DNA of 64,000 nt from Bacteroidota bacterium (GTDB lineage: Bacteria; Bacteroidota; Ignavibacteria; Ignavibacteriales; Ignavibacteriaceae): positions 1-64,000 of the forward strand of contig JAJYDC010000007.1 of the NCBI GenBank assembly GCA_021777835.1, in the 5' to 3' direction. The first letter of the stretch is position 1, and the number at the start of each line of letters is the position of its first letter. The notes beneath the pieces were generated by a model. The model ran no database searches, had not been told where the DNA came from, and saw only the letters and a list, made by a program, of their open reading frames with translations. The position numbers were made by a program, and so were the translations under genes. This document shows, one piece after another, positions 1-64,000 of the stretch.

Positions 1-124
1 TGATCGATGACCCCCTAAAATAAGGGGTATAAATCGATAATATTCGATGAAAATTATCCCGATTTTTGAAAAAAATGAATTTACAAAATAAATCAAGTTT
101 AATTGTTAGTTTTTAGAAGTGCCC
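1..124. other. AT-rich flank downstream of transposase relic, with small hairpin
   Basis: No gene is visible. A near-perfect hairpin lies at 10..28 (left arm ACCCCCTA, right arm TAAGGGGT, one mismatch), flanked by ATCGAT or TTCGAT words at about 3, 32 and 43. It lies beyond the stop codon of the decayed transposase at 125..405, so it could be part of the old element end or a terminator. No matching inverted repeat was found on the other side of the relic, so neither can be claimed. Confidence 0.3.
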
Positions 125-405
125 TTATTTAAGTTTTTTCAGCAGCCTATCGATAGTTCGGGGAGAAATCTTCAGAAGTAAGTCGTTCTGTTCTTTCGAC
201 AAAGAATTATCTAAATAAAAAGCATAGAAAAAAATCCAGATTGGAATAACTGCCTTAAAGCGAATAGAGCATGCAAGATTAGTGGCAACCCAAATATCTT
301 TAAGAAATCTGAGAATTGTAGGACAGCGGACTTCTTAGCTTTAGAGGCAGAGAAATAGCGTTTCCTGATCTCCAGAAGATATTCTTTTTTAGCCTTATTG
401 CTCAT
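125..405 (-). pseudogene. Degraded IS transposase remnant (integrase-core type, ISNCY-like N-terminus)
   Basis: The reverse strand opens with ATG at 405 (SD-like GGAG just upstream) and reads KKEYLLEIRKRYFSASKAKK, the usual N-terminus of a family of integrase-core transposases. That frame then turns into unrelated sequence and stops at 211. In another frame the coding resumes at about 313 with DIWVATNLACSIRFKAVIPI and later SPRTIDRLLKKLK, ending at TAA 127..125. The second block is the conserved segment that normally lies 40 or more residues further in. The simplest reading is an internal deletion plus frame change, with the catalytic DDE part also missing. Family naming is from memory of the motif; the broken state is visible directly. 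The 171 bases between it and the next gene hold only that gene's presumed promoter. Confidence 0.7.
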
Positions 406-576
406 AATAACTCCAAATTATTTAGGTTAACTATATTATGACGCAACGGCTAATTTGTCATCTGCTTATGGTTACACTAATTTTGGCGCAATGCGTACCT
501 TCTTATACAAAACATTAATATTGAAATTAAAAATACTTATATTATATTATAAGCATCATTATAAAATTCATCCCAC

Positions 577-3500
577 GTGACAAAGAAAAATGACAAAAAT
601 ACAACAACTAAAATTGTAAAATGCTTTATATTGCTTTCAGTATTATTTGTTAATGCTGTAAATGCACAAAGCATTGTTAAAAAATATTCTCCATTCTTAA
701 GTCCTGAGCATTCTTTTTACTTTCACCGATTGACTGTCAATGATGGGTTATCCCAGGGGCTTGTAACTTTTATGCTGCAGGACTGCCAGGGCTTTATGTG
801 GTTTGGTACAGCTGGAGGTTTGGACCGCTTTGACGGATATGAATTTAAAACATACAATAATATAAAAGACATCCCCAAGCAGCCGGTTTATTTTTTATCG
901 TGCCTAACAAATAATGACACTTCATTTTGGATAGGTACCGAGCTAGGGCTGCTTCTATTTGATCCGGTAAATCCCTCCGGAAAATTATATGAAATCCCGA
1001 AACAAATCGGTAATCCTGCTCCTTCAAGCTTTATTGAAAATATAACAAGGACTTCCGACTCAACATTGCTTTTTGACGACGCAGGAAGCGGCTTAATAGA
1101 ATTTAACACTGTAAGCAAAAAATTTATTTTACTGTATGCCATAAAAAAGAAGACTAATATAAACCCGGATGAAACTTTCGCGGGTATAGTTTCGCTTGGA
1201 AAAGGTAAGTCTTTAATTGTTACTTCAAAACAAATTCTGACTTTTGATTCTCGAAGAAGTGTTTTGAGACATGTACTCTCTTTTTCTTCTAACGAATCAC
1301 CCTCTTGTTTATATTATGATGATAAAGCAAAGGCTGCTTTACTTGGTACATTACATGGCATCTTAAAATTTAAAAACGGCAAAATAAGTAATGCGTTTTC
1401 AAAGGTAGATTATCAAAAGCAGTTGGATAGCAAAAATGTCCGCTCAATTTTCAAAGATAGAAATGGAAATTTTTGGATTGGAACAGACGACGGGGTAATT
1501 TATTTAGATAACAATAAAAAAAATTTCGTCTCTTACAGCAGCATCCTTACAGACCCTTCGACTATTCAACAGGGGCCTGTTATACGTTTTTATGAAGATA
1601 AATCAGAAAATTTATGGATGAGCATTTTAGATGCCGGTGTCTGCCACATAGACCTTAAGAAGAAAAAATTCTTTGAGATTACCAACAAACCAAACTTACC
1701 TAGACAGCTTCCCGGCGCTGCGATATCTGACATCGATATAGATAAACAGAATAATTTGTGGCTAACCGGCGGCGGGCTTACTTATATTGACCGCATAAAG
1801 AACAAAATAATTTTCTATTCAATGAATCATTCAAATATCCACTTTACTTATTCCCGCGTTTCAAGTTTTAGCTTCCCTATAAATGACACTACACTTTGCT
1901 TTATCGCCAAAAGGAAAGTTTATACTTACAATATAAAAACAGAACAAATCCACCCTCTTATAATTAATAAGTATCAGCCTAATATGGTTTATAGAGGTCT
2001 AAATCTTAACTCTTACGGTTCTTTACTTTTGATAAACCCCGACAGCATTTATGAAGTAAATGTAGTGCGAAAGAAATTTGTAAGAACTTTAATAAGAATC
2101 AAAGGACAAAGAATTCTTCCCGTAACCGCTGCCGTAACTTCATCTTTAGAGGACTCAGCAGGAAATATCTGGATAGGCACCGACAGCGGGCTTCTTCACT
2201 TTGATAAATACGGCAGAGCAACTCGTTTTATTTCCGATACTTCTTATAATTATATTATCCTCCCGGATCCATGTATCCTCTCGCTTGCTGCCGGAAGAAA
2301 CGGAATACTCTGGATCGGCACAATTTCAGGCTTATACAGATATGATCCGCAGAATCAAACTATGCGCGGATTTCATGAACAAGACGGTCTGCATAATACA
2401 AAAATCTGGAATATTGCAGTTGACCATAATGATAATATTTGGGCTGGAACCAACAAGGGTTTAATAAAATTATATAAGTCACGTAATGGTTTATACAAAA
2501 TACGGACTTACAATATCGAAGATGGATTACCATCAAATGAATTTAATATGGGAGTCGTAACTGCGGATAATGAAGGCTATCTCTATTTTGGAACTTCTGA
2601 TGGTATTATATTTTTTAATCCTGATTCTATGGAAGATAATAAATATGAGCCGAAAATAGCCATAACCGCTTTGAAGATATACGGTGTTCCTGTTTCGTTG
2701 GATAAAGATATATCTTTTAAGAAAAGGCTTACAATCCCATTCGATAAGAAAGTGTTTTCCATCAGCTTCGCAGCGCTTGATTATACTAGTCCTTTCCGAA
2801 ATCATTATTCATATAAACTTGAAGGTTATGATGATGTTTGGATTGATGCCGGCAGTAGAAGAGAGGCATTCTTTACAAATCTTGACCCGGGCAAATACAC
2901 ACTACTTATAAAAGCATCTAATAACGACAATGTTTGGACAAGTAAGCCGCTTGCAGTTTCAATTGAAATAGTTCCCCCGTTCTGGTTAACTTGGTGGTTC
3001 AAAGGCTTAGTTGCTTTAGCCGTTATACTAGCTATCGGCGGAAGCATCAGATATATTGAGCTCCAGAAAATAAAGCGTAGGATAGAAATATTAGAGCGGC
3101 AGCAAAGCCTTGAGCGTGAACGTTCGCGTATATCTAAAGATATGCATGATGAGATTGGAGCAAACTTAACAAGGATTTCGTTATTAAGCGATGTTGTTAT
3201 TTCGCAGGCTAAGGAAGCAAAGAATGATTCTACATTACACCAGATTTCTAATTTTGCAAATGATACTATTGAGAAGCTCGACGAAATAGTTTGGGCTGTA
3301 AACCCGTCTAACGATAATCTGAAAAATTTAATTGCTTATATCGGTGAATACGCCGAAGGTTTTTTTAGTTCATCGGAAATTAAATGCCGCTTTAACTTCC
3401 CCCCGATAATCCCGGAAATACCGTTATCATCCGAAAAAAGACATAACTTTTTCCTTGTTGTGAAGGAAGCATTAAATAATGTACAAAAATATAGCAGCGC

Positions 3501-3720
3501 TGCATACGTAACTCTCACTTTACTTTTAAATGAATCATCTGCAGGCAGTTTCAAATTTATTATTCAGGATGACGGTATAGGCTTTGATTGCGATTCAGTA
3601 TTTCAAACATGCAATGGAATAAGAAACATGAAGGAAAGAATGCTATCGAACGGAGGATATTTTGAGTTAAAGACAAAGCCGGGGGAAGGAACGGAAATTA
3701 TTTTAATTATTAATTCTTAA
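577..3720 (+). CDS. Two-component sensor histidine kinase with periplasmic beta-propeller
   Basis: Signal peptide (about residues 12-30, ending NAVNA). Then two-component-regulator propeller repeats with the WxGT/GL pattern (for example MWFGTAGGLDRFDGYEF, FWIGTDDGVIYLD, IWIGTDSGLLHFD), a Y_Y_Y Ig-like domain around residues 725-800 (HYSYKLEGYDDVWI), and one membrane helix near 805-825. A HisKA_3-type dimerisation helix carries the likely phosphorylated His857 (KDMHDEIGANLT), followed by an HATPase_c domain (N box KEALNNVQKYS, G box DDGIGFD). There is no fused receiver, so it should signal to the NarL-type regulator just downstream. The start is GTG: an in-frame stop at 562 leaves no other standard option upstream. 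The periplasmic part probably senses a polymer or surface cue, as propeller kinases of Bacteroidota do; the ligand is unknown. Confidence 0.9.
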   Translation: MTKKNDKNTTTKIVKCFILLSVLFVNAVNAQSIVKKYSPFLSPEHSFYFHRLTVNDGLSQGLVTFMLQDCQGFMWFGTAGGLDRFDGYEFKTYNNIKDIPKQPVYFLSCLTNNDTSFWIGTELGLLLFDPVNPSGKLYEIPKQIGNPAPSSFIENITRTSDSTLLFDDAGSGLIEFNTVSKKFILLYAIKKKTNINPDETFAGIVSLGKGKSLIVTSKQILTFDSRRSVLRHVLSFSSNESPSCLYYDDKAKAALLGTLHGILKFKNGKISNAFSKVDYQKQLDSKNVRSIFKDRNGNFWIGTDDGVIYLDNNKKNFVSYSSILTDPSTIQQGPVIRFYEDKSENLWMSILDAGVCHIDLKKKKFFEITNKPNLPRQLPGAAISDIDIDKQNNLWLTGGGLTYIDRIKNKIIFYSMNHSNIHFTYSRVSSFSFPINDTTLCFIAKRKVYTYNIKTEQIHPLIINKYQPNMVYRGLNLNSYGSLLLINPDSIYEVNVVRKKFVRTLIRIKGQRILPVTAAVTSSLEDSAGNIWIGTDSGLLHFDKYGRATRFISDTSYNYIILPDPCILSLAAGRNGILWIGTISGLYRYDPQNQTMRGFHEQDGLHNTKIWNIAVDHNDNIWAGTNKGLIKLYKSRNGLYKIRTYNIEDGLPSNEFNMGVVTADNEGYLYFGTSDGIIFFNPDSMEDNKYEPKIAITALKIYGVPVSLDKDISFKKRLTIPFDKKVFSISFAALDYTSPFRNHYSYKLEGYDDVWIDAGSRREAFFTNLDPGKYTLLIKASNNDNVWTSKPLAVSIEIVPPFWLTWWFKGLVALAVILAIGGSIRYIELQKIKRRIEILERQQSLERERSRISKDMHDEIGANLTRISLLSDVVISQAKEAKNDSTLHQISNFANDTIEKLDEIVWAVNPSNDNLKNLIAYIGEYAEGFFSSSEIKCRFNFPPIIPEIPLSSEKRHNFFLVVKEALNNVQKYSSAAYVTLTLLLNESSAGSFKFIIQDDGIGFDCDSVFQTCNGIRNMKERMLSNGGYFELKTKPGEGTEIILIINS

Positions 3721-3851
3721 TGGTAAGACTGAAGGCTTCTTTATATTTTCTTTTAGCTCCGTGTTAAGTGATTTATTCTAAAATAACATTTTTGTGCTAT
3801 GGAATTAAGAATAACGCTATTATATTTTTTACTGTAAAAAGAGATAACCGA

Positions 3852-4475
3852 TTGGATATAAATATAGCCATCGTTGAAGATGATAATAATATAAGAACAA
3901 GTCTTTCATTATTAATTTCCGGCTCACCTGGATTTAACTGCGTAGGCTCATATAAGTCTTCCGAGGAAGCATTATTGAAAATTAATTCATCGAATGTTGA
4001 AGTTGTATTGATGGATATTAACTTGCCAAACATGAATGGTATTGAATGTACTCGCCTCTTAAAACAGAAATTCCCAACCATTCAAATAATAATGCAGACT
4101 GTTTATGAAAATAGCGAAATGATTTTTGAATCATTAAAAGCGGGTGCAAGCGGATATTTATTAAAGAGAACGCGCCCGTCCAAGATACTTGAAGCAATAG
4201 AAGAAGTTTATAACGGCGGCTCACCTATGTCAAGCCAGATAGCGAGAATGGTTGTTGAATCATTTCAAGTATCAACACACATTGACGAATCTTATAATCT
4301 TACAAAAAGAGAAAAAGAAGTCCTAGACTATCTTTCAAAAGGATTCCGTTACAAAGAAATAGCAGAGGAACTATTTATCAGTATGGATACTATCCGCAGC
4401 CATATTAGGAATATTTATGAAAAGCTGCAAGTACGCTCTCGTACAGAAGCTGTTCTTAAATACCGCAAAAGATAA
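3852..4475 (+). CDS. NarL/FixJ-family response regulator
   Basis: Receiver domain (IAIVEDDNN acidic pocket, phospho-acceptor Asp55 in LMDINLPNMNG, KR switch residues) followed by a LuxR-type helix-turn-helix (LTKREKEVLDYLSKG, IAEELFISMDTIRSHIRNIY). The partner is almost certainly the propeller kinase ending about 130 bases upstream, whose HisKA_3 core typically pairs with this regulator class. The reading frame extends back to a GTG at 3768, but the receiver fold begins immediately after a TTG at 3852, chosen here; no ATG is available in frame. Likely targets are the downstream secreted-protein genes, by position only. Confidence 0.88.
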   Translation: MDINIAIVEDDNNIRTSLSLLISGSPGFNCVGSYKSSEEALLKINSSNVEVVLMDINLPNMNGIECTRLLKQKFPTIQIIMQTVYENSEMIFESLKAGASGYLLKRTRPSKILEAIEEVYNGGSPMSSQIARMVVESFQVSTHIDESYNLTKREKEVLDYLSKGFRYKEIAEELFISMDTIRSHIRNIYEKLQVRSRTEAVLKYRKR

Positions 4476-4550
4476 TATCACATCTCTTACCTCATACTTA
4501 AAAATCATACAAAAGTGCTATTGATAAAGCTTCTTTCAAAAGCTAAAATG

Positions 4551-4597
4551 ATTGCAGCATTTTTTTATTCATTAACATGAATAAAAATATTGCATGC
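4551..4597. terminator. Imperfect inverted repeat / likely bidirectional terminator
   Basis: An 8-bp perfect stem (TTATTCAT, loop TAAC, ATGAATAA at 4565..4584) sits between a T-run on the left and an A-run on the right. The similarity continues outward to GCA-rich ends, giving an imperfect inverted repeat of about 47 bases. It follows the response-regulator gene and precedes the small secreted ORF, so it probably ends the two-component transcript. Confidence 0.45.
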
Positions 4598-4656
4598 TAA
4601 AACTATTTTATGCGGATTAACTAATTAAATCATAAAAAACATTCTTAGGAGATGTT

Positions 4657-4845
4657 ATGAGGATTATAAAAAATCTCATGGATTTATTTCCCTTGCTCTT
4701 TTTCGTTTCGTTAACTGCAGCTGTGCGGAGTACGAATGGTTCCAAAGTCGTGGATAAAGAAACACTGAAAATGAATGCAATGTTTGCAAATTCCTTTTCA
4801 TCGGGAAATGTTAACGATATGTATAATAATTATTTAACAAATTAA
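4657..4845 (+). CDS. Small secreted or membrane-anchored protein, 62 residues, unknown function
   Basis: A good ribosome site (TTAGGAG) precedes the ATG. The first 24 residues look like a signal peptide or a single membrane segment (PLLFFVSLTAAV after a basic start). The remaining about 38 residues are polar (MNAMFANSFSSGNVNDMY). It ends 9 bases before the beta-barrel gene, so the two are probably co-transcribed. I do not recognise a family. The coupling, SD and signal-like start argue that it is real; it could act as a small envelope partner of the next protein. Confidence 0.55.
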   Translation: MRIIKNLMDLFPLLFFVSLTAAVRSTNGSKVVDKETLKMNAMFANSFSSGNVNDMYNNYLTN

Positions 4846-4854
4846 GGATCAATT

Positions 4855-5916
4855 ATGAATAAGCTAATCTATTGTATTTCCATCTCTGTGTGTCTTTATT
4901 TTAGTTCTGTTTTATATGCTCAGGATAATTTAAATCAAACACTATCAAAGCTATCCAGTGATGCTGCAAGTGCGTATGTAGCTCCGGTTGTCTCCGGTTT
5001 CGGGGCTAACTTAAATTCCGGATGGGTTCATAGAATTGTACCGGCAAAGATGTTTTCCATTGATATTGAGTTAACTTTTGTCGGCATGGGAACTTTTTTT
5101 GGCAGCAATAATCAATCTTTTGCTACAAACGGTCAGTTTAGGTTTAACCGAGATCAGGCGATGACCATGACTTCTAATATTGGCAATCCGGACGCAAGGA
5201 ATGCAATAGTAGATCAGATAATAAATCAAGATTTCCAGGTTGGAATCCAAGGCCCGACAATTGTGGGTAGTAAATCACAGGACCTGTCAATAAACTTTCC
5301 GGGTAAGACATTTACATACAATTCACAATCTTACACAGTACCTTCACAAAATGTAGATGTAGCAGGTGCCACGGGCCTTCTTGACAATTTGTCAATACTC
5401 CCCTTAGCTGCGCCTCAGCTTTCTATTGGTACTTTTTATGGAACGGCTCTGGAATTAAGGTTCTTGCCAAGCATTCAAATAAATAAAGATCTGGGAAGCT
5501 TTAGTTATTTCGGAATAGGATTCCAACATAATCCTGCCGTCTGGTTGGACACGCCGTTGCCTTTAGATGTTTCCGTAGGATTTTATACTCAAACTATGAA
5601 AGTCGGTACAATATTTAAAAGTACTGCAACTTCTGTCGGAATATACGCGGGTAAAACTTTCGGATATAGCCTTTTGGGAGTTTCACCATACGCAGGCTTT
5701 ACATTTGAAAGCTCGACTATAACTGTAAATTACAATCATATGGTTGATACTCAGGCGGGACCTGAAAACATTAATGTATCGTTCGATTTGAAGGGTGAGA
5801 ATTCAGTTAGGTTTACTGTCGGTGCTTCCTTTAAGCTTGCAATTATTAATCTAAATGTCGACTACAGCTTGGCAAAATACAATACCGTAAGCGCAGGTTT
5901 AGGATTTAGTTTTTAG
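4855..5916 (+). CDS. Outer-membrane beta-barrel protein, DUF6588-like
   Basis: Signal peptide (residues 1-22, cut after SVLYA). The mature part has alternating hydrophobic strands and ends in aromatic residues (AGLGFSF), typical of an outer-membrane barrel. The start of the mature region (VSGFGANLNSGWVHR, then FSIDIELTFVGMGTFF) resembles DUF6588 proteins of Bacteroidota, from memory. Length 353 residues fits. It sits between the small secreted ORF and two sorting-domain proteins, suggesting an envelope or surface group under the two-component pair upstream. No enzyme motif is visible. Confidence 0.65.
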   Translation: MNKLIYCISISVCLYFSSVLYAQDNLNQTLSKLSSDAASAYVAPVVSGFGANLNSGWVHRIVPAKMFSIDIELTFVGMGTFFGSNNQSFATNGQFRFNRDQAMTMTSNIGNPDARNAIVDQIINQDFQVGIQGPTIVGSKSQDLSINFPGKTFTYNSQSYTVPSQNVDVAGATGLLDNLSILPLAAPQLSIGTFYGTALELRFLPSIQINKDLGSFSYFGIGFQHNPAVWLDTPLPLDVSVGFYTQTMKVGTIFKSTATSVGIYAGKTFGYSLLGVSPYAGFTFESSTITVNYNHMVDTQAGPENINVSFDLKGENSVRFTVGASFKLAIINLNVDYSLAKYNTVSAGLGFSF

Positions 5917-5949
5917 CAAATTATTATTTTAAGCTAAGGATAACAAACT

Positions 5950-7038
5950 ATGAAAAAAAATTTACTTTTTCTTACTGGTTTGATAATTACAATATTATTG
6001 CAATCAAACACATTCTGCCAGATTTCACTTAACGCCAATGGTATTGGAAACTACTTTGGCGCAGGTACAACTTGGCATCAATATTCGGGCTCAAACGTTT
6101 CAATGAATATAGGAATCCCATCCGGTACTCAGGCTCAAACATGGACTGCACCTACTTTTAGCGCAACTGATTCTTTAACCACAAATTATATTCTTCCTGC
6201 TTCAAGTCCGTATTCTTCTTATTTCCAAGCGGCTACTTATACTTCTAAAATATCAAGTTTTCAAAACGGATTTGCCCTCGACTCTTACCAGTATATTAAT
6301 TTGTCGAATGATACACTTTATATCATCGGTGAGGTGATGCATTATTATGGTTCTGTAGGCGGTCATACTGTTGATACTGTCCTTGTAAAAGATACAACCT
6401 ATATAGTAACGATTTTACCAATTCAAATAGGAGCTTCATACTCTACGATGCCGGATACCATTTCGCTCGGAGGAGGGATGAAAAAGATTAATTCGAATTC
6501 ATTTACTACAGATGCCTACGGAACATTGAATTTACCAAATGGTTCATTCCAGGCAGTTCGTTTAAAAGGAACGTACACCACATATGTATACAATGGAGCA
6601 TCATTAATTAACAGTTATTCGAGCTACGATTACACATGGCTTACTTTGGAAGGGAATCAACTAAAAGTTGACGTGGATACATCGACTGCAACGGGGAATG
6701 TAACTGTTCAATCAATTGAGATAACTTATGTAAGCTCTACTGCCACGGCAGTTAATATTCAGAGTACGTCACCTAAAAATTTTATGTTAAGCCAAAACTA
6801 TCCAAATCCGTTTAACCCGGCTACAACTATTAGTTTTCAAATTCCAAAGAGCAGCTTTGTTACTTTAAAAGTTTATGATGTTTTGGGAAGAGAAGTTGCT
6901 TCTTTAATTAATGAGCAGAAATCGCCTGGAACTTATAGTGTAAATTTTAATGCAAGCAATCTTTCAAGCGGAATGTACTTATACAGATTGCAGGCAGGCG
7001 ATTTCGTGGAAACTAAGAAACTAGTTTTATTAAAGTAA
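5950..7038 (+). CDS. Secreted protein with type IX secretion C-terminal sorting domain
   Basis: Signal peptide (about residues 1-24, ending NTFCQ). The central 250 residues are rich in Ser/Thr/Tyr and beta-strands without a recognisable enzyme motif. The last 80 residues form a type A sorting domain (starting NYPNPFNPATTIS, containing KVYDVLGREV, ending ETKKLVLLK), which directs export through the type IX system and is normally removed. Preceded by a weak SD (AAGGATAAC) 33 bases after the barrel gene. The sorting domain is near-identical to that of the next gene. Confidence 0.8.
   Translation: MKKNLLFLTGLIITILLQSNTFCQISLNANGIGNYFGAGTTWHQYSGSNVSMNIGIPSGTQAQTWTAPTFSATDSLTTNYILPASSPYSSYFQAATYTSKISSFQNGFALDSYQYINLSNDTLYIIGEVMHYYGSVGGHTVDTVLVKDTTYIVTILPIQIGASYSTMPDTISLGGGMKKINSNSFTTDAYGTLNLPNGSFQAVRLKGTYTTYVYNGASLINSYSSYDYTWLTLEGNQLKVDVDTSTATGNVTVQSIEITYVSSTATAVNIQSTSPKNFMLSQNYPNPFNPATTISFQIPKSSFVTLKVYDVLGREVASLINEQKSPGTYSVNFNASNLSSGMYLYRLQAGDFVETKKLVLLK
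6796..7038 (+). repeat. Sorting-domain direct repeat, copy 1
   Basis: These 243 bases encode the C-terminal sorting domain of the first secreted protein and recur, without any gap, at 9021..9263 at the end of the next gene. By eye 68 of 80 residues are identical and long stretches of bases are shared. Both copies end exactly at the stop codon. Confidence 0.85.
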
Positions 7039-7067
7039 TCTATCACAAAATTATTAGGATAATGTTT

Positions 7068-9263
7068 ATGAGACACGTATATTATTTTTTATTTAGCCTT
7101 AGCATTTGCTTTCTACTTAACGATATTGTGTATGCTCAGTGGGTACAAACAAGTGGTCCCGAAGGAGGTCCAATACAATCAGTAGTTGAAGCGAAAGGTG
7201 TATTTGTAGCTAGCACTTCCGGTTTTTTGCGCTCTACAGATTCTGGGAATACTTGGATAAGTGCAAATAACGGACTCCCTGCGCCTTTACCCATAAGCTC
7301 TATGGTCACTGACGGTAATACGATATTTGCAACGAATAGATTTGCAATATACAAGTCTACCGATGCTGCAGCATCATGGCAAAAGACAGCTGATAATATC
7401 AAGCTAAATGAAAATGCTTTGCTAGGATATGACGGCTCTGCTCTTTACGGAAATATACAGGGGCAGAATGGTCTTGCATTTTCCAAGTCGACAGATGATG
7501 GAGCTACCTGGACGTCGGTATCAAATTCATGGCCATCATATTTCCAACAATGTACTTCTATAGGTTTTAACAACGGTACTGTGTTTGCTACATCAATTGG
7601 TATTTATCGCTCGACAAACCAAGGAGTAACGTGGGATTCACTTGGCGGTATAGGACCATATAATTCTTTGCCCGTATCGCCATTTCTATATGTATTTGAT
7701 AACTCCTATGTATATGTATTTGGGTCAGTAACTCAATACTATACAGGAATTGATACTATACTGTACCGTTCATCTGATAACGGCGGCACGTGGACACAAG
7801 TTTGTGATCATATTAATGCATCTTCAGCCTTTTCTGATGCAAGCGGATTGTTTGTCGTATCACCATCCGGTGTAATTAGCAAGTCCACAGACCATGGCGC
7901 AACATGGTCGCAAACAAATACAGGTAAATTTAGTTCTACAGAACCAAATGCAGGGGGTTATGCATTCGCAAAAAACGGAACATCTTTTGCTGCCGCAACT
8001 GAACTCGGAATTGCTTCTACCAGTGAAACCGGCTCCACTTGGAATCTTTCTTCGACAGGTTATAGCTCATCTTATATAACCGAACTTGCAGCTATTTCAA
8101 ACACGCTCTATGCTACAAATGGTGATCAAGTTTATAGCTCAACAGATTTCGGCAATACCTGGAACAAATTTGTAATTCCCTCTGCAAATGCTTCCGACTC
8201 AATAGTGACTAGAGTATTTAATGGAACTAACGCCCTTTATGCAGTTATGCTAGAGAAAGGACCGATAACTAACGGGCATCGCCTTTATCGATCAACTGAT
8301 AATGGCACAACATGGACGTCAATGGCTTTAGATGCGGGTGGATATTCATATACTTATTTTTTGTCTGCTTACGCTGTCGGCTCGGTAATTTTCTTCTACG
8401 AGCCAGGATTTCGAACTGCTTATTCAAAAGACGGTGGCGCTACTGTTCAAACAACATATTCAAATACTTTTCCAAGGACAATGGGTGCCGTAGTAGGAGA
8501 CGATTCACTATTGCTAGGAACTTTGGGGAGTAGTTCATATGAAACATCTACTGATTCCGGCTCGACCTGGACCACATTAACATCTTCTCCAATGCTCGCA
8601 GCACAAGGGCTCCCTGTATCCATCAACAAAACCTTCTTTATTTTAGATATCGACGGTTCTTATTATGGCGTCATGAAGTCTAATGACGGTGGAGTTACAT
8701 GGGATTCAACTGACAACAATCTCCCGCCCTTAAATGGACTTGCAGAGATTAGAGTTTCCGGCAGTAATTTAGTTGCATTCTGGGGGGACAAAATTTTCAT
8801 ATCCCAAGATCTTGGGCATAGTTGGGTCACGTCGTCTTTACAGCTTGCAGATTATGGTATTATGCCAGTAGTCGCCGACGGATACAGTGCTTCAGCTATC
8901 CTTAATAATTCATTATTTGTCGCAACTCAGGAAGGAATTTGGCAAATTCCTATCTCTCAATTTATCACCGCTGTTAAAAGTGATAAGGGTTCATTACTCT
9001 CTAGTTACAAACTGAACCAGAATTATCCTAACCCGTTTAATCCAACAACTACTATTACTTTTCAAATTCCAAAGAGCAGTTTCGTTACATTAAAAGTATA
9101 TGATGTTTTAGGAAGGGAAGTTTCTACTCTAATGAATGAGCAGAAATCGCCCGGAACTTATAGTGTGAATTTTTATGCAAGTAATCTTTCAAGCGGGGTT
9201 TATTTTTATAGGATGAAGGTGGGAAGTTTCGTTGAAACAAAAAAACTTGTATTATTGAAATGA
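7068..9263 (+). CDS. Asp-box (BNR/sortilin-like) repeat secreted protein with type IX sorting domain
   Basis: Signal peptide at the N-terminus (cut near IVYAQW). The body is a series of Asp-box repeats of the form S-x-D-x-G-x-T-W (STDSGNTW, STDDGATW, STNQGVTW, SSDNGGTW, STDFGNTW, STDNGTTW, SNDGGVTW), which mark multi-bladed propellers of the sialidase/VPS10 type. No catalytic sialidase residues are recognisable, so binding or adhesion is as likely as catalysis. The last 80 residues are a type A sorting domain. ATG 7068 was preferred to the ATG two codons earlier (7062) because it lies 8 bases after an AGGA. Only about 30 bases separate it from the preceding gene. Confidence 0.82.
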   Translation: MRHVYYFLFSLSICFLLNDIVYAQWVQTSGPEGGPIQSVVEAKGVFVASTSGFLRSTDSGNTWISANNGLPAPLPISSMVTDGNTIFATNRFAIYKSTDAAASWQKTADNIKLNENALLGYDGSALYGNIQGQNGLAFSKSTDDGATWTSVSNSWPSYFQQCTSIGFNNGTVFATSIGIYRSTNQGVTWDSLGGIGPYNSLPVSPFLYVFDNSYVYVFGSVTQYYTGIDTILYRSSDNGGTWTQVCDHINASSAFSDASGLFVVSPSGVISKSTDHGATWSQTNTGKFSSTEPNAGGYAFAKNGTSFAAATELGIASTSETGSTWNLSSTGYSSSYITELAAISNTLYATNGDQVYSSTDFGNTWNKFVIPSANASDSIVTRVFNGTNALYAVMLEKGPITNGHRLYRSTDNGTTWTSMALDAGGYSYTYFLSAYAVGSVIFFYEPGFRTAYSKDGGATVQTTYSNTFPRTMGAVVGDDSLLLGTLGSSSYETSTDSGSTWTTLTSSPMLAAQGLPVSINKTFFILDIDGSYYGVMKSNDGGVTWDSTDNNLPPLNGLAEIRVSGSNLVAFWGDKIFISQDLGHSWVTSSLQLADYGIMPVVADGYSASAILNNSLFVATQEGIWQIPISQFITAVKSDKGSLLSSYKLNQNYPNPFNPTTTITFQIPKSSFVTLKVYDVLGREVSTLMNEQKSPGTYSVNFYASNLSSGVYFYRMKVGSFVETKKLVLLK
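9021..9263 (+). repeat. Sorting-domain direct repeat, copy 2
   Basis: Second copy of the 243-base sorting-domain cassette described at 6796..7038. The 12 residue differences are mostly conservative, for example ASLI against STLM. Confidence 0.85.
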
Positions 9264-9285
9264 TTTTGAGATAGAATTACTTATA

Positions 9286-9318
9286 TGAGGGGCGTGCAAT
9301 TAATTGTGCGCCTCTATC
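9286..9318 (+). terminator. Stem-loop after the sorting-domain gene
   Basis: GAGG-CG-CAATT arms face AATTG-CG-CCTC around 9287..9315, an imperfect hairpin 23 bases after the stop codon. There is no strong T-run, so termination is probable but not certain. Confidence 0.4.
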
Positions 9319-9746
9319 GAATTGCGCCTAAAAAAAACATAATTATTTGTATTATTGTACCTCTTTATGATAACTCAGCCCCAAAAAACTCTACGAAATA
9401 GCGTAGGTTTTAGCCCATTTTTTCCTCTCAGTGCCTCGATCTTCCTATCTACCCTGCATTTACCTATACCCATAAATAAAACCCCCCTCAGAATCGATTT
9501 TCACATATTTTCCCGTTAATGAAATCTTCATTTTCTAATGTTTTTAATTTACACGTTTTAAAAGAATAGCGTCCCCCTTTCCATATAGACCTCAAATAAA
9601 TTCCAATCCAAATAGAATTGATACCCCCACAACCCAAGCGGGGTTTGCTTTCTTGCCAAGAATGGATACTTTTTGTACTAAGACAAAGGTATATATAAAA
9701 AAAAGCCACCTACGGCATTGTCAATTAAATTCACTCAAGTTCCTTA
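9319..9746. other. Intergenic region without a supportable gene
   Basis: About 430 bases. Short open frames exist on the reverse strand (for example 9709 to 9488), but they lack a ribosome site and protein-like composition. A small stem (CTACG, loop AAATAG, CGTAG) lies near 9391..9406. I see no RNA gene or complete mobile element here. Confidence 0.4.
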
Positions 9747-9784
9747 TAAAACAAAAAACCCTCAAAATGATTCATTTTGAGGGT
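9747..9784 (-). terminator. Rho-independent terminator of the tRNA-Lys gene
   Basis: Perfect 13-bp stem (ACCCTCAAAATGA against its complement, 9758..9784). On the reverse strand it is followed by TTTTTTGTTTTA, immediately downstream of the tRNA. This is a textbook intrinsic terminator. Confidence 0.9.
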
Positions 9785-9791
9785 TTCCATG

Positions 9792-9864
9792 TGCACCCTG
9801 CGGGATTCGAACCCGCGACCTGCTGATTAAGAGTCAGATGCTCTACCAACTGAGCTAAGGGTGC
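9792..9864 (-). tRNA. tRNA-Lys, anticodon CTT
   Basis: The reverse strand folds as a complete 73-base tRNA: 7-bp acceptor (GCACCCT with AGGGTGC), D arm (GCTCAGTTGGTAGAGC), anticodon loop CTCTTAA giving anticodon CTT, and T arm GCGGG-TTCGAAT-CCCGC. The first anticodon-stem pair is T-C, a minor mismatch. No CCA is encoded, since the bases after A73 are CAT. It reads AAG codons. Confidence 0.96.
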
Positions 9865-9957
9865 GGGGCAAAATTAATCAAATTTGATTCTCTATCAAAA
9901 TTTTTGAGGTCGTCTTTTTAATCTTTTATATCGAATTGCTATGAATCTGTGTGATTA

Positions 9958-9986
9958 TATTGAGGCGGCAGAAAGCCGCCTCAATA
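9958..9986 (-). terminator. Strong GC-rich hairpin after the cytochrome gene
   Basis: Perfect 12-bp stem (TATTGAGGCGGC, loop AGAAA, then the complement) 16 bases past the cytochrome stop codon. No T-run follows on the reverse strand, so it may be a terminator, an mRNA-stabilising 3' end, or both. Confidence 0.6.
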
Positions 9987-10002
9987 TCTTACTCTAAGAA
10001 GG

Positions 10003-11199
10003 TTATTTACTAGGCATGTCGAATTTATTGTCAGCTATCTCTGCGTTAGCAGAAATTTTATTGAAGTTCATTGTCTGATTGAAATCGTATCCCGCTGTGT
10101 GCACAGTAAACGGAATTAAAACACCATCAACATTTTTGTAATCATTATAATCAGTTTGAACTTGAATATTGCCGAGCGGTGTCTGATTGTATTGAATCTT
10201 CCTAATCAATAGTCCGCTGTTTACATCAAAGTATAACTTATAGCTTAAATATTGCGATAGCGATCCCTTAACTTCGTATGCAGTGTCTTTGTCTACAATT
10301 ACAACATCGCTGAATCTTAAATTTGTAAAGTCCTTATCAAAGCTGATGTCTCTATAAAATTGTGCGGCATCTTTCAAAAGATTCAAATCATCGCCCTTAA
10401 TTTCATCCTGCCTTTGTCCTGACTTGAACCATCCGACTTCTCCGTTAAACCCTCTTGAATATTCACCCCAATGATTCTGACCTACGGTTAAAATTTTATC
10501 CGGCGCCTTTTGATATATTGTAATAGGAGTTTCCTTTCCGTCTTCATTAAGTGTGGTGCCTTCAAATGTTAACGAAGTTATTTTTTGAAATGCTTCTTTT
10601 CCGCCGATTGCTTTTATATATTTTGCTATTATTTCTCCTACGGTGTTTAATCTATTTGGCACCGTTATGTCCTTTTCATTTCTGTCTTCTCTTTTTAGGG
10701 GAAGTTTTAATAATGCAGGTACGGTTTCAGGATTTAAATTACCGTGATGACATGTAAAACATGTTACCTCTTGATGCCCCATGAAATGATGTTTGTTAAT
10801 GTCATTCATCATTTCGATCATCTTTCGTGCCTTTTTCTTACCTGATTTCTTGTCGCTGTCAAATTCCCAGCCTTTTGTTTTGTCGTAAACATGGCAGCTG
10901 CGGCAATTAGCGCCAAGTGACGCTTCGATGAATCTCATTGTCGGTATAAGCCGCGAAGCAGGTAATCCCTTAAATACTTTTATGTTCTTGTATACTTTCT
11001 CCGCTGGCTTGTCTCCTTCTGAATCGGAGTAATGCTTCGCTGTAACTTTCTTAGTAGTTAATTTATCTCTATCCGAACGTGAATCATTCTTTATAGTGTT
11101 TGGATCTTTACCTGCAATTGCCCACGCGTAAGAAAAGGAAATTATCAAAATGCCGGTAAGTAAAAGGATCGTTTTGCCCAAAGATTTTTTGTATGCCAT
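10003..11199 (-). CDS. Two-heme c-type cytochrome with LolA-like C-terminal domain
   Basis: N-terminal signal or anchor helix (about residues 9-28). Two heme-binding sites follow: CRSCH at residues 99-103 and CFTCH at 147-151. The surrounding sequence (KNIKVFKGLPASRLIPTM, ARKMIEMMNDINKHHF) matches the domain shared with photosynthetic reaction-centre cytochrome c subunits, which is also widespread in non-phototrophs. From about residue 180 onward there are no further hemes. That part reads as a beta-rich domain like outer-membrane lipoprotein carrier proteins (TYEVKGSLSQYLSYKLYFDV). It probably sits in the periplasm and carries electrons; the C-terminal domain may bind a lipid or hydrophobic ligand. 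It stands alone, with no neighbouring oxidase or reductase. Confidence 0.78.
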   Translation of the reverse strand: MAYKKSLGKTILLLTGILIISFSYAWAIAGKDPNTIKNDSRSDRDKLTTKKVTAKHYSDSEGDKPAEKVYKNIKVFKGLPASRLIPTMRFIEASLGANCRSCHVYDKTKGWEFDSDKKSGKKKARKMIEMMNDINKHHFMGHQEVTCFTCHHGNLNPETVPALLKLPLKREDRNEKDITVPNRLNTVGEIIAKYIKAIGGKEAFQKITSLTFEGTTLNEDGKETPITIYQKAPDKILTVGQNHWGEYSRGFNGEVGWFKSGQRQDEIKGDDLNLLKDAAQFYRDISFDKDFTNLRFSDVVIVDKDTAYEVKGSLSQYLSYKLYFDVNSGLLIRKIQYNQTPLGNIQVQTDYNDYKNVDGVLIPFTVHTAGYDFNQTMNFNKISANAEIADNKFDMPSK

Positions 11200-11297
11200 G
11201 CGCCGCCTCTAATTGATTATAGTGTATTTTACTTAAAACGAATATAATAATAAGTAGTTCAGAAAAAAGTGATGATGTTAATCGGTAAGTTTTAAGA

Positions 11298-12539
11298 TCA
11301 CAGGAATATAATGAATGGGAGATGTAAAAGTGCCCATATGCCGTATCGTATATATGTCTCTTTCCTTATATCTTTTGCCTGCACTGCAAAATAAATTGCT
11401 TTTATGATCGTATTGCTCATCATTGCCATTATAATTGCCGATATAATTATAGGCTCCAATGGTTTTGCGCCTTGAACTAAAGATAGTATGAATGGGTCTA
11501 TGTCTGTTACTCCTACAACTGCCGAGAGTGTTAAAAGCCCCCCGCTGCCAAAATAGTTCTTTACTAGAATAGTAACCACAGAAAGAATTACAAACAAAGC
11601 TGCAAAAAATATAGCCGGCTTAATTTCAAATGGATTTTGAAGTGTCGAAACAGAATGTACTCCGGGTTGAGGATTCTTTGATTTTAGCCCAAATGAAAGT
11701 GCAATTCCGATTATTGTTAGCAAAGCAAATTTCCACCACAATAAGTATATGCTTGAAGGATTGATTATTCCAATTATTATTAAGATTCTTATATACATTA
11801 CACTGCTTGCAAGTAGCGATGCCTGTAAAGCGTTTCCGCTTTGCTCCGGATTGTTTTTTGCTATTCTTCCTACAGCAATGCTAACCGCCGTACTCGATAC
11901 AATCCCCCCAAGCAATCCAGAAAGCCATAAGCCTACTTTTCCGCCGAATTTTTTCATGAGGAAGTATCCGACGAATCCTATCGTCGATACCATGATTACA
12001 TATTCCCAAATATTTTTAGGGTTAAGATTGAATTGAGTATAATTTTGATCGGGCAGCGCAGGCAGAATTATTATTGTTATAAGTAAGAATTTTATGACTG
12101 CAAGTAATTCAGTTTTATCTAATCGCTCAACCCAGCTTTCAAGCTCGGCTTTTTCGGATAGAAGAAATGTAGCAATGATGCCTAATGCCATCGGAAGCCA
12201 TATATCCGCCAGCATTGACAGCGCCCCAATGGTAAATGTTAAAAGAGCTGCTACTTCGCTTGTTGTCCCTGACTTACCTTCTTTTAATTTTGAAATATAT
12301 CCCATTAGTGCAAGCGCTGCTATTGAAATCATTCCCGCGGGTAAAGCGAATGTTACATTTATATGAAAAAGCCATCCGCAGGCAAAACCAAATAAACTAA
12401 TTAAGGTATAAGTTCTTACTCCGGCGAAAAGTCTGCTTTTTCTTTCACCGCCTGATCGCTCTCTTTCAAGTCCGATTAGAAATCCTAGCGCTAAGGCAAT
12501 AACAAATCTAATTTCGTATGTCCATTGAAATAAATTCAA
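11298..12539 (-). CDS. MgtC/SapB-DUF4010 family membrane protein
   Basis: Multi-helix membrane protein. The N-terminal part carries the MgtC signature (ALGFLIGLERERSGG, then FAGVRTYTLISLFGF) and the C-terminal half matches DUF4010 (LSGLLGGIVSSTAVSIAVG). MgtC-like proteins are tied to Mg2+ limitation and membrane potential; the activity of the DUF4010 fusion is unknown. The open frame reaches back to a TTG at 12611, overlapping the upstream permease by 50 bases. The TTG at 12539 avoids the overlap and keeps the whole domain, so it is given here, without a clear SD in either case. Likely in one transcript with the ABC genes upstream. Confidence 0.8.
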   Translation of the reverse strand: MNLFQWTYEIRFVIALALGFLIGLERERSGGERKSRLFAGVRTYTLISLFGFACGWLFHINVTFALPAGMISIAALALMGYISKLKEGKSGTTSEVAALLTFTIGALSMLADIWLPMALGIIATFLLSEKAELESWVERLDKTELLAVIKFLLITIIILPALPDQNYTQFNLNPKNIWEYVIMVSTIGFVGYFLMKKFGGKVGLWLSGLLGGIVSSTAVSIAVGRIAKNNPEQSGNALQASLLASSVMYIRILIIIGIINPSSIYLLWWKFALLTIIGIALSFGLKSKNPQPGVHSVSTLQNPFEIKPAIFFAALFVILSVVTILVKNYFGSGGLLTLSAVVGVTDIDPFILSLVQGAKPLEPIIISAIIMAMMSNTIIKAIYFAVQAKDIRKETYIRYGIWALLHLPFIIFL

Positions 12540-12561
12540 AATATTTAATAATTTAAATAAA

Positions 12562-13872
12562 TTATAAAATAGTACCTCGTTTAAATTTCCATAAACTAAC
12601 CAGATTAACAACTGCTGCTATCCCGATAAGGGCACCAAGATAGGGAAGTATATCAATAAACCCATACCCGTTCCATAACACCTTCAAGAACCCTTCAACT
12701 GCCCAGTATACAATTGTCAACTTGCTTATGACTTGTATAAAAGGCGGCAGTATAAATGTCGGAAACCACGCGCCTCCCACGGCACTCATCGTCAATACTA
12801 AAAATGTTCCCAGCCCGTTTGCCTGTGCCGCAGTTTTGCAGAATGCCGCAAGGAGCATCCCGAAAGCTGTACTTGCTGCTGAGGCTGCAATTATCATCAA
12901 TACTAAATTTAAGAAGTTGGAAAAAATATTAATATTGAAAAGTAAATAACCCAAAAAAAAGAGAACAAAAAGCTGTATGCATCCGAGTGAAATATTATAT
13001 AAATATTTGCTCCACAGAATTTGTACTCTCGAAATCGGGGAAGATAATATCCTTAGTATTACTCCGCTTTTGCTTTCATCAAATAGGGAAGTTGAAGTTC
13101 CTGTCAATGTAAATAGAAGAAACATTACTGCCCAGCCTCCTACACTCCTTGTAGCATCCGGACTTGTTACGTTTGCCCCGACTAGCTGTTTTTTATCCAT
13201 TTGAAGTATATTGCTGAAAAAATTTCCTGCTTTCCGGGAAGTATCTGAATCGACTGAATCTGTATATGCAAATTGCATCCCGTGAAGAATTTCAGCCGTA
13301 TCGACTTTGTAATATTTGCTTATGACTGAAGCTATCTGCTTGTTGAAATTTGATCCCTTTTCCATTCCCAAATATCCCTCTGCTTTTCTTTGCATACTTG
13401 AGATAAACACGCTAGGGATTTCTGTCATTATAGTTTGCGTAAGCAGCCCTTGAATCATTTGCATTTCAATATTGTTCTTGGGGTCATAATAGAATTTCAG
13501 TCTTAAGGATGTAGATGTGTCGGTGAATGCATCCGCCGGAATAACTAGAGCAGCCGAAGCATTCCCCCTTCGTATGAAGTCTTTTACGGAGTTTGTATCA
13601 AACGTAACTTTTTTCCCCTGATCATTTGTATAAGTTTTTATCAATTGAAATGTGGAACTTGTATCAAGTGCAGTCTCAATTTTCTTTGCAACAGTTGCGT
13701 TGCTGCTGTTTATAAAAGCTAATCGGATTCCCTGCGGAGAACCTCCGCCGCTGAAAATTGACCCGAATATATAAATTAATACTATTGGTACCAGAAATGT
13801 CAAACCTACAGCGGGCTTGTCGTGCCAGAATAAAATATAATCTTTCTTTATAAGTTTCAGAATGGTTTTCAA
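12562..13872 (-). CDS. ABC-2 type exporter permease
   Basis: 436 residues. One membrane helix near the N-terminus (residues 22-42, VGLTFLVPIVLIYIFG) is followed by a large extracytoplasmic loop (about 45-240). Five more helices fill the C-terminal half, with the ABC-2 pattern SPISRVQILWSKYLYN. This is the layout of drug, lipid or peptide export permeases. Its start overlaps the end of the ATPase gene by 4 bases (ATGA), so the two are translationally coupled. The substrate is not readable. Confidence 0.87.
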   Translation of the reverse strand: MKTILKLIKKDYILFWHDKPAVGLTFLVPIVLIYIFGSIFSGGGSPQGIRLAFINSSNATVAKKIETALDTSSTFQLIKTYTNDQGKKVTFDTNSVKDFIRRGNASAALVIPADAFTDTSTSLRLKFYYDPKNNIEMQMIQGLLTQTIMTEIPSVFISSMQRKAEGYLGMEKGSNFNKQIASVISKYYKVDTAEILHGMQFAYTDSVDSDTSRKAGNFFSNILQMDKKQLVGANVTSPDATRSVGGWAVMFLLFTLTGTSTSLFDESKSGVILRILSSPISRVQILWSKYLYNISLGCIQLFVLFFLGYLLFNINIFSNFLNLVLMIIAASAASTAFGMLLAAFCKTAAQANGLGTFLVLTMSAVGGAWFPTFILPPFIQVISKLTIVYWAVEGFLKVLWNGYGFIDILPYLGALIGIAAVVNLVSLWKFKRGTIL

Positions 13873-14786
13873 TCTCTTAGTCTCCTTCCTGTTAAATGAA
13901 GGAATAAGGCTTCTAATGAGGGCTTCTTAATTTCGATTGACTCGTAATTAATCCCGTTTTCCTCCATTGATGCAAAAAAATCAGAAAGTTTTAATTTATT
14001 AGTCGGCTTTAATTCGTACTTGTCCTGTTCATTAATTATTTCTCCGAATGTTTGAAAGAGTCCTGTCTTTTTTTCTGTTAAATGATTTTTATTAATCAGA
14101 ATTGTTTGACTGTAATGAAGCTCTCCCAGCAGCGTTTCAAGCACTCCGGTAGTAATAATTTTCCCGAAATCTATAATGGCAATCCTGCTGCAAAGCCGTT
14201 CGGCTTCTTCCATATAATGTGTCGTGTAGATAATTGTTTTCCCTTGCTCATTTAATTTTATGAGATATTCGAATATTGCGTTTCGTGATTGAGGGTCAAC
14301 TCCTACTGTAGGTTCGTCGCATAAAATTATTTGCGGGTCATGAAGTAGGCTTGCCGCAAGATTTAACCTCCTCTTCATTCCGCCTGAAAATGTTTTTACT
14401 TTATCTTTTTTCCTGTCGTAAAGCTGAACCATATTCAATTTATCGGCGACTACATTTTTTAAGGTGTTTTTCTTTATATTGAAAAAAGAGCCGAATATTT
14501 CAAGATTATCCTGCGCAGATAGGTCATCGTATAGCGCTAAAGTTTGAGGTACCAAACCTATTTTTCGCCTGATATCCAAATTCTCGATAGAGATCTTTTC
14601 ACCGTCTATAAGTATTTCCCCTTCATCCGCATTAATATAACCGACAAGCAGATTCATAAGAGTAGACTTGCCTGCGCCGTTAGGACCGAGGAGTCCAAAT
14701 AGTTCTTTCTCATTAATTTCTAGGGAGATGTTGTCAAGTGCGGTAATGTTCGTGAACTTTTTTGTGATGTTCTTTATAGAGATCAT
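13869..14786 (-). CDS. ABC transporter ATP-binding protein
   Basis: Complete nucleotide-binding domain: Walker A GPNGAGKST, Q-loop region VPQTLALYDDL, signature FSGGMKRRL, Walker B IILCDEP, and His switch TTHYMEEAERL. The last about 90 residues form a regulatory tail common in ABC-2 exporter ATPases. Coupled by a 4-base overlap to the permease. About 140 bases separate it from the next gene upstream, enough for a promoter. Confidence 0.93.
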   Translation of the reverse strand: MISIKNITKKFTNITALDNISLEINEKELFGLLGPNGAGKSTLMNLLVGYINADEGEILIDGEKISIENLDIRRKIGLVPQTLALYDDLSAQDNLEIFGSFFNIKKNTLKNVVADKLNMVQLYDRKKDKVKTFSGGMKRRLNLAASLLHDPQIILCDEPTVGVDPQSRNAIFEYLIKLNEQGKTIIYTTHYMEEAERLCSRIAIIDFGKIITTGVLETLLGELHYSQTILINKNHLTEKKTGLFQTFGEIINEQDKYELKPTNKLKLSDFFASMEENGINYESIEIKKPSLEALFLHLTGRRLRD

Positions 14787-14928
14787 TTATTTTCCGTGTC
14801 TTTGTTTTAATGCGGATTTAAATAGCTCAATAAATTATTTGGATTTAACTATGTTTCGTAAAAGAAAAGCGCAAATGAATCACTATTGTCGTCGTTTTCA
14901 ATCTTCGTATTTTGTTATAAAATATATT

Positions 14929-16275
14929 CTAATGCATAAATGGGAAATCTTTAATAATATAAGCCCGGACAAAAAACACTAACGTTCCGATTAACATAAT
15001 TAAAATTCCTCCAAGTGCAAAGTACATTCCGGTCGAAAAAAATAAGCCTAGCCACATTAAAATAGCCACTAGCGCCGGTAAAGGATAAAGCCACATCTTA
15101 AATGGGAAAAATTCTGCCGGTTTATTCTTTCTTAGTATAATAATTCCAACTGCTTGTCCTATGAACTGAACTAATATTCTCATTGCAAGTATTGCGCTTA
15201 TCACTTCCTTTAGTCTGAACAAAAGGCTGAATACAAAAGCAATTGCTCCGAGTGTTAAAAGTGAAACGTTGGGAAAGTGCTTCTTAGGATGTACCCGTGA
15301 AAATATGTTGAAAAATGTACCATCAACTGCCGCAGCATATGGAATTCGAGAGTATCCAAGCAGTGCTGAAAATAAAGACGAGAATGCAATCCATAATATC
15401 AGGACTGTCGCAACTATTGCGGCTTTAGAGCCGTAGATTTTTTCCACAAAACTGCTGACTATGAATTTCGAGTTCATTGCTTCACGCCAGGGAATTACTC
15501 CGAGTACACTAAGCTGCATCGCAAAGTATAATACCGCAATTCCGCCTATCGAAATGAAGATACTTTTGGGAATGTTTTTCTGAGGTTCTTTTAATTCTTC
15601 TCCTAAATTACAAATGTTATAGTATCCTAAGTAAGTATAAATCGTCTGGACTGAAGCACTACCAAGACCTACAAAAAAGATAAAGGAGAAATTAAAAGCG
15701 CCTTTAGGGAAGTCAAATGCTAGCTTAGGATTGAAATGCGTCGCTCCGCCGAATATTAACCAGAGCATAGTAGCTATAACCCCAATCCAAAGGAACAATG
15801 AGATTTTCCCTACCGTAGTTATCTTTCTGTATAATAGAATAACTATTGCAATAACTAATAGACCCGAGACAATTTTTTGTCCTATTGCGCCGAGTGGAAA
15901 AAGGAATGTAAAATATTGCGAGAATCCAATGGCGCCTGAGGCTACTACAAGAGGAGCCTGAAATATGGTCTGCCATATTAATAGGAAAGAGAATAACTTT
16001 CCCCAGCTTGTCGGTCCGTAAATTTCTTTTAGAAAAACATAACTTCCGCCTGCACTCGGCATCGCAGCACCTAACTCACTCCATACAAAGCCGTCCATTA
16101 ATGCAAGTAAAGCACCTAGTACCCATGCGAGCATGCTTTGCGGTCCGTTCATCTCCTTAATAACTATTGGAAGAACGATAAACGGACCGATCCCAATCAT
16201 GTCGATCATGTTAAGAGCGGTGGCTTCCTTAAGCCCTAATCCGCGTTCGAGTTTTGTTTGTATTTTCTCGCCGAT
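14929..16275 (-). CDS. APC-superfamily amino-acid permease with no standard start codon for its N-terminus
   Basis: About 12 membrane helices. The APC hallmark MIDMIGIGPFIVLPIVI comes first, and the protein body has the LATE/CAT-like pattern. The first ATG in frame is at 16209, but that cuts into helix 1. Upstream, in the same frame and before the stop at 16293, the sequence encodes GEKIQTKLERGLGLKEATAL, the expected cytoplasmic N-terminus. No ATG, GTG or TTG exists in that stretch. An ATC at 16275 lies 8 bases after an AGGA (16287..16284), so either a rare start codon or a mutated ATG is likely. 16275 is given as the probable true start; 16209 is the conservative one. Only 15 bases separate this start from the preceding permease gene. 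Confidence 0.75.
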   Translation of the reverse strand: MGEKIQTKLERGLGLKEATALNMIDMIGIGPFIVLPIVIKEMNGPQSMLAWVLGALLALMDGFVWSELGAAMPSAGGSYVFLKEIYGPTSWGKLFSFLLIWQTIFQAPLVVASGAIGFSQYFTFLFPLGAIGQKIVSGLLVIAIVILLYRKITTVGKISLFLWIGVIATMLWLIFGGATHFNPKLAFDFPKGAFNFSFIFFVGLGSASVQTIYTYLGYYNICNLGEELKEPQKNIPKSIFISIGGIAVLYFAMQLSVLGVIPWREAMNSKFIVSSFVEKIYGSKAAIVATVLILWIAFSSLFSALLGYSRIPYAAAVDGTFFNIFSRVHPKKHFPNVSLLTLGAIAFVFSLLFRLKEVISAILAMRILVQFIGQAVGIIILRKNKPAEFFPFKMWLYPLPALVAILMWLGLFFSTGMYFALGGILIMLIGTLVFFVRAYIIKDFPFMH

Positions 16276-16290
16276 AATTAAAGTCCTAAA

Positions 16291-17781
16291 TTAAAGTTCT
16301 TTTCTTAACAAACTTCTTTTATATCCGTATGAAAAATAAACCACTAAACCTATTAAAAGCCATCCTGCAAATCTTATCCACGTTATCCAGGGAAGTCCTA
16401 GTATAAGATAAAGACATGCAGCGATACCAAGCAGCGGAAGTAACGGAACCCAGGGTGTTCTGAACCCGCGTGGTCTATCCGGCTCTTTTTTGCGGAGTAT
16501 AATGATTCCGGCACATACAAGTATAAATGCGAATAAGGTTCCTATGTTTGTTAAGTCAACCATCTCATCTATAGTTGTAAACATTGCAGTAACACCTACG
16601 ATTAAACCTGTAAGTATTGTGGTAACATAGGGTGTTCTGTATTTTGGATGAACTTTTGCAAAGCTTTGGGGAAGCAGACCGTCGCGCGCCATTGAAAAAA
16701 ATATTCTTGGCTGTCCCAATTGAAATACTAGAAGTACCGCTGTATGTGCTATGACTGATCCAAATGCAATAATACCTACAAGGAAATTTCCCCAATTCTT
16801 TATATTGGCATATTGTATTGCAAGTGTTAGCGGTTCGGCTTGACTTGTTGAAAGTGTCTTTACCAACGCGGGATAAGGTATAATACCCGTAAATACTCCC
16901 GCTACTAAAATATATACTATCGTACTTACAATTAGCGAACCTATAATTCCGATCGGCAAATCCCGCTTCGGGTTCTTAACTTCTTCTGCAACTGTCGAGA
17001 CGGCATCAAAACCTATATAAGCAAAAAATACTACTGCGGCGCCTGCCTGAATTCCCGACCATCCGTTTGGAGCAAATGGTACCCAGTTAGCGGGCTTTAC
17101 GTAATGGAATCCAACCCAAATAAAAAGTCCAAGTACTGCAAGCTTAATAATTACCATAATTGTAGTTAGCCGCGAACTTTCGCGTATTCCTAATACTAAG
17201 ACTACTGTTATTAACGCAACAATTGAGAATGCTGGAAGATTGAATACAATAGGTACTCCAAAAATATGAGGGGCATGTTCAAGTAAGCCCGGTATTTTTG
17301 CGGCTGTTCGATAATCGATTGACATCCAATCTGGAATATTTATTCCGAAACCCGCAACAAATGTTTTAAAATAATTAGCCCAGCTTATTGCTACTGCAAC
17401 ATTACCGACTGCATATTCTATTATTAAATCCCAGCCTATTATCCAAGCCACAAGTTCGCCGAGTGTTCCGTAAGAATATGTATAAGCACTCCCCGAAATT
17501 GGAACCATCGCAGAAAATTCTGCATAGCATAAAGCTGCAAATCCGCAAGCTATAGCTGTTAAAACAAATGAAAGCATTAAGGCGGGTCCGGCTCCCGGTC
17601 TCATTGCATCTCCGGCTGCGGCTGTACCTATTGTCGCAAAGATTCCTGCACCGATTATTGCACCTATTCCAAGCATTACTACATCAAAAGCACCGAGTAC
17701 TCGCTTTAATTGATGTTTCGGCTCTTCTCCTTCGTGAACAAGCGCATCAAGACTTTTGGTTCTGAATAATTGTTTTAGCAA
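16291..17781 (-). CDS. APC-superfamily amino-acid permease, cationic amino-acid transporter type
   Basis: 496 residues, about 12 to 14 membrane helices. The N-terminal cytoplasmic segment LKRVLGAFDVVMLGIGAIIG leads into helix 1 with the unwound GIGAIIGAGIF motif. Later come FFAYIGFDAVSTVAEEVKNP (helix 6 to loop, typical of the CAT/YfnA group) and GQPRIFFSMARDGLLP. Family knowledge: proton- or exchange-driven amino-acid uptake at the inner membrane. It is followed closely by a second, more distant APC permease. The upstream region (17782..17947) is shared with the divergent TSUP gene. Confidence 0.9.
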   Translation of the reverse strand: MLKQLFRTKSLDALVHEGEEPKHQLKRVLGAFDVVMLGIGAIIGAGIFATIGTAAAGDAMRPGAGPALMLSFVLTAIACGFAALCYAEFSAMVPISGSAYTYSYGTLGELVAWIIGWDLIIEYAVGNVAVAISWANYFKTFVAGFGINIPDWMSIDYRTAAKIPGLLEHAPHIFGVPIVFNLPAFSIVALITVVLVLGIRESSRLTTIMVIIKLAVLGLFIWVGFHYVKPANWVPFAPNGWSGIQAGAAVVFFAYIGFDAVSTVAEEVKNPKRDLPIGIIGSLIVSTIVYILVAGVFTGIIPYPALVKTLSTSQAEPLTLAIQYANIKNWGNFLVGIIAFGSVIAHTAVLLVFQLGQPRIFFSMARDGLLPQSFAKVHPKYRTPYVTTILTGLIVGVTAMFTTIDEMVDLTNIGTLFAFILVCAGIIILRKKEPDRPRGFRTPWVPLLPLLGIAACLYLILGLPWITWIRFAGWLLIGLVVYFSYGYKRSLLRKEL

Positions 17782-17947
17782 AGGCGTTCTTCCTTATAAA
17801 ATTGATTGAACGTAAAGATTGAAATGCATCTATTTTAATATAAGTAATTTATTTTTTAGTTTGAAAGAGGTAATTATATTCATCTAATATTTATTTACTT
17901 ATTTATATATTCGTATTGCATTTTTTTGATATTATTCTGGAAATAAT

Positions 17948-18697
17948 TTGATCCCTATTCATTCGATCCTGATACTTTTCGCCTTTGGTGTAGTTGCCGG
18001 TTTTATAAATATTAACGCTGGTGGTGGCTCAATTCTAACTCTTCCTGTCTTAATCTTTCTGGGTCTTAACTCTGCTGTGGCAAACGGCACAAATAGGGTC
18101 GGAGTGTTTCTTCAAACTGCTACAGGCGTTTACTCCTTCAAAAAAGAGGATTACCACCAATTCCGTCTGAGCATGAAAATGTCTCTTCTTACTTTGCCGG
18201 GCGCAATTGCTGGCGCTTTCCTTTCAATACGAATTGGAGATGAGACTTTTCAAAAAATACTAGGCGTTATAATGATCGGAATAATTATTTCAATGATAAT
18301 TCCGAAATCAAAGAAATCAAATGTCTTGGTAGAAGACAGCAAAATTACATGGAAAATTGTTATTGCTATGGCGCTTATTGGATTTTATGGAGGGTTTATA
18401 CAGGTCGGCGTAGGTTTTTTAATTATGGCGGCATTAAATTATATAATGAGGCTGAACTTAGTTCATGTGAACATGCATAAGGTTTTTATTGTTGCAGTCT
18501 ATACTCTTCCGGCATTGTTGATTTTTATTCTACAAGGAGATGTAAATTGGAGTTACGGATTAAGCCTTGCAGCAGGAACTTCCCTCGGTGCCTTCTGGGC
18601 TGCTAAATTCTCAGTGCGCGGAGGTGAAAAATGGATTAAGGTTGTCCTAATTATTGCTGTGATCTTGATGTCCCTAAAGCTTTGGAATATCCTGTGA
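17948..18697 (+). CDS. TSUP family permease (TauE/SafE-like sulfite or sulfonate exporter)
   Basis: 249 residues with about 8 membrane helices. The characteristic NINAGGGSILTLPVLIFLGL and the second-half repeat GFYGGFIQVGVGFLIMAAL mark the TauE/SafE fold. It starts at TTG, with no SD. Known members move sulfite, sulfoacetate, thiosulfate or other organosulfur anions. The rhodanese and thioredoxin genes directly downstream favour a sulfur-compound substrate, but that is inference. Confidence 0.88.
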   Translation: MIPIHSILILFAFGVVAGFININAGGGSILTLPVLIFLGLNSAVANGTNRVGVFLQTATGVYSFKKEDYHQFRLSMKMSLLTLPGAIAGAFLSIRIGDETFQKILGVIMIGIIISMIIPKSKKSNVLVEDSKITWKIVIAMALIGFYGGFIQVGVGFLIMAALNYIMRLNLVHVNMHKVFIVAVYTLPALLIFILQGDVNWSYGLSLAAGTSLGAFWAAKFSVRGGEKWIKVVLIIAVILMSLKLWNIL

Positions 18698-18782
18698 TTT
18701 TATTCTCAGTATCTTCTTTTCGTTAAAGTATGAATCCTTTTTTTTAATTACATATCTAATTTAACATAATTGAGTGAGGCTT

Positions 18783-19172
18783 ATGTCAGTATTACAGATC
18801 TTATTGTTAGTGCTTTTTGCACTTGTTGTATTTGTTCAAATAAAGAAATATATAGTTAAACGCTCGGTTAAACATTATTCGGCCTCTGAAGCAGCGGAGA
18901 AGGTTAAAGGAAGCCGGAATGTTCTACTCCTTGATGTACGAACAGCGCAGGAAAGAAAAACAAGCGCAATAAGAGGTTCTTTTCATATTCCTGTCCATGA
19001 ATTAGGAACCAGAATTGAAGAATTAAGGAAATTTAAGGATAAAGAAATTATTTGTTATTGCAGAACCGGAAACCGAAGTGTGTCTGCTGCATCTAAACTA
19101 AAGAAACATGGATTTAACTCTGCAAATTTACTCGGCGGTATTAACGCATGGAATGCGAAAGGATTTAAATAA
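18783..19172 (+). CDS. Membrane-anchored rhodanese-domain protein
   Basis: One N-terminal membrane helix (residues 2-20) and a single rhodanese domain (LLLDVRTAQERKTSAIRG, IPVHELGTRI). The active-site loop is ICYCRTGNRSVSAASKL, whose catalytic Cys precedes RTGNRS. It transfers sulfane sulfur, probably on the cytoplasmic face. The ATG at 18783 with GAGG upstream is preferred over a GTG three codons earlier. Only 6 bases separate it from the DUF2892 gene; together they correspond to the two parts of the fused E. coli YgaP. Confidence 0.9.
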   Translation: MSVLQILLLVLFALVVFVQIKKYIVKRSVKHYSASEAAEKVKGSRNVLLLDVRTAQERKTSAIRGSFHIPVHELGTRIEELRKFKDKEIICYCRTGNRSVSAASKLKKHGFNSANLLGGINAWNAKGFK

Positions 19173-19178
19173 AATAAA

Positions 19179-19391
19179 ATGAAAAAAAATGTTGGAACGA
19201 TTGATAGGATATTTAGAGGATTGGCAGCATTACTGGTTTTGATTCTTTTTCTAACAAAAACCATTCAAGGCGGTACTGCCGTAATTCTTGGCTTAATGGC
19301 AATAGCTTTTATATTTACGAGCACTACCAGGTTTTGCCCTTGCTACACCCGCTTCAATATTAATACTGCAAAAGAAAAAAGTGAGAAGTAA
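19179..19391 (+). CDS. DUF2892 small membrane protein
   Basis: 70 residues with two hydrophobic helices (LAALLVLILFL and TAVILGLMAIAFIFT) and the family start NVGTIDRIFRG, plus FCPCYTRFNI near the end. DUF2892 is the membrane part of YgaP-type rhodaneses. Here it is a separate gene just after the soluble-type rhodanese. The conserved CPCY cysteines after helix 2 could take part in thiol or persulfide exchange. Confidence 0.85.
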   Translation: MKKNVGTIDRIFRGLAALLVLILFLTKTIQGGTAVILGLMAIAFIFTSTTRFCPCYTRFNINTAKEKSEK

Positions 19392-19396
19392 TTATT

Positions 19397-19795
19397 ATGA
19401 TGATCGTATTATATATAATATTTGGTGTAATTGCTTTAATTATGTTACTGCAGTTTGTAATGGTTATTGCGGCAAAACGTTCTAAAGGTACAAAGTTAAC
19501 CGGGTTGAAGGGTAATCTTAAAAAGCTGGAAGGTAACGGAACAAAAGGTCTTGTGTATTTTTTCAGCCCTTCATGTCACGCGTGTAAAGCCCAAACACCA
19601 GTTATTAAATCGTTGCAGTCGAATTATAAGAATGTTTATGATGTTGATATATCTAAGGACCTTAACACCGCTCGCGTTTTTGGAATTAAAGCAACCCCGA
19701 CAACCATTGCTGTCGAAAACGGTGTTATCCGTCAAGTTTTTCTGGGTGTCAAACCCCAGGAGTTTTTAGAGAAATATTTAGGAGGATCAAATTAA
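19397..19795 (+). CDS. Membrane-anchored thioredoxin-like protein
   Basis: N-terminal membrane helix (residues 3-24), then a thioredoxin fold with active site SPSCHACKAQTP (CHAC) and the cis-Pro region IKATPTTIAV. It is 132 residues, close to thioredoxin length plus the anchor. Thiol-disulfide exchange at the inner membrane is likely. The stop codon directly abuts the ATG of the DUF302 gene, so the two are coupled. Confidence 0.85.
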   Translation: MMIVLYIIFGVIALIMLLQFVMVIAAKRSKGTKLTGLKGNLKKLEGNGTKGLVYFFSPSCHACKAQTPVIKSLQSNYKNVYDVDISKDLNTARVFGIKATPTTIAVENGVIRQVFLGVKPQEFLEKYLGGSN

Positions 19796-20179
19796 ATGGA
19801 ATACGGATTTTCAAAAATAGTGAACCAGCCTTTTGAAGAAACTGTTGAAAAGGTTACTGAAGAGTTAAAGAAAGTTGGCTTTGGTGTGTTGACTGAAATT
19901 GATGTTAAAGACACAATGAAGAAAAAGTTAGACGTCGATTTTAAGAAATATAAAATATTAGGTGCTTGTAATCCGCCTATTGCACATAAAGCCCTACAAA
20001 TAGAAGAAGAATTAGGGTTGCTTCTGCCGTGCAATGTTATAATATATGAAAAAGATGGAAAAACTGCAGTATCTGTTTTTAACCCGATGATAATGTCTCA
20101 GCTTATTGATAATAAAGATATGCTGGCGATTGCCGAAGAAGTAAAAACAAAACTAATGACTGTGTTAGATAAAATCTAA
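19796..20179 (+). CDS. DUF302 family protein
   Basis: 127 residues with the family pattern: EYGFSKIVNQPFEETVEKV at the start, the central LGACNPPIAHKALQIEEELG with a conserved Cys, and LLPCNVIIYEK. DUF302 proteins are small soluble alpha/beta proteins often found beside sulfur and redox genes; their activity is not settled. It starts immediately at the previous stop codon, with SD GGAGG 10 bases upstream inside that gene. Confidence 0.9.
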   Translation: MEYGFSKIVNQPFEETVEKVTEELKKVGFGVLTEIDVKDTMKKKLDVDFKKYKILGACNPPIAHKALQIEEELGLLLPCNVIIYEKDGKTAVSVFNPMIMSQLIDNKDMLAIAEEVKTKLMTVLDKI

Positions 20180-20251
20180 GGTCAAAGTAAGATTACGTGA
20201 AAGATTATAAATACAATTTAATTAAAAGTAAAAGACGACAAGGAGAATAAT

Positions 20252-20614
20252 ATGCCAGAGGATTTAACAAAAGAAGCTTTTCTTAAAAAAGTTTTTAATT
20301 TTGAAACGAATAAAGAATGGAAGTTTGAAGGTGACCTTCCGTGCGTGATTGATTTCTGGGCACCATGGTGCGGTCCATGCAGAATGGTTGCTCCCGTAAT
20401 GGAAGAGTTATCTGTTGAGTATGCGGGAAAGGTAAACTTTTATAAAATTAATACTGATGTTGAGCAAGAACTTGGTTCAGCATTTGGTATTAGAAGTATC
20501 CCTTCTTTATTATTTGTGCCGAAAGAAGGACAGCCTAAGATGGCAGTCGGCGCTCTTCCTAAGGAATCATTGAAGCAGGCAATTCAAGAAGAATTGCTTA
20601 CTGCAACTGCTTAA
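20252..20614 (+). CDS. trxA: Thioredoxin
   Basis: Complete thioredoxin of 120 residues: DFWAPWCGPCRMVAPVMEEL with the CGPC redox site, the conserved cis-Pro segment IRSIPSLLFV, and a C-terminal helix. SD AAGGAG 8 bases before the ATG. It closes the rhodanese/DUF2892/DUF302 run and is followed by a strong terminator. It probably supplies electrons to the thiol proteins of that group, as well as serving general functions. Confidence 0.95.
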   Translation: MPEDLTKEAFLKKVFNFETNKEWKFEGDLPCVIDFWAPWCGPCRMVAPVMEELSVEYAGKVNFYKINTDVEQELGSAFGIRSIPSLLFVPKEGQPKMAVGALPKESLKQAIQEELLTATA

Positions 20615-20640
20615 TAATATTTGTTACATAGACCCCCGTT

Positions 20641-20679
20641 GCGGAAATATCAGTCAATGGTATTTCCGCTTTTTTTATT
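20641..20679 (+). terminator. Rho-independent terminator after thioredoxin
   Basis: Perfect 9-bp stem (GCGGAAATA against TATTTCCGC), 11-base loop, then seven T. It ends the 18.8-20.6 kb transcript. Confidence 0.92.
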
Positions 20680-20691
20680 CCCCGAATGATT

Positions 20692-20699
20692 TAATTTTG
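20692..20699 (+). promoter_or_regulatory. Bacteroidota-type -7 box (TAATTTTG) before rubrerythrin
   Basis: Matches the TAnnTTTG consensus 66 bases before the ATG and directly after the preceding terminator, as expected for a separate rubrerythrin promoter. No clear -33 box is visible. Confidence 0.35.
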
Positions 20700-20764
20700 T
20701 ATTGTGAAAAAGGAATTAAGTAGAAACATTTCACGTCTTTTAAGAAAATTAAACGGAGGATAAC

Positions 20765-21262
20765 ATGTCAAAAACAGAAACAAATCTACATGAAGCATTT
20801 TCAGGCGAAAGCCAGGCAAATCAGAAATATCGTGCCTTTGCTAAAAAAGCAGAGCAGGAAGGGTTTGCTAATATTGCAAAGTTATTTAAAACAGCAGCCG
20901 AAGCTGAAAGAATACATGCCGAGGGACATCTGGGAGCACTAAATGGTGTCGGCTCAACTCTTGAGAATCTAAAAGCTGCAATTGCTGGCGAGACTTATGA
21001 ATATACTGAAATGTATCCGCCGATGCTTAAAGAAGCTGAATCGGAAAATCATAAGGCTAAAAGAATGTTTGGATATGCCCTTAAAGCCGAAGAGGTTCAT
21101 GCAAAATTATATAAATTGGCTATGGAAGCAGTTGAAAAGGGAAAGGATTTAACCGGAGTGGATTTCTATCTTTGTCCCGTCTGCGGTAATATTGAAATAG
21201 GAAAGCCTACTGAGAATTGCCCGATTTGCGGAACTCTTGCTTCAAAGTATGTGGTGATATAA
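20765..21262 (+). CDS. rbr: Rubrerythrin
   Basis: N-terminal four-helix di-iron domain with ligand motifs (EAFSGESQANQKY, EAERIHAEGH, EAESENHKAK, EEVHAKLY) and a C-terminal rubredoxin-like Fe(Cys)4 site (CPVCGNI, CPICGTL). 165 residues is short but complete for the family. It reduces hydrogen peroxide in the cytoplasm of anaerobes and microaerophiles. A strong SD (GGAGGA) precedes the ATG and a terminator follows, so it is a single-gene unit. Confidence 0.95.
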   Translation: MSKTETNLHEAFSGESQANQKYRAFAKKAEQEGFANIAKLFKTAAEAERIHAEGHLGALNGVGSTLENLKAAIAGETYEYTEMYPPMLKEAESENHKAKRMFGYALKAEEVHAKLYKLAMEAVEKGKDLTGVDFYLCPVCGNIEIGKPTENCPICGTLASKYVVI

Positions 21263-21273
21263 TCACTTTACTA

Positions 21274-21306
21274 AGCCTCCGGGGCTAATATAGCTTCGGA
21301 GGTTTT
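21274..21306 (+). terminator. Rho-independent terminator after rubrerythrin
   Basis: Stem CCTCCG with CGGAGG plus an inner GCTA/TAGC pairing and G-T pairs, followed by TTTT, 12 bases past the stop codon. Confidence 0.85.
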
Positions 21307-21513
21307 GGACGTCTGCAGAATTTAATAAATATCTAATTAGATTTTAATTGAATATATAGGTACCTTCTAATACATAAAAATTCGGATTAAAGAAAAATAA
21401 GCTAATTATAAAGAATTATTCGTAGGAGAAGATTCTTTTTATTCAAAAATAGAAATTTATAATCTGTTAAAATTTATTTTAACATAACGGAATCTATTAT
21501 TAAACAATTAGGT

Positions 21514-22077
21514 GTGAATTTGAAGTTCTGTAATATAAAAATCATTAAACTTTTCTTAATAATCTTTATTCTTTCCGTTAGTATTATGAAAGCTCAAACA
21601 TCAAATAAAATTGGAGAACCTGTGACTGTCGATTCAGTTGATCTGAGTAGATATGTGGGTAAATGGTATGAAATCGCAAAGATTCCAAATAGCTTTCAGA
21701 AAAAATGTGCAAGCAATACTACTGCGACTTATGTATTTCGAAAAGACGGCAACATTGATGTAATTAATCGTTGTATTGAAAAAAACGGAAGCATTAGTGA
21801 AGCAAAGGGAATAGCTAGAATTGTAAATAAGAAAACAAACGCTAAACTTGAGGTAAGTTTTGTCCGTATTTTTGGCATCTCACTGTTTTGGGGAGATTAC
21901 TGGATAATCGGTTTGGATAAGAACTATAATTATGCTGTTGTCGGAACTCCTACGAGAAAATACGGGTGGATATTAAGCCGCACTTCTGTGCTGTCTAAAA
22001 ATGACTTGGACCAAGCGTTTACTATTTTGCGGAATCAAGGGTACAATACCAATGATTTTGAAATGGATGTTCAATAA
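21514..22077 (+). CDS. Lipocalin (Blc-like), secreted
   Basis: N-terminal hydrophobic export signal (residues 8-28, ending SIMKAQ). Then the lipocalin motifs GKWYEIAKIPNSFQKKC (SCR1, G-x-W), NTTATYVFRKDGNIDV, and a late YGWILSRT that matches the bacterial lipocalin Arg motif. There is no lipobox Cys, unlike E. coli Blc, so it is probably periplasmic. It would bind fatty acids or lysophospholipids. The start is GTG (21514) or TTG (21520); an AGG lies just before. The end is only 2 bases from the convergent ABC permease. Confidence 0.9.
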   Translation: MNLKFCNIKIIKLFLIIFILSVSIMKAQTSNKIGEPVTVDSVDLSRYVGKWYEIAKIPNSFQKKCASNTTATYVFRKDGNIDVINRCIEKNGSISEAKGIARIVNKKTNAKLEVSFVRIFGISLFWGDYWIIGLDKNYNYAVVGTPTRKYGWILSRTSVLSKNDLDQAFTILRNQGYNTNDFEMDVQ

Positions 22078-22079
22078 TA

Positions 22080-22826
22080 CTAAACTTCAATCCTTGAAAA
22101 CAAAAAGCTTCCTGCAACAAGCAGAAGAAAAGTAATAATTGTTAAAACCGCAAAATCAATTCCAATTCCGAAATGCGATGCCCCGGTCAATGCAAATCTT
22201 AACCCGTCAACACCATAAGATAATGGGTCAACTGAAGCGACTATTTTCATAGCCTCAGGCAATCCTTGAATCGGAAATAATGCTCCGCTTAAAAAGAAAA
22301 GCGGCATTACAAGAAAGCTCATTATTAACTGGAAGCCTTGAAAATCTTCGAGCATTGAAGCAATTGCTGTTCCCAGCGCTGTGAAAAGAAGAGAAATTAA
22401 AATCATAAAGACCAATGATAGCAGAATCAATCCGACTGAATGAACTCTAAAGCCGGCTATCATTGAAATGATTAATACTATTATTCCTTGAAACACCGAA
22501 GCTGTTGCACCTCCGAATACACGCCCGATCATAATGTTTAGGCGGGAGACAGGAGCGACAAGCGTTTCTTTTAAGAATCCAAACTGCCTGTCCCATATCA
22601 TTTCAACTCCTGAAAATATAGCTGTAAATAAAATACTCATTGCTATAATTCCCGGTGCAAGAAATTCTATATAGCTTCCTTGCCCTGCTTTTTGAAATAT
22701 AGGTCCAAATCCAAAACCAAGCGCCACTAGGAAAAGGACTGGCTGCCCTAAGCTTCCTATGATCCTTGATCGAGATCGCAAATATCTTTTAATTTGCCTG
22801 AGCCAAAGTATATAAATTGTTGACAT
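22080..22826 (-). CDS. ABC-2 type exporter permease (DrrB/NodJ-like)
   Basis: 248 residues with six membrane helices and the ABC-2 signature near FGFLKETLVAPVSRLNIMIG, then SGALFPIQGLPEAMK late in the protein. Typical of daunorubicin-resistance or polysaccharide-type export permeases. Starts 3 bases after the ATPase stop codon. It differs from the longer permease at 12562..13872, so this is a separate exporter. Confidence 0.92.
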   Translation of the reverse strand: MSTIYILWLRQIKRYLRSRSRIIGSLGQPVLFLVALGFGFGPIFQKAGQGSYIEFLAPGIIAMSILFTAIFSGVEMIWDRQFGFLKETLVAPVSRLNIMIGRVFGGATASVFQGIIVLIISMIAGFRVHSVGLILLSLVFMILISLLFTALGTAIASMLEDFQGFQLIMSFLVMPLFFLSGALFPIQGLPEAMKIVASVDPLSYGVDGLRFALTGASHFGIGIDFAVLTIITFLLLVAGSFLFSRIEV

Positions 22827-22829
22827 TTG

Positions 22830-23618
22830 TTATCTCCTCCTCCACATCTTGCTGCGCATTCTCATCCGATCAAGCCCCGAAGCTTCTTCTTCACGTATTT
22901 TACTTCCAGTTAGCTCAAGGAATGCGTCTTCTAAATTATCTTTTCCAGTTTGAGCCTTTAATTGTTCAGGGGTGCCGCTGGCTACAATTTTACCGTGATC
23001 TATAATCGCAATTCTATCGGCAACTCGGTCAGCTTCTTCCATATAATGTGTAGTGAAAAATACAGTCGTTTGTTCTTTCTTATTTAAATCGTTAATGTAA
23101 TTCCACATGTAATTTCTTGTTTGAGGATCTAAGCCAAGTGTTGGCTCATCTAGAAATATAATTTTGGGATGATGTAGAAATCCGCGCGCAATTTCTAATC
23201 TCCGCTTCATCCCTCCTGAATAATTTTTCACAAACTCATTCCTTTTGTCCCACAGTTCGACAAAATTTAAAAGCTCTTCAATTCTTGGCTTTCGAATTTC
23301 AGGCGGAACTTTATAAAGAACAGCATGAAAGTTCATGTTTTCATATGCCGTTAATTCCTCATCTAAACTTGGGTCCTGAAAGACGATGCCGAATGATTCT
23401 CTTACTTTATCCTGATGAAGCGCCGGGTTAATTCCGTTTATTTCTATTTCACCGCTTGTCGGATGAAGCAGTGTGGTCAACATTTTTATTGTAGTTGATT
23501 TTCCCGCTCCGTTAGGTCCAAGAAAGCCGAATATTTCAGCCTTCTCTACGTTGAAGGAAATATTGTCAACGGCTGTAAAATCGCCGAATTGCTTTGTTAG
23601 ATTTTTAACTTTAATCAT
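22830..23618 (-). CDS. ABC transporter ATP-binding protein (DrrA-like)
   Basis: Walker A GPNGAGKST, signature YSGGMKRRLEIARG, Walker B IIFLDEP, His switch FFTTHYMEEADR. The C-terminus ends in a short basic tail (RMRMRSKMWRRR), unusual for the family and perhaps a membrane or partner contact. Forms an exporter with the permease gene that follows at once. Confidence 0.94.
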   Translation of the reverse strand: MIKVKNLTKQFGDFTAVDNISFNVEKAEIFGFLGPNGAGKSTTIKMLTTLLHPTSGEIEINGINPALHQDKVRESFGIVFQDPSLDEELTAYENMNFHAVLYKVPPEIRKPRIEELLNFVELWDKRNEFVKNYSGGMKRRLEIARGFLHHPKIIFLDEPTLGLDPQTRNYMWNYINDLNKKEQTTVFFTTHYMEEADRVADRIAIIDHGKIVASGTPEQLKAQTGKDNLEDAFLELTGSKIREEEASGLDRMRMRSKMWRRR

Positions 23619-23787
23619 GTTATAAGCCGGATGAAAATTGTTTGGTAAATATAGTCATGAAGACACTAAGGTGGTATGATTTGTTAATACACAATAATAA
23701 CAAATAGACAATTACCCTGCACATTTAATTAATTATCAAAAAATTAAATCCTTTGGATTTTACCTGCATCTTATTTATGGAAAATAG

Positions 23788-23795
23788 TAATTTTG
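23788..23795 (+). promoter_or_regulatory. Bacteroidota-type -7 box (TAATTTTG) before the NifX-like gene
   Basis: TAnnTTTG match 26 bases before the ATG, giving a plausible short leader. The -33 element is not obvious. Confidence 0.35.
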
Positions 23796-23820
23796 TATTG
23801 GAAAATTTGAAAGGGAAAAA

Positions 23821-24219
23821 ATGAAAATCGCAGTGGCATCTAATAATCAAATAAAAGTTAGCGGACACCTTGGACGCGCAAAATCTTTTTTAATTTATGA
23901 TATAGAAGATTCTCGGGTAATTAAGAAAGAAATAAGAATTAACACTTTTACTCACCACGTTCAGCATAACCATCAGCATGAAGATAATCATAGTGCGCAC
24001 GTGCAAGGTGAAGGAATGCATAGTCATGCAGATCTAATTGACGGTTTAAAGGATTGCAGTCACATAATCTTCCAGAGCGGCGGCAGGAGAGTTATTGAGG
24101 ATCTAAAGGCAAATAATATTGTGCCTATTCTTACGGATGAAGAGGTAGCTGATACTGCAGTAGAAAAGTTTCTGAACGGTAATCTCTTACAAAAAGAAGA
24201 AAGCGGCTGCGCTCACTAA
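23821..24219 (+). CDS. NifX/NifB-type iron-molybdenum cofactor family protein with His-rich insert
   Basis: The fold markers of the dinitrogenase Fe-Mo cofactor biosynthesis (PF02579) family are present: KIAVASNNQIKVSGHLGRAK at the start, then FLIYDIED and CSHIIFQSGGRRVIEDLKAN. Between residues 45 and 69 there is an insert with nine His (for example HHVQHNHQHEDNHSAH), and the protein ends in CAH. No nif gene is nearby, so nitrogen fixation is not implied; such stand-alone proteins are thought to handle metal clusters. The His insert suggests Ni, Zn, Co or Fe binding. Confidence 0.85.
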   Translation: MKIAVASNNQIKVSGHLGRAKSFLIYDIEDSRVIKKEIRINTFTHHVQHNHQHEDNHSAHVQGEGMHSHADLIDGLKDCSHIIFQSGGRRVIEDLKANNIVPILTDEEVADTAVEKFLNGNLLQKEESGCAH

Positions 24220-24262
24220 AACGTGATAACAGTTACTCTTAAGTAAATCGCTAAATCGAGTA

Positions 24263-24270
24263 TACCTTTG
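24263..24270 (+). promoter_or_regulatory. Bacteroidota-type -7 box (TACCTTTG) before osmC-like gene
   Basis: TAnnTTTG match 95 bases before the ATG at 24365; it would leave a leader of about 85 bases. Confidence 0.28.
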
Positions 24271-24364
24271 TATTTGACTCAGCAGCCAGCGACTCCAAGT
24301 CGTAGACTGTTTAATTAAAGGTATCTTATAAAAATTGTAATAATTAAAACTATAAGGAATAACT

Positions 24365-24799
24365 ATGTCGACAAAAACTGCATACGTAAAACAAATAAAA
24401 GGAATAACCTTTGCCGGTAAAACTGATTCAAATCATTGGGTAACAATGGATGGTCCTGAAAATTTCGGCGGAAGCAACGCCGGAATTAGACCAAAGGAGC
24501 TTATTCTTCTGTCATTGGCAGGCTGCACAGGAAGCGATGTAATCTCAATCCTCTCAAAGAAAAGAACTCCGCTGGATGATTTCGAGATTAATATTAAAGC
24601 AGATGTAGCTGATGAGCATCCGCAAGTCTTTACAAAAATAGATCTCGAATATGTTTTCTATGGAAAAAATTTGAACGTAAAAGATATCGAGCGGGCAATT
24701 GAGCTTTCCCAAACAAAATATTGCAGCGTTACTGCAATGCTTCAAAAAGCCGTGGAAATGAGGCACTCTTACAGAATTGTTGAGGAAAAGAAGAGTTAA
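24365..24799 (+). CDS. OsmC/Ohr family peroxiredoxin-like protein
   Basis: 144 residues with both family cysteines: LSLAGCTGSDVISIL and KYCSVTAML. The fold N-terminus (GITFAGKTDSNHWVTMDG) and the PKELILLSLAGC motif match the YhfA/OsmC branch. These enzymes reduce organic hydroperoxides with dithiol reductants. It is the last gene before a convergent pair and adds to the oxidative-defence theme of this part. Confidence 0.92.
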   Translation: MSTKTAYVKQIKGITFAGKTDSNHWVTMDGPENFGGSNAGIRPKELILLSLAGCTGSDVISILSKKRTPLDDFEINIKADVADEHPQVFTKIDLEYVFYGKNLNVKDIERAIELSQTKYCSVTAMLQKAVEMRHSYRIVEEKKS

Positions 24800-24801
24800 C
24801 T

Positions 24802-25416
24802 TTATATAGAGGTTAAAACGATATGCGACGTAATAGGCTCGTTTATAACTTCTGAGATAATTCTTAATCCGCACTGTTTAACAAGCGAATTTACTCCGCC
24901 GCTGCGAAGAAATAATTTATAATTTTTATAATGATCTTTACCGGCGGAAAATTCAACTAGCTCATTTAATATGTCCCACAGTTTTGATTTCTTTTGAATT
25001 GCGTATTCACCGATGATTATTTTATCAGAAATTAGTTTTAATTGATTAATTACTGCAATCCTTTCGTCCGGTGGCATCTCATGTACAGCGTAGGTTATAA
25101 TAGAATAATCATATTTTTCGGGAATCTGTTTTGTCAACGCTGAAGCATCTGTATGGATAAAAATTACATTAGAAAATTTCTGCTCTGATAATATATTATT
25201 GGCCACAAAAATATTTTTTGAAGATAAATCAACCCCCGTAACTTTGGAGCATTTCTCTGCAAGTTGAAAGCAAAGCCTCCCCGTTCCGCAGCCGACATCA
25301 ATTACACTGCTTCCGTCTTGAATAAAATTCTTTATTATCGAAAACATCTTATCCTGGTTTGGCGCTATAATCCTATCATAAAATAGCCCGTCATACCAAT
25401 GTATCTTATCTTTCAT
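24802..25416 (-). CDS. Class I SAM-dependent methyltransferase
   Basis: 204 residues. SAM-binding motif I is VIDVGCGTGRLCFQL, acidic motif II is VTGVDLSSKNI, and motif IV is YSIITYAVHEMPPDER. The substrate is unknown. It overlaps the trans-sulfuration gene by 4 bases (ATGA), so both are co-translated; a thiol or amino-acid derivative would be a natural guess but is only inference. Its stop lies 2 bases from the convergent OsmC gene. Confidence 0.85.
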   Translation of the reverse strand: MKDKIHWYDGLFYDRIIAPNQDKMFSIIKNFIQDGSSVIDVGCGTGRLCFQLAEKCSKVTGVDLSSKNIFVANNILSEQKFSNVIFIHTDASALTKQIPEKYDYSIITYAVHEMPPDERIAVINQLKLISDKIIIGEYAIQKKSKLWDILNELVEFSAGKDHYKNYKLFLRSGGVNSLVKQCGLRIISEVINEPITSHIVLTSI

Positions 25417-26528
25417 TTTAATGCCTTTGATAAATCCTCGATTAAATCATCAGGATGCTCTAACCCTATAGACATTCGCAAAAGATTCTGAGGAGTTCTG
25501 GTATCAGGTCCCTCAACTGAAGCACGATGCTCTATTAGACTTTCCGGACCGCCAAGACTCGTAGCACGCACAAATATTTTAACTTTTGAAGCCACCCGCA
25601 TTGCATCTTTTTTCGTACCTTTTACCTGGAATGAAATCATTCCGCCGAATAGTTTCATTTGTGCAGAAGCAATTTTATGCCCTGGATGCGAAGGTAATCC
25701 CGGGTAATATACTTTCTCAACTTTCCGGTGCGAATGCAAAAACTTAGCTACTTGTATTGCGCTTTGGGATTGTGCCCTGATGCGTATTGGCAAGGTTTGA
25801 ATTCCTCTTAATACAAGCCAGCATTCAAATGGCGAAGGTACCGCTCCGCCGGATTTTTGTATTTCACGTATCTTCTGGAAGAATTCATCATTCTTTTTTG
25901 AAATTACTGCACCGCCTAGAACATCGCTATGCCCGCCGATATACTTTGTTGTTGCGTGAAGCGCTATATCTGCGCCAAGTTCAAACGGTTTTTGAAGGAT
26001 CGGTGTTGCCCAGGTGTTATCGCAAACAATTTTTATGTTTCTCCTCTTTAACAAAACTGAAATCTTATTTATGTCGATAATCTTCAAAAGAGGATTTGTT
26101 GGCGTTTCAATCCAAACTAACCGCGTATTTTTTCTTAGAGCATTTTCAACATTATTTAACTTTGTCATGTCTACAAAGGATGAGGTGATGTTCCATTTCT
26201 CAAATAGCTTAATCAAATTCCTTGTGCCATGGTAAAGATCGTCAGATGCAATAATATGATCGCCTTGTGAAAGTGCTTGAAAAATAGTCATTGCTGCAGC
26301 GGAACCTGATGAAAATGCCGCGGCAGATTGTCCGCCTTCTAGTTGTGAAAGACATGTCTCGAGCGATTCGCGATTTGGATTGTTGCCTCTTGAATAATTG
26401 TAACCCTTTGGATATTCTCCGTTTGCCTCTCGTTCGAATGTTGTTGATAAATGAATGGGTGGGGTTACTGCTCCAGTTGCCGGATCATTCTTTCTTCCTG
26501 CATGTACAGAAAGTGTTTCTATTTTCAT
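25413..26528 (-). CDS. Trans-sulfuration PLP enzyme (cystathionine gamma-synthase / lyase family)
   Basis: 371 residues of the Cys/Met metabolism PLP family. Features are YSRGNNPNRESLETCLSQLE, the phosphate site SSGSAAAMTIF, the PLP lysine in ATTKYIGGHSDVLGG, and the C-terminal SLGGPESLIEHRAS. The last motif is usual for MetB/MetC and gamma-lyases. Gamma-synthase, beta-lyase or gamma-lyase activity cannot be told apart by eye. Start ATG at 26528; the following methyltransferase overlaps by 4 bases. Confidence 0.9.
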   Translation of the reverse strand: MKIETLSVHAGRKNDPATGAVTPPIHLSTTFEREANGEYPKGYNYSRGNNPNRESLETCLSQLEGGQSAAAFSSGSAAAMTIFQALSQGDHIIASDDLYHGTRNLIKLFEKWNITSSFVDMTKLNNVENALRKNTRLVWIETPTNPLLKIIDINKISVLLKRRNIKIVCDNTWATPILQKPFELGADIALHATTKYIGGHSDVLGGAVISKKNDEFFQKIREIQKSGGAVPSPFECWLVLRGIQTLPIRIRAQSQSAIQVAKFLHSHRKVEKVYYPGLPSHPGHKIASAQMKLFGGMISFQVKGTKKDAMRVASKVKIFVRATSLGGPESLIEHRASVEGPDTRTPQNLLRMSIGLEHPDDLIEDLSKALK

Positions 26529-26622
26529 TTTACATCCTTCACAAAATTTCTAGTTTAATTGCATGCGCAAAATAATAAACTGCTGGCTTAAATGTTTTAG
26601 TGCGGCTGGGCGAAATGTTAGG

Positions 26623-26641
26623 GGCAGCTCAAATGGCTGCC
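26623..26641 (-). terminator. Hairpin between the thioredoxin-like gene and the trans-sulfuration gene
   Basis: GGCAGC and GCTGCC arms with a 7-base loop, extended by AGG/CCT-like pairing, just after the stop codon of the gene at 26652. There is no T-run, so termination is tentative. Confidence 0.4.
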
Positions 26642-26651
26642 TCGCTAAATA

Positions 26652-27263
26652 TTATTGCTGTTCGACTTGTGTAAATATTTCTAAGAGTTCGTCTTCAATT
26701 TCTTTACCTCGGTTTCTTCCGTACCAAAGATGAAGTTTTTCGTAAAGCTCGGGCTTTACAATGCCTTCGCTCTTTAATTTACTAAGTAGTTCTTGCGCTT
26801 GCTTCGGGCGCGGACCCCATATAAATAATTCATTTCCTTCTTCATCGAATGCCGCAAGCTTAGGTATGCTTCTCGTACCGTTGGTTAAATACAAATCTAT
26901 AATGTCCAAATTAGAATCTCTTAGCAGTATTCTTAATTCGATGTTTGGATTTTCTTCAGCAATTTTTGCAATGTGAGGAAGATTCTGCGCTGAATCGCCG
27001 CACCAGCCTTCTGTTAGCACCATCCAAATTTGTTTCTCTTTTATATTCTTAATCGCATTAACTAACTTTTTGGAAACGGTATAAGTTTTATCAATTCTTC
27101 CGCTTCTTTGAAGATTCAATTTCTTGTATTCAAACATTTCTTTCTGTTCATCGCTAAGTGCTTCCGGATTTGTATTTGAAATTTCTTCAATAATGCTTTG
27201 CATATATTCTCTGTATGTCATTCCTTTGTGCGGTCTTCTATCTGTAAAAAACTGTTGTGCCAT
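26652..27263 (-). CDS. Thioredoxin-fold protein with a single-cysteine CGDS site
   Basis: About 203 residues. The thioredoxin-like core begins near IWMVLTEGWCGDSAQNLPHI, then IELRILLRDSNLDIIDLYL and the cis-Pro segment GTRSIPKLAAFD. The CXXC motif is replaced by CGDS, so classical dithiol exchange is unlikely. A monothiol or chaperone-like role is possible, as in related thioredoxin-family proteins of Bacteroidota. The ATG at 27263 is chosen because GGAG lies 7 bases upstream; the frame runs 11 codons further back without an SD. Confidence 0.82.
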   Translation of the reverse strand: MAQQFFTDRRPHKGMTYREYMQSIIEEISNTNPEALSDEQKEMFEYKKLNLQRSGRIDKTYTVSKKLVNAIKNIKEKQIWMVLTEGWCGDSAQNLPHIAKIAEENPNIELRILLRDSNLDIIDLYLTNGTRSIPKLAAFDEEGNELFIWGPRPKQAQELLSKLKSEGIVKPELYEKLHLWYGRNRGKEIEDELLEIFTQVEQQ

Positions 27264-27414
27264 TTCATTGCTCCGGTTAAATAAATTTATAAGCAAAATT
27301 AATCAAATCTTAAGACTAATATTGCGTTTCATATCATATTTGAAGCATTTTTATGCAAAAGGATTCAATTCGTTAGCACTTGATTTATAGATACAATTTA
27401 TACATTATTAATCG

Positions 27415-27422
27415 TAAGTTTG
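27415..27422 (+). promoter_or_regulatory. Bacteroidota-type -7 box (TAAGTTTG) before the DUF2203 gene
   Basis: TAnnTTTG match 25 bases before the ATG at 27447, a spacing that gives a leader of about 18 bases. Confidence 0.35.
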
Positions 27423-27446
27423 AATTGTATTTAGAAAGTTAGAAAA

Positions 27447-27827
27447 ATGACTACCGAAGAAACAAAATATTTCACTCCACTTGAAGCAAAAAGAACTCTA
27501 CCATTAGTAAAGAAAATTGTTAAAGATATAATCGATACTTCGAAAGAAATAAAACTATTAGCCGATGATCTTGATGGAAAAATTGAAGATGACCCGCGCG
27601 CGAAAAAAATGATCGATAATATCAATGGGTTTATTCACGAATTGGAAGAGATCGGCTGCTTTTATAAAGATTATAGCTTTACTCTTGGATTGGTCGATTT
27701 CCCTGCAATGATAAATGGAAGAGATGTATTGCTTTGCTGGCGAAGCGATGAAGATGAAATAAAATATTACCACAATCTGGATGCCGGCTATACCGGAAGA
27801 AAATTAATCCCAGAAGAATTTCTCTGA
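27447..27827 (+). CDS. DUF2203 family protein
   Basis: 126 residues with the family pattern: FTPLEAKRTLPLVKKIVKDI (a helix), a central coil, then GCFYKDYSFTLGLVDFPAMI and VLLCWRSDEDEIKYYHNLDAGY. DUF2203 proteins are small, cytoplasmic and of unknown function. It stands alone between divergent and convergent neighbours, 4 bases from the end of the next gene. Confidence 0.88.
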   Translation: MTTEETKYFTPLEAKRTLPLVKKIVKDIIDTSKEIKLLADDLDGKIEDDPRAKKMIDNINGFIHELEEIGCFYKDYSFTLGLVDFPAMINGRDVLLCWRSDEDEIKYYHNLDAGYTGRKLIPEEFL

Positions 27828-27831
27828 AAAT

Positions 27832-28257
27832 CTAATTGCCTAAATCAAAGCTTGCTGTTGATGTTGCCGTCTGACCGGAGTTCACATCCTTTATCCTATA
27901 TATTAAATTATAATTGCCGTTTTTGTATGTCGAGTCTAAATCAAATTGCGCTTCCAAAGGAGTATCTGTCATTTTTTCTTTCTTTGATCGGTCAACAACT
28001 CTGCTTAATAATGATTTTATAGTGTCCTTTGCAGGTGTCACAAGATCAATTTCGTATGCTATCGTCGCCTTATATAATCCGTTTTCCTGCTTCTGCTCAA
28101 ATCCTTTTACGCGTGTCGTTGCGTCAACTTCAGAACTGTCGCCCATGTTATATGCAAAAGCTTCAGGACTAAAAGCCTCTAGCTTAGTCTCTGTTTTTTT
28201 TGAGCAGGCAGAAAAAAGAAATGCAAATGCAAGTAGTAACATAATAGCGTATTTCAT
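27832..28257 (-). CDS. Lipoprotein of unknown function
   Basis: About 141 residues. Lipoprotein signal with lipobox FLFSAC (Cys about residue 18). The mature part is mostly beta-strand with acidic and Thr-rich stretches (YKATIAYEIDLVTP, DVNSGQTATSTASFDL), an immunoglobulin-like look. The ATG at 28257, with GAGG upstream, is favoured over the GTG at 28263. A hairpin and the end of serC lie just upstream, so it probably has weak expression of its own or is read through from serC. Confidence 0.72.
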   Translation of the reverse strand: MKYAIMLLLAFAFLFSACSKKTETKLEAFSPEAFAYNMGDSSEVDATTRVKGFEQKQENGLYKATIAYEIDLVTPAKDTIKSLLSRVVDRSKKEKMTDTPLEAQFDLDSTYKNGNYNLIYRIKDVNSGQTATSTASFDLGN

Positions 28258-28280
28258 TAACACCTCGGCTTTTTAAATGT

Positions 28281-28303
28281 CGGGCGAAGTAAACATTCGC
28301 CCG
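28281..28303 (-). terminator. Hairpin after serC
   Basis: Perfect 8-bp GC-rich stem (CGGGCGAA, loop of 7, TTCGCCCG) 16 bases past the serC stop codon; only a weak T-rich tract follows on the reverse strand. Confidence 0.55.
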
Positions 28304-28318
28304 GTATATATTTTATTG

Positions 28319-29407
28319 TTAACCGTTCTTAGCTTGAAATTCTTTCATGAATTTAACAAATTCTTCAATACCTTTCTTAGGGAAAGCATTGTAAATAGAA
28401 GCGCGCAAACCGCCGACTGATCTATGACCCTTAACACCGTCAAATCCTGCTGCAGTTGCTTCAGAGATCAATTTCTTTTCTAATTCTTCCGTCGCTAGAT
28501 TAAAGGTAACGTTCATTAATGAACGGCTGTCCTTTTGTGCATGCCCTTTGTAATAACCGTTGCTTTCGTCAATGCAGTTGTATAGAATTTCTGCCTTCTC
28601 TTTATTTGTTTTATACATTGCCTCGAGACCGCCGTTTTTCTTTAGCCATTTTGCAACTAACCCGATTATATAAATACCAAATGTTGAAGGCGTGTTATAC
28701 ATTGAATTATTTTCAGCATGTATTTTATAATTCAGCATCGTATGAAGCGAATCTGAACTGCGTTCAAGCAAATCTTTTCTGATAATTACTAATGTAACAC
28801 CCGAAGGTCCCATATTCTTTTGTGCACCTGCATATATCAATCCGTATTTGTTTACATTAATCTTTTTGTGAAGCATATCCGAAGAAGCATCACATACAAG
28901 GGGGACGTTTCCTACTTCCGGTTCAGTATGCCATTCGGTTCCGTATATTGTATTGTTTGAAGTAAAATGTACATACGAAGCATCCGGGTCTAATTTCAAT
29001 TCGGATTGTTTTGGTATCCGGTTGAATTTCTCTTCTTCCGTCGATGCCGCAATGTTTACTGTCCCTACGCGCTTTGCTTCCTTAACCGCTTTCTTTGACC
29101 AGCTTCCGGTTAAAATATAATCGGCTTTGTTTTTCGGAGGCATTAAATTTAACGGAACCATAGAGAATTGAAGACTTGCACCGCCTTGTAGAAATAGTAT
29201 TTCGTAGTTGCCGTTTATATCGAGAAGAGATCTTAAATCTTCTTTTGTTTCTTCAATTATTTTATCAAATGTTTTAGATCGATGACTTATTTCAAGAATT
29301 GACATCCCAACACCTGGGAGTGAAAATAAATTTTCCTGAGCTTCTTTCAATACTTCTTCAGGCAGAATAGCAGGGCCGGCACTGAAGTTATAGATTCTTT
29401 TTTGCAT
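28319..29407 (-). CDS. serC: Phosphoserine aminotransferase
   Basis: About 362 residues with SerC signatures: YNFSAGPAILPEEVLKEAQ, MSILEISHRSKTFDKII, and the PLP-lysine region YAGAQKNMGPSGVT. Late motifs are NVTFNLATEEL and KGHRSVGGLRASIYNA. It converts 3-phosphohydroxypyruvate with glutamate to phosphoserine, and can also act in pyridoxal phosphate synthesis. ATG 29407 lies 9 bases after AGGAA; the frame opens at a TTG two codons before. It is about 180 bases downstream of the DUF1015 gene on the same strand. Confidence 0.96.
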   Translation of the reverse strand: MQKRIYNFSAGPAILPEEVLKEAQENLFSLPGVGMSILEISHRSKTFDKIIEETKEDLRSLLDINGNYEILFLQGGASLQFSMVPLNLMPPKNKADYILTGSWSKKAVKEAKRVGTVNIAASTEEEKFNRIPKQSELKLDPDASYVHFTSNNTIYGTEWHTEPEVGNVPLVCDASSDMLHKKINVNKYGLIYAGAQKNMGPSGVTLVIIRKDLLERSSDSLHTMLNYKIHAENNSMYNTPSTFGIYIIGLVAKWLKKNGGLEAMYKTNKEKAEILYNCIDESNGYYKGHAQKDSRSLMNVTFNLATEELEKKLISEATAAGFDGVKGHRSVGGLRASIYNAFPKKGIEEFVKFMKEFQAKNG

Positions 29408-29588
29408 AACCAATATTCCTTTTTTTTAGATGTAATAATAATTCTTTTATATTATATTCGATTATTCCCCTATCACGTTATTTTATTTCCATTTAAATAT
29501 TTGCCTGCCTGTCGGTCTTTGTGCTAAGATATTTCAAACTATTTCCCATATCCCATAATCCATATTCCAGACTAAGCAGGATAAGCAA

Positions 29589-30836
29589 TTAAATCAAATG
29601 AACAAGCAAACCGTCGCGCAGCTTAGGCTCGAACCATGTTGACTTTGGCGGCATAATTTCCCCTGCATCTGAGATTTTCATTAAATCGTCAACAGACACC
29701 GGAAATAAAGAAAAAGCTGCTGCTGCTTTCTTGTTGTCAACTAGTGTCTCTAATTCTTTAGTTCCTCGAATACCTCCGACAAAATCAATTCGCTTGTTAG
29801 TTCTCGGATCGTCAATCCCTAATACCGGGTTTAATAAGAAATCCTGCAATATGCTTACATCCAAATTTTCTGCGACTGACTTTGATAAACTGCTGCTGGC
29901 TATTACCGCGTCGTTGGCTTTTAGCTGGTACCATTCCCCATCTATATACATTCCGAATGTTTGTCTGCTTGAAGGCTCTTTTAAAGAAGACTTTGAGATT
30001 GAAAATTTTTCACTTACTTCATTTAGGAATTCTTCCTTTGATCTTCCTTTTAAATCAAGAACAATACGGTTATATGGAAGAATTTTCAATTGATTAGCGG
30101 GGAATAAAACAGCTATGAAATAATTATATTCTTCCATACCTGTATGGGACTTATTCGAATCCATTTTAACTTTTCTTGCCCGGCTTGCGCTTGCGGCACG
30201 GTGATGTCCGTCTGCAATATATAGGTTTTTTACTTTTGCTATTTCTTCAGTGATGATTTTATTGTTTTCTTCCGGCAGTTTCCAAACTGAATGTTGAATA
30301 CCATCGGAAGATGTAAACTCATAAATTGGCTTCGTCTGTTTTGTAACTGACTCTATGATCTCATCTACCTTAGTAACATTTTTGTAAGTTAAAAAAACAG
30401 GACCGGTCTGAGCACCCGTTGTTATTATATGATTTGTCCTGTCGTCTTCCTTTTCCTTGCGGGTCTTTTCATGCTTCAATATTACGTCATTGTCATAATC
30501 GTCCACAGAAAAAGTAGCCGCAATCCCTGTTTGCGAACGCCCGTCCATTACCAATTTATACAGATAAAAATTCGGAACCTTATCTAATTCCAAACTTCCA
30601 TTTTCTATTATCTTAGATAAATTTTCTTTCGCCTTTTGATATACTTCCGGTGCGTATGGATTTATGCTTTCGTCCAACTCAATTTCTGCCCTTGTAATGC
30701 GAAGAAAACTTAAAGGGTTACCATTGACTAATTCCTTGGCTTCTTGACGGTTTACAACATCATAAGGTACGCTTGCAACTATGCTAGCTTTATTATCTGA
30801 GGGTCTTAATGCTTTGAAAGGTTTTATTACTGCCAC
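29589..30836 (-). CDS. DUF1015 family protein
   Basis: About 415 residues. The family start AVIKPFKALRP is followed by SVPYDVVNRQEAKELV and NPLSFLRITRAEIEL, then the nucleotide-binding-like block YIADGHHRAASASRARK and late GTKELETLVDNKKAAAAFSL. The GTG at 30836 is chosen because it begins the conserved domain and GGAG sits 9 bases before it; the open frame runs 23 further codons back without homology. DUF1015 proteins are often next to serine-biosynthesis genes, and some have been suggested as serine kinases. Here the neighbour is serC, so a link to serine is plausible but unproven. Confidence 0.88.
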   Translation of the reverse strand: MAVIKPFKALRPSDNKASIVASVPYDVVNRQEAKELVNGNPLSFLRITRAEIELDESINPYAPEVYQKAKENLSKIIENGSLELDKVPNFYLYKLVMDGRSQTGIAATFSVDDYDNDVILKHEKTRKEKEDDRTNHIITTGAQTGPVFLTYKNVTKVDEIIESVTKQTKPIYEFTSSDGIQHSVWKLPEENNKIITEEIAKVKNLYIADGHHRAASASRARKVKMDSNKSHTGMEEYNYFIAVLFPANQLKILPYNRIVLDLKGRSKEEFLNEVSEKFSISKSSLKEPSSRQTFGMYIDGEWYQLKANDAVIASSSLSKSVAENLDVSILQDFLLNPVLGIDDPRTNKRIDFVGGIRGTKELETLVDNKKAAAAFSLFPVSVDDLMKISDAGEIMPPKSTWFEPKLRDGLLVHLI

Positions 30837-30993
30837 AATGTAACTCCAAATAGTAAATTTATGTATAGTAAAAATCCATAAAAAATGAACAATAATCCAT
30901 GCCAATATAAATTTATTATAATATTTGATTTTATCGTATTCTTTAGCGTTTTTAAATCAATGAAATTTTAAATTATTGTATTGAGAATATATT

Positions 30994-31638
30994 ATGAAAA
31001 AAATGTGGGGAACTTTCTTGCTTCTAACCATTATTATTTTATTTACAGGCTGTTCAAGCGCACCGCTTAATCTTGAAATTGCTAAAGACGATGTAATGAA
31101 TTATTACGACTCCGGTAAATATGACGCAGAACTTGATAATGTCGTTAAACATGCGGAGTCGGAGTTTAATAGTATCCAGCCGGGCGATAGTACGGTTGTA
31201 ATCTTTGATGTTGACGAAACTATTCTCTCAAGCTATGATTTTGAAAAGGATCTTGATTTCGGATATGTAATGCCTCTATGGGATAAATATATTTTGGAAG
31301 CTAAAGAACCCGCCATAAAGCAAACTAAATCACTTTGTGATTTCCTCGTGAAGAAAGGTTTCAAAATAATTTTCCTTACTGGAAGAAAAAATGATCAGTA
31401 TAATGCGACTTATAAAAATCTATTCAACGATGGATTTACTAAGTTTGATACCCTTATTGTACGGCAACCGCCGGAATTTGATTATACAGCACTAAAATAT
31501 AAATCACTTCAAAGAACTGAACTAACGAATAGGGGATACAAAATTGTGGGTACCGTTGGTGACCAATACAGCGATCTTGATGGTCCTTACCACGGTATAC
31601 AGGTGAAAATTCCGAACTATCTTTATATTATTAAATAA
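30994..31638 (+). CDS. HAD-superfamily acid phosphatase lipoprotein (class B / P4-like)
   Basis: 214 residues. Lipoprotein signal with lipobox LFTGC (Cys at residue 20). The HAD core is VIFDVDETILSS with nucleophile Asp and acid Asp, motif II IIFLTGRKND, and the acidic pair VGDQYSDLDGP. This matches HAD IIIB acid phosphatases such as lipoprotein e(P4), which remove phosphate from nucleotides outside the cytoplasm. Divergent from the DUF1015 gene. Confidence 0.9.
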   Translation: MKKMWGTFLLLTIIILFTGCSSAPLNLEIAKDDVMNYYDSGKYDAELDNVVKHAESEFNSIQPGDSTVVIFDVDETILSSYDFEKDLDFGYVMPLWDKYILEAKEPAIKQTKSLCDFLVKKGFKIIFLTGRKNDQYNATYKNLFNDGFTKFDTLIVRQPPEFDYTALKYKSLQRTELTNRGYKIVGTVGDQYSDLDGPYHGIQVKIPNYLYIIK

Positions 31639-31687
31639 TCTTAAGCCCAAAAAGTCAATACTCGCCTCATCTGCTTGAGATTTTAAT

Positions 31688-31695
31688 TATATTTG
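31688..31695 (+). promoter_or_regulatory. Bacteroidota-type -7 box (TATATTTG) before valS
   Basis: TAnnTTTG match 31 bases before the ATG of valS, after the end of the phosphatase gene. Confidence 0.35.
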
Positions 31696-31725
31696 CAGTT
31701 AAGTTTAGAATAATATGAGAATATA

Positions 31726-34425
31726 ATGCCCGATAATCTAATTTTGAATCCCACACCCGCGGAAAATGAAATTCCTAAAGCCTATAATCCTTCCGTTGTT
31801 GAAGATAAATGGTATAGCTATTGGCTGAAATATAATTTATTTCACTCTGAGGTTGATGAGACTAAGAAACCATACACCGTCGTAATTCCTCCCCCTAATG
31901 TTACCGGCATTTTAACTATGGGTCATATTCTAAACAATACCATCCAGGATGTTTTTATTAGAATGAAAAGAATGCAGGGATTTAATGCCTGCTGGGTTCC
32001 GGGCACTGACCATGCCTCTATAGCAACCGAAACAAAAGTAACTGCCTATCTTAAAGAGCTAGGAATAAATAAGGATGAAATAGGAAGAGATGAATTCCTT
32101 AAATATTGCTGGGAGTGGACTGGCAAATACGGCGGTATAATTATCCAGCAGCTGAAAAAACTTGGCGTTAGCTGCGACTGGGAGCGGGAACGCTTTACTA
32201 TGGATGATTATTATTATAAAAAAGTCCTTGAAGCCTTTGTTCAACTATATAACGAGGGAAAAATTTATCGCGGTTATCGCATGGTTAATTGGTGCCCTGC
32301 TTCTAAATCTGCAATCTCCGATGAAGAGGTAAATTATAAAACTGTTAACGGAAAACTTTGGTACTTCAAGTATCGCGTTGACGACACGGAAGAATATATT
32401 ACTGTAGCAACTACTCGGCCGGAAACTATGCTAGGCGATACCGGCGTTGCTGTTAATCCGAATGACGATCGCTACAAAAAATATATTGGCAAAACTGCAA
32501 TACTTCCAATATCTGATAGAGAAATACCGATTTTTGCTGATGAATATGTGGATATGCAATTTGGAACCGGTGCAGTTAAAGTTACTCCCGCTCATGATGT
32601 GAATGATTATGAAATGGGTAATCGGCATAAATTGGAGATAATTAATATTTTTAATGATGATGCTTCTCTAAATCATAATGTACCGGAAGAATTTCGCGGT
32701 CTTGATAGATACGAAGCTAGAAAGAAAGTTATAGAGCGCCTGGAGGAATTTGGTGCTCTTGTTAAGATAGAAGATTACCAAACTAAAATTGGCTATTCGG
32801 AAAGAGGCGGCGTGCCGATTGAACCATATTTATCTGAACAGTGGTTCATGAAAATGGATGACCTCGTTAAACCCGCTCTTGAGGTTGTTAAAGAAGGTAA
32901 AATAAAATTTTATCCCGATCATTGGGTTAAAACCTATGAACATTGGATGAGCGGGATAAGAGACTGGTGTATATCTCGTCAACTTTGGTGGGGACATAGA
33001 ATACCTGTGTGGTATTGTGTCGGCGATGACCATTGCAATCTTGAATGTAAAAATCCGATTGTTTCTTCTACTCCGCCGGAAAAATGCCCTCACTGCGGTT
33101 CGACAAATCTTAAACAAGATGAAGATGTACTCGATACCTGGGCTTCAAGTTGGCTTTGGGCTTACGATGTATTTCAAACCGAAGAGGAACAAAATTATTA
33201 TTATCCGACGGATACCTTGGTTACGGCTCCTGATATAATTTTCTTCTGGGTCGCTAGAATGATTATGGCAGGTCTTCACTTCAAAAAGAATATCCCGTTT
33301 AAGGATGTTTATTTTACTAGCATAATAAGAGATCTGCAGGGAAGAAAGATGAGCAAATCGCTCGGTAATTCTCCTGACCCTCTTGACGTTATATCTGAAT
33401 ATGGTGCCGATGCTTTAAGATTTACTGTTATTTATTTGGCGCCTCTTGGCCAGGATGTACTATTTAGCTCCGAACGATGCGAGTTGGGAAGAAATTTTGC
33501 TAATAAGCTTTGGAACGCAGGAAGGTTTTTACTTATGAACCTTGCCTCCCAGGAAGCAAATACTGGAAAGTTGTCTCTGAATGAAAATTTAGCCGATAAA
33601 CATCTTGATTTTTCAGATCATTGGATAAATTCCCGCCTCAATCAAACACTGATGAACTTGAACAACGCAATGGATAATTTTGAAATCAACAATGCTAGCA
33701 AGTTCATTTATTCATTTGCTTGGAATGATTTCTGTGATTGGTACATTGAGCTTGCAAAAAATAGATTGTATGCGGACGACGGGGAAATTAAATCAGCGGT
33801 TCTTGCGAGAGCACTTATTGTTTTTGAAAATCTATTGAAGATCGTTCATCCATTTATGCCTTATATTACTGAGGAATTATGGCAGCTGATAAAAAAGAGA
33901 AAGGAAGGCGAGAGCATTTCCGTTTCTGATTATCCGGTGTTGAACAAAGCTTTAATCAATCCAACTGCAGAAAAGGAAATGGGCTTTGTACAGGATATAA
34001 TTACTGCAATTAGAAACATTCGAGGTGAAATGAATATCCCTCCTTCAAAATTTATTACTGCGTACTTAAAAACTTCAAACGTAAAACCTCATCAAATTGA
34101 GTATATAAAAAAATTAGCGCGCGTTAATCAAATAAATGTTGACTCGAATATACAAAAACCGAAAGCAAGCGCTTCGACTGTTATTAACGGATGCGAGATT
34201 TATGTCCCGCTCGAAGGTTTAATAGATCTTGAGGTTGAGAAGAATAGACTGCAAAAGGAAATAAGTCGCCTTGAAAATTCTCTTGCCGGAATAGAGAAGA
34301 AATTATCTAATGAGAAATTTATATCTAATGCGGCTAAAGATGTAGTGGAACATGAAAAGGCTAAGCAGGCCGATTGGAAGAATAATTTAATAAAGTTAAA
34401 TGATATTCTTGCAAACTTAAGTTAG
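31726..34425 (+). CDS. valS: Valyl-tRNA synthetase
   Basis: 899 residues, full length. The class I HIGH-like motif is TGILTMGHILNNT, the KMSKS motif GRKMSKSLGN. An editing domain (TTRPETMLGDTGVAV, KVTPAHDVNDYEMG) lies between them, with a zinc-ribbon-like insert (CVGDDHCNLEC, CPHCGS) nearby. The C-terminal coiled coil (LIDLEVEKNRLQKEISRLEN) is intact. It charges tRNA-Val with valine. No T-box or leader structure is visible upstream. Confidence 0.98.
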   Translation: MPDNLILNPTPAENEIPKAYNPSVVEDKWYSYWLKYNLFHSEVDETKKPYTVVIPPPNVTGILTMGHILNNTIQDVFIRMKRMQGFNACWVPGTDHASIATETKVTAYLKELGINKDEIGRDEFLKYCWEWTGKYGGIIIQQLKKLGVSCDWERERFTMDDYYYKKVLEAFVQLYNEGKIYRGYRMVNWCPASKSAISDEEVNYKTVNGKLWYFKYRVDDTEEYITVATTRPETMLGDTGVAVNPNDDRYKKYIGKTAILPISDREIPIFADEYVDMQFGTGAVKVTPAHDVNDYEMGNRHKLEIINIFNDDASLNHNVPEEFRGLDRYEARKKVIERLEEFGALVKIEDYQTKIGYSERGGVPIEPYLSEQWFMKMDDLVKPALEVVKEGKIKFYPDHWVKTYEHWMSGIRDWCISRQLWWGHRIPVWYCVGDDHCNLECKNPIVSSTPPEKCPHCGSTNLKQDEDVLDTWASSWLWAYDVFQTEEEQNYYYPTDTLVTAPDIIFFWVARMIMAGLHFKKNIPFKDVYFTSIIRDLQGRKMSKSLGNSPDPLDVISEYGADALRFTVIYLAPLGQDVLFSSERCELGRNFANKLWNAGRFLLMNLASQEANTGKLSLNENLADKHLDFSDHWINSRLNQTLMNLNNAMDNFEINNASKFIYSFAWNDFCDWYIELAKNRLYADDGEIKSAVLARALIVFENLLKIVHPFMPYITEELWQLIKKRKEGESISVSDYPVLNKALINPTAEKEMGFVQDIITAIRNIRGEMNIPPSKFITAYLKTSNVKPHQIEYIKKLARVNQINVDSNIQKPKASASTVINGCEIYVPLEGLIDLEVEKNRLQKEISRLENSLAGIEKKLSNEKFISNAAKDVVEHEKAKQADWKNNLIKLNDILANLS

Positions 34426-34561
34426 TTGTTCATCAGATTCTGGATTTCTTTTTGGAGTAGTATATGCCGGAATAATTAAAGAATTAAACTATACCATTAT
34501 TCCAAATTCCTAATTTCACTAAATCACGTAAAACAAGTTAAACAATTATAAAGGAGCAAAT

Positions 34562-35059
34562 ATGTATTATAATATTTCGGATTTCAAAAGTGATTGGGCA
34601 TATGAATCACAAGCAACTATGAAGGTTCTGAATAATATTACTGATGAGTCGCTGAATCAAAAAGTATACGATGATGGTCGTACTCTCGGAACGCTTGCTT
34701 GGCACCTTGTTACTGCATTGCAGTCTATGCCTGCTCATGCAGGTTTATTGCCTCAAAATGCGCTAAATACAGATGTTCCCAAAAACGCAAAAACGATAGT
34801 TGCAGAATATGACAAGGTATCTAAAGTTTTGATTGATGCTTTAGCTGAAAAATGGACGGATGAATCCTTAAAGGAAGAAATCCAAATGTATGGACAAACC
34901 TGGAAAAGGGGAAATGTTCTTACGTCTATTATCCTTCATCAAACCCACCACCGCGGACAAATTACAGTGTTGATGCGGCAGGCGGGACTAAAAGTCCCTG
35001 GCATTTATGGCCCTTCAAAGGAAGAATGGGCTTCAATGAATATGAAATCACCGCAATAA
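34562..35059 (+). CDS. DinB family protein
   Basis: 165 residues with the DinB four-helix fold and its metal-binding His triad: TLAWHLVTAL and HQTHHRGQITVLMRQAGL. It resembles bacillithiol/mycothiol S-transferase-like and YfiT-like DinB proteins; the real substrate is unknown. SD AAGGAG lies 6 bases before the ATG. About 135 bases after valS. Confidence 0.9.
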   Translation: MYYNISDFKSDWAYESQATMKVLNNITDESLNQKVYDDGRTLGTLAWHLVTALQSMPAHAGLLPQNALNTDVPKNAKTIVAEYDKVSKVLIDALAEKWTDESLKEEIQMYGQTWKRGNVLTSIILHQTHHRGQITVLMRQAGLKVPGIYGPSKEEWASMNMKSPQ

Positions 35060-35170
35060 TGGCGATATTTTTCACATAATTATTATTATGTGATACTCCT
35101 AATATTAACTTATCTAATATTTTAAAATTTTTGCAACGGTAAGTATTTGTTCAACTATTAAGGAGCGGCT

Positions 35171-35653
35171 ATGAAAAAGATATTGTTGGGAATGTTCTTG
35201 ATTGCTACTTTGACAGGTAGCTTATTTGCACAATCGCCTGGTAGAAAAGTTTGGGGTTTAGGTGTTGTTCTTGGAGAACCTACGGGTCTATCTGTTAAAT
35301 ATTGGACAAATTATGAAAATGCATTTGTCTTTGACTTGGGATCTTCCTATTTCGGTAGTCCCCGTTTGGGTGCGGATTATCTTTGGCATTTTAATGCTTT
35401 TAATTCAGATATCGCAAATTTGTATGCCGGCCCTGGTGTCGCTTTGGGCTTTGGTGAAGGCCACGGCTTTTGGGATAGAACATTTAGAGAAAATACTGGA
35501 ACTGCCCTCGGTGTACGTGGAGTTTTTGGGGTGGATATTCTTCCTCGCCGTACTCCACTTGAAATATTCGGCGAAATCGGTGTGCTTGTGGGCTTAACTC
35601 CTGATTTTGGCTCCGGAATTGACGGTGCTATCGGCATACGATTTTATCCCTAA
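35171..35653 (+). CDS. Small outer-membrane beta-barrel protein
   Basis: 160 residues. Signal peptide (residues 1-20, ending GSLFA). The mature part has about eight short Gly-rich amphipathic strands (LGVVLGEPTGLSVKYW, AFVFDLGSSYF, ANLYAGPGVALGFG) and ends in IGIRFYP with an aromatic near the end, as in small eight-strand barrels. SD AAGGAG precedes the ATG. Function unknown. Followed by a clear terminator. Confidence 0.78.
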   Translation: MKKILLGMFLIATLTGSLFAQSPGRKVWGLGVVLGEPTGLSVKYWTNYENAFVFDLGSSYFGSPRLGADYLWHFNAFNSDIANLYAGPGVALGFGEGHGFWDRTFRENTGTALGVRGVFGVDILPRRTPLEIFGEIGVLVGLTPDFGSGIDGAIGIRFYP

Positions 35654-35700
35654 TTTGCAGAATATCCTATCTTACCTAAAAATTTAAATTAAGTATTTAA

Positions 35701-35735
35701 AACCCCCGGGCTTTTCCTAAAGCTCGGAGGTTTTT
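35701..35735 (+). terminator. Rho-independent terminator after the small barrel gene
   Basis: Stem AACC-CCG-GCTTT pairing with AAAGC-CGG-GGTT, loop TCCT, then five T, 47 bases past the stop codon. Confidence 0.85.
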
Positions 35736-35969
35736 ACTAGATTAAAATTATTTTTGAAATTATTTGATCTGAATGTGAGAACAACTAATAGATTGCACCG
35801 TATTTAACCTATCGCTTTTTTCCCGCCTATCATCCTTAAAAACCACTAATAATAAAATATCCGCTATTATGACAGGAATAAATTATTTTCTCTTTACGAT
35901 TATGAAATATTGTGGGCTTTTTATTTGCCCCCTATAATTATTCTCCCCAAAGGAGTAATTAGAATTTAA

Positions 35970-36007
35970 GCGGTAACTAAATACTTACCGCATTAAATTT
36001 TTCTTTT
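35970..36007 (+). terminator. Hairpin with T-run in the leader of the LytS-like gene
   Basis: Perfect 7-bp stem (GCGGTAA, 8-base loop, TTACCGC at 35970..35991) followed by a T-rich tract near 35997..36007, only 22 bases before the kinase start codon. It could end a small upstream transcript or act as an attenuator. The gap 35736..35969 holds AT-rich sequence with one further weak stem (GGGC and GCCC near 35915) and no ORF. Confidence 0.45.
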
Positions 36008-36029
36008 AGCATGTTTAAGATTATATTTA

Positions 36030-37178
36030 ATGAAAACTAATTTAATTGATTTGGCTGGACTAAACATTTCTACAAAGTCTCCAATTTCTGATAAACCAGG
36101 AAATTTTAATATCTATATGAACAGAAAGAAAACCTACTGGATTAGTCAATTATCCGGATGGGTTTTTTTCGCGCTTGTTAATATTACAATCACTTCTTCA
36201 TTTGATAAATTTACTTGGGAAAAGCTGATATTAATTTCTTATTTGTGCCTAATGGGTATTTCGTTTACACATGTCTTTAGACACTTTATAAGAAAGAGAG
36301 GTTGGATTAACTTCCCCCTAAAGAAAATAATACCGCGCGTTATATTTGCATCTATTATAATTGGTACCGCAATGTTTTCTATTTATTTATTTGCAAATAT
36401 AGAAACCGGTATATTCCCAATTTCAAAATTACATATCGTCCCTTTGTTCTTCGGGATATTAAATTTAAGCGGCATAATCTTGTCATGGGCGATGATCTAT
36501 TTCTCAATTCATTTCTTTGAGAATTATAAAAGAGCTGAAATAGAATCCTTGATTTGGGAAGCAGCAGTGAAAGATTTTGAACTAAAAACTTTGAAATCAC
36601 AGCTTAACCCGCATTTTATGTTTAACGCCTTAAACAGTATAAGGGCGCTGATTGAAGAGGATCCGGAAAGTGCGCAGGTAGCAATTACAAAGTTGTCAAA
36701 TATTCTTAGATATTCATTGAAGATGGAAAGAACTGAAACGGTCTCCCTCGGCGAGGAGATGCAAGCCGTTGAAGATTATCTCGCGCTCGAGGCTATTAGA
36801 TTTGAAGAAAGATTGAAATATAAATTTGAAATTGATCCGAAATCATCAAAAATTGAGATCCCTCCTCTAATGATTCAAACTTTGGTCGAAAATGGAATTA
36901 AGCATGGAATCTCAAAAATAACTGAGGGTGGCACCGTTACAGTCTCTACTCAAAGTAACGATTCTGAACTTAAAATTAAAATAAAAAATAGTGGATCTTT
37001 TGACGAAAAAGCGTTTCAGAAATCAAGTGGATTTGGCATTAATAATACAAAGCACCGCCTCCATTTAATTTATGGCGAGAAAGCAATATTTTCAATAAAG
37101 AATGTAAATGAAAATGAAGTAGTAGCTGAAATTATAATTCCAACAGGAGGATTGAAAAATGAAAGCACTAATAATTGA
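36030..37178 (+). CDS. LytS/YehU-type sensor histidine kinase
   Basis: 382 residues. Four membrane helices in residues 35-165, then the His_kinase domain (PF06580). The phosphorylated His195 is in LNPHFMFNALNSIRALIEED, followed by an HATPase domain (MIQTLVENGIKHGIS; GFGINNTKHRLHLIYG). It pairs with the LytTR regulator whose gene overlaps it by 20 bases. The first ATG (36030) gives a 29-residue polar extension before the family start MNRKKTYWISQLSGW. An ATG at 36117 with AGGA some 16 bases upstream could be the true start. Confidence 0.88.
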   Translation: MKTNLIDLAGLNISTKSPISDKPGNFNIYMNRKKTYWISQLSGWVFFALVNITITSSFDKFTWEKLILISYLCLMGISFTHVFRHFIRKRGWINFPLKKIIPRVIFASIIIGTAMFSIYLFANIETGIFPISKLHIVPLFFGILNLSGIILSWAMIYFSIHFFENYKRAEIESLIWEAAVKDFELKTLKSQLNPHFMFNALNSIRALIEEDPESAQVAITKLSNILRYSLKMERTETVSLGEEMQAVEDYLALEAIRFEERLKYKFEIDPKSSKIEIPPLMIQTLVENGIKHGISKITEGGTVTVSTQSNDSELKIKIKNSGSFDEKAFQKSSGFGINNTKHRLHLIYGEKAIFSIKNVNENEVVAEIIIPTGGLKNESTNN

Positions 37179-37878
37179 CGATGAGCGCTTGGCGCGGGTT
37201 GAATTACGTAGACTATTATCACCGTTCAAAGAAATAAATATTGTCGGCGAGGCAATCAATGCCGATGATGCAGTCGCTAAAATTAATGAGCTTACCCCGG
37301 AGCTTATTTTCCTTGATATCCAAATGCCAGGGAAAAATGGGTTTGAATTATTGGAAGAGTTAGATAGCGTACCTATTGTAATATTTACTACGGCTTATGA
37401 CGAATATGCACTCAAAGCATTTGAGTATAATGCAATGGATTATTTACTTAAACCTATTGAGCCCAAAAGGCTTGAAGAGACTATTAAGAAAATAGTTGAG
37501 CGTAATAGAAAAATAATTACCCAGGATTCCGAAAATCCGATCCTTACCGAAGATGACCAGGTCTTCGTTAAAGACGGTGAAAGATGCTGGTTTGTTAAAC
37601 TTGCTGCAGTTAGACTGTTCGAGTCAGAAGGTAATTATGTTCGTCTTTATTTTGAAGAAAATAAACCTCTGATACTTCGTACTTTGAATTATCTTGATGA
37701 AAGATTGGATGGCAGAACGTTTTTCAGAGCTAACAGAAAGCATATTATAAATCTGAAATATATCGAAAATATTGAACCATGGATGAATGGCGGTCTGCTT
37801 GTTAAATTAAAAGGCGGGGTCAAAATAGAGGTGTCTAGAAGACAGGCAATTAAGTTTAAGGATATGCTTAGTCTGTAA
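37159..37878 (+). CDS. LytTR-family response regulator
   Basis: 239 residues: receiver (ALIIDDERLAR, phospho-acceptor Asp53 in FLDIQMPGKNG, KPIEPKRLEE) and LytTR DNA-binding domain (VRLFESEGNYVRLYFEEN, FFRANRKHIINLKYI). Overlaps the kinase gene by 20 bases, with GGAGG as SD inside it. LytTR regulators bind direct repeats in promoters; the adjacent barrel gene on the opposite strand is a possible target. Confidence 0.95.
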   Translation: MKALIIDDERLARVELRRLLSPFKEINIVGEAINADDAVAKINELTPELIFLDIQMPGKNGFELLEELDSVPIVIFTTAYDEYALKAFEYNAMDYLLKPIEPKRLEETIKKIVERNRKIITQDSENPILTEDDQVFVKDGERCWFVKLAAVRLFESEGNYVRLYFEENKPLILRTLNYLDERLDGRTFFRANRKHIINLKYIENIEPWMNGGLLVKLKGGVKIEVSRRQAIKFKDMLSL

Positions 37879-37882
37879 ATAA

Positions 37883-39838
37883 TTAATTAAATAAATCCCA
37901 CGCAATTCCAAAACGGACGCTTCTACCGGGCATTGGATAGTAAGGTATAATGTAATATTTGGAGCCTAACAAATTCTCCAAGGTAAAATATACCATTGCA
38001 ACTTTTCTGATTTCACCCGAAAGTGTAAAGTCGATATCTGTGGATGCCTGGTTCTCAATCCCCATAGTATACACTGATTTTCCTGTATAATATGCTGCAA
38101 ACCCTGTCTTTAAATTTAGATTTGAGTTGAAAAGTATGTCCCTGTAATAAATCCCTGCAGTAATCTTCGTTTTAGGGAATTCATAAAATAAGTTTGAAGC
38201 GTTATCATTCCAATAATATGAGGACGCTGTTTCAAGATATATTTTCCAAATTGAATAATTTAAATTAAGTCCTAAGCCGGAAATATTTGAGAAATAGTTA
38301 GTATCAGGTGCTAGGAATGAATAATGTTGAGGCTCAAAATTACTCCTCTTGAAATAATCAAGTCTAATGAAAAGATTTTCAAGTTTAAACCTTGAACCCA
38401 ATTCAATGTTGCTTAAGCTTTTTGTTGATGTCGCCGTTTGATAATTGGATAACCCTAAATAAAATTCGCTGTAATCTGAAATCTTATAGGTTAAGTCAAA
38501 CCCGAATCCCCCTATATTACTTCTCTCAATAGGAAGATAATTTTCCTTGGATTGATTTGAGTACTTAAAGAATACCGACGGTATTAAACTGCTGTCAATT
38601 AAATTCGCCGTCAGGATGGTTGATAAAGAAAATATGTTCTGATGAAAGGGGAACGACTGCAGCGATGCATTTTGAAACGCGTAATACCTGAAATCCGTCT
38701 CTTCGTAGTTTCCGATTAATGAGATATTAAAAATATCTTCACTATAATCTTGCCTTAAGGAAATGCCGTAAGTCTTATTTTTATCTGTATTGCCTAAACT
38801 TATGGTATCTGAAAAATCACTCAACTGATCCATACTGAATTTATAGAAAACATTGATGTCGGTAAAACTATTCTTTGTTATATTGCTTAGTAATCGCAAG
38901 TTAAAGAAATGCCTTTTGGTGCTTAAATGCCTGTAAGGATTTACTACGGGCCAGCCGACAAAATCAAAATATGTTTGTCCAAATATTGAAGGCACAGTGC
39001 TGTCGATATTTACTCCGCCGTTCAAACCAATCTCTGAATGTATAAAGTTATAAGAAGCAATTAGGTTCGTTCTGTCGGATAGAAAATATTTAAGATTAAC
39101 ATTTGCCTGCCAGGTGCTGAAAGCACTATTAGTATAGCTGCTGTCTGTTTTCCGGTTTGTAATATCAAAGGAAACACTGAACTTTCTATATATCCTTTCA
39201 TTAAAAAGCATGTCAATTAGTGCTTCACCGTATGGTCCCTGATAGTATTTAATGCGACTGTATGGCCTCCGCTTAGTAATGTCTCTCGATATTAGATTTA
39301 CAGAAACAGGGTTATTATAAGGACTGAATAAAAAACCCCTTGGAAGCGGGATAACTTCTACCGAATCAACAGACTCTGACTGAACTTCATTTAAATCAAA
39401 CGTATTTGTTAACATATTGTTTTGAAGAGTCCCGTCTTGCAAAAAGCTTATCCCTCCAAAACCCAATCCGTACAACATAATTTCATTCGGCTGACCGATA
39501 AACCCAAGGTTCCTTACAAAGCCTAAACTGTATGGCTTAAAAAAATCACCGGCATAGCGGTAGTCAATTCTGTCAATAACTTTTCTGTCAACAAAATTGC
39601 TGTTGTCTTCAATTGGCTTTGGGAATATATAAATAACTGTGTCGGGAATTGTTTTTAAAGTGTCCTTCACTGAAGAGGAGCTATCCGGTCTGCTTAATAT
39701 GCCTGTTTTTACAGTATCCGGCTTCACTAACAGCGAATCATGCGTTTGCGAATAAAGATTTATATAGAAAACTAAAAGAAGTATTGGAAGAAATTTCATT
39801 CTGCTAAAATAAAAAGTTTTTCTCTTATTAAAGATCAT
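37883..39838 (-). CDS. Outer-membrane receptor-like beta-barrel protein with plug-like N-terminus
   Basis: 651 residues. A likely signal peptide starts at an internal Met14 (39799), KFLPILLLVFYINLYSQ, so the true start may be there. The section around residues 120-200 looks like a TonB-receptor plug (VDSVEVIPLPRGFLF, NPVSVNLISRDIT). The rest is long amphipathic strands of an outer-membrane barrel, ending RSVRFGIAWDLFN with an aromatic residue near the C-terminus. No carboxypeptidase-regulatory domain or clear TonB box is seen. Substrate uptake or porin function is likely; the ligand is unknown. It converges with the LytTR gene 4 bases away. Confidence 0.75.
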   Translation of the reverse strand: MIFNKRKTFYFSRMKFLPILLLVFYINLYSQTHDSLLVKPDTVKTGILSRPDSSSSVKDTLKTIPDTVIYIFPKPIEDNSNFVDRKVIDRIDYRYAGDFFKPYSLGFVRNLGFIGQPNEIMLYGLGFGGISFLQDGTLQNNMLTNTFDLNEVQSESVDSVEVIPLPRGFLFSPYNNPVSVNLISRDITKRRPYSRIKYYQGPYGEALIDMLFNERIYRKFSVSFDITNRKTDSSYTNSAFSTWQANVNLKYFLSDRTNLIASYNFIHSEIGLNGGVNIDSTVPSIFGQTYFDFVGWPVVNPYRHLSTKRHFFNLRLLSNITKNSFTDINVFYKFSMDQLSDFSDTISLGNTDKNKTYGISLRQDYSEDIFNISLIGNYEETDFRYYAFQNASLQSFPFHQNIFSLSTILTANLIDSSLIPSVFFKYSNQSKENYLPIERSNIGGFGFDLTYKISDYSEFYLGLSNYQTATSTKSLSNIELGSRFKLENLFIRLDYFKRSNFEPQHYSFLAPDTNYFSNISGLGLNLNYSIWKIYLETASSYYWNDNASNLFYEFPKTKITAGIYYRDILFNSNLNLKTGFAAYYTGKSVYTMGIENQASTDIDFTLSGEIRKVAMVYFTLENLLGSKYYIIPYYPMPGRSVRFGIAWDLFN

Positions 39839-40052
39839 TATGAAAATAAATAATAAATGCTTAAGCTACAAAAGGAAAGGTAAGTGGTTCAAATAGGAAT
39901 CAACCCTCTTAAACTCCCTAATTATCAGTCATGCGCCATTTATCAAGGCTAAAAAAAAATCGTAAATTCTTTCAATAAATATTTTTTTTAAAATAAATTC
40001 TTTTTAATTTGCTTACGTAATAAACTTATTAATAAACTTAAGAGGTAACATT

Positions 40053-40337
40053 ATGGCAGCTGCTAAATCAATGACTAAGTCACAGATCTTGGATCATCTT
40101 TCGAAGAAAACCGGCTCAACCAAAAAATTTGCTGGAGAATTTTTGGATGAATTAGTTACTTTGGCTTACAAAGAAGCTAAGAAATCTTTTGTGATCCCTG
40201 GCTTAGGTAAACTTCTTGTTGTAAATCGAAAGAAGAGAATGGGCAGAAACCCTTCTACAGGTCAGACTATGGTCATACCTGCTAAAAAAGTTCTAAAATT
40301 CAGAATTGCAAAAGCAGCGAAGGATGCAGCTTTATAG
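40053..40337 (+). CDS. HU-family DNA-binding protein
   Basis: 94 residues. Helix-rich dimer N-terminus (MTKSQILDHLSKKTG, FLDELVTLAYKEAKK), then the beta-arm region FVIPGLGKLLVVNRKKRMGRNPSTG and the TMVIPAKKVLKFR end. A short N-terminal AAAKS extension precedes the HU core. It bends and packs DNA. SD AGAGG lies upstream and a strong terminator follows. Confidence 0.95.
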   Translation: MAAAKSMTKSQILDHLSKKTGSTKKFAGEFLDELVTLAYKEAKKSFVIPGLGKLLVVNRKKRMGRNPSTGQTMVIPAKKVLKFRIAKAAKDAAL

Positions 40338-40363
40338 GAGTTATTAAAAGCTCTTATTTTATT

Positions 40364-40390
40364 AAGCCCGTGTAACAACGGGCTTTTTTA
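40364..40390 (+). terminator. Rho-independent terminator after the HU gene
   Basis: Perfect stem AAGCCCGT with ACGGGCTT, loop of 6, followed by a run of T, 26 bases past the stop codon. Confidence 0.92.
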
Positions 40391-40665
40391 ATGTTCAGTC
40401 ATATGCCAGTCATGCAACTCTTTAATTCGACTTCGAAAAATCAATTAAATAATTTATTTGGCGACGTACATTATTCTTTATAATTGATTAAATTTCATTC
40501 CGGTAATTGTTCAAGTACTTAAGTCTTTCAAAACAATTTGATTCTGTGGCTAATTGTTATATTTAGTTAATGGATCTGATTTGTTTGGCAAAAATTAGCT
40601 TAAAATGATTGAAGGACTTTCTCATTTCATTCTAATGTTTTTAGTTATAATTTATTTGAGGTAAA
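40391..40665. other. Intergenic region before the DUF885 lipoprotein gene
   Basis: About 275 AT-rich bases with no ORF or RNA signature that I recognise. The promoter of the following gene should lie here; TTATTTG at 40651..40657 near the ATG is not a full match to TAnnTTTG. Confidence 0.35.
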
Positions 40666-42024
40666 ATGAATTCAAGAGCTGTTCTTTCAATTGACTTCTT
40701 ATTGATTTTGCTGATTTCTATTTTACTTCCGTCTTGTTCTCGAGCAGACAAGTCACCTAATTCAGAACTGGAATCTAATATGAATAAAATTTCTGAAAAT
40801 TATGTTAAGCTAGTCCTAAAAGTAGGGGAACTTGATAGCGACTATGTTGATGCTTATTATGGTCCGCGGGATTGGCAGCCGCACGATAAGCTGGATACAA
40901 AGGAAGATTCTACATCTCTTAGAAGTTTTTGTGATGCGCAGACCGATTCTCTGCTTAATAACCTTGATGCCCTGAAAAATTTCAAGGCTGATGAAATTCA
41001 AACCCTACGTTATAGATTCCTATACAAACAACTTTTAGCTGTTAAGGCAAAGATTTTCATGCTCAGTGGAGGCTCATTTTCTTTTGACGAGGAAAGTAAG
41101 GCTTTGTATGATGCCGTTGCTCCTACTCACCCAATAGATTACTATCAAAAAATTATTAATGAACTTAGCAGCATTTTACCTGGTAAAGGCAGTGTGAACA
41201 CCCGCCTTGAAAATTTTAGAAAATCATTTATTTTACCTAAAGAAAAACTGGATACTGTATTTAAAGCTGCTATCGAAGAATGTAAGAAAAGAACCTTAGA
41301 TCATATTAAACTGCCGGAGAATGAAAAGTTTAAAATAGAATATGTAACAAATAAACCTTGGAGTGGCTATAATTGGTATAAGGGAAATTACTTTAGCGAG
41401 ATTCAGATAAATACTGAATTACCAGTATATATAGATCGCGCTATTGAGCTAGCTGCTCATGAAGGCTATCCGGGACATCACACTTATAATACTTTGTTGG
41501 AAGAAAACCTGGTTAAGAAGCATGGATGGATGGAATATACAGTCTATCCATTATTCAGCCCGCAATCTCTTATTGCCGAAGGAACAGCTAATTATGGAAT
41601 TAAGATGATCTTTCCAGGCGATTCAAAAATTGAATTTGAAAAGAAGGTGCTTTTCCCTTTAGCCGGTTTAAATCCTAAAGATGCGGATAAATATAATGAA
41701 GTGCTCGGACTAGTTGATACACTTAACTATTCTGGTAATGAAGCAGCTAGAAATTATTTGGATGGGAAATGGAATAAAACCGAAACTATAAATTGGCTAG
41801 TGAAATATTCTCTTATGTCAGAGGAAAGAGCTGCTCAAAGATTGAAATTTATTGAAAAATATAGAAGCTATGTTATAAACTATAATTTAGGACAAGATTT
41901 AATAAATGATTATATTGAACACAATGGCGGCGCAAATAATGATGCAAAGAAATGGTCGTTATATACTTACTTGATATCAACTCCGCAAACACCGTCTGGT
42001 CTTAAACAGCAAATTGACAAGTAA
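40666..42024 (+). CDS. DUF885-like putative metallopeptidase lipoprotein
   Basis: 452 residues. Lipoprotein signal with lipobox LLPSC (Cys at residue 24). The hallmark is AAHEGYPGHHTYNTLLEE, the HEGxPGHH motif of DUF885 proteins, plus a downstream SLIAEGTANYG segment that would supply the third ligand. These are presumed zinc peptidases of the envelope. The length is shorter than the usual 550-600 residues. It is followed 15 bases later by the AI-2E family gene. Confidence 0.82.
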   Translation: MNSRAVLSIDFLLILLISILLPSCSRADKSPNSELESNMNKISENYVKLVLKVGELDSDYVDAYYGPRDWQPHDKLDTKEDSTSLRSFCDAQTDSLLNNLDALKNFKADEIQTLRYRFLYKQLLAVKAKIFMLSGGSFSFDEESKALYDAVAPTHPIDYYQKIINELSSILPGKGSVNTRLENFRKSFILPKEKLDTVFKAAIEECKKRTLDHIKLPENEKFKIEYVTNKPWSGYNWYKGNYFSEIQINTELPVYIDRAIELAAHEGYPGHHTYNTLLEENLVKKHGWMEYTVYPLFSPQSLIAEGTANYGIKMIFPGDSKIEFEKKVLFPLAGLNPKDADKYNEVLGLVDTLNYSGNEAARNYLDGKWNKTETINWLVKYSLMSEERAAQRLKFIEKYRSYVINYNLGQDLINDYIEHNGGANNDAKKWSLYTYLISTPQTPSGLKQQIDK

Positions 42025-42039
42025 TATTTTTGGCTTGTT

Positions 42040-43194
42040 ATGTCGAAAAAAATAAAAACCGATGGCACAATAAAATTCTTTATTTCTATAATAGGGATCG
42101 TCGTAATTGCAGCTGTACTTAAAGAGCTAAGTCATATTTTTATCCCTTTTGTTGTTGCCTATTTCTTGTTCTTTTTATTTTCACCTCTTAATGATTACCT
42201 ACGAGGAAAAAAATTTCCGCTCTATATTGTTCTCTTACTTGATATTTTCTTAACTGCTCTGATTTTGTGGGGGGTATCTTCCTTTATTATTGGCTCATTT
42301 ATTTCTTTCGGAGATCAAATCCCAAGTTATGCTGATAAATTAAATAAAATTGTAAAAGATGCAGCCATAACTCTGCATATCAGGGATCCTTTTTTTAAGT
42401 ATTTTTCAATTCAAAGAATTGTCGCTAGAATTGATTATAAAATATTAGCCGGAGGAATATTTTCATCAACGTTTACTTTGCTGGGAAATATTCTATTCGT
42501 TCTATTCTTTTTTATTTTTGTCGTTACCGGTCATGATGCTACCTATGAAGCAATTAAAAAAAGATTTGTGTTTAAAAAAGTAAAACCTGAATTAAAAGAA
42601 ATTGAAAAGAAATATAAAACTTCAACTGATGAGTCAAATAACGATTTCAATAACTGGATAAGTGACAAATTAAATATTGAACGCCAGGAAAAAGAGGAAA
42701 AACTTGCTAATACCTTTAAGGCTATTACTGGACAGATTCAGCGTTATATAATATTAAAAATTGCAATAAATCTTTCTGCGGCAATTGTAATCACTATTTT
42801 ACTTTATCTTTTCGGTATAGACTTTGCCATTATATGGGGACTTTTTGTTTTCCTATTTAACTTTATTCCCTCTATCGGTTCCGCAATTGCACTCATTCTG
42901 CCTGTCGTGATGGCTTTGCTGCAGTATGAATCTATTACCTATGCTCTTCTTATTGCTTTGATCTTAGCTGCTATCCAAACATTGTTCTTCAATATAATAG
43001 AAACTAATCTAATCGGTAAAAGACTTAATCTTAATCCTCTTTTAATTCTAATGTCTGTCTTAATTTGGGGGTATATCTGGGGAGTTGTAGGTATGCTGCT
43101 TTCTGTTCCGCTTACTGCTATTATAAAAATTATTATTTCGAATTCTGAATCTGAAAATATGAAATTTTTTAGTAACCTAATGAGCAAAGAATAA
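42040..43194 (+). CDS. AI-2E family (TqsA/PerM-like) membrane permease
   Basis: 384 residues, about eight membrane helices. The family C-terminal motif region is intact (FNFIPSIGSAIALILPVVM, NIIETNLIGKRLNLNPLLI, WGYIWGVVGMLLSVPLTAI). Between helices 4 and 5 there is a highly charged cytoplasmic segment (residues about 175-225, many Lys, Glu and Asn, QEKEEKLANTFKA) longer than usual. The family includes AI-2 exporters and Na+/H+ antiporters; the true role is open. Tightly spaced after the DUF885 gene. Confidence 0.85.
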   Translation: MSKKIKTDGTIKFFISIIGIVVIAAVLKELSHIFIPFVVAYFLFFLFSPLNDYLRGKKFPLYIVLLLDIFLTALILWGVSSFIIGSFISFGDQIPSYADKLNKIVKDAAITLHIRDPFFKYFSIQRIVARIDYKILAGGIFSSTFTLLGNILFVLFFFIFVVTGHDATYEAIKKRFVFKKVKPELKEIEKKYKTSTDESNNDFNNWISDKLNIERQEKEEKLANTFKAITGQIQRYIILKIAINLSAAIVITILLYLFGIDFAIIWGLFVFLFNFIPSIGSAIALILPVVMALLQYESITYALLIALILAAIQTLFFNIIETNLIGKRLNLNPLLILMSVLIWGYIWGVVGMLLSVPLTAIIKIIISNSESENMKFFSNLMSKE

Positions 43195-43248
43195 TCCTGC
43201 CGTCTTCCGTTCGCTCTTAATAAAAAATATATGTGAAGATTATATTCC

Positions 43249-44373
43249 TTAGGCCGGTCTACCTTTGCGAACTAATGAATTATAAATTTCAATTACTCTC
43301 TCGGTTAGTTTTCCAAGCTCAAAATATTCCACCGCTCGTTTCCTTGCTTCGATGCCAAAGTCTTGCCTAGTCTTAGGAGAGTCTATTAACATCTCGATCT
43401 TTTGAGCAAGTGAATCTGCATTCTTGTTTTCAAATAAAAACGATGTTTCACCCTCGACTGCAATGTCCAAAACACCGTCTGCATTTGAACATACGGAAGG
43501 CTTGCCCATTGCCATAGCCTCTGCTAATGCTATCCCGAAGGCTTCGTTATGAGAAGGAAAAACAAAGATGTCCATCCCTCCCAAAACTTCAGGCGTATCA
43601 GCCCTGTATCCCGTGAAGATTACATTAGATAACCCTAAGTCATTTGATAACTTCTTTATTTTGTCTGCATAACTATTTTCCCCGCGGCTTGCTTCTCCTA
43701 CTATTACAAACTTAAGCGTGTTGTATTTACCGTTTAAGATCTTTGCAGCACTTAAAAACTCTTCATGCCCTTTCCCCGGACTAAACCTCGCAAGCATTCC
43801 TATCAGCGTTTCACTTTCTTTGATTTTATATTCATTCCTAAATTTCTTGATATCGACTTTGTTTGCGTTAAACTTCTCAGTATCAATACCGTTGTGAAGT
43901 AGAATGATTTTCTCCTCCGTTAATGGACAAGTATCAAGTAGGTTTTTTTTTATTACGTTGCTTATTGCCAGTGCGTATGTCACTCGATTATATATCCACC
44001 TGTGTAGCTTGTCTTTTTTTACTATATATGATCCAACTTGCTTTGTTAAAATTAATGGAATCTTGCTTCCTAAAAGATTTAAAGCAGGTACCAATAACCA
44101 TAAATCTTTTGAGGCTTGTGTATGAACCAAATCATAATTACTGCGCCGTATAATACTTGCAATTTTTAAGGCGCTAAATGGATGTATGTAGCCTGATATT
44201 TTTATCGGATGCAATATAATTCCCGAATTACTTGCTTCAATGTGTATTCGGGACTCTTTGATACATAATAGCTCGACAGAAACATTTCTTTTTAATAACT
44301 GCTTAATCGCAGTAATTGTAAACATTTCCATCCCGCCCCAACTTTTAGAAAGACAAGAATAAAGAATTTTCAT
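43249..44373 (-). CDS. Glycosyltransferase family 4 (GT-B fold)
   Basis: 374 residues. The N-terminal Rossmann half starts MKILYSCLSKSWGGMEMFT, and the C-terminal half has GMLARFSPGKGHEEFL and FVFPSHNEAFGIALAEAMAMGKPSV. The latter carries the EX7E motif of GT4 enzymes. Probably a sugar-nucleotide transferase for lipid-linked or surface glycans. It is 2 bases from the end of the SpoIID-domain gene, so co-transcribed with it. Confidence 0.92.
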   Translation of the reverse strand: MKILYSCLSKSWGGMEMFTITAIKQLLKRNVSVELLCIKESRIHIEASNSGIILHPIKISGYIHPFSALKIASIIRRSNYDLVHTQASKDLWLLVPALNLLGSKIPLILTKQVGSYIVKKDKLHRWIYNRVTYALAISNVIKKNLLDTCPLTEEKIILLHNGIDTEKFNANKVDIKKFRNEYKIKESETLIGMLARFSPGKGHEEFLSAAKILNGKYNTLKFVIVGEASRGENSYADKIKKLSNDLGLSNVIFTGYRADTPEVLGGMDIFVFPSHNEAFGIALAEAMAMGKPSVCSNADGVLDIAVEGETSFLFENKNADSLAQKIEMLIDSPKTRQDFGIEARKRAVEYFELGKLTERVIEIYNSLVRKGRPA

Positions 44374-44375
44374 AG

Positions 44376-45725
44376 TTAATATAGTTTTTTGAGTTTAGAG
44401 TCCTTAAAATAATGAAGCAGAATTTCATCAAACATGTGCCCTCTGGCTGCCATTACAGCCGCACCTATTTGACAAAGCCCTACACCGTGTCCCCAGCCGG
44501 CACCATGTATTACAAACCTTTGTGGAATTCCTTCTGCAATCTCAAACTTTTCAATTACAATTGCTGAACTATATAAATGGCTCGCCGATAGCAATCTGCG
44601 GATTTCAAGTTCCTTTCCTATTGTTAAGGTCTTTTTCGTTCCTACAATCTTAAGCTTTATTAATCTGGCTGAAGCACCGCGTTTAATTGGTAATAAATCT
44701 ATAATGTCTCCGAAATCGATTCCGCTTTTTCTCTTGATTAATTCCGAAATTTCCTTTTGTGAATAACCTACTTTCCACCTGTAGAAATCTGCGGTCTCTT
44801 GATCGTATTCAAGAAGTATTTGCGATAAAATCCTTTTGTCGTTTGTGTTGCAATAAGCAGCGGGATTTCCCTTTATCCACTTTTGTGCGTTAAACTCATT
44901 TGAAAAATCTACGTTATAATTATCAGGCTCAAACTTGTAATCAATTATTGAAGTTAAATAGCTGAATTTTTTTTCTTCCCATACGTTCTCAAATGATTCA
45001 GTTATTCCTCCGCATGATTTTGAATAACGAGCATCACAAATTTTATTATCACTCGTTAACACTATACCTGAGGTCTGTTTAACCGCATTCCGTGTTGCGT
45101 CTGTGAATATCTTTGTTATTCCTTGGTAACGCTGACAATGATCATCTGCACAAACATCGAATAGCTTGTGGTCTTCTCTGTCGTGCCATCCGATTACTTC
45201 TTCATCGGATTTTGATTCGATTTGTAATTCATTTTTTGCCTCTTTTTTAGATTTTTCTATTTGCGCAAGCAGCCAGCTTCTCGATACTATAGCATGAGCT
45301 TTCAATAACTGCATTGAACATTTTGTACTCATTTCGGATGAAATTACGCTGACAAGATAATTTTCCACATTAATAATGTTAATTGCCGTAATCTTATCGT
45401 TTTCTACTATCAATTTTAATGTGCCTGTAAACCGCTCTTTCTCTTTCCTTTCCCAATGAAATTTTACTCCGATAGTCACGTCTCTTATTATAAAGGATTC
45501 TGTTAAAACATCGCTAGGCTCAAAAATAATTTCACCGTATGTTTCAATCTTCTCCGTACCCTTCCTGCATTGTAGCATCTTATCAATATATTCTGCTGAA
45601 AATGTGCCGCTGAAGGTTTGCTTAAATCCATATACTTTGAAATCTCCATGAAGTTCAAAATTGATCTTCTTTTCCGTCAGAATCCCTACATTTACAAGTG
45701 GCTCACTTAAATAATTCTTAATCAT
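44376..45725 (-). CDS. SpoIID/LytB-domain protein
   Basis: About 449 residues. Central SpoIID domain: YLVSVISSEMSTKCSMQLLKAHAIVSRSWLL, CADDHCQRYQGI, ARYSKSCGGITESFENVW, and the C-terminal signature GAGWGHGVGLCQIGAAVMAA. In spore formers this fold is a peptidoglycan glycan-strand hydrolase; in Gram-negatives it is an amidase-enhancer-like protein of cell-wall remodelling. No signal peptide is evident. The ATG at 45725 leads into the family start PLVNVGILTEKK; a TTG at 45779 extends the frame by 18 residues. Pairs with the glycosyltransferase downstream. Confidence 0.85.
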   Translation of the reverse strand: MIKNYLSEPLVNVGILTEKKINFELHGDFKVYGFKQTFSGTFSAEYIDKMLQCRKGTEKIETYGEIIFEPSDVLTESFIIRDVTIGVKFHWERKEKERFTGTLKLIVENDKITAINIINVENYLVSVISSEMSTKCSMQLLKAHAIVSRSWLLAQIEKSKKEAKNELQIESKSDEEVIGWHDREDHKLFDVCADDHCQRYQGITKIFTDATRNAVKQTSGIVLTSDNKICDARYSKSCGGITESFENVWEEKKFSYLTSIIDYKFEPDNYNVDFSNEFNAQKWIKGNPAAYCNTNDKRILSQILLEYDQETADFYRWKVGYSQKEISELIKRKSGIDFGDIIDLLPIKRGASARLIKLKIVGTKKTLTIGKELEIRRLLSASHLYSSAIVIEKFEIAEGIPQRFVIHGAGWGHGVGLCQIGAAVMAARGHMFDEILLHYFKDSKLKKLY

Positions 45726-45877
45726 CTTATGGCTTAAATCAATAAATTTTATTTCAATATAAACTATATTTTGTCTCAAAATATAAGAATATGTTCAACA
45801 AATATATACCCAATCGCTGTTGGGTCTTTCAATTAAACTTTATAATTTGCAAATAAATTGAAAGAAGTATTTCCATT

Positions 45878-46801
45878 ATGAAAAAAAGTCATTCGAATGT
45901 AGTTAATATCATAGGCTTCCCTATGGATTTAGGCGCAGATAGAAGAGGGGTTGATATGGGACCATCAGCTCTGCGAATCGCAGGCGTTAAAGAAAAGCTA
46001 GAGAGACTGGGATACAAAATTATTGATAGCGGCGATATCAAAATCCAAATAATGGAGCTTCAAAAAATTACAAATCATAAGCTTAAGTATCTGAATGAGA
46101 TTTTAAAAACCTCGAAATTACTCGCCAAAAAAGTTGAAAAGGTATTGGAGAAAGGTCAATTCCCCCTATGCATCGGCGGTGACCATTCTATGGCTATCGG
46201 AAGTATTGCGGGTATTTCTTCATATTGTAGAAAAAATAAATTGAAGCTCGGAGTAATCTGGATTGATGCTCATGCTGATATGAATACTGATAGAACTTCT
46301 CCTTCGGGTAATATCCATGGCATGCCTATGGCCGCAGCTCTTGGCTTGGGCGATGAGCATCTTACAAATTTTTATGGCTTTGCTCCTAAAGTTAAACCTG
46401 AAAATTGCGCACTTATAGGACTTAGAAGCATTGACCAGATGGAAAAGTTAAATATAAAGAAATTGAACCCTGCCGTTTATACAATGACAGACGTTGATAA
46501 ACTCGGCATCCATAGAATTATTTCAAGGGTCCTTAAACAGTTTAAAGAGAAAGTCGACCATATTCACGTTAGTTTTGATCTTGACGCCGTCGACCCTACT
46601 GTCGCTGCAGGTGTCGGAACTCCGGTTCGCGGCGGGCTTAGCTATAGGGAAACTCATTTGCTTATGGAGTCTATTGCCGAATGCGGCTGTATGTCCTCTC
46701 TTGAGGTTACTGAAATAAATCCGATTTTAGATAATAAAAACGAAAGCGCTATATTTGCTTCTGATGTAATTGCGTCTGTTATGGGGCAAAGAATTTTATA
46801 A
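45878..46801 (+). CDS. rocF: Arginase
   Basis: 307 residues, full length. The N-terminus IIGFPMDLGADRRGVDMGPS is typical of arginases. Mn-binding motifs are GGDHSMAIGS, IDAHADMNT and SFDLDAVDP; SPSGNIHGMP is the active-site loop. It hydrolyses arginine to ornithine and urea. A TATAATTTG box at 45841..45849 may be its promoter. Followed 36 bases later by a small membrane protein on the same strand. Confidence 0.93.
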   Translation: MKKSHSNVVNIIGFPMDLGADRRGVDMGPSALRIAGVKEKLERLGYKIIDSGDIKIQIMELQKITNHKLKYLNEILKTSKLLAKKVEKVLEKGQFPLCIGGDHSMAIGSIAGISSYCRKNKLKLGVIWIDAHADMNTDRTSPSGNIHGMPMAAALGLGDEHLTNFYGFAPKVKPENCALIGLRSIDQMEKLNIKKLNPAVYTMTDVDKLGIHRIISRVLKQFKEKVDHIHVSFDLDAVDPTVAAGVGTPVRGGLSYRETHLLMESIAECGCMSSLEVTEINPILDNKNESAIFASDVIASVMGQRIL

Positions 46802-46837
46802 CCTGGGGATTTCTTCAAAATAAATGAGTGTATTCGT

Positions 46838-47341
46838 TTGAGTAAAAATCATCATCTTGTAACTTATCTTCTAATATTCCTGGCTGCAGCTATGATGCTT
46901 AGGATATTTGGTATCATAAATACTTCGTCCGGAGAGATCTTAAGCTACGTTTTGGCTGTCTACGGAATTGTTACGGTTTACATTTCTATGGGTAAGAATA
47001 AAAGACTAAATCTATTTCTGGGTACTGTAATCTTTTTATCCGGCATAATCCTCTTTGTTACTAACAATTTTGACTTTTATAAAATATCCGGAATTCTTTT
47101 ACCTTCTGTGTTTTTAATTATTGGCGTTGGTTTTTTAATGCTGTTTATTGACAACCCTGCTGAAAAAACCATTCTAACTCTCGCGGTTATTTTTATTGTG
47201 TTTGGACTGATTTTAACAATTATTCTTGGTACTCCTTCGGCTCACTCATTCTTTAATGCAATCCTCTACATAGCCCAAAAATATTGGATATTGGCTATAA
47301 TTTTAATAATGATAATTCTTCTTATAAAAAGAGAAAAGTAG
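46838..47341 (+). CDS. Small membrane protein of unknown function
   Basis: 167 residues with about six membrane helices (YLLIFLAAAMMLRIFGII, SGILLPSVFLIIGVGFLML, TLAVIFIVFGLILTIIL) and short loops. TTG is the only start in frame, since a nearby ATG at 46824 runs to a stop at once. No motif is recognised. It follows arginase closely and may be co-transcribed, but a functional link is not shown. Confidence 0.68.
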   Translation: MSKNHHLVTYLLIFLAAAMMLRIFGIINTSSGEILSYVLAVYGIVTVYISMGKNKRLNLFLGTVIFLSGIILFVTNNFDFYKISGILLPSVFLIIGVGFLMLFIDNPAEKTILTLAVIFIVFGLILTIILGTPSAHSFFNAILYIAQKYWILAIILIMIILLIKREK

Positions 47342-47354
47342 AACTGCGATAGCT

Positions 47355-48641
47355 TTAAAGATCGCCCTTGAGGAATATAGCTCGACCTGGATTTTCTGCC
47401 CCTTGTGAGGCCTCTTGCGTTACTATGAATTTTACTCCGTCCTGGCTTGTAATTTCGGGAAGCTTAAATGAGTAATAAGTCGATCTGTTTTCGTTTGTAA
47501 AAACTCCTAAACTACTGTATTTACCTTTTATACTAATCCATAACTGATATGCCTTGCCTTCAGCCAAAGTCGGCAAGTTCGAAAATTGTAAAAAGCCCCC
47601 ACTATTATCAAAACTTATAATAAGCTTACCGTAAACTGTTGGATTAATCTTTGTACCCTGTAAATTTATTATCCTTACATTTTTCGATTGAAGGAGATTT
47701 TCAAGAGCCTCATTTGTTGAAATATTTGATGAAAGTTTCTGAATTCGGCTATTAAGATTCTCAACATTAGCTTTGTAATTTTTGACTTCACTAGAGAATT
47801 TGTAATAAAAATATAATATCCCTGAGAAAGCTATTATTAATAATAATATTCCGATTATTGTCCCTGAAAACTTTTTCTTCTCTTTCTCGTTTTTACTGCC
47901 ATTCCCAAAGTCGCCATGAAGCGTGTATGGCTTTTTCTTCTCTGCTATCTTGTTTTCATCTGAAATTGCTTCAATCGGCTGTCCTTCTGCACCTTCCTCA
48001 TGTTGTTCTTCTTGAAGTTGTGACTCTTCTTCTGCCGCATTTTCCGATGAGCTAATGTTATCCTTAATAATACTTCTTAAATCTCGCCCTTGTATTTGTG
48101 TTACTTGAGATGGTTTGTAAAGTTTAGACGATGGCTTTTGAGTTGATACAACTTCAAATCCGTCGGTTCTTGTATTAAGCCTGTAACGCGATACATCAAT
48201 GCCGCTCTCATCCGATGTTTCATCCGGTTGAGCATTCTCTTTTGACTCCGCCTCTTTTTCTAAGGCATCTTCCTCTGTGTAATCTGTCTTCGTCTTGAAT
48301 AAATCAGATGCCTTCACCTCATCATTTTCATGAAGCATGTCTGACTGCCCGCTTTCATGAGGTGTACTTTCACCTGCATTTACACTTACATTCTTTAGTC
48401 TCTTTTCATTTCTTATTTTGTAAAGATTGCGTGCAACTTTATCTTTTAACTGAGGAGGCGGCGTCTCTAGGTTTAATATTGAAGGTAATAACGAAGCTAA
48501 GTTCTGAAACTCTCCTAATTCCTGCCATGCAAAGTCTCCGCCTGTCTTTAAATATTCTTCTAATTTATTCAGATCTTCTTCATCTAAACATCCCAATGAA
48601 TAAGCAAATAAATAATCGTAATATTCATTTCGTTCAGGCAT
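47355..48641 (-). CDS. Anti-sigma factor (RskA-like) with long acidic linker
   Basis: 428 residues. The N-terminal zinc-free anti-sigma helix bundle is YYDYLFAYSLGCLDEEDLN and LASLLPSILNLETPPPQLKD, then a long acidic and polar linker (about residues 85-250, rich in Glu, Asp and Ser). One membrane helix (about 260-282, TIIGILLLIIAFSGILYFYY) follows, then a periplasmic RskA C-terminal domain (GKLIISFDNSGGFLQFSNLP, KAYQLWISIKGKYSSLGVF). Typical RskA-like proteins are about 230-260 residues, so this one is enlarged by its linker. The start overlaps the sigma-factor stop codon (TAATG). Confidence 0.88.
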   Translation of the reverse strand: MPERNEYYDYLFAYSLGCLDEEDLNKLEEYLKTGGDFAWQELGEFQNLASLLPSILNLETPPPQLKDKVARNLYKIRNEKRLKNVSVNAGESTPHESGQSDMLHENDEVKASDLFKTKTDYTEEDALEKEAESKENAQPDETSDESGIDVSRYRLNTRTDGFEVVSTQKPSSKLYKPSQVTQIQGRDLRSIIKDNISSSENAAEEESQLQEEQHEEGAEGQPIEAISDENKIAEKKKPYTLHGDFGNGSKNEKEKKKFSGTIIGILLLIIAFSGILYFYYKFSSEVKNYKANVENLNSRIQKLSSNISTNEALENLLQSKNVRIINLQGTKINPTVYGKLIISFDNSGGFLQFSNLPTLAEGKAYQLWISIKGKYSSLGVFTNENRSTYYSFKLPEITSQDGVKFIVTQEASQGAENPGRAIFLKGDL

Positions 48642-49222
48642 TATTCATTTCCCTTAATCAAGTTTTCCTTTAGATTCGAAAGCGCGATTTTAACTTTCGA
48701 TTTTACTGTCGGATAAGGAATGTTTAACTTTGAAGCGATTTCTTTTTGTGTTAAGCCCTCGTAATATGCAAGATATATTACATACTGCTGCGCTTCTGTA
48801 AGACTGTTGAGCGCTGATTCAACACTTTCCTTTAAACTCAATGCGGTTTTTAAATCAAGCGGATCTATTGCCATTGAAAGATGTGGAATAATAAATTCGT
48901 CTTCATATGCATCAGTATATTCTTTTATGCCCGCCGCTGACTTTAACCTTCGAATAGTATCCGTAGCTTTGTTCCTGGCTAGAGATACAAGCCATGTATA
49001 TACATTTGCTGTGTGAAAATCAAAAAGATTTGCTTTTCGCCAGATAATAACAAAAACATCCGACATTACATTTTCGGCAATGCTTTCTTCCGCTGCAATT
49101 TTCTTTATTACTGTGTATAGCAAAGGTGAGTAACGATTGTATAAAGCTTCTAACGCTTTTGAATCGTAAGATGCAACCCGCTCCATTAATTCCAAATCTG
49201 TTGAAGATGTACCGACAGCCAA
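48641..49222 (-). CDS. ECF-family RNA polymerase sigma factor
   Basis: 193 residues. Region 2 is ALYNRYSPLLYTVIKKIAAE, VMSDVFVIIWRKANLFDF and YTWLVSLARNKATDTIRRL. Region 4 is AQQYVIYLAYYEGLTQKEIASKLNIPYPTVKSK. This fits the ECF group that pairs with RskA anti-sigma factors, as SigK does. Coupled to its anti-sigma gene by the TAATG overlap. Such systems respond to envelope or redox stress; targets are unknown. Confidence 0.95.
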   Translation of the reverse strand: MAVGTSSTDLELMERVASYDSKALEALYNRYSPLLYTVIKKIAAEESIAENVMSDVFVIIWRKANLFDFHTANVYTWLVSLARNKATDTIRRLKSAAGIKEYTDAYEDEFIIPHLSMAIDPLDLKTALSLKESVESALNSLTEAQQYVIYLAYYEGLTQKEIASKLNIPYPTVKSKVKIALSNLKENLIKGNE

Positions 49223-49613
49223 AATTTCTCGCTTTTTATTTTTGACTCTAAATCCTATGCAAAAGTAAAGCTAAGCGTTCTAAAAATCAATTTATTAAGC
49301 TTAATCGGCAAACCTTTCTTTAATTTTCTTATCGTAATTCATTCTTTAATCCCTTAAATCTCTCTTACCTTTGCGCCTTAAATAAAATAATATATTCAAT
49401 TCAGGATTAAGCTCTGATATTTATTAAATTAATAAAGATTATGAATATAATAACTTGCTTAATCACACATTGGAATATTTCAACAATGCAAATATTTGCT
49501 CAGACGTTTCAGCTATTTGAAGAATATTAAGTTAAATTTACTGGGATACAGGTTGTGCGGGGATGCTTTTCAGAATAATTGTATGATTCATTTTTTTACT
49601 ATTAAGGAGGATT
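49223..49613. other. Divergent promoter region, sigma factor versus symporter
   Basis: About 390 AT-rich bases between divergent genes. One TACCTTTG box lies at 49366..49373 in the + direction, which would leave a leader of about 230 bases before the symporter. An open frame at 49496..49699 overlaps the symporter start and lacks an SD; I do not count it as a gene. Confidence 0.35.
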
Positions 49614-50987
49614 ATGTCAACTGTTCTATACTGGCAATGGGGTGTCGTAATTTTCTCAAGCACAATGCTTTATTTTATTTCTCCAAAGGTTTTAACTAAG
49701 GAAAGCTTTTTTAAAGGCGCTTCTCTAAGCATGACAAAACCCGGTTATGCTATGCTGACTTTCAGTCTGGTTATCTCGTGGATTTTTGCTAAATCTGTAA
49801 CAAACGTTTCAAATCTTGGAATGCAATTCGGATTTGTCGGAGGTGTTGCATACGCTACTTATTATCTTTCATTTCTCGTGGCCGGAATAGTTATATATAA
49901 GATAAGAACAAAAACTAACGTCAACAGCCTGCATCAATTCCTGGAAAAGAAATTTGGTCGTGGAGCAATCGTAGCCTTTACAGTTGTAATAGCAATAAGA
50001 CTGCTCAATGAAATTTGGTCTAATACTGAAGTGATTGGATCTTATTTCGGATCTACCGGATCCCCTCAATATATAGCCTCAATAGTTGTATTTACTGGGC
50101 TGACTCTCGCTTATACCCTGAAGGGAGGATTCAGAACTTCGCTGGTGACTGATCTAATTCAGATGGGACTCTTTGCAGTATTGCTCTTTATCGTTCTTAG
50201 CTTAATTATACCTAAAACCGGCTCGGTCACCCCGTTCATTAAAACTGGTAGCTGGACCTTGACCGGAGGTGTTGATTTAATCTTTGTCGCCCTTATCCAA
50301 ATATTCAGCTACCCTTTTCATGATCCTATTTTAACTGATCGCGGTTTCTTGACTGATCCCAAAACAACCTTAAAAAGTTATATCACAGCCACAATAATTA
50401 GTTCAATAATAATTTTGCTTTTCAGCTTCGTCGGTATTTACGGAAGTTTCGTAGGTCTAAAAGGAGAGGCTGCAGTAGAGGTCTCTAAATCTTTCGGCGT
50501 TTTTACACTAATCGTTATGAATTTCATTATGGTTACTTCAGCATCCTCATGTATTGATTCAACATTTTCGTCAGTGTCAAAACTAATTGCTGTAGATCTA
50601 TCGAAAAAGGAAAAGATTTCTATTTCAAAAGGCAGGATAACTATGATTCTAACCGCAATTGGAGGAACAATCCCGCTGATATTCTCTCCAAGTATTCTGT
50701 CAGCCACTACATTAAGTGGTACAATGGTTCTTGGCTTAGCTCCGGTTTTCTTACTCTGGAAAGTGCCTGCTCCGAAAATATCCTTTCACCTTGCACTTTG
50801 GACAGGCGTAGCTGCCGGTATTGTATTAGTTTTTGGATTACTCCCTAAATCATTATACTTGGGACACGGAAGTTTTGCGGATCTGCTTGCAATAAATATC
50901 TATGCTACATTAATTATTTTTATTCTTTATTTTCTTCCTTTTATATTCAACAAGAAGGAAAATATGATAAACGTTGTTGAAAATTAA
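49614..50987 (+). CDS. Sodium:solute symporter (SSS/SSF family)
   Basis: 457 residues, about 13 membrane helices. Family features are LGMQFGFVGGVAYATYYLSF, the central TLAYTLKGGFRTSLVTDLIQMG (Na+/proline symporter motif) and SASSCIDSTFSSVSKLIAVD. It starts at ATG after a very strong SD (AAGGAGG). The conserved LKGGFRTSLVTDLIQ marks the LeuT fold. The substrate is unknown, but the next two genes, a radical SAM enzyme and a phosphoesterase, follow within 15 bases and overlapping. Import of their substrate is a reasonable guess. Confidence 0.9.
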   Translation: MSTVLYWQWGVVIFSSTMLYFISPKVLTKESFFKGASLSMTKPGYAMLTFSLVISWIFAKSVTNVSNLGMQFGFVGGVAYATYYLSFLVAGIVIYKIRTKTNVNSLHQFLEKKFGRGAIVAFTVVIAIRLLNEIWSNTEVIGSYFGSTGSPQYIASIVVFTGLTLAYTLKGGFRTSLVTDLIQMGLFAVLLFIVLSLIIPKTGSVTPFIKTGSWTLTGGVDLIFVALIQIFSYPFHDPILTDRGFLTDPKTTLKSYITATIISSIIILLFSFVGIYGSFVGLKGEAAVEVSKSFGVFTLIVMNFIMVTSASSCIDSTFSSVSKLIAVDLSKKEKISISKGRITMILTAIGGTIPLIFSPSILSATTLSGTMVLGLAPVFLLWKVPAPKISFHLALWTGVAAGIVLVFGLLPKSLYLGHGSFADLLAINIYATLIIFILYFLPFIFNKKENMINVVEN

Positions 50988-51002
50988 TTAACCGGAATTC
51001 AA

Positions 51003-51893
51003 TTGAATAAGAAATCCCCGGAAATATCTCTCGATGCACTTGACCATCTTTGGTTCCAGGTAAGCGGTACTCTTTGCAATATTGTGTGCGATCATTGCTT
51101 TATAAGCTGCAGCCCTGTAAACCATAATTTCGAATTCATGCCTTATGAGCAAGTAAATCAATTTCTCGAGGAATCAGCCGTTATTGGGGTCAAGGAATAT
51201 TATTTTACAGGCGGTGAACCTTTCATGAATAAAGAACTTTTGAGAATTCTCGAACGCACTATGCAATTTGGTCCGGCTACTGTTTTAACAAACGGAATGC
51301 TAATCAAACCATCAACTGCCCAAAAGCTCAAAGAAATTTCAGACAATTCAATTTACTCGCTTGAGCTGAGAATCAGCATTGACGGCTATACTGAAGAAAT
51401 GAACGACTCAATTCGCGGAAAAGGTGTATTCAAAAAAGCAATGACAGGTGTAAAGCTTCTTGTTGAAAACAATTTCCTGCCTATCATAACTATTACTAAA
51501 ACCTGGGAAGAAAAAGAAGACGATATTGTCCTTAATGGATTTATAAAAACCTTAAAGTCTTTTGGCTATCCTCGCCCAAGATTAAAGATTCTACCTTCTA
51601 TAAAGATTGGTAAAGAAGCCGTTAGAACAAAAGGATACGATCAGTTTGAGTATGTAACTGACCAGATGCTGATTGATTATGAAGTGAGTAATTTAATCTG
51701 CGCTAATAGCAGGGTTGCAACTAACAAAGGCGTATTTGTCTGCCCAATTCTTATAGATTCACCGGATGCAAATCTTGGTACCACTCTTAAAGAATCGTCT
51801 ATAGCTTATGAAATTAAACATCAAGCTTGCTATACTTGCTATCTGTATGGCGCTATTTGTTCAAACTTTAACTCTGTGGGAAGAGATGCATAA
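51003..51893 (+). CDS. Radical SAM protein with SPASM/twitch-like C-terminal cysteines
   Basis: 296 residues. The radical SAM cluster motif CNIVCDHC (Cys25, Cys29, Cys32) is followed by a fourth Cys36. Other core elements are FTGGEPFMNKELLRI, TVLTNGMLI and LELRISIDGYTEEMND. The C-terminal third has further cysteines (ICANSRVATNKGVFVCPIL, HQACYTCYLYGAICSN) that would hold an auxiliary iron-sulfur cluster. It starts at TTG with GGAA upstream, 15 bases after the symporter. No precursor peptide is seen nearby, so peptide maturation is not supported. The reaction is unknown. Confidence 0.87.
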   Translation: MNKKSPEISLDALDHLWFQVSGTLCNIVCDHCFISCSPVNHNFEFMPYEQVNQFLEESAVIGVKEYYFTGGEPFMNKELLRILERTMQFGPATVLTNGMLIKPSTAQKLKEISDNSIYSLELRISIDGYTEEMNDSIRGKGVFKKAMTGVKLLVENNFLPIITITKTWEEKEDDIVLNGFIKTLKSFGYPRPRLKILPSIKIGKEAVRTKGYDQFEYVTDQMLIDYEVSNLICANSRVATNKGVFVCPILIDSPDANLGTTLKESSIAYEIKHQACYTCYLYGAICSNFNSVGRDA

Positions 51894-52686
51894 TAAAATA
51901 GCACTGTTCGGTGGAGTATATAGCAATTACCTTTCTCTTGAGGAAACTTTGAAAGACATCTCAAAAAGAAATGTCGATGAAATTTATTGTTTGGGTGACC
52001 TCGGTGCCTTTGGTCCCAATCCTAATAGGGTTTTCCCTCTGCTTGAAAAGTATAAAGTAAAAGTGGTTCAGGGGAATTATGATAATTCTATCGGTAATAA
52101 CATGGATGACTGCCAGTGCGGATATACCGATCCACGCGACAATTATTTCGCTAAGCTAAGCTATGATTATACTTTCAAAAACACATCGGAAGAATTTAAG
52201 CAATGGATGAAAGCCCTTCCAAATGAAATAAGAATAGAGCTTGGTAGTTACAGTGCGCTGCTTTGCCATGGTTCTCCGCGACAGACAAATGAATTCTTAT
52301 GGGAGACATCAACCCCAACCCACTTTCTCGAAAAACTTTGCAGCGACTTTAACGCAGATATTATCTGTGCTACGCATACAGGAATTCATTGGAATAGAAA
52401 GTTAGACTCACCCTTACGATCAAACAATAGATATTTTGTAAACGTCGGAGTAATAGGAAGACCTGAAAACGACGGTAATACATTTGTCGGATATACTCTG
52501 CTATATTGTATAGACAAAATGTTAAAGATAGAATATATACCCATAGAATATGATTACAGAAGATTAGCCATAGAGATGCAGAAAGAAAAACTGCCGGAAC
52601 AATTTGTCGAGACTATCTTAACCGGATGGTGGACAACATGCCTCGAAGTTCTTCCCGCTAAAGAAAGAATTAAAGGAAAATATTAA
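51886..52686 (+). CDS. Calcineurin-like metallophosphoesterase
   Basis: About 267 residues starting at ATG 51886, which overlaps the radical SAM gene by 8 bases; the frame opens earlier but the conserved fold begins NKIALFGGVYSNY. Metal motifs are CLGDLGAFGPNP, VQGNYDNSIGNNMDDC, LCHGSPRQTNEF and CATHTGIHW. The usual D-x-H of motif I (DxHxN) is replaced by GGVYSN, so metal binding at that site may differ from canonical enzymes. Likely hydrolyses a phosphoester or phosphodiester made or used by the radical SAM partner. Confidence 0.85.
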   Translation: MHNKIALFGGVYSNYLSLEETLKDISKRNVDEIYCLGDLGAFGPNPNRVFPLLEKYKVKVVQGNYDNSIGNNMDDCQCGYTDPRDNYFAKLSYDYTFKNTSEEFKQWMKALPNEIRIELGSYSALLCHGSPRQTNEFLWETSTPTHFLEKLCSDFNADIICATHTGIHWNRKLDSPLRSNNRYFVNVGVIGRPENDGNTFVGYTLLYCIDKMLKIEYIPIEYDYRRLAIEMQKEKLPEQFVETILTGWWTTCLEVLPAKERIKGKY

Positions 52687-52937
52687 TAATTATAATATGA
52701 TCATTTGCTTTTATAAAAAATAAATATAGTTTTGTAAACTATACGACATTCTTCTGCGGATATGTCTCTTATTTTAGTAATATAATCATTTTACTTATTT
52801 TGTTCAGGAATCATTCTTTGTGGGGCCTCATGCCTTCTTCGAGTGACTTCGTGTCATCAAAGTATGTTTTTACGAAGTAGACGTGAAGTTTAATAACTGT
52901 ACTACAATTTATTCATAATGCAATATGGGTAATATAA
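52687..52937. other. Intergenic gap between the symporter/radical SAM operon and the flavin-oxidoreductase operon
   Basis: About 250 bases with a short GC-richer patch (GGGGCCTCATGCC near 52820) and imperfect repeats of CGAAGT and GTGAC near 52836..52886. I cannot assign a riboswitch or RNA. A promoter for the next operon should lie here. Confidence 0.3.
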
Positions 52938-54290
52938 ATGCAGCATCTTGTTATTATTGGTAACGGCATTACGGGAATTACTGTAGCTCGCTATGTCCGC
53001 AAACAAAGCGACATGCGGATTACAATCATTTCTAACGAATCAAAATATTTTTTCTCCCGCACTGCTCTTATGTATGTATACATGGGACACATGAAGTGGG
53101 AAAATATAAAACCTTATGAGGACTGGTTCTGGGAGAAGAATCATATCGACTTAATATTTGCAAAGGCAACTGCAGTTGATACTGATTCTAAGAGTATCTG
53201 TCTTGAATCAGGCGAAAAGATCATTTACGACAAACTAGTAATTGCAACAGGCTCACACTCAAATAAATTCGGATGGCCAGGGCAGGATCTAAAAGGCGTA
53301 CAAGGGTTATACTCAAAGCAAGATCTTGAATTACTGGAAGAGAATACTAAGAATATCCATTCGGCAGTAATTGTAGGCGGCGGACTAATAGGAATTGAAC
53401 TTGCCGAAATGCTGCATGCGAGAGACATACATGTGACATTCCTTGTCAGAGAAAAGTTTTATTGGAATAGTATTCTTCCGAACGAAGAAGCTGCAATGGT
53501 AAGCAGACATATTCTTGAACATAATATGCAATTGAAACTTGGCGTCGAACTAAAAGAAATATTACATGACCACAACGGTAGAGCACGCGCTGTAATAACC
53601 AAAAGTGGTGAAGAAATCCCATGCCAGTTTGTCGGGCTAACTCCGGGAGTTCACCCTAATATTGATCTTGTAAAAAACTCAAAGATTGAAACAAATAGAG
53701 GTGTTCTGGTAAATGAATACTTAGAGACGAACATACCGGACGTTTATTCTTCAGGCGATTGCGCCGAGATAAAATCATCATTCCATAATGCAGCTAACAA
53801 AACTTCTTTGCCTCCCAACAAACTTGAACAGCTTTGGTACACCGGAAAAATGCAAGGAAAGATACTTGCCCTGAATATTTTAGGGAACAGAGTAAAATAT
53901 GATAGAGGTATATGGTATAACTCAGCAAAGTTTTTGGATATAGAATATCAAACGTATGGCTTTGTTAGCGCAGTGCCGCGCGAAGGTGAAGATAGTTTCT
54001 ATTGGGAGCATCCGTCAGGAAAGATTTGTATACGGCTGGTTTATTCATCAAGTGATAGATCAATCATTGGTGTTAATGTGTTCGGTATGAGACTTCGCCA
54101 TCGCACATTCGAATCTTGGATAAAAGAAAAAAGAACAATCGAATACGTACTTGAGAATTTACCTATCGCAAATTTCAACCCTGAGTTCTATAAAAAACAT
54201 GAACAACATATAATCGATAAATTTAATCTTGAAAATCCCGGAAAGAACTTATCATTAAGAAAAAGATCTTTATCCAACATAATTTCATAA
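52938..54290 (+). CDS. FAD-dependent NAD(P)H-type oxidoreductase
   Basis: 450 residues. FAD motif IGNGITGITVARYVRK at the N-terminus, second dinucleotide motif VIVGGGLIGIELAEML, and the FAD-closing motif DVYSSGDCAEI. It belongs to the Pyr_redox_2 group (rubredoxin reductase or NirB-like). The C-terminal about 130 residues (WYNSAKFLDIEYQTYGF on) form an extra domain not found in minimal reductases. Likely partner: the membrane ferredoxin encoded 11 bases downstream. Confidence 0.88.
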   Translation: MQHLVIIGNGITGITVARYVRKQSDMRITIISNESKYFFSRTALMYVYMGHMKWENIKPYEDWFWEKNHIDLIFAKATAVDTDSKSICLESGEKIIYDKLVIATGSHSNKFGWPGQDLKGVQGLYSKQDLELLEENTKNIHSAVIVGGGLIGIELAEMLHARDIHVTFLVREKFYWNSILPNEEAAMVSRHILEHNMQLKLGVELKEILHDHNGRARAVITKSGEEIPCQFVGLTPGVHPNIDLVKNSKIETNRGVLVNEYLETNIPDVYSSGDCAEIKSSFHNAANKTSLPPNKLEQLWYTGKMQGKILALNILGNRVKYDRGIWYNSAKFLDIEYQTYGFVSAVPREGEDSFYWEHPSGKICIRLVYSSSDRSIIGVNVFGMRLRHRTFESWIKEKRTIEYVLENLPIANFNPEFYKKHEQHIIDKFNLENPGKNLSLRKRSLSNIIS

Positions 54291-54301
54291 GATGGCAAAG
54301 T

Positions 54302-55624
54302 ATGAATATCATTCAAATAGAACCGTTTAAAGTTTATAGTCATAACAATAAAATAGAAACACTTAAGAAATCCGGACTTGCAGCCATTGCAATAGGCTTT
54401 CTATTCTTTCTAATAAGTTTAACCGGAATTTCAAGTAAGCAGCCGCTTTTATTCTTTTTCTTGAGTTTCGGTTTAGTAACTGCAGGATCCATACTCTACT
54501 TTGCCATTCAAGTTAAAGAAGCTCCCGCAGGAATAAAAAATAATAGGATATTTTTTGATGCTATTACATCGCGCAAGTCAATCGCATGGATTCTAGGTAT
54601 TGTATTAACAGGCTTCTATATTCTGCTTTATTGGTATCCCGGTACATTACAAAATTTAGTAAATCTTATTAACCCGCTTAGCTATTTACTCCGAGGTCAA
54701 CCAGCAGACCGCTGGGTTCTTTACGGCACATTCTATACCACGGCAGTTATAATCATGGCAATTAGAATGATCGTGAAATACAGGAATAATCGTTATCAAA
54801 TTCTTCGATCAATATCCGTCAGCTTCTTTCAGTTAGGATTTTCATTTATAATCCCCGGCATACTCGTACGGTTAAACAAACCGGAATTTTATTTCAACTA
54901 TTTTTGGCCCTTAAAGTTTCAATATCTTTTCCCTGACGAAATAAAATATCTAACCTCAAGCGGCGGTGCTCTGGGTTATTTCATGATATTCTGGGGGGCT
55001 GCTATGCTAATAATTGCTACTCCAATCTTAACATACTTCTTTGGGAAACGCTGGTATTGCTCCTGGGTATGCGGTTGCGGAGGACTAGCCGAAACTGCAG
55101 GTGACCCGTTTAGGCAAAACTCGGATAAATCATTAAAGGCATGGAAACTTGAAAGGATATCAATTCACTCAGTATTAGTCTTTGTTGTTATTACTACAGG
55201 ATTGCTGTGGATTAACTCTGCATCAAACGGAAAAGTTCTGGGCTCAGTCTCTCAAGTTTTCGCAGAGTGGTATGGTTTTGTAATAGGCGCATTATTCTCG
55301 GGAATTATCGGAGTCGGTTTCTATCCAATATTCGGAAGTCGCGTGTGGTGCCGTTTTGGGTGTCCTATGGCCGCCACTTTAGGAATGCTTCAGAAATACT
55401 TTTCAAGGTTTAGAATAACAACGAACGGCGGGCAATGTATTTCCTGCGGTAATTGTTCCACCTACTGCGAAATGGGAATAGATGTAAAATGGTATGCACA
55501 GCGTGGACAAAATATTATTCGATCTTCATGTGTAGGATGCGGTATTTGCTCTGCTGTTTGCCCGAGAGGTGTTCTTAAATTAGAAAATCTTCCGCGCGCC
55601 GGAAGGTATAGTGAAGTTGACTAG
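54302..55624 (+). CDS. NapH/NosR-like membrane 4Fe-4S ferredoxin protein
   Basis: 440 residues with about six membrane helices. Two loop motifs of the family are present (YCSWVCGCGGLAETAGDP and WCRFGCPMAATLGML), then two classic 4Fe-4S motifs near the C-terminus (CISCGNCSTYCEMGID and CVGCGICSAVCPRG). This is the build of NapH, NosR C-terminal and RsxB-like electron-transfer proteins at the inner membrane. Context with a flavin oxidoreductase suggests electron flow between a cytoplasmic donor and the membrane or periplasm. Confidence 0.9.
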   Translation: MNIIQIEPFKVYSHNNKIETLKKSGLAAIAIGFLFFLISLTGISSKQPLLFFFLSFGLVTAGSILYFAIQVKEAPAGIKNNRIFFDAITSRKSIAWILGIVLTGFYILLYWYPGTLQNLVNLINPLSYLLRGQPADRWVLYGTFYTTAVIIMAIRMIVKYRNNRYQILRSISVSFFQLGFSFIIPGILVRLNKPEFYFNYFWPLKFQYLFPDEIKYLTSSGGALGYFMIFWGAAMLIIATPILTYFFGKRWYCSWVCGCGGLAETAGDPFRQNSDKSLKAWKLERISIHSVLVFVVITTGLLWINSASNGKVLGSVSQVFAEWYGFVIGALFSGIIGVGFYPIFGSRVWCRFGCPMAATLGMLQKYFSRFRITTNGGQCISCGNCSTYCEMGIDVKWYAQRGQNIIRSSCVGCGICSAVCPRGVLKLENLPRAGRYSEVD

Positions 55625-55647
55625 TTAATCATCCGAAAAAATATTTT

Positions 55648-56097
55648 ATGAAATTCTCTAATAATCATCTAAAGAAAATAATTTTGCTGATTTGGGCATT
55701 ATGGTTTTCAATTGTTTCCCTTACAAATATTTGTGATGCTCTAAGAAGCTTGGGCGTAATTCCTGAATGGTTCCGCTTTGTATCGGGAAATTTCCAATAC
55801 ATAAGTGCTGTAACTGCAATATATCTTTTCCCATACTGGCTCAATGCAATTCTATTTTTAGTCGTTATAATTTTAGAAGTAAGCACAAGCTTTCTCTTCT
55901 TCAAAGCATTCCTTAATGTAACTGTAAATAATGAAAATTTTATAGTACCGCCTTTTATTTTCAGCTTAATAATTTTCGGGGGATTCATGGTTATGGACGA
56001 AATATTCGTAGCGTACGACCGCATGGGAAACATTGAAACTACTCACCTTGGAATTTTAGTGGGATTACTTGCCTCGTATATCGCTGTAATAGACTAA
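55648..56097 (+). CDS. Four-helix membrane protein, unknown function
   Basis: 149 residues with four membrane helices (IILLIWALWFSIVSLTNI, YISAVTAIYLFPYWLNAI, FLVVIILEVSTSFLFFKAF, LGILVGLLASYIAVID). The segment EIFVAYDRMGNIETTH lies between helices 3 and 4. It resembles DoxX-like small membrane proteins only in size. It starts 23 bases after the ferredoxin gene, so it is probably a subunit or accessory of the same membrane unit. Confidence 0.72.
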   Translation: MKFSNNHLKKIILLIWALWFSIVSLTNICDALRSLGVIPEWFRFVSGNFQYISAVTAIYLFPYWLNAILFLVVIILEVSTSFLFFKAFLNVTVNNENFIVPPFIFSLIIFGGFMVMDEIFVAYDRMGNIETTHLGILVGLLASYIAVID

Positions 56098-56157
56098 TCA
56101 TGGCTTCTGTACACTTCCTAAAATTATGTTATAATTAATTTTTATAAGGGGCTAAAA

Positions 56158-56446
56158 TGTAAGGGTGAGTTAGCAATACTATCTGCTCTATTAGCTCAGT
56201 AAAATTGGATCCAGAGTTTGCCCAACATATTTTTAATATTATCATGAATCTGAAATGCGATTTCAAGCAGTAGCCTGAAAGTCGTTAGGGCTTTCAAATA
56301 ATTTGAATCTTATTTCGGATTTAGATACTAAAAATATTTATGGGCTTTCTCTACGTTTGGCATGTATCTTTGATGATATTGAAACAGTATATAATGCTCA
56401 ATTTGACTACTATAATATTAAGATAGATTATTTAAATCTCTCCTAG
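56158..56446 (+). pseudogene. Possible decayed gene remnant
   Basis: In this otherwise empty 531-base gap, two adjacent open stretches have protein-like composition but no usable start. From about 56170 the frame of ATG 56158 reads SSVKLDPEFAQHIFNIIMNL after two stops (TAA, TGA) and ends in TAG at 56271..56273. A second frame runs from 56279 to TAG 56444..56446, reading DLDTKNIYGLSLRLACIFDD. This looks like one small gene broken by stops and a frameshift. I do not recognise the family. The rest of the gap, 56098..56157 and 56447..56628, shows only AT-rich sequence. Confidence 0.3.
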
Positions 56447-56628
56447 TTATTCCAAATGTGTGAAATATGAATTTATGGCACTTTATAATTAGCTAAAGCT
56501 AATAATATTATATAGGGTGGTAAATTCAGCAAACGCATTATTAGAAAATCTAATTTATTACCCAAAAAAATCTTTTAAGTAAAGAAAAGTATCTTTAATT
56601 TTAGGCAAAGGTTTAACTGGGAAAGAAA

Positions 56629-58350
56629 ATGAAAGATAAAAATAAATTATTCGAAGTGCCTGAAATATCTTCTATTCAGGATATGCTATTAAAATCCGCC
56701 AGGAAATATCAAAACAAATTGGCTCTTGAAGATATTGCAGGAACACCAATATCAAAATTAACATACCAACAGCTTCTCGATAGTGTATTAAGGTTTGGTA
56801 ATGCATTAAAAAGCCTTGGAATAAACGAACGAACACATATTGGCGTTATCGGTGAAAATAGAGTTCAGTGGGGTATTACTTATTTGACTTCGATGGTGTT
56901 TAATCATGTAATTATACCAATAGATAAAAACCTGACTACCAATGAAATCTTGAATATAATACATGAATCGGAAGCTGAACTAATAGTCTTTTCAGGTGCA
57001 TTTGATTCGATTATGAGAGAAAAAATGCATCTAATAAAAAGAATGAAGCATTTTATAAGTATGGATTTGCTTACTGCAAAAGACGGATTCTTGTCTATGG
57101 TTGAAATGATAAACTCGACGAAGCCAGCGGAAACGTCAGAACTTCCGGAAATAATTACTAGTGATGTTGCAGAAATAATATTTACCTCCGGCTCGCTTGG
57201 AAGAGCGAAGGGAGTAATGCTAAGTCAGGGAAATTTGAAATCAAATTTAACTAGCATGGTAAGTATGCTTTTCATTTATCCGGAAGATAGATTCTTATCT
57301 GTGCTTCCAATGCACCATACGTATGAATGTACTTGTGGGTTTTTATGTCCCCTCTATTGCGGCTCTTCGGCTCATTATGCCCAGTCGCTTAAAACAGTGG
57401 TAGATGACCTTCAAAAAGTAAGAGCGACAATGCTTTTAGGTGTTCCTCTGCTATTTGATAAAATGTTCAAAAGAATATATAAATCAATAAACGAAGATAA
57501 AACTAAATCAAAAATAATAAGACCCTTGATCAAGCTTACTGATGTTGTCGAAAAGGTAGGATGGAAAAGCTTTAAGAAATTAGTCTTTAAGGAATTGCAT
57601 GAAAAGTTCGGTGGATCTATTAGAATCTTTATAGCAGGCGGTGCTGCCCCTGACCCTAAGGTAGCAAAAGGATTACGCGAATTCGGATTTAATTTTGTGC
57701 AAGGTTATGGCTTAACTGAAACATCTCCAATTTTAACTCTTAATAGATTGAATAATTTTAAAGATGACGCCGCCGGACTCCCCCTTCCTGGGGTTCAATT
57801 AAAAATTCGTAATCCTGATGCGAAAGGTATTGGCGAAATTTTCACTAAAGCACCCAATGTAATGTTAGGTTATTATAAAAATGAAAAGTTAACGGAAGAT
57901 TCTTTTGAAGATGGCTGGTTTAAGACCGGAGACGTAGGGTTTATTGATAATGATGGATTTCTTCATATAAGCGGTAGAAAGAAAAATGTTATCATTGCAA
58001 AGAACGGGGAAAATGTTTTCCCGGAGGAAATCGAAGATATTTTGAATCGAAGTCCCTATGTCTTGGAGTCATTAGTATACGGCGAAAAAGATCCCAAGCA
58101 CGATGAAATTATTGCAGTACAACTAGTAACTGATGCAGAAGCTTTTATTGAATATTCCGAAAATAATAATATTCCCATAACAGAAGAATTAGTACAGCAA
58201 ACAATTTCAAAAGTAATAAAAGACGTAAATAAGGAACTACCAGCATTTAAACAGATAAAGAAATTTTATGTGCGACAGGCCGAATTTGAAAAGACTACCA
58301 CACAAAAAATTAAGAGGTATTTGGTATCCAACGAAAACGGAAATTCATAG
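56629..58350 (+). CDS. AMP-forming acyl-CoA synthetase (long-chain fatty acid type)
   Basis: 573 residues of the ANL superfamily. The P-loop motif appears as FTSGSLGRAKGVMLSQGN, altered from the usual TSGTTGxPKG. Later motifs are GYGLTETSPILT, GWFKTGDVGFID and the A10 lysine region TTTQKIKRYL. It activates a fatty acid to acyl-CoA. ATG start without SD. It stands alone, so its pathway is not read from context. Confidence 0.88.
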   Translation: MKDKNKLFEVPEISSIQDMLLKSARKYQNKLALEDIAGTPISKLTYQQLLDSVLRFGNALKSLGINERTHIGVIGENRVQWGITYLTSMVFNHVIIPIDKNLTTNEILNIIHESEAELIVFSGAFDSIMREKMHLIKRMKHFISMDLLTAKDGFLSMVEMINSTKPAETSELPEIITSDVAEIIFTSGSLGRAKGVMLSQGNLKSNLTSMVSMLFIYPEDRFLSVLPMHHTYECTCGFLCPLYCGSSAHYAQSLKTVVDDLQKVRATMLLGVPLLFDKMFKRIYKSINEDKTKSKIIRPLIKLTDVVEKVGWKSFKKLVFKELHEKFGGSIRIFIAGGAAPDPKVAKGLREFGFNFVQGYGLTETSPILTLNRLNNFKDDAAGLPLPGVQLKIRNPDAKGIGEIFTKAPNVMLGYYKNEKLTEDSFEDGWFKTGDVGFIDNDGFLHISGRKKNVIIAKNGENVFPEEIEDILNRSPYVLESLVYGEKDPKHDEIIAVQLVTDAEAFIEYSENNNIPITEELVQQTISKVIKDVNKELPAFKQIKKFYVRQAEFEKTTTQKIKRYLVSNENGNS

Positions 58351-58399
58351 TCATTAAACAAAATAGTACGGAATTATAAATAAATTAGAATAATATTTT

Positions 58400-59005
58400 T
58401 CATTCAGAATTCTTCTTCCTTTTTGACCAAAAACTCTTTATTATGAAGAAAATAATCAATACTGCCGCGGCAACTGCAGAAGCTGTTGCCAAATGATGCT
58501 CAAATGCTGGAAGAATCCTTTTCCAATGATCACCAAAGAAATAACCTATTGAAATAAATGTAGCAGTCCATATAAAAGCGCCGCTATATGCAAAAATCGC
58601 AAACTCCCACATTGATAATTCGGAAGTCCCAGCAAAAATCGCAATTATATGTCTAACTCCGGGAATAAAATATCCGACTAATAAAGTCCACCTGCCTATT
58701 TTTTCAAACCAGTTGTGCGCAATCTTTAATTTTCCTTCAGTAACATGAATGAATCTACCATATTTAATTATAAAATGATGCCCAAAAGTACTCCCAATCG
58801 CATAGCTAATAGATATACCGCAAACACTCCCTAAGTATGCTGCAATAAAAGTAGGTATAAGGTGGAGATGCCCTTTGTAAACTAAATAACCTGATAAAGT
58901 CAGTAAGGTTTCATCTGGAATCGGAAGACCAACAATTCCAAAAACCAGAAGGGAGAAAATTCCAAAGTAACCGTAGTGACTAATCCAAAAATAAAAATCA
59001 TTCAT
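58400..59005 (-). CDS. DedA/SNARE-associated family membrane protein
   Basis: 201 residues, about five to six helices, with the DedA motifs GLPIPDETLLTLSGYLVYKG, WTLLVGYFIPGVRHIIAIFAGTS and WTATFISIGYFFGDHW. These proteins act in membrane potential, lipid carrier recycling or phospholipid flipping. It converges with the acyl-CoA synthetase gene and diverges from the lipoprotein gene. Confidence 0.93.
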   Translation of the reverse strand: MNDFYFWISHYGYFGIFSLLVFGIVGLPIPDETLLTLSGYLVYKGHLHLIPTFIAAYLGSVCGISISYAIGSTFGHHFIIKYGRFIHVTEGKLKIAHNWFEKIGRWTLLVGYFIPGVRHIIAIFAGTSELSMWEFAIFAYSGAFIWTATFISIGYFFGDHWKRILPAFEHHLATASAVAAAVLIIFFIIKSFWSKRKKNSE

Positions 59006-59172
59006 AAAAAAATTAGTTTATAGAGAAAAACTTGATTTGATAAAATAATTCATTTATAAATTTAAACAGCAAAAAAAAGAAAACAAATTTCAGACATTCG
59101 GAGTTTGTATCTGTCTTTGATATATTTAACATAATAAATAAGAATAATTATTCAATTTTAATGGTAATTCAT

Positions 59173-59871
59173 ATGAAACGCATAATTTTAGTAATAACGG
59201 TTATAGCCTTATTCGGTTTAACTTCGTGCTCAAAGAAAAACGATAACAATCAACCCGTTCAGAATCTTCCTGCCGGTACTCACGCGGTAAAAGTATTAGA
59301 GAACATGGATGCAGCTGGTTACACTTATCTTCATGTTGATGAAAACGGAAATCAATATTGGATTGCGGCTCCGCAAACGCAAGTAAAAAAAGGTGACATC
59401 GTATATTATTCTCAAGGTATGGAAATGAAAAATTTTCATAGCAATACATTGAACAGAACATTTGACTCAATATTTTTTGTCCAAAGCATATCTAATGAGC
59501 CTAATAGTAATACAGTAACGGCAGCTCATTCTCAAGCGCTAAATATTCCCAAAGAGCAAATCTCAATTACTCAATTAAAGGGTGGTAAGACAATAGCTGA
59601 AATATTTTCTCAGGCACAATCGCTTGAAGGAAAAACAGTTCGGCTTAAGGGTAAGGTGGTTAAATTTAATCCAAATATTCTTGACCGTAATTGGATTCAT
59701 ATTCAGGACGGAACGGCTTCCGGTAACAATTTCGATCTCTTAGTAACAAGCAAAGAAACTGTACAAGTCGGAGACGTTATAACCGTTCAAGGTACTGTAG
59801 CTATCAATAAGGACTTTGGAGCAGGTTACTCTTATCCTGTCATGATTGAAAATGCTAAGATAATTCGATGA
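59173..59871 (+). CDS. Lipoprotein with C-terminal OB-fold domain
   Basis: About 232 residues. Lipobox FGLTSC (Cys near residue 18 from the ATG at 59173, preferred to the ATG 12 bases earlier). Two parts follow: an N-terminal half (residues 35-110, TYLHVDENGNQYWIAAPQ) and a C-terminal OB-like fold (VRLKGKVVKFNPNILDRNWIHIQDGTAS, VGDVITVQGTVAIN). OB-fold lipoproteins of this kind occur next to respiratory and heme genes. The function is not recognised. Single gene, with about 460 bases of non-coding sequence after it. Confidence 0.72.
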   Translation: MKRIILVITVIALFGLTSCSKKNDNNQPVQNLPAGTHAVKVLENMDAAGYTYLHVDENGNQYWIAAPQTQVKKGDIVYYSQGMEMKNFHSNTLNRTFDSIFFVQSISNEPNSNTVTAAHSQALNIPKEQISITQLKGGKTIAEIFSQAQSLEGKTVRLKGKVVKFNPNILDRNWIHIQDGTASGNNFDLLVTSKETVQVGDVITVQGTVAINKDFGAGYSYPVMIENAKIIR

Positions 59872-60332
59872 ACAAAAAAGCTGTTAAATTATTCTGACGA
59901 ACAATTTCAAATAGGGTAAATGCAAATAAAATATTAGTAATTAGAATTTCTAATTGTAATAAATTTAACTATTTTGTAATATAATTTCATATATTACATC
60001 AAATATAAATATATTGCCACCAATATTGACTTTTAAGTAATTTTTCATGACGTTTATTTATATATTTTAACTGTACAAGTTTATTTCAAAGAGCAAAGGC
60101 AATATTTTAATTACTTTCAATTTCACTAATGCTTTTCCTCTAATAATAATTTTTATTTAGTTAAGAATGAAATTAACGAATACCTAAAACTTAAATAGAG
60201 CAATGCGTGTTGTCAATTTAACCCATCTTTAATAAGATTTAATTTTTTAGCTAATAAAAATATTATTTGATCTAAGAAATTAAAATTTTATGGTGATATT
60301 ATTAAAAAAGCAAAAGTTACAACCTTTTAGAA
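59872..60332. other. AT-rich intergenic region
   Basis: About 460 very AT-rich bases before the OmpR-type kinase gene. No ORF with a start and SD and no RNA signature is visible. Confidence 0.35.
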
Positions 60333-61901
60333 ATGAAAAAACCTTACAGAAAGATTATTCCGCTTTTAATTATAATAATTCTTGTACCAACCATTATTCT
60401 ATCTCTCTATCAAATATCATCTCTAAATCAAAGCGAAAAAAACATTGAAAAGGTTTATACAAGCGAACTCAATACAATTCTTGGTTCTATAAATGAGTAT
60501 GTTGGCGACTATATAACCGATTGGGCAAGAGAGACAAATTTGTTTGTCCTTGAATCAAGAAATGGTAATGATGTAACTTTTAAGGAATATGTAAAGAAAT
60601 TTCTAATTCAAAGTCGCTCAATAAATATGCTGGTAACCTCTGACATTAATGTTACAAGTGACCTGCAAATTATTTCGAATAATCCAGACACTTTGCCAAT
60701 AAATATTAGAGAGAACATTAAAAACATCTTAAAGATTAATTATTCCAAGATTAAGACTTTAATCGAGCAAAAGCGATCTGGCATTAGAAATATTGTAGCA
60801 ATCAAGAATAATTTAATTGGAAATAATGTTTTAATAATATTTCTGCTGCAATTGCCTGAAGAGAAAAACGAAATATGTGGCTTTTTGATTAATCCGGAAA
60901 ATTTCATTAAATGGAATCTATCGTGGAAGTTGAAATCAATTACCGGGAATGAATTTGTAGTTGCGGTCTCAGATCAAAACAATACACGAATATTCTCTAC
61001 TGGAGAGGATTCTTCTGCAACAATTGAACAACAAGCAAACATAAATTTTTTACCGGGTTATACAGTTAATATATTATTAAAAGGTGTAACAATTTCAAGT
61101 TTGGTCAAAGAAAGATCGATAAGAAATCTTATTTTAATTTCTCTAATTAACTTATTTCTGATAATAGGACTTTGGTTTGTACTTAAAAATTTCAGAAAAG
61201 AAACGGAGCTATCTAATCAGCAAACAAATTTTGTTGCGAATGTTTCACATGAACTGCGCACTCCGCTTTCATTAATAAATCTCTTTTCCGAGACTCTTGT
61301 GATGGGCAGAGTTAAAGAAAGAGAAAAAGAATTGGAATATTTCAAAATCATAAATGATGAAAGTAATCGACTAAGTAGGATTGTTGAGAAAGTACTGAGG
61401 TTTCGTTCGATTGAAGAAAATAAAGAAAAATATAGCTTTACAACTGAAGATATAAATTCACTCATTGAAAATGTACTTCAGGCATATAGCTATCAAATAG
61501 AAAATAGCAATTTTAAAATTAGATTTGAAGCAGGCGCTAATTTACCGGAAATACAAATTGATAAAGAAGCCGTGATTGAAGTCGTAATTAACCTTTTGGA
61601 TAATGCAATGAAATATAGCAATGATAGAAAGGAAATTATTGTTACAACCGGTCTTGAAAGGGAATTTGTGTATTTAAAAGTTAAAGATTTCGGGCTAGGA
61701 ATATCTTCTGCAAATCAGAGAAAGATATTTGAGAAATTTTACAGAGTACAAGATGGTTTAGCAAAAGATAAAAGAGGAACTGGGTTAGGGTTGACAATTG
61801 TTAAAAGTATAATGGATGCTCATCAGGGCAGGATTGAAGTTGAAAGTAGTGAAGGAAAGGGCAGTTGTTTTACGCTAAAATTTAGGAGCAACAATGTATA
61901 G
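60333..61901 (+). CDS. Membrane sensor histidine kinase (HisKA type)
   Basis: 522 residues. Two membrane helices (about residues 8-26 and 268-290) flank a periplasmic sensing domain of about 240 residues. The dimerisation helix carries His306 in VANVSHELRTPLSLINLFSE, then the HATPase N box EVVINLLDNAMKYS, G1 KDFGLGISS and G2 GTGLGLTIVKSI. No HAMP domain is evident. It pairs with the OmpR-type regulator 89 bases downstream. Confidence 0.92.
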   Translation: MKKPYRKIIPLLIIIILVPTIILSLYQISSLNQSEKNIEKVYTSELNTILGSINEYVGDYITDWARETNLFVLESRNGNDVTFKEYVKKFLIQSRSINMLVTSDINVTSDLQIISNNPDTLPINIRENIKNILKINYSKIKTLIEQKRSGIRNIVAIKNNLIGNNVLIIFLLQLPEEKNEICGFLINPENFIKWNLSWKLKSITGNEFVVAVSDQNNTRIFSTGEDSSATIEQQANINFLPGYTVNILLKGVTISSLVKERSIRNLILISLINLFLIIGLWFVLKNFRKETELSNQQTNFVANVSHELRTPLSLINLFSETLVMGRVKEREKELEYFKIINDESNRLSRIVEKVLRFRSIEENKEKYSFTTEDINSLIENVLQAYSYQIENSNFKIRFEAGANLPEIQIDKEAVIEVVINLLDNAMKYSNDRKEIIVTTGLEREFVYLKVKDFGLGISSANQRKIFEKFYRVQDGLAKDKRGTGLGLTIVKSIMDAHQGRIEVESSEGKGSCFTLKFRSNNV

Positions 61902-61990
61902 AGAAATTTGTATTAAAGGATCACTACTAAAATACAGAGATAATTATTATTTTATGTTGCAAAATATTTCAAATTAGTTAAGGAGTCAAA

Positions 61991-62683
61991 ATGCCGGTAA
62001 TATTAATAGTTGAAGATGAACCAAATATGGTAGTAGGATTAAAAGATAATTTTGAACTTGAAGGCTATAAGGTTGAAACCGCACGCGAAGGTGAATCCGG
62101 ATTAAAAAAAATTTTAGATAATAACTATGATTTAATTATTCTTGACGTTATGCTCCCCAATATTTCGGGATTTGAAATTTGTAAAACTGTAAGAAAAAAG
62201 GGAAACGACACGCCGATTATATTATTAACTGCAAGGGGCGAAGAACTCGACCGAGTATTAGGACTCGAGCTTGGGGCAGATGACTACGTAACTAAACCTT
62301 TTAGCGTAAGAGAATTAATAGCAAGAATGAAGGCTATACTTCGGCGAAGAGAAAACACAATTCAGCCAAATGAAAAAAGCAATAAGGATGTTCGGATAGG
62401 AAAACTCGTTGTTAACTTTGCTTCATATAATGCCTTTAACGATGAAGGTTCTGTTCAAATGTCATATAAAGAATTCGAAATTCTAAATTTGTTGTGGTCA
62501 AAAAAGAATTTTACTGTCAGTAGAGACGAGATTTTAAGAGTAGTTTGGGGATTTGACGAGAACCCTACAACAAGGACAATAGATAACTTCATTGTGAAGC
62601 TTCGTCAAAAAATTGAAGATAATCCGGATCGTCCTAAAACGATTTTAACTGTTCATGGGATAGGATATAAAGTTATTGGTTGA
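61991..62683 (+). CDS. OmpR/PhoB-family response regulator
   Basis: 230 residues: receiver with Asp52 (LIILDVMLPNISGFEIC), switch Lys in TKPFSVREL, and a winged-helix domain (SYKEFEILNLLWSKKNFTVS, TRTIDNFIVKLRQKIEDNP, TVHGIGYKVIG). SD AAGGAG precedes the ATG. The kinase gene ahead is its likely partner; the TonB-dependent receptor gene 290 bases downstream is a plausible target. Confidence 0.95.
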   Translation: MPVILIVEDEPNMVVGLKDNFELEGYKVETAREGESGLKKILDNNYDLIILDVMLPNISGFEICKTVRKKGNDTPIILLTARGEELDRVLGLELGADDYVTKPFSVRELIARMKAILRRRENTIQPNEKSNKDVRIGKLVVNFASYNAFNDEGSVQMSYKEFEILNLLWSKKNFTVSRDEILRVVWGFDENPTTRTIDNFIVKLRQKIEDNPDRPKTILTVHGIGYKVIG

Positions 62684-62704
62684 CAATTGCTTGCAATTAT
62701 CAAT
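62681..62704. repeat. Palindrome overlapping the end of the response-regulator gene
   Basis: Inverted repeat TTGACAATTGC, two-base loop, GCAATTATCAA (one mismatch), running over the TGA stop. Another AATTG follows. It may be a weak terminator or a regulator site upstream of the receptor gene. No T-run is present. The remaining leader to 62972 also holds a small stem (ACAAG and CTTGT, near 62857..62872). Confidence 0.35.
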
Positions 62705-62972
62705 TGTATCAAATTAAACAGTATAATCGTAAATTAAATACTCAATAAATTTTTGTAAACTAATAGGCAAAAAACCGTTCATCATAAAAAAAATACTCTT
62801 TAGACCCTTACGGAAGCGTATTTGGCTTAAAAATAAAGTCGTCGTGACAATATTTTACAAGTTTTTACTTGTTGGTGACACCCTTTATCGTTTAACTCTC
62901 TATTTTTTTGCACATTAGTTACAATTAAATAATCAATACAGTAACAAAACAATCCATATAAGGAGAAGCGAT

Positions 62973-64000
62973 ATGAAGCAAAAGATTACCGTCGTTTTTT
63001 TCCTGTTGTTATTTCCAACTTTATTATTGGCTGGTACAACGGGAAGGATCAAAGGTAAAGTCACAGATCTCCAGACAGGCGAACCTCTAATCGGAGCCAA
63101 CGTAGTTGTTGTTGGTACTTCGTTTGGCGCAGCCACTGATGTTAACGGAGATTATGTCGTTAACAATCTTGATGCGGCAGTCTATACAGTAAAGGCTACA
63201 TACTTAGGCTACAAGACTGTTACCATTTCGAATGTTCGAATAAATTCTGATTTAACAACAGAATTAAATTTCAAACTTCCTGCATCCGGAGTGTCGGTTG
63301 GTGAAGTTGAAATTGTTGCTCAAAGACCTTTGGTTAATAAAAGCAATACTAACGCAATTCGTACTACTACCAATGCCGAAATTGATGCTTTACCAATTAG
63401 AGGTGTTGATAATATTATTTCACTAACTCCTGGTGTTACTCTGCAAGGCGGAACTCTCTATATCAGAGGCGGCAGACAGGATGAGGTTGGATATTATTTG
63501 GAAGGCAGCAATATTACAAACGCAGCTGCAACAGGTATGGGAGCAGCCTTTGGTCGTACCGCTTCACGTCAAGTTACTATTCCTCAAGATGCTCTTGAAG
63601 AAATTCAGGTTCAAGCAGGTGGCTATACTGCTGAATTTGGAGGCGCAAATGCCGGAATTATTCGTGCAGATTTGAAATCAGGTGGACCGACAATGAAGGC
63701 TAGCCTGCAATATATTACGGATAACTGGACTTTTAAAAATAGCAAGAATAGATATAATGGAGTTCAAAACCTTGGAACTTATTCTTATGGTTATAATGAT
63801 GTTACCGCTTCTTTAAGCGGACCATTAGTCGGCGAGCATATTAAATTCTTTGGTTTATTTGATAACTTATCTCAAACTGACGCAAACCCACAACAAGTAA
63901 ATGGTTTTAACTTCGGACTTGTTAGTGATTCAATAACTCCTCAAGACAAAAATGTTTTGCTCAAAATGCCCGGAGGACCTGTACCAGGAAATAGATCGGA
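62973..64000 (+). CDS. TonB-dependent receptor, SusC/carboxypeptidase-regulatory type (partial, runs off the window)
   Basis: This frame has no stop before the window end (342 codons seen). SD AAGGAG lies 7 bases before the ATG. Signal peptide (residues 1-20, ending LLLAG), then a carboxypeptidase-regulatory-like domain (GRIKGKVTDLQTGEPLIGAN, GTSFGAATDVNGDYVV, VYTVKATYLGYKTVTI). The plug domain follows (EIDALPIRGVDNIISLTPGV, GTLYIRGGRQDEVGYYLEG, FGRTASRQVTIPQDALEEI, AGGYTAEFGGANAGIIRADL), and the barrel begins. It imports a ligand through the outer membrane with TonB energy; the ligand is unknown. Its C-terminus and any SusD partner lie outside the window. Confidence 0.92.
   Translation, partial: MKQKITVVFFLLLFPTLLLAGTTGRIKGKVTDLQTGEPLIGANVVVVGTSFGAATDVNGDYVVNNLDAAVYTVKATYLGYKTVTISNVRINSDLTTELNFKLPASGVSVGEVEIVAQRPLVNKSNTNAIRTTTNAEIDALPIRGVDNIISLTPGVTLQGGTLYIRGGRQDEVGYYLEGSNITNAAATGMGAAFGRTASRQVTIPQDALEEIQVQAGGYTAEFGGANAGIIRADLKSGGPTMKASLQYITDNWTFKNSKNRYNGVQNLGTYSYGYNDVTASLSGPLVGEHIKFFGLFDNLSQTDANPQQVNGFNFGLVSDSITPQDKNVLLKMPGGPVPGNRS

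Follow-up and report, generated by a model that had tools for sequence, protein, structure and literature searches.

A conserved pair of radical SAM and phosphoesterase-fold genes in an Ignavibacteriaceae contig and its possible place in organic-arsenic metabolism

Within a 64,000-nucleotide stretch of an Ignavibacteriaceae genome (contig JAJYDC010000007.1, positions 1 to 64,000; hereafter the window), the genes of a symporter, a radical SAM protein (rSAM) and a metallophosphoesterase-fold protein (MPE) follow one another on the same strand, which raises the question of the pathway that such a set could serve. The initial annotation knew of none with this composition and proposed a radical reaction on an imported metabolite, preceded or followed by the removal of phosphate. 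From the comparison with related loci, we conclude that the rSAM-MPE operon is most likely part of organic-arsenic metabolism, in a branch of it that has not yet been described.

The operon and its conserved gene pair

The three-gene operon is real, and the arrangement described initially agrees with the sequence (Table 1). Symporter and rSAM genes are separated by 15 bases (50988-51002), and the rSAM and MPE genes overlap by 8 bases (51886-51893) with the MPE start at the ATG at 51886; an alternative in-frame ATG at 51808 would extend MPE to 292 aa. The operon may be longer than three genes, with the genes of an oxidoreductase (NADox) and a NapH-like polyferredoxin as its extension. These two follow MPE in the same order in the loci L006 and L012, a NADox fragment is present in L005, and a gap of 251 bases lies between MPE and NADox in the window. 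A scan for promoters and terminators returned 35 promoter-like sites, with 27.6 expected, and 4 terminator-like sites against 4.3.

Table 1. Features of the operon and the genes downstream of it, in window coordinates.
Feature	Position	Strand	Basis and remarks
SSF-type sodium/solute symporter, 457 aa	49614..50987	+	First operon gene; Pfam SSF
Radical SAM protein (rSAM), 296 aa, TTG start	51003..51893	+	Pfam Radical_SAM, cysteine alignment, ArsS alignment
Metallophosphoesterase-fold protein (MPE), 266 aa	51886..52686	+	PF12850, motif alignment, predicted model
Altered motif I of MPE, GGVYSN in place of SDIHGN	51910..51927	+	Family alignment
NADox, pyridine nucleotide-disulphide oxidoreductase	52938..54290	+	Pfam Pyr_redox_2, 165.6 bits; possible operon extension
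NapH-like membrane polyferredoxin	54302..55624	+	Fer4 domains; "NapH-like" is a reading of the sequence; possible operon extension
Small membrane protein, 149 aa	55648..56097	+	No Pfam match; same place in L006; "membrane" is a reading of the sequence

The rSAM protein belongs to the radical SAM superfamily (PF04055, 56.1 bits at a cut-off of 29.5). Its CxxxCxxC motif (C25, C29 and C32) is invariant in 19/19 aligned rows, and so are the five C-terminal cysteines C233, C247, C276, C279 and C286, which bears out the auxiliary-cluster cysteines recognised earlier. In fold, it matches the SPASM/Twitch enzymes SkfB (Z 21.5), anSME (Z 18.9) and MoaA (Z 17.9), and by this match and its C-terminal cysteines for a putative auxiliary cluster it is a SPASM/Twitch protein. 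Among the 25 of 54 matched NCBIfam families that were listed, none reached its cut-off, so membership in a named family was rejected and the earlier supposition of an enzyme outside such families held within this set. The best of these matches was NF049973 (Rv1681 family radical SAM protein), which at 107 bits stayed far under its cut-off of 380, was limited to the core of rSAM (residues 24-181) and was also returned for a distant relative (90.5 bits).

rSAM and MPE are a conserved pair, beyond chance adjacency. MPE adjoins rSAM in 13 of the 14 loci found by rSAM, and rSAM adjoins MPE in 28 of the 29 loci found by MPE. The pair, often with overlapping start and stop codons, occurs in records titled Bacteroidetes, Calditrichaeota, Acidobacteria, Elusimicrobia and Kutchimonas, and it was found again in a survey of Acidobacteriota genomes. 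Ten canonical DCxC-type metallophosphoesterases retrieved with the same profile had no adjoining rSAM (10/10 loci) and were for this reason left out of the family counts. For further comparisons, a set of 41 loci was used, comprising the 43 loci without L132 and L137, in which rSAM is cut by contig ends; L167, a duplicate of L005, stands outside this set. In genome surveys where, for many genomes, only some of the candidates were scored, and with counts uncorrected for relatedness, MPE was present in 1 of 252 genomes of the window's phylum, namely the window's own, rSAM in 2 of 197 genomes of the class, and rSAM or its distant relatives in 71 of 240 sampled Alphaproteobacteria (about 30%). Together with these relatives, rSAM extends over at least five phyla. 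A literature search of non-subscription sources showed no description of the pair among the matches listed.

The co-occurrence of all three genes, which had been implied by the initial annotation, was thus found for rSAM and MPE widely, but for the symporter only in 4 of the 41 loci, all of the window type (L005, L006, L007 and L012), where its orthologues lie immediately upstream of rSAM. A Na+-driven importer as part of the system is therefore supported only in part, being restricted to loci of the window type. The symporter marginally passed Pfam SSF (23.9 bits, cut-off 22.8), missed the cut-off of NCBIfam sss (34.7 bits vs 184) and had no match in the search against solved structures.

The metal sites of the phosphoesterase-fold protein

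MPE is a member of the calcineurin-like family (PF12850, 44.8 bits at a cut-off of 27). Its predicted model (pLDDT 86.3) was closest to the solved structures 2gju, 1nnw, 3qfm and 3rqz, with Z values of 25-27 compared to approximately 16 for the next families. It shares its fold with the asymmetric Ap4A hydrolase SapH/Spr1479 (3qfm; Z 26.2, rmsd 2.9 over 240 residues) and with the metallophosphoesterase 3rqz. The two-metal site of calcineurin-like enzymes is made up of the motifs D-x-H, GD, GN, H and GHxH. MPE lacks the Asp and His of motif I as well as the second His of motif V, three residues that the canonical relatives examined keep (10 of 10). The substitutions of D by G, H by Y and the last H by G (G10, Y12 and G166, which we take to be metal-1 ligand positions) occur in every family row having the column; among the 43 distinct sequences, Y12 is found in 43 and G10 in all 41 that cover it. 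D38, N64, H128 and H164, presumably the metal-2 ligand positions, are kept across the family, in which C76 and C78 are invariant as well. Judged from these positions, MPE does not have a two-metal site, as the putative metal-1 site is erased and the putative metal-2 site kept throughout the family. The altered first metal motif reported earlier was hence confirmed, and the change in motif V is to be added to it.

Arsenic genes, the proposed reaction and its alternatives

Within 8 kb of rSAM, the 41 loci contain the arsenite methyltransferase ArsM in 11 cases, TIGR04282/TIGR04283 glycosyltransferases in 13, a Pyr_redox_3 flavoprotein in 23 and a PiT permease in 3. When the four loci from which the queries had been taken (L009, L012, L013 and L016) are excluded, 37 loci remain, with counts of 9, 9, 21 and 2, respectively. 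For comparison, 20 loci of the arsenosugar biosynthesis radical SAM protein ArsS (TIGR04167), drawn from 66 places listed, have ArsM in 9, TIGR04282/TIGR04283 in 10 and PiT in 4 cases. None of these genes was found in 20 control regions, which came from six of the same Acidobacteriota genomes, and chance adjacency of the arsenic genes was rejected on this basis (0/20 with any query gene). One of the ten canonical phosphoesterase loci has ArsM and the flavoprotein within 8 kb. TIGR04282/TIGR04283 genes are missing nearby in 28 and ArsM in 30 of the 41 loci, some of which lie on short contigs; several adjoining TIGR04282 proteins scored under the cut-off (54-130 bits vs 134), and "arsenosugar" is the NCBIfam label of both glycosyltransferase families, a name and not a demonstrated function. 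Against solved structures, the flavoprotein matched only a 51-residue stretch of thioredoxin reductase. In 396 Acidobacteriota genomes, TIGR04283 occurs in 19 of 28 with MPE, 51 of 65 with ArsS and 46 of 304 with neither. ArsS is present in 0 of 19 genomes with rSAM and in 1 of 28 Acidobacteriota genomes with MPE, although this mutual exclusion of MPE and ArsS in the Acidobacteriota fell short of significance (p 0.06). The locus L016 carries a MerA-like gene and a fused TIGR04283-TIGR04282 gene as found in ArsS loci, here with rSAM-MPE and without ArsS.

The ArsM proteins of both locus types share four invariant cysteines (C33, C61, C156 and C206 in L009 numbering), in 11/11 cases at rSAM and 9/9 at ArsS. 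In the ArsM tree, the two sets did not form separate groups (0% of 200 bootstrap trees), yet proteins from the same type of locus tended to some extent to group together (4 changes vs 6.8-7.0 after shuffling). The wide spread of the pair and an rSAM under the cut-offs of the 25 named families listed agree with the unassigned pathway of the initial annotation, which missed the arsenic context given by ArsM and TIGR04282/TIGR04283 and by the resemblance to ArsS loci.

With a probability of roughly 0.5, we favour an ArsS-like pathway that forms carbon-arsenic bonds and includes a repurposed phosphoesterase. Here, rSAM would form a carbon-arsenic bond on methylated arsenite, probably by transferring the 5'-deoxyadenosyl of SAM onto arsenic. 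MPE would be a repurposed phosphoesterase of the Ap4A-hydrolase type with one metal site left and, unlike an ordinary two-metal phosphatase, may act on or hold the adenosyl-arsenical. In Acidobacteriota and Calditrichota, the methylated arsenic would come from ArsM, the flavoprotein would serve redox handling, and the sugar part would be built by TIGR04282/TIGR04283. In the window, the SSF symporter could fill the transporter slot, with NADox and the polyferredoxin as candidate electron donors. In the window, ArsM does not adjoin rSAM, and the symporter occurs solely in loci of the window type, so that the product is inferred, as is arsenic as the substrate there, whereas the pair, the family, the gene context of other loci and the erased metal site are observed.

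Four other explanations were weighed. First, MPE could be devoid of chemistry and act as a scaffold or activator of rSAM, comparable to Vps29, a binding protein on the metallophosphoesterase fold. The family-wide loss of the metal-1 positions, the overlap of the two genes and the occurrence of Vps29 chains among the next structural matches are in line with such a role. However, the metal-2 positions and the bridging Asp, needless for a mere scaffold, are invariant, and rSAM often has no adjoining MPE (20 of 24 loci of the distant set, and L017), which makes this role rather unlikely.

Second, in the window's lineage, the pair might have been recruited for another substrate, imported by the symporter and modified by rSAM, with no arsenic involved. 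The symporter is found in the window and in 4/4 related loci of its type, none of which has an adjoining ArsM. No ArsM or TIGR04282/TIGR04283 gene lies beside rSAM between 45000 and 62700 of the window. Its genome contains one ArsM-profile match on another contig, a TIGR04282 gene that adjoins another glycosyltransferase, likewise on another contig, and no TIGR04283 above the cut-off. On the other hand, the window's rSAM, 63-83% identical to those of window-type loci, shares 65-70% identity with the rSAM of five Calditrichota loci, three of which have ArsM alongside, and L012, with the five-gene order of the window, ends in a fused TIGR04283-TIGR04282 gene, the only such neighbour among window-type loci. 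We regard this explanation as unlikely.

Third, rSAM might move another part of SAM, such as the 3-amino-3-carboxypropyl group in the manner of ArsL, or alkylate arsenic with another partner, leading to an arsinothricin-like or new organoarsenical. ArsL and ArsM are a known pair (PMC8552651), and three adjoining ArsM proteins of Acidobacteriota match NF040538, the ArsM of arsinothricin, best (339-356 bits, cut-off 500). This match does not discriminate, however, because three ArsM proteins at ArsS score alike (332-353 bits) and the L009 ArsM reaches only 178 bits, with its best fit to the general arsenite methyltransferase PRK11873 (202 bits of 263); all ArsM proteins scanned stayed under curated cut-offs. 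Furthermore, ArsL has 428 aa and only three conserved cysteines (PMC8552651), compared to 296 aa and eight cysteines for rSAM, and the TIGR04282/TIGR04283 genes point to a sugar, so that this course appears improbable. The 25 of 54 rSAM profile matches listed include no ArsL family. Finally, the ordinary phosphatase step proposed initially is in keeping with fold and family, but was rejected as very improbable, as the three metal-1 ligand positions kept by canonical relatives are replaced throughout the MPE family.

Returning to the ArsS-like reading, its broader form, which we put forward tentatively and consider somewhat doubtful, is that bacteria have another radical route to arsenosugar-type compounds, one that does not depend on ArsS. 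In it, rSAM would work with a partner of phosphoesterase fold that has a single metal and descends from nucleotide phosphodiesterases, and the route would extend over at least five phyla and, among the Alphaproteobacteria sampled, about 30%. If true, bacterial synthesis of organoarsenicals would be much wider than the distribution of ArsS suggests. An unnamed radical SAM family thereby gains a concrete arsenic hypothesis, the question of arsenosugar-type compounds in bacteria without ArsS is now testable, and MPE offers a natural phosphoesterase fold with one metal site apparently lost and the other strongly conserved.

Comparison with ArsS and arsinothricin loci

ArsS has the same layout of a radical SAM core and a C-terminal cluster as rSAM. 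Both align over 278 columns with eight cysteines in register, five of them auxiliary (hhalign probability 99.5, E 2e-22), at an identity of approximately 18%; on TIGR04167, rSAM scores 54.6 bits at a cut-off of 300. In the tree, rSAM and ArsS are sister groups, although the support of this node is weak (85/49, with long branches) and other SPASM/Twitch enzymes match in fold, too. ArsS catalyses the adenosylation of methylated arsenite, as cited in PMC12159101. ArsM, TIGR04282, TIGR04283 and PiT are common to both kinds of loci, and the MerA-like gene of ArsS loci is also found in 2 of the 41 rSAM loci. In contrast, MPE adjoins the new rSAM and occurs in 0 of the 20 ArsS loci examined, which carry TVP38 and, mostly, the MerA-like gene in place of the flavoprotein. 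The arsinothricin cluster arsQML, described without a phosphoesterase in PMC8552651, likewise brings together an arsenite methyltransferase, a radical SAM enzyme and a transporter.

Operon and conservation of the gene pair

The symporter, radical SAM (rSAM) and phosphoesterase-like (MPE) genes were found at the positions given by the initial annotation, and the MPE start codon precedes the stop of the rSAM gene with an overlap of 8 bases. The Radical_SAM and Metallophos_2 domains of rSAM and MPE were clearly above the Pfam cut-off, and the SSF match of the symporter was barely above it. Of the 54 NCBIfam families matched by rSAM, the 25 best all scored below their cut-offs. The best match among these was Rv1681 (107 bits, cut-off 380), and the model of the arsenosugar biosynthesis radical SAM protein ArsS (TIGR04167) scored 54.6 bits (cut-off 300).

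Features in the window, in one comparison locus and on another contig of the window genome
Feature	Coordinates	Strand	Remark
Probable sigma factor (our reading) and RskA_C anti-sigma gene	window 47355-49222	-	directly upstream of the operon, divergent
Symporter	window 49614-50987
rSAM	window 51003-51893		TTG start codon
MPE	window, from 51886		ATG start codon
NAD oxidoreductase, NapH-like polyferredoxin, small membrane protein	window 52938-56097		3' of the operon; first two in window order also in L006 and L012, all three in L006
PiT-type permease gene	L013 4541-5719		between rSAM and MPE genes
ArsM-like gene beside ArsR-like gene (our reading)	L088 1363-2527		other contig of the window genome

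Of the proposed three-gene unit, the rSAM-MPE pair is widely kept, whereas the symporter accompanies it only in the window-type loci L005, L006, L007 and L012. Scanning genome contigs for rSAM yielded 28 loci, and MPE adjoins rSAM in 13 of the 14 examined as a close group (L005 from a separate genome search, and L006-L018), the exception being L017. The MPE profile was positive in 6 of 40 Calditrichota genomes and matched 49 of 396 Acidobacteriota genomes at E <= 1e-30, 28 of them strongly (E <= 1e-95); ten fetched weaker Acidobacteriota matches were canonical enzymes with no adjoining rSAM. Among 252 genomes of the window's phylum, none but the window's own matched at E <= 1e-80. When 29 further strong MPE loci were fetched (27 Acidobacteriota, 2 Calditrichota), rSAM adjoined MPE in 28, once as a fragment at a contig end, and in the remaining one (L137) the contig starts at MPE. 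The rSAM-MPE system is real, conserved and without a name.

The radical SAM protein and its phosphoesterase-like partner

All of 19 aligned rSAM sequences keep the CxxxCxxC motif and five C-terminal cysteines. The predicted structure of rSAM (pLDDT 88.5) matches SPASM/Twitch enzymes, among them SkfB (Z 21.5, rmsd 3.1 over 241 residues), a fold that alone gives no reaction.

The most unusual feature of the system is the phosphoesterase partner. An alignment of 43 distinct MPE sequences (44 rows, one duplicate) against 10 canonical relatives confirmed the altered first metal motif, which reads GG[VIP]Y[SNA]N in the family (two rows are cut before the two glycines) and S-D-[IV]-H-[GA]-N in the relatives; in motif V, GHTH is replaced by [TAG]-H-[TSC]-G. 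The Asp, Asn and His of motifs II, III and IV, respectively, do not vary in the family, nor does the first His in motif V. In this fold, the residues lost serve as ligands of metal 1, and those retained are the metal 2 ligands and the bridge. C76 and C78 are not special to the rSAM-MPE system, since they are common to canonical relatives. The Acidobacteriota loci L155-L164 encode canonical metallophosphoesterases with the same cysteine pair, intact metal sites and no adjoining rSAM gene. The MPE model (pLDDT 86.3) is nearest to 2gju, 1nnw, 3qfm and 3rqz (Z 25-27; next families approximately 16), of which 3qfm is SapH, titled asymmetric Ap4A hydrolase. We infer that an ancestor acting on adenosine nucleotides would suit the partner of an adenosyl-arsenical.

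Arsenic genes and a proposed pathway

Within 8 kb of rSAM in 41 loci, some with shorter flanks, we found the arsenite methyltransferase ArsM in 11, the glycosyltransferases TIGR04282 or TIGR04283 (labeled arsenosugar in NCBIfam) in 13, a Pyr_redox_3 flavoprotein (identity from Pfam on two proteins) in 23, a PiT permease in 3 and a MerA-like oxidoreductase in 2. The neighbor queries came from L009, L012, L013, L016 and L020, four of which are among the 41; with the query sources removed (n = 37), the counts were 9 for ArsM, 9 for TIGR04282/TIGR04283, 21 for the flavoprotein and 2 for PiT. Twenty control regions at round offsets in six of the same genomes held no neighbor-query genes.

Across the 396 Acidobacteriota genomes, TIGR04283 (E <= 1e-50) occurred in 19 of 28 strong-MPE genomes, 51 of 65 ArsS genomes and 46 of 304 with neither, and its association with MPE gave a Fisher p of 1e-5 (2e-8 with ArsS genomes excluded), kinship of the genomes being ignored. 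MPE and ArsS met in one genome against 4.6 expected (p 0.06, kinship likewise ignored). ArsS was found in none of 19 rSAM-bearing genomes, of which 9 had TIGR04283 and 15 TIGR04282 above cut-off, the latter against 1 of 14 named controls unmatched by group.

Around distant rSAM relatives (24 loci), TIGR04283 was nearby in 5, four of them also with a separate TIGR04282, and MPE in 4. At E <= 1e-50 the rSAM profile matched 71 of 240 Alphaproteobacteria genomes, these being relatives by profile match. In 20 of the 24 loci, fetched from this class (within L195-L224 and L245-L264), MPE stood beside the rSAM relative in 3 and TIGR04282/TIGR04283 in 4; in L248 both glycosyltransferases were above cut-off (205 and 152 bits).

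Passages in PMC12159101 and PMC8552651 describe a radical SAM enzyme that adenosylates arsenic in arsenosugar biosynthesis, and the arsinothricin enzyme ArsL, which adds a 3-amino-3-carboxypropyl group. In the pathway we propose, arsenite would be methylated by ArsM, the next C-As bond would be formed by rSAM, and the product may be held or acted on by MPE via its single remaining metal site; TIGR04282/TIGR04283 would build the sugar part and flavoproteins would serve redox steps of arsenic or of the cluster. The symporter of the window may import an arsenical or another precursor. The arsenic context is strong in relatives of the window system, but weaker in the window itself. The window system may make something other than a standard arsenosugar, because the ArsM-like and TIGR04282 genes lie elsewhere in the genome, away from the operon, and a search of it gave no TIGR04283 above cut-off.

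Comparison with the ArsS system

L016 directly links rSAM-MPE to an ArsS-type gene context. Here, a fused TIGR04283-TIGR04282 glycosyltransferase (228 and 179 bits, both above cut-off) and a MerA-like gene precede rSAM and MPE, and a search of the genome found ArsS absent.

Four cysteines are invariant in all 11 ArsM proteins beside rSAM, as in all 9 beside ArsS; PMC8552651 describes four that ArsM is expected to have. Four of the former were scanned; three matched NF040538 (339-356 bits) and that of L009 matched PRK11873 (202 bits), all below the curated cut-offs, and three from ArsS loci matched NF040538 with 332-353 bits. The ArsM tree does not separate the proteins beside rSAM from those beside ArsS (0% of 200 bootstrap trees), but some clustering by set is seen.

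A tree that included 16 other radical SAM proteins grouped the new family (99/92) and, apart from it, ArsS (100/100), with weak support for the two as sisters (85/49). L019-L022, with 29-32% identity to rSAM over the matched stretch, are a separate branch within the new family.

Twenty ArsS-centered Acidobacteriota loci (of 66 places listed) had MPE nearby in none, and MerA-like genes in 8 and TVP38 in 9. They share with the new loci the neighbor types ArsM (9), TIGR04282/TIGR04283 (10) and PiT (4). Aligned by hhalign with 17 ArsS proteins, rSAM shows 18% identity over 278 columns, and eight cysteines are in register, with C233, C247, C276, C279 and C286 of rSAM corresponding to C279, C294, C331, C334 and C342 of ArsS.
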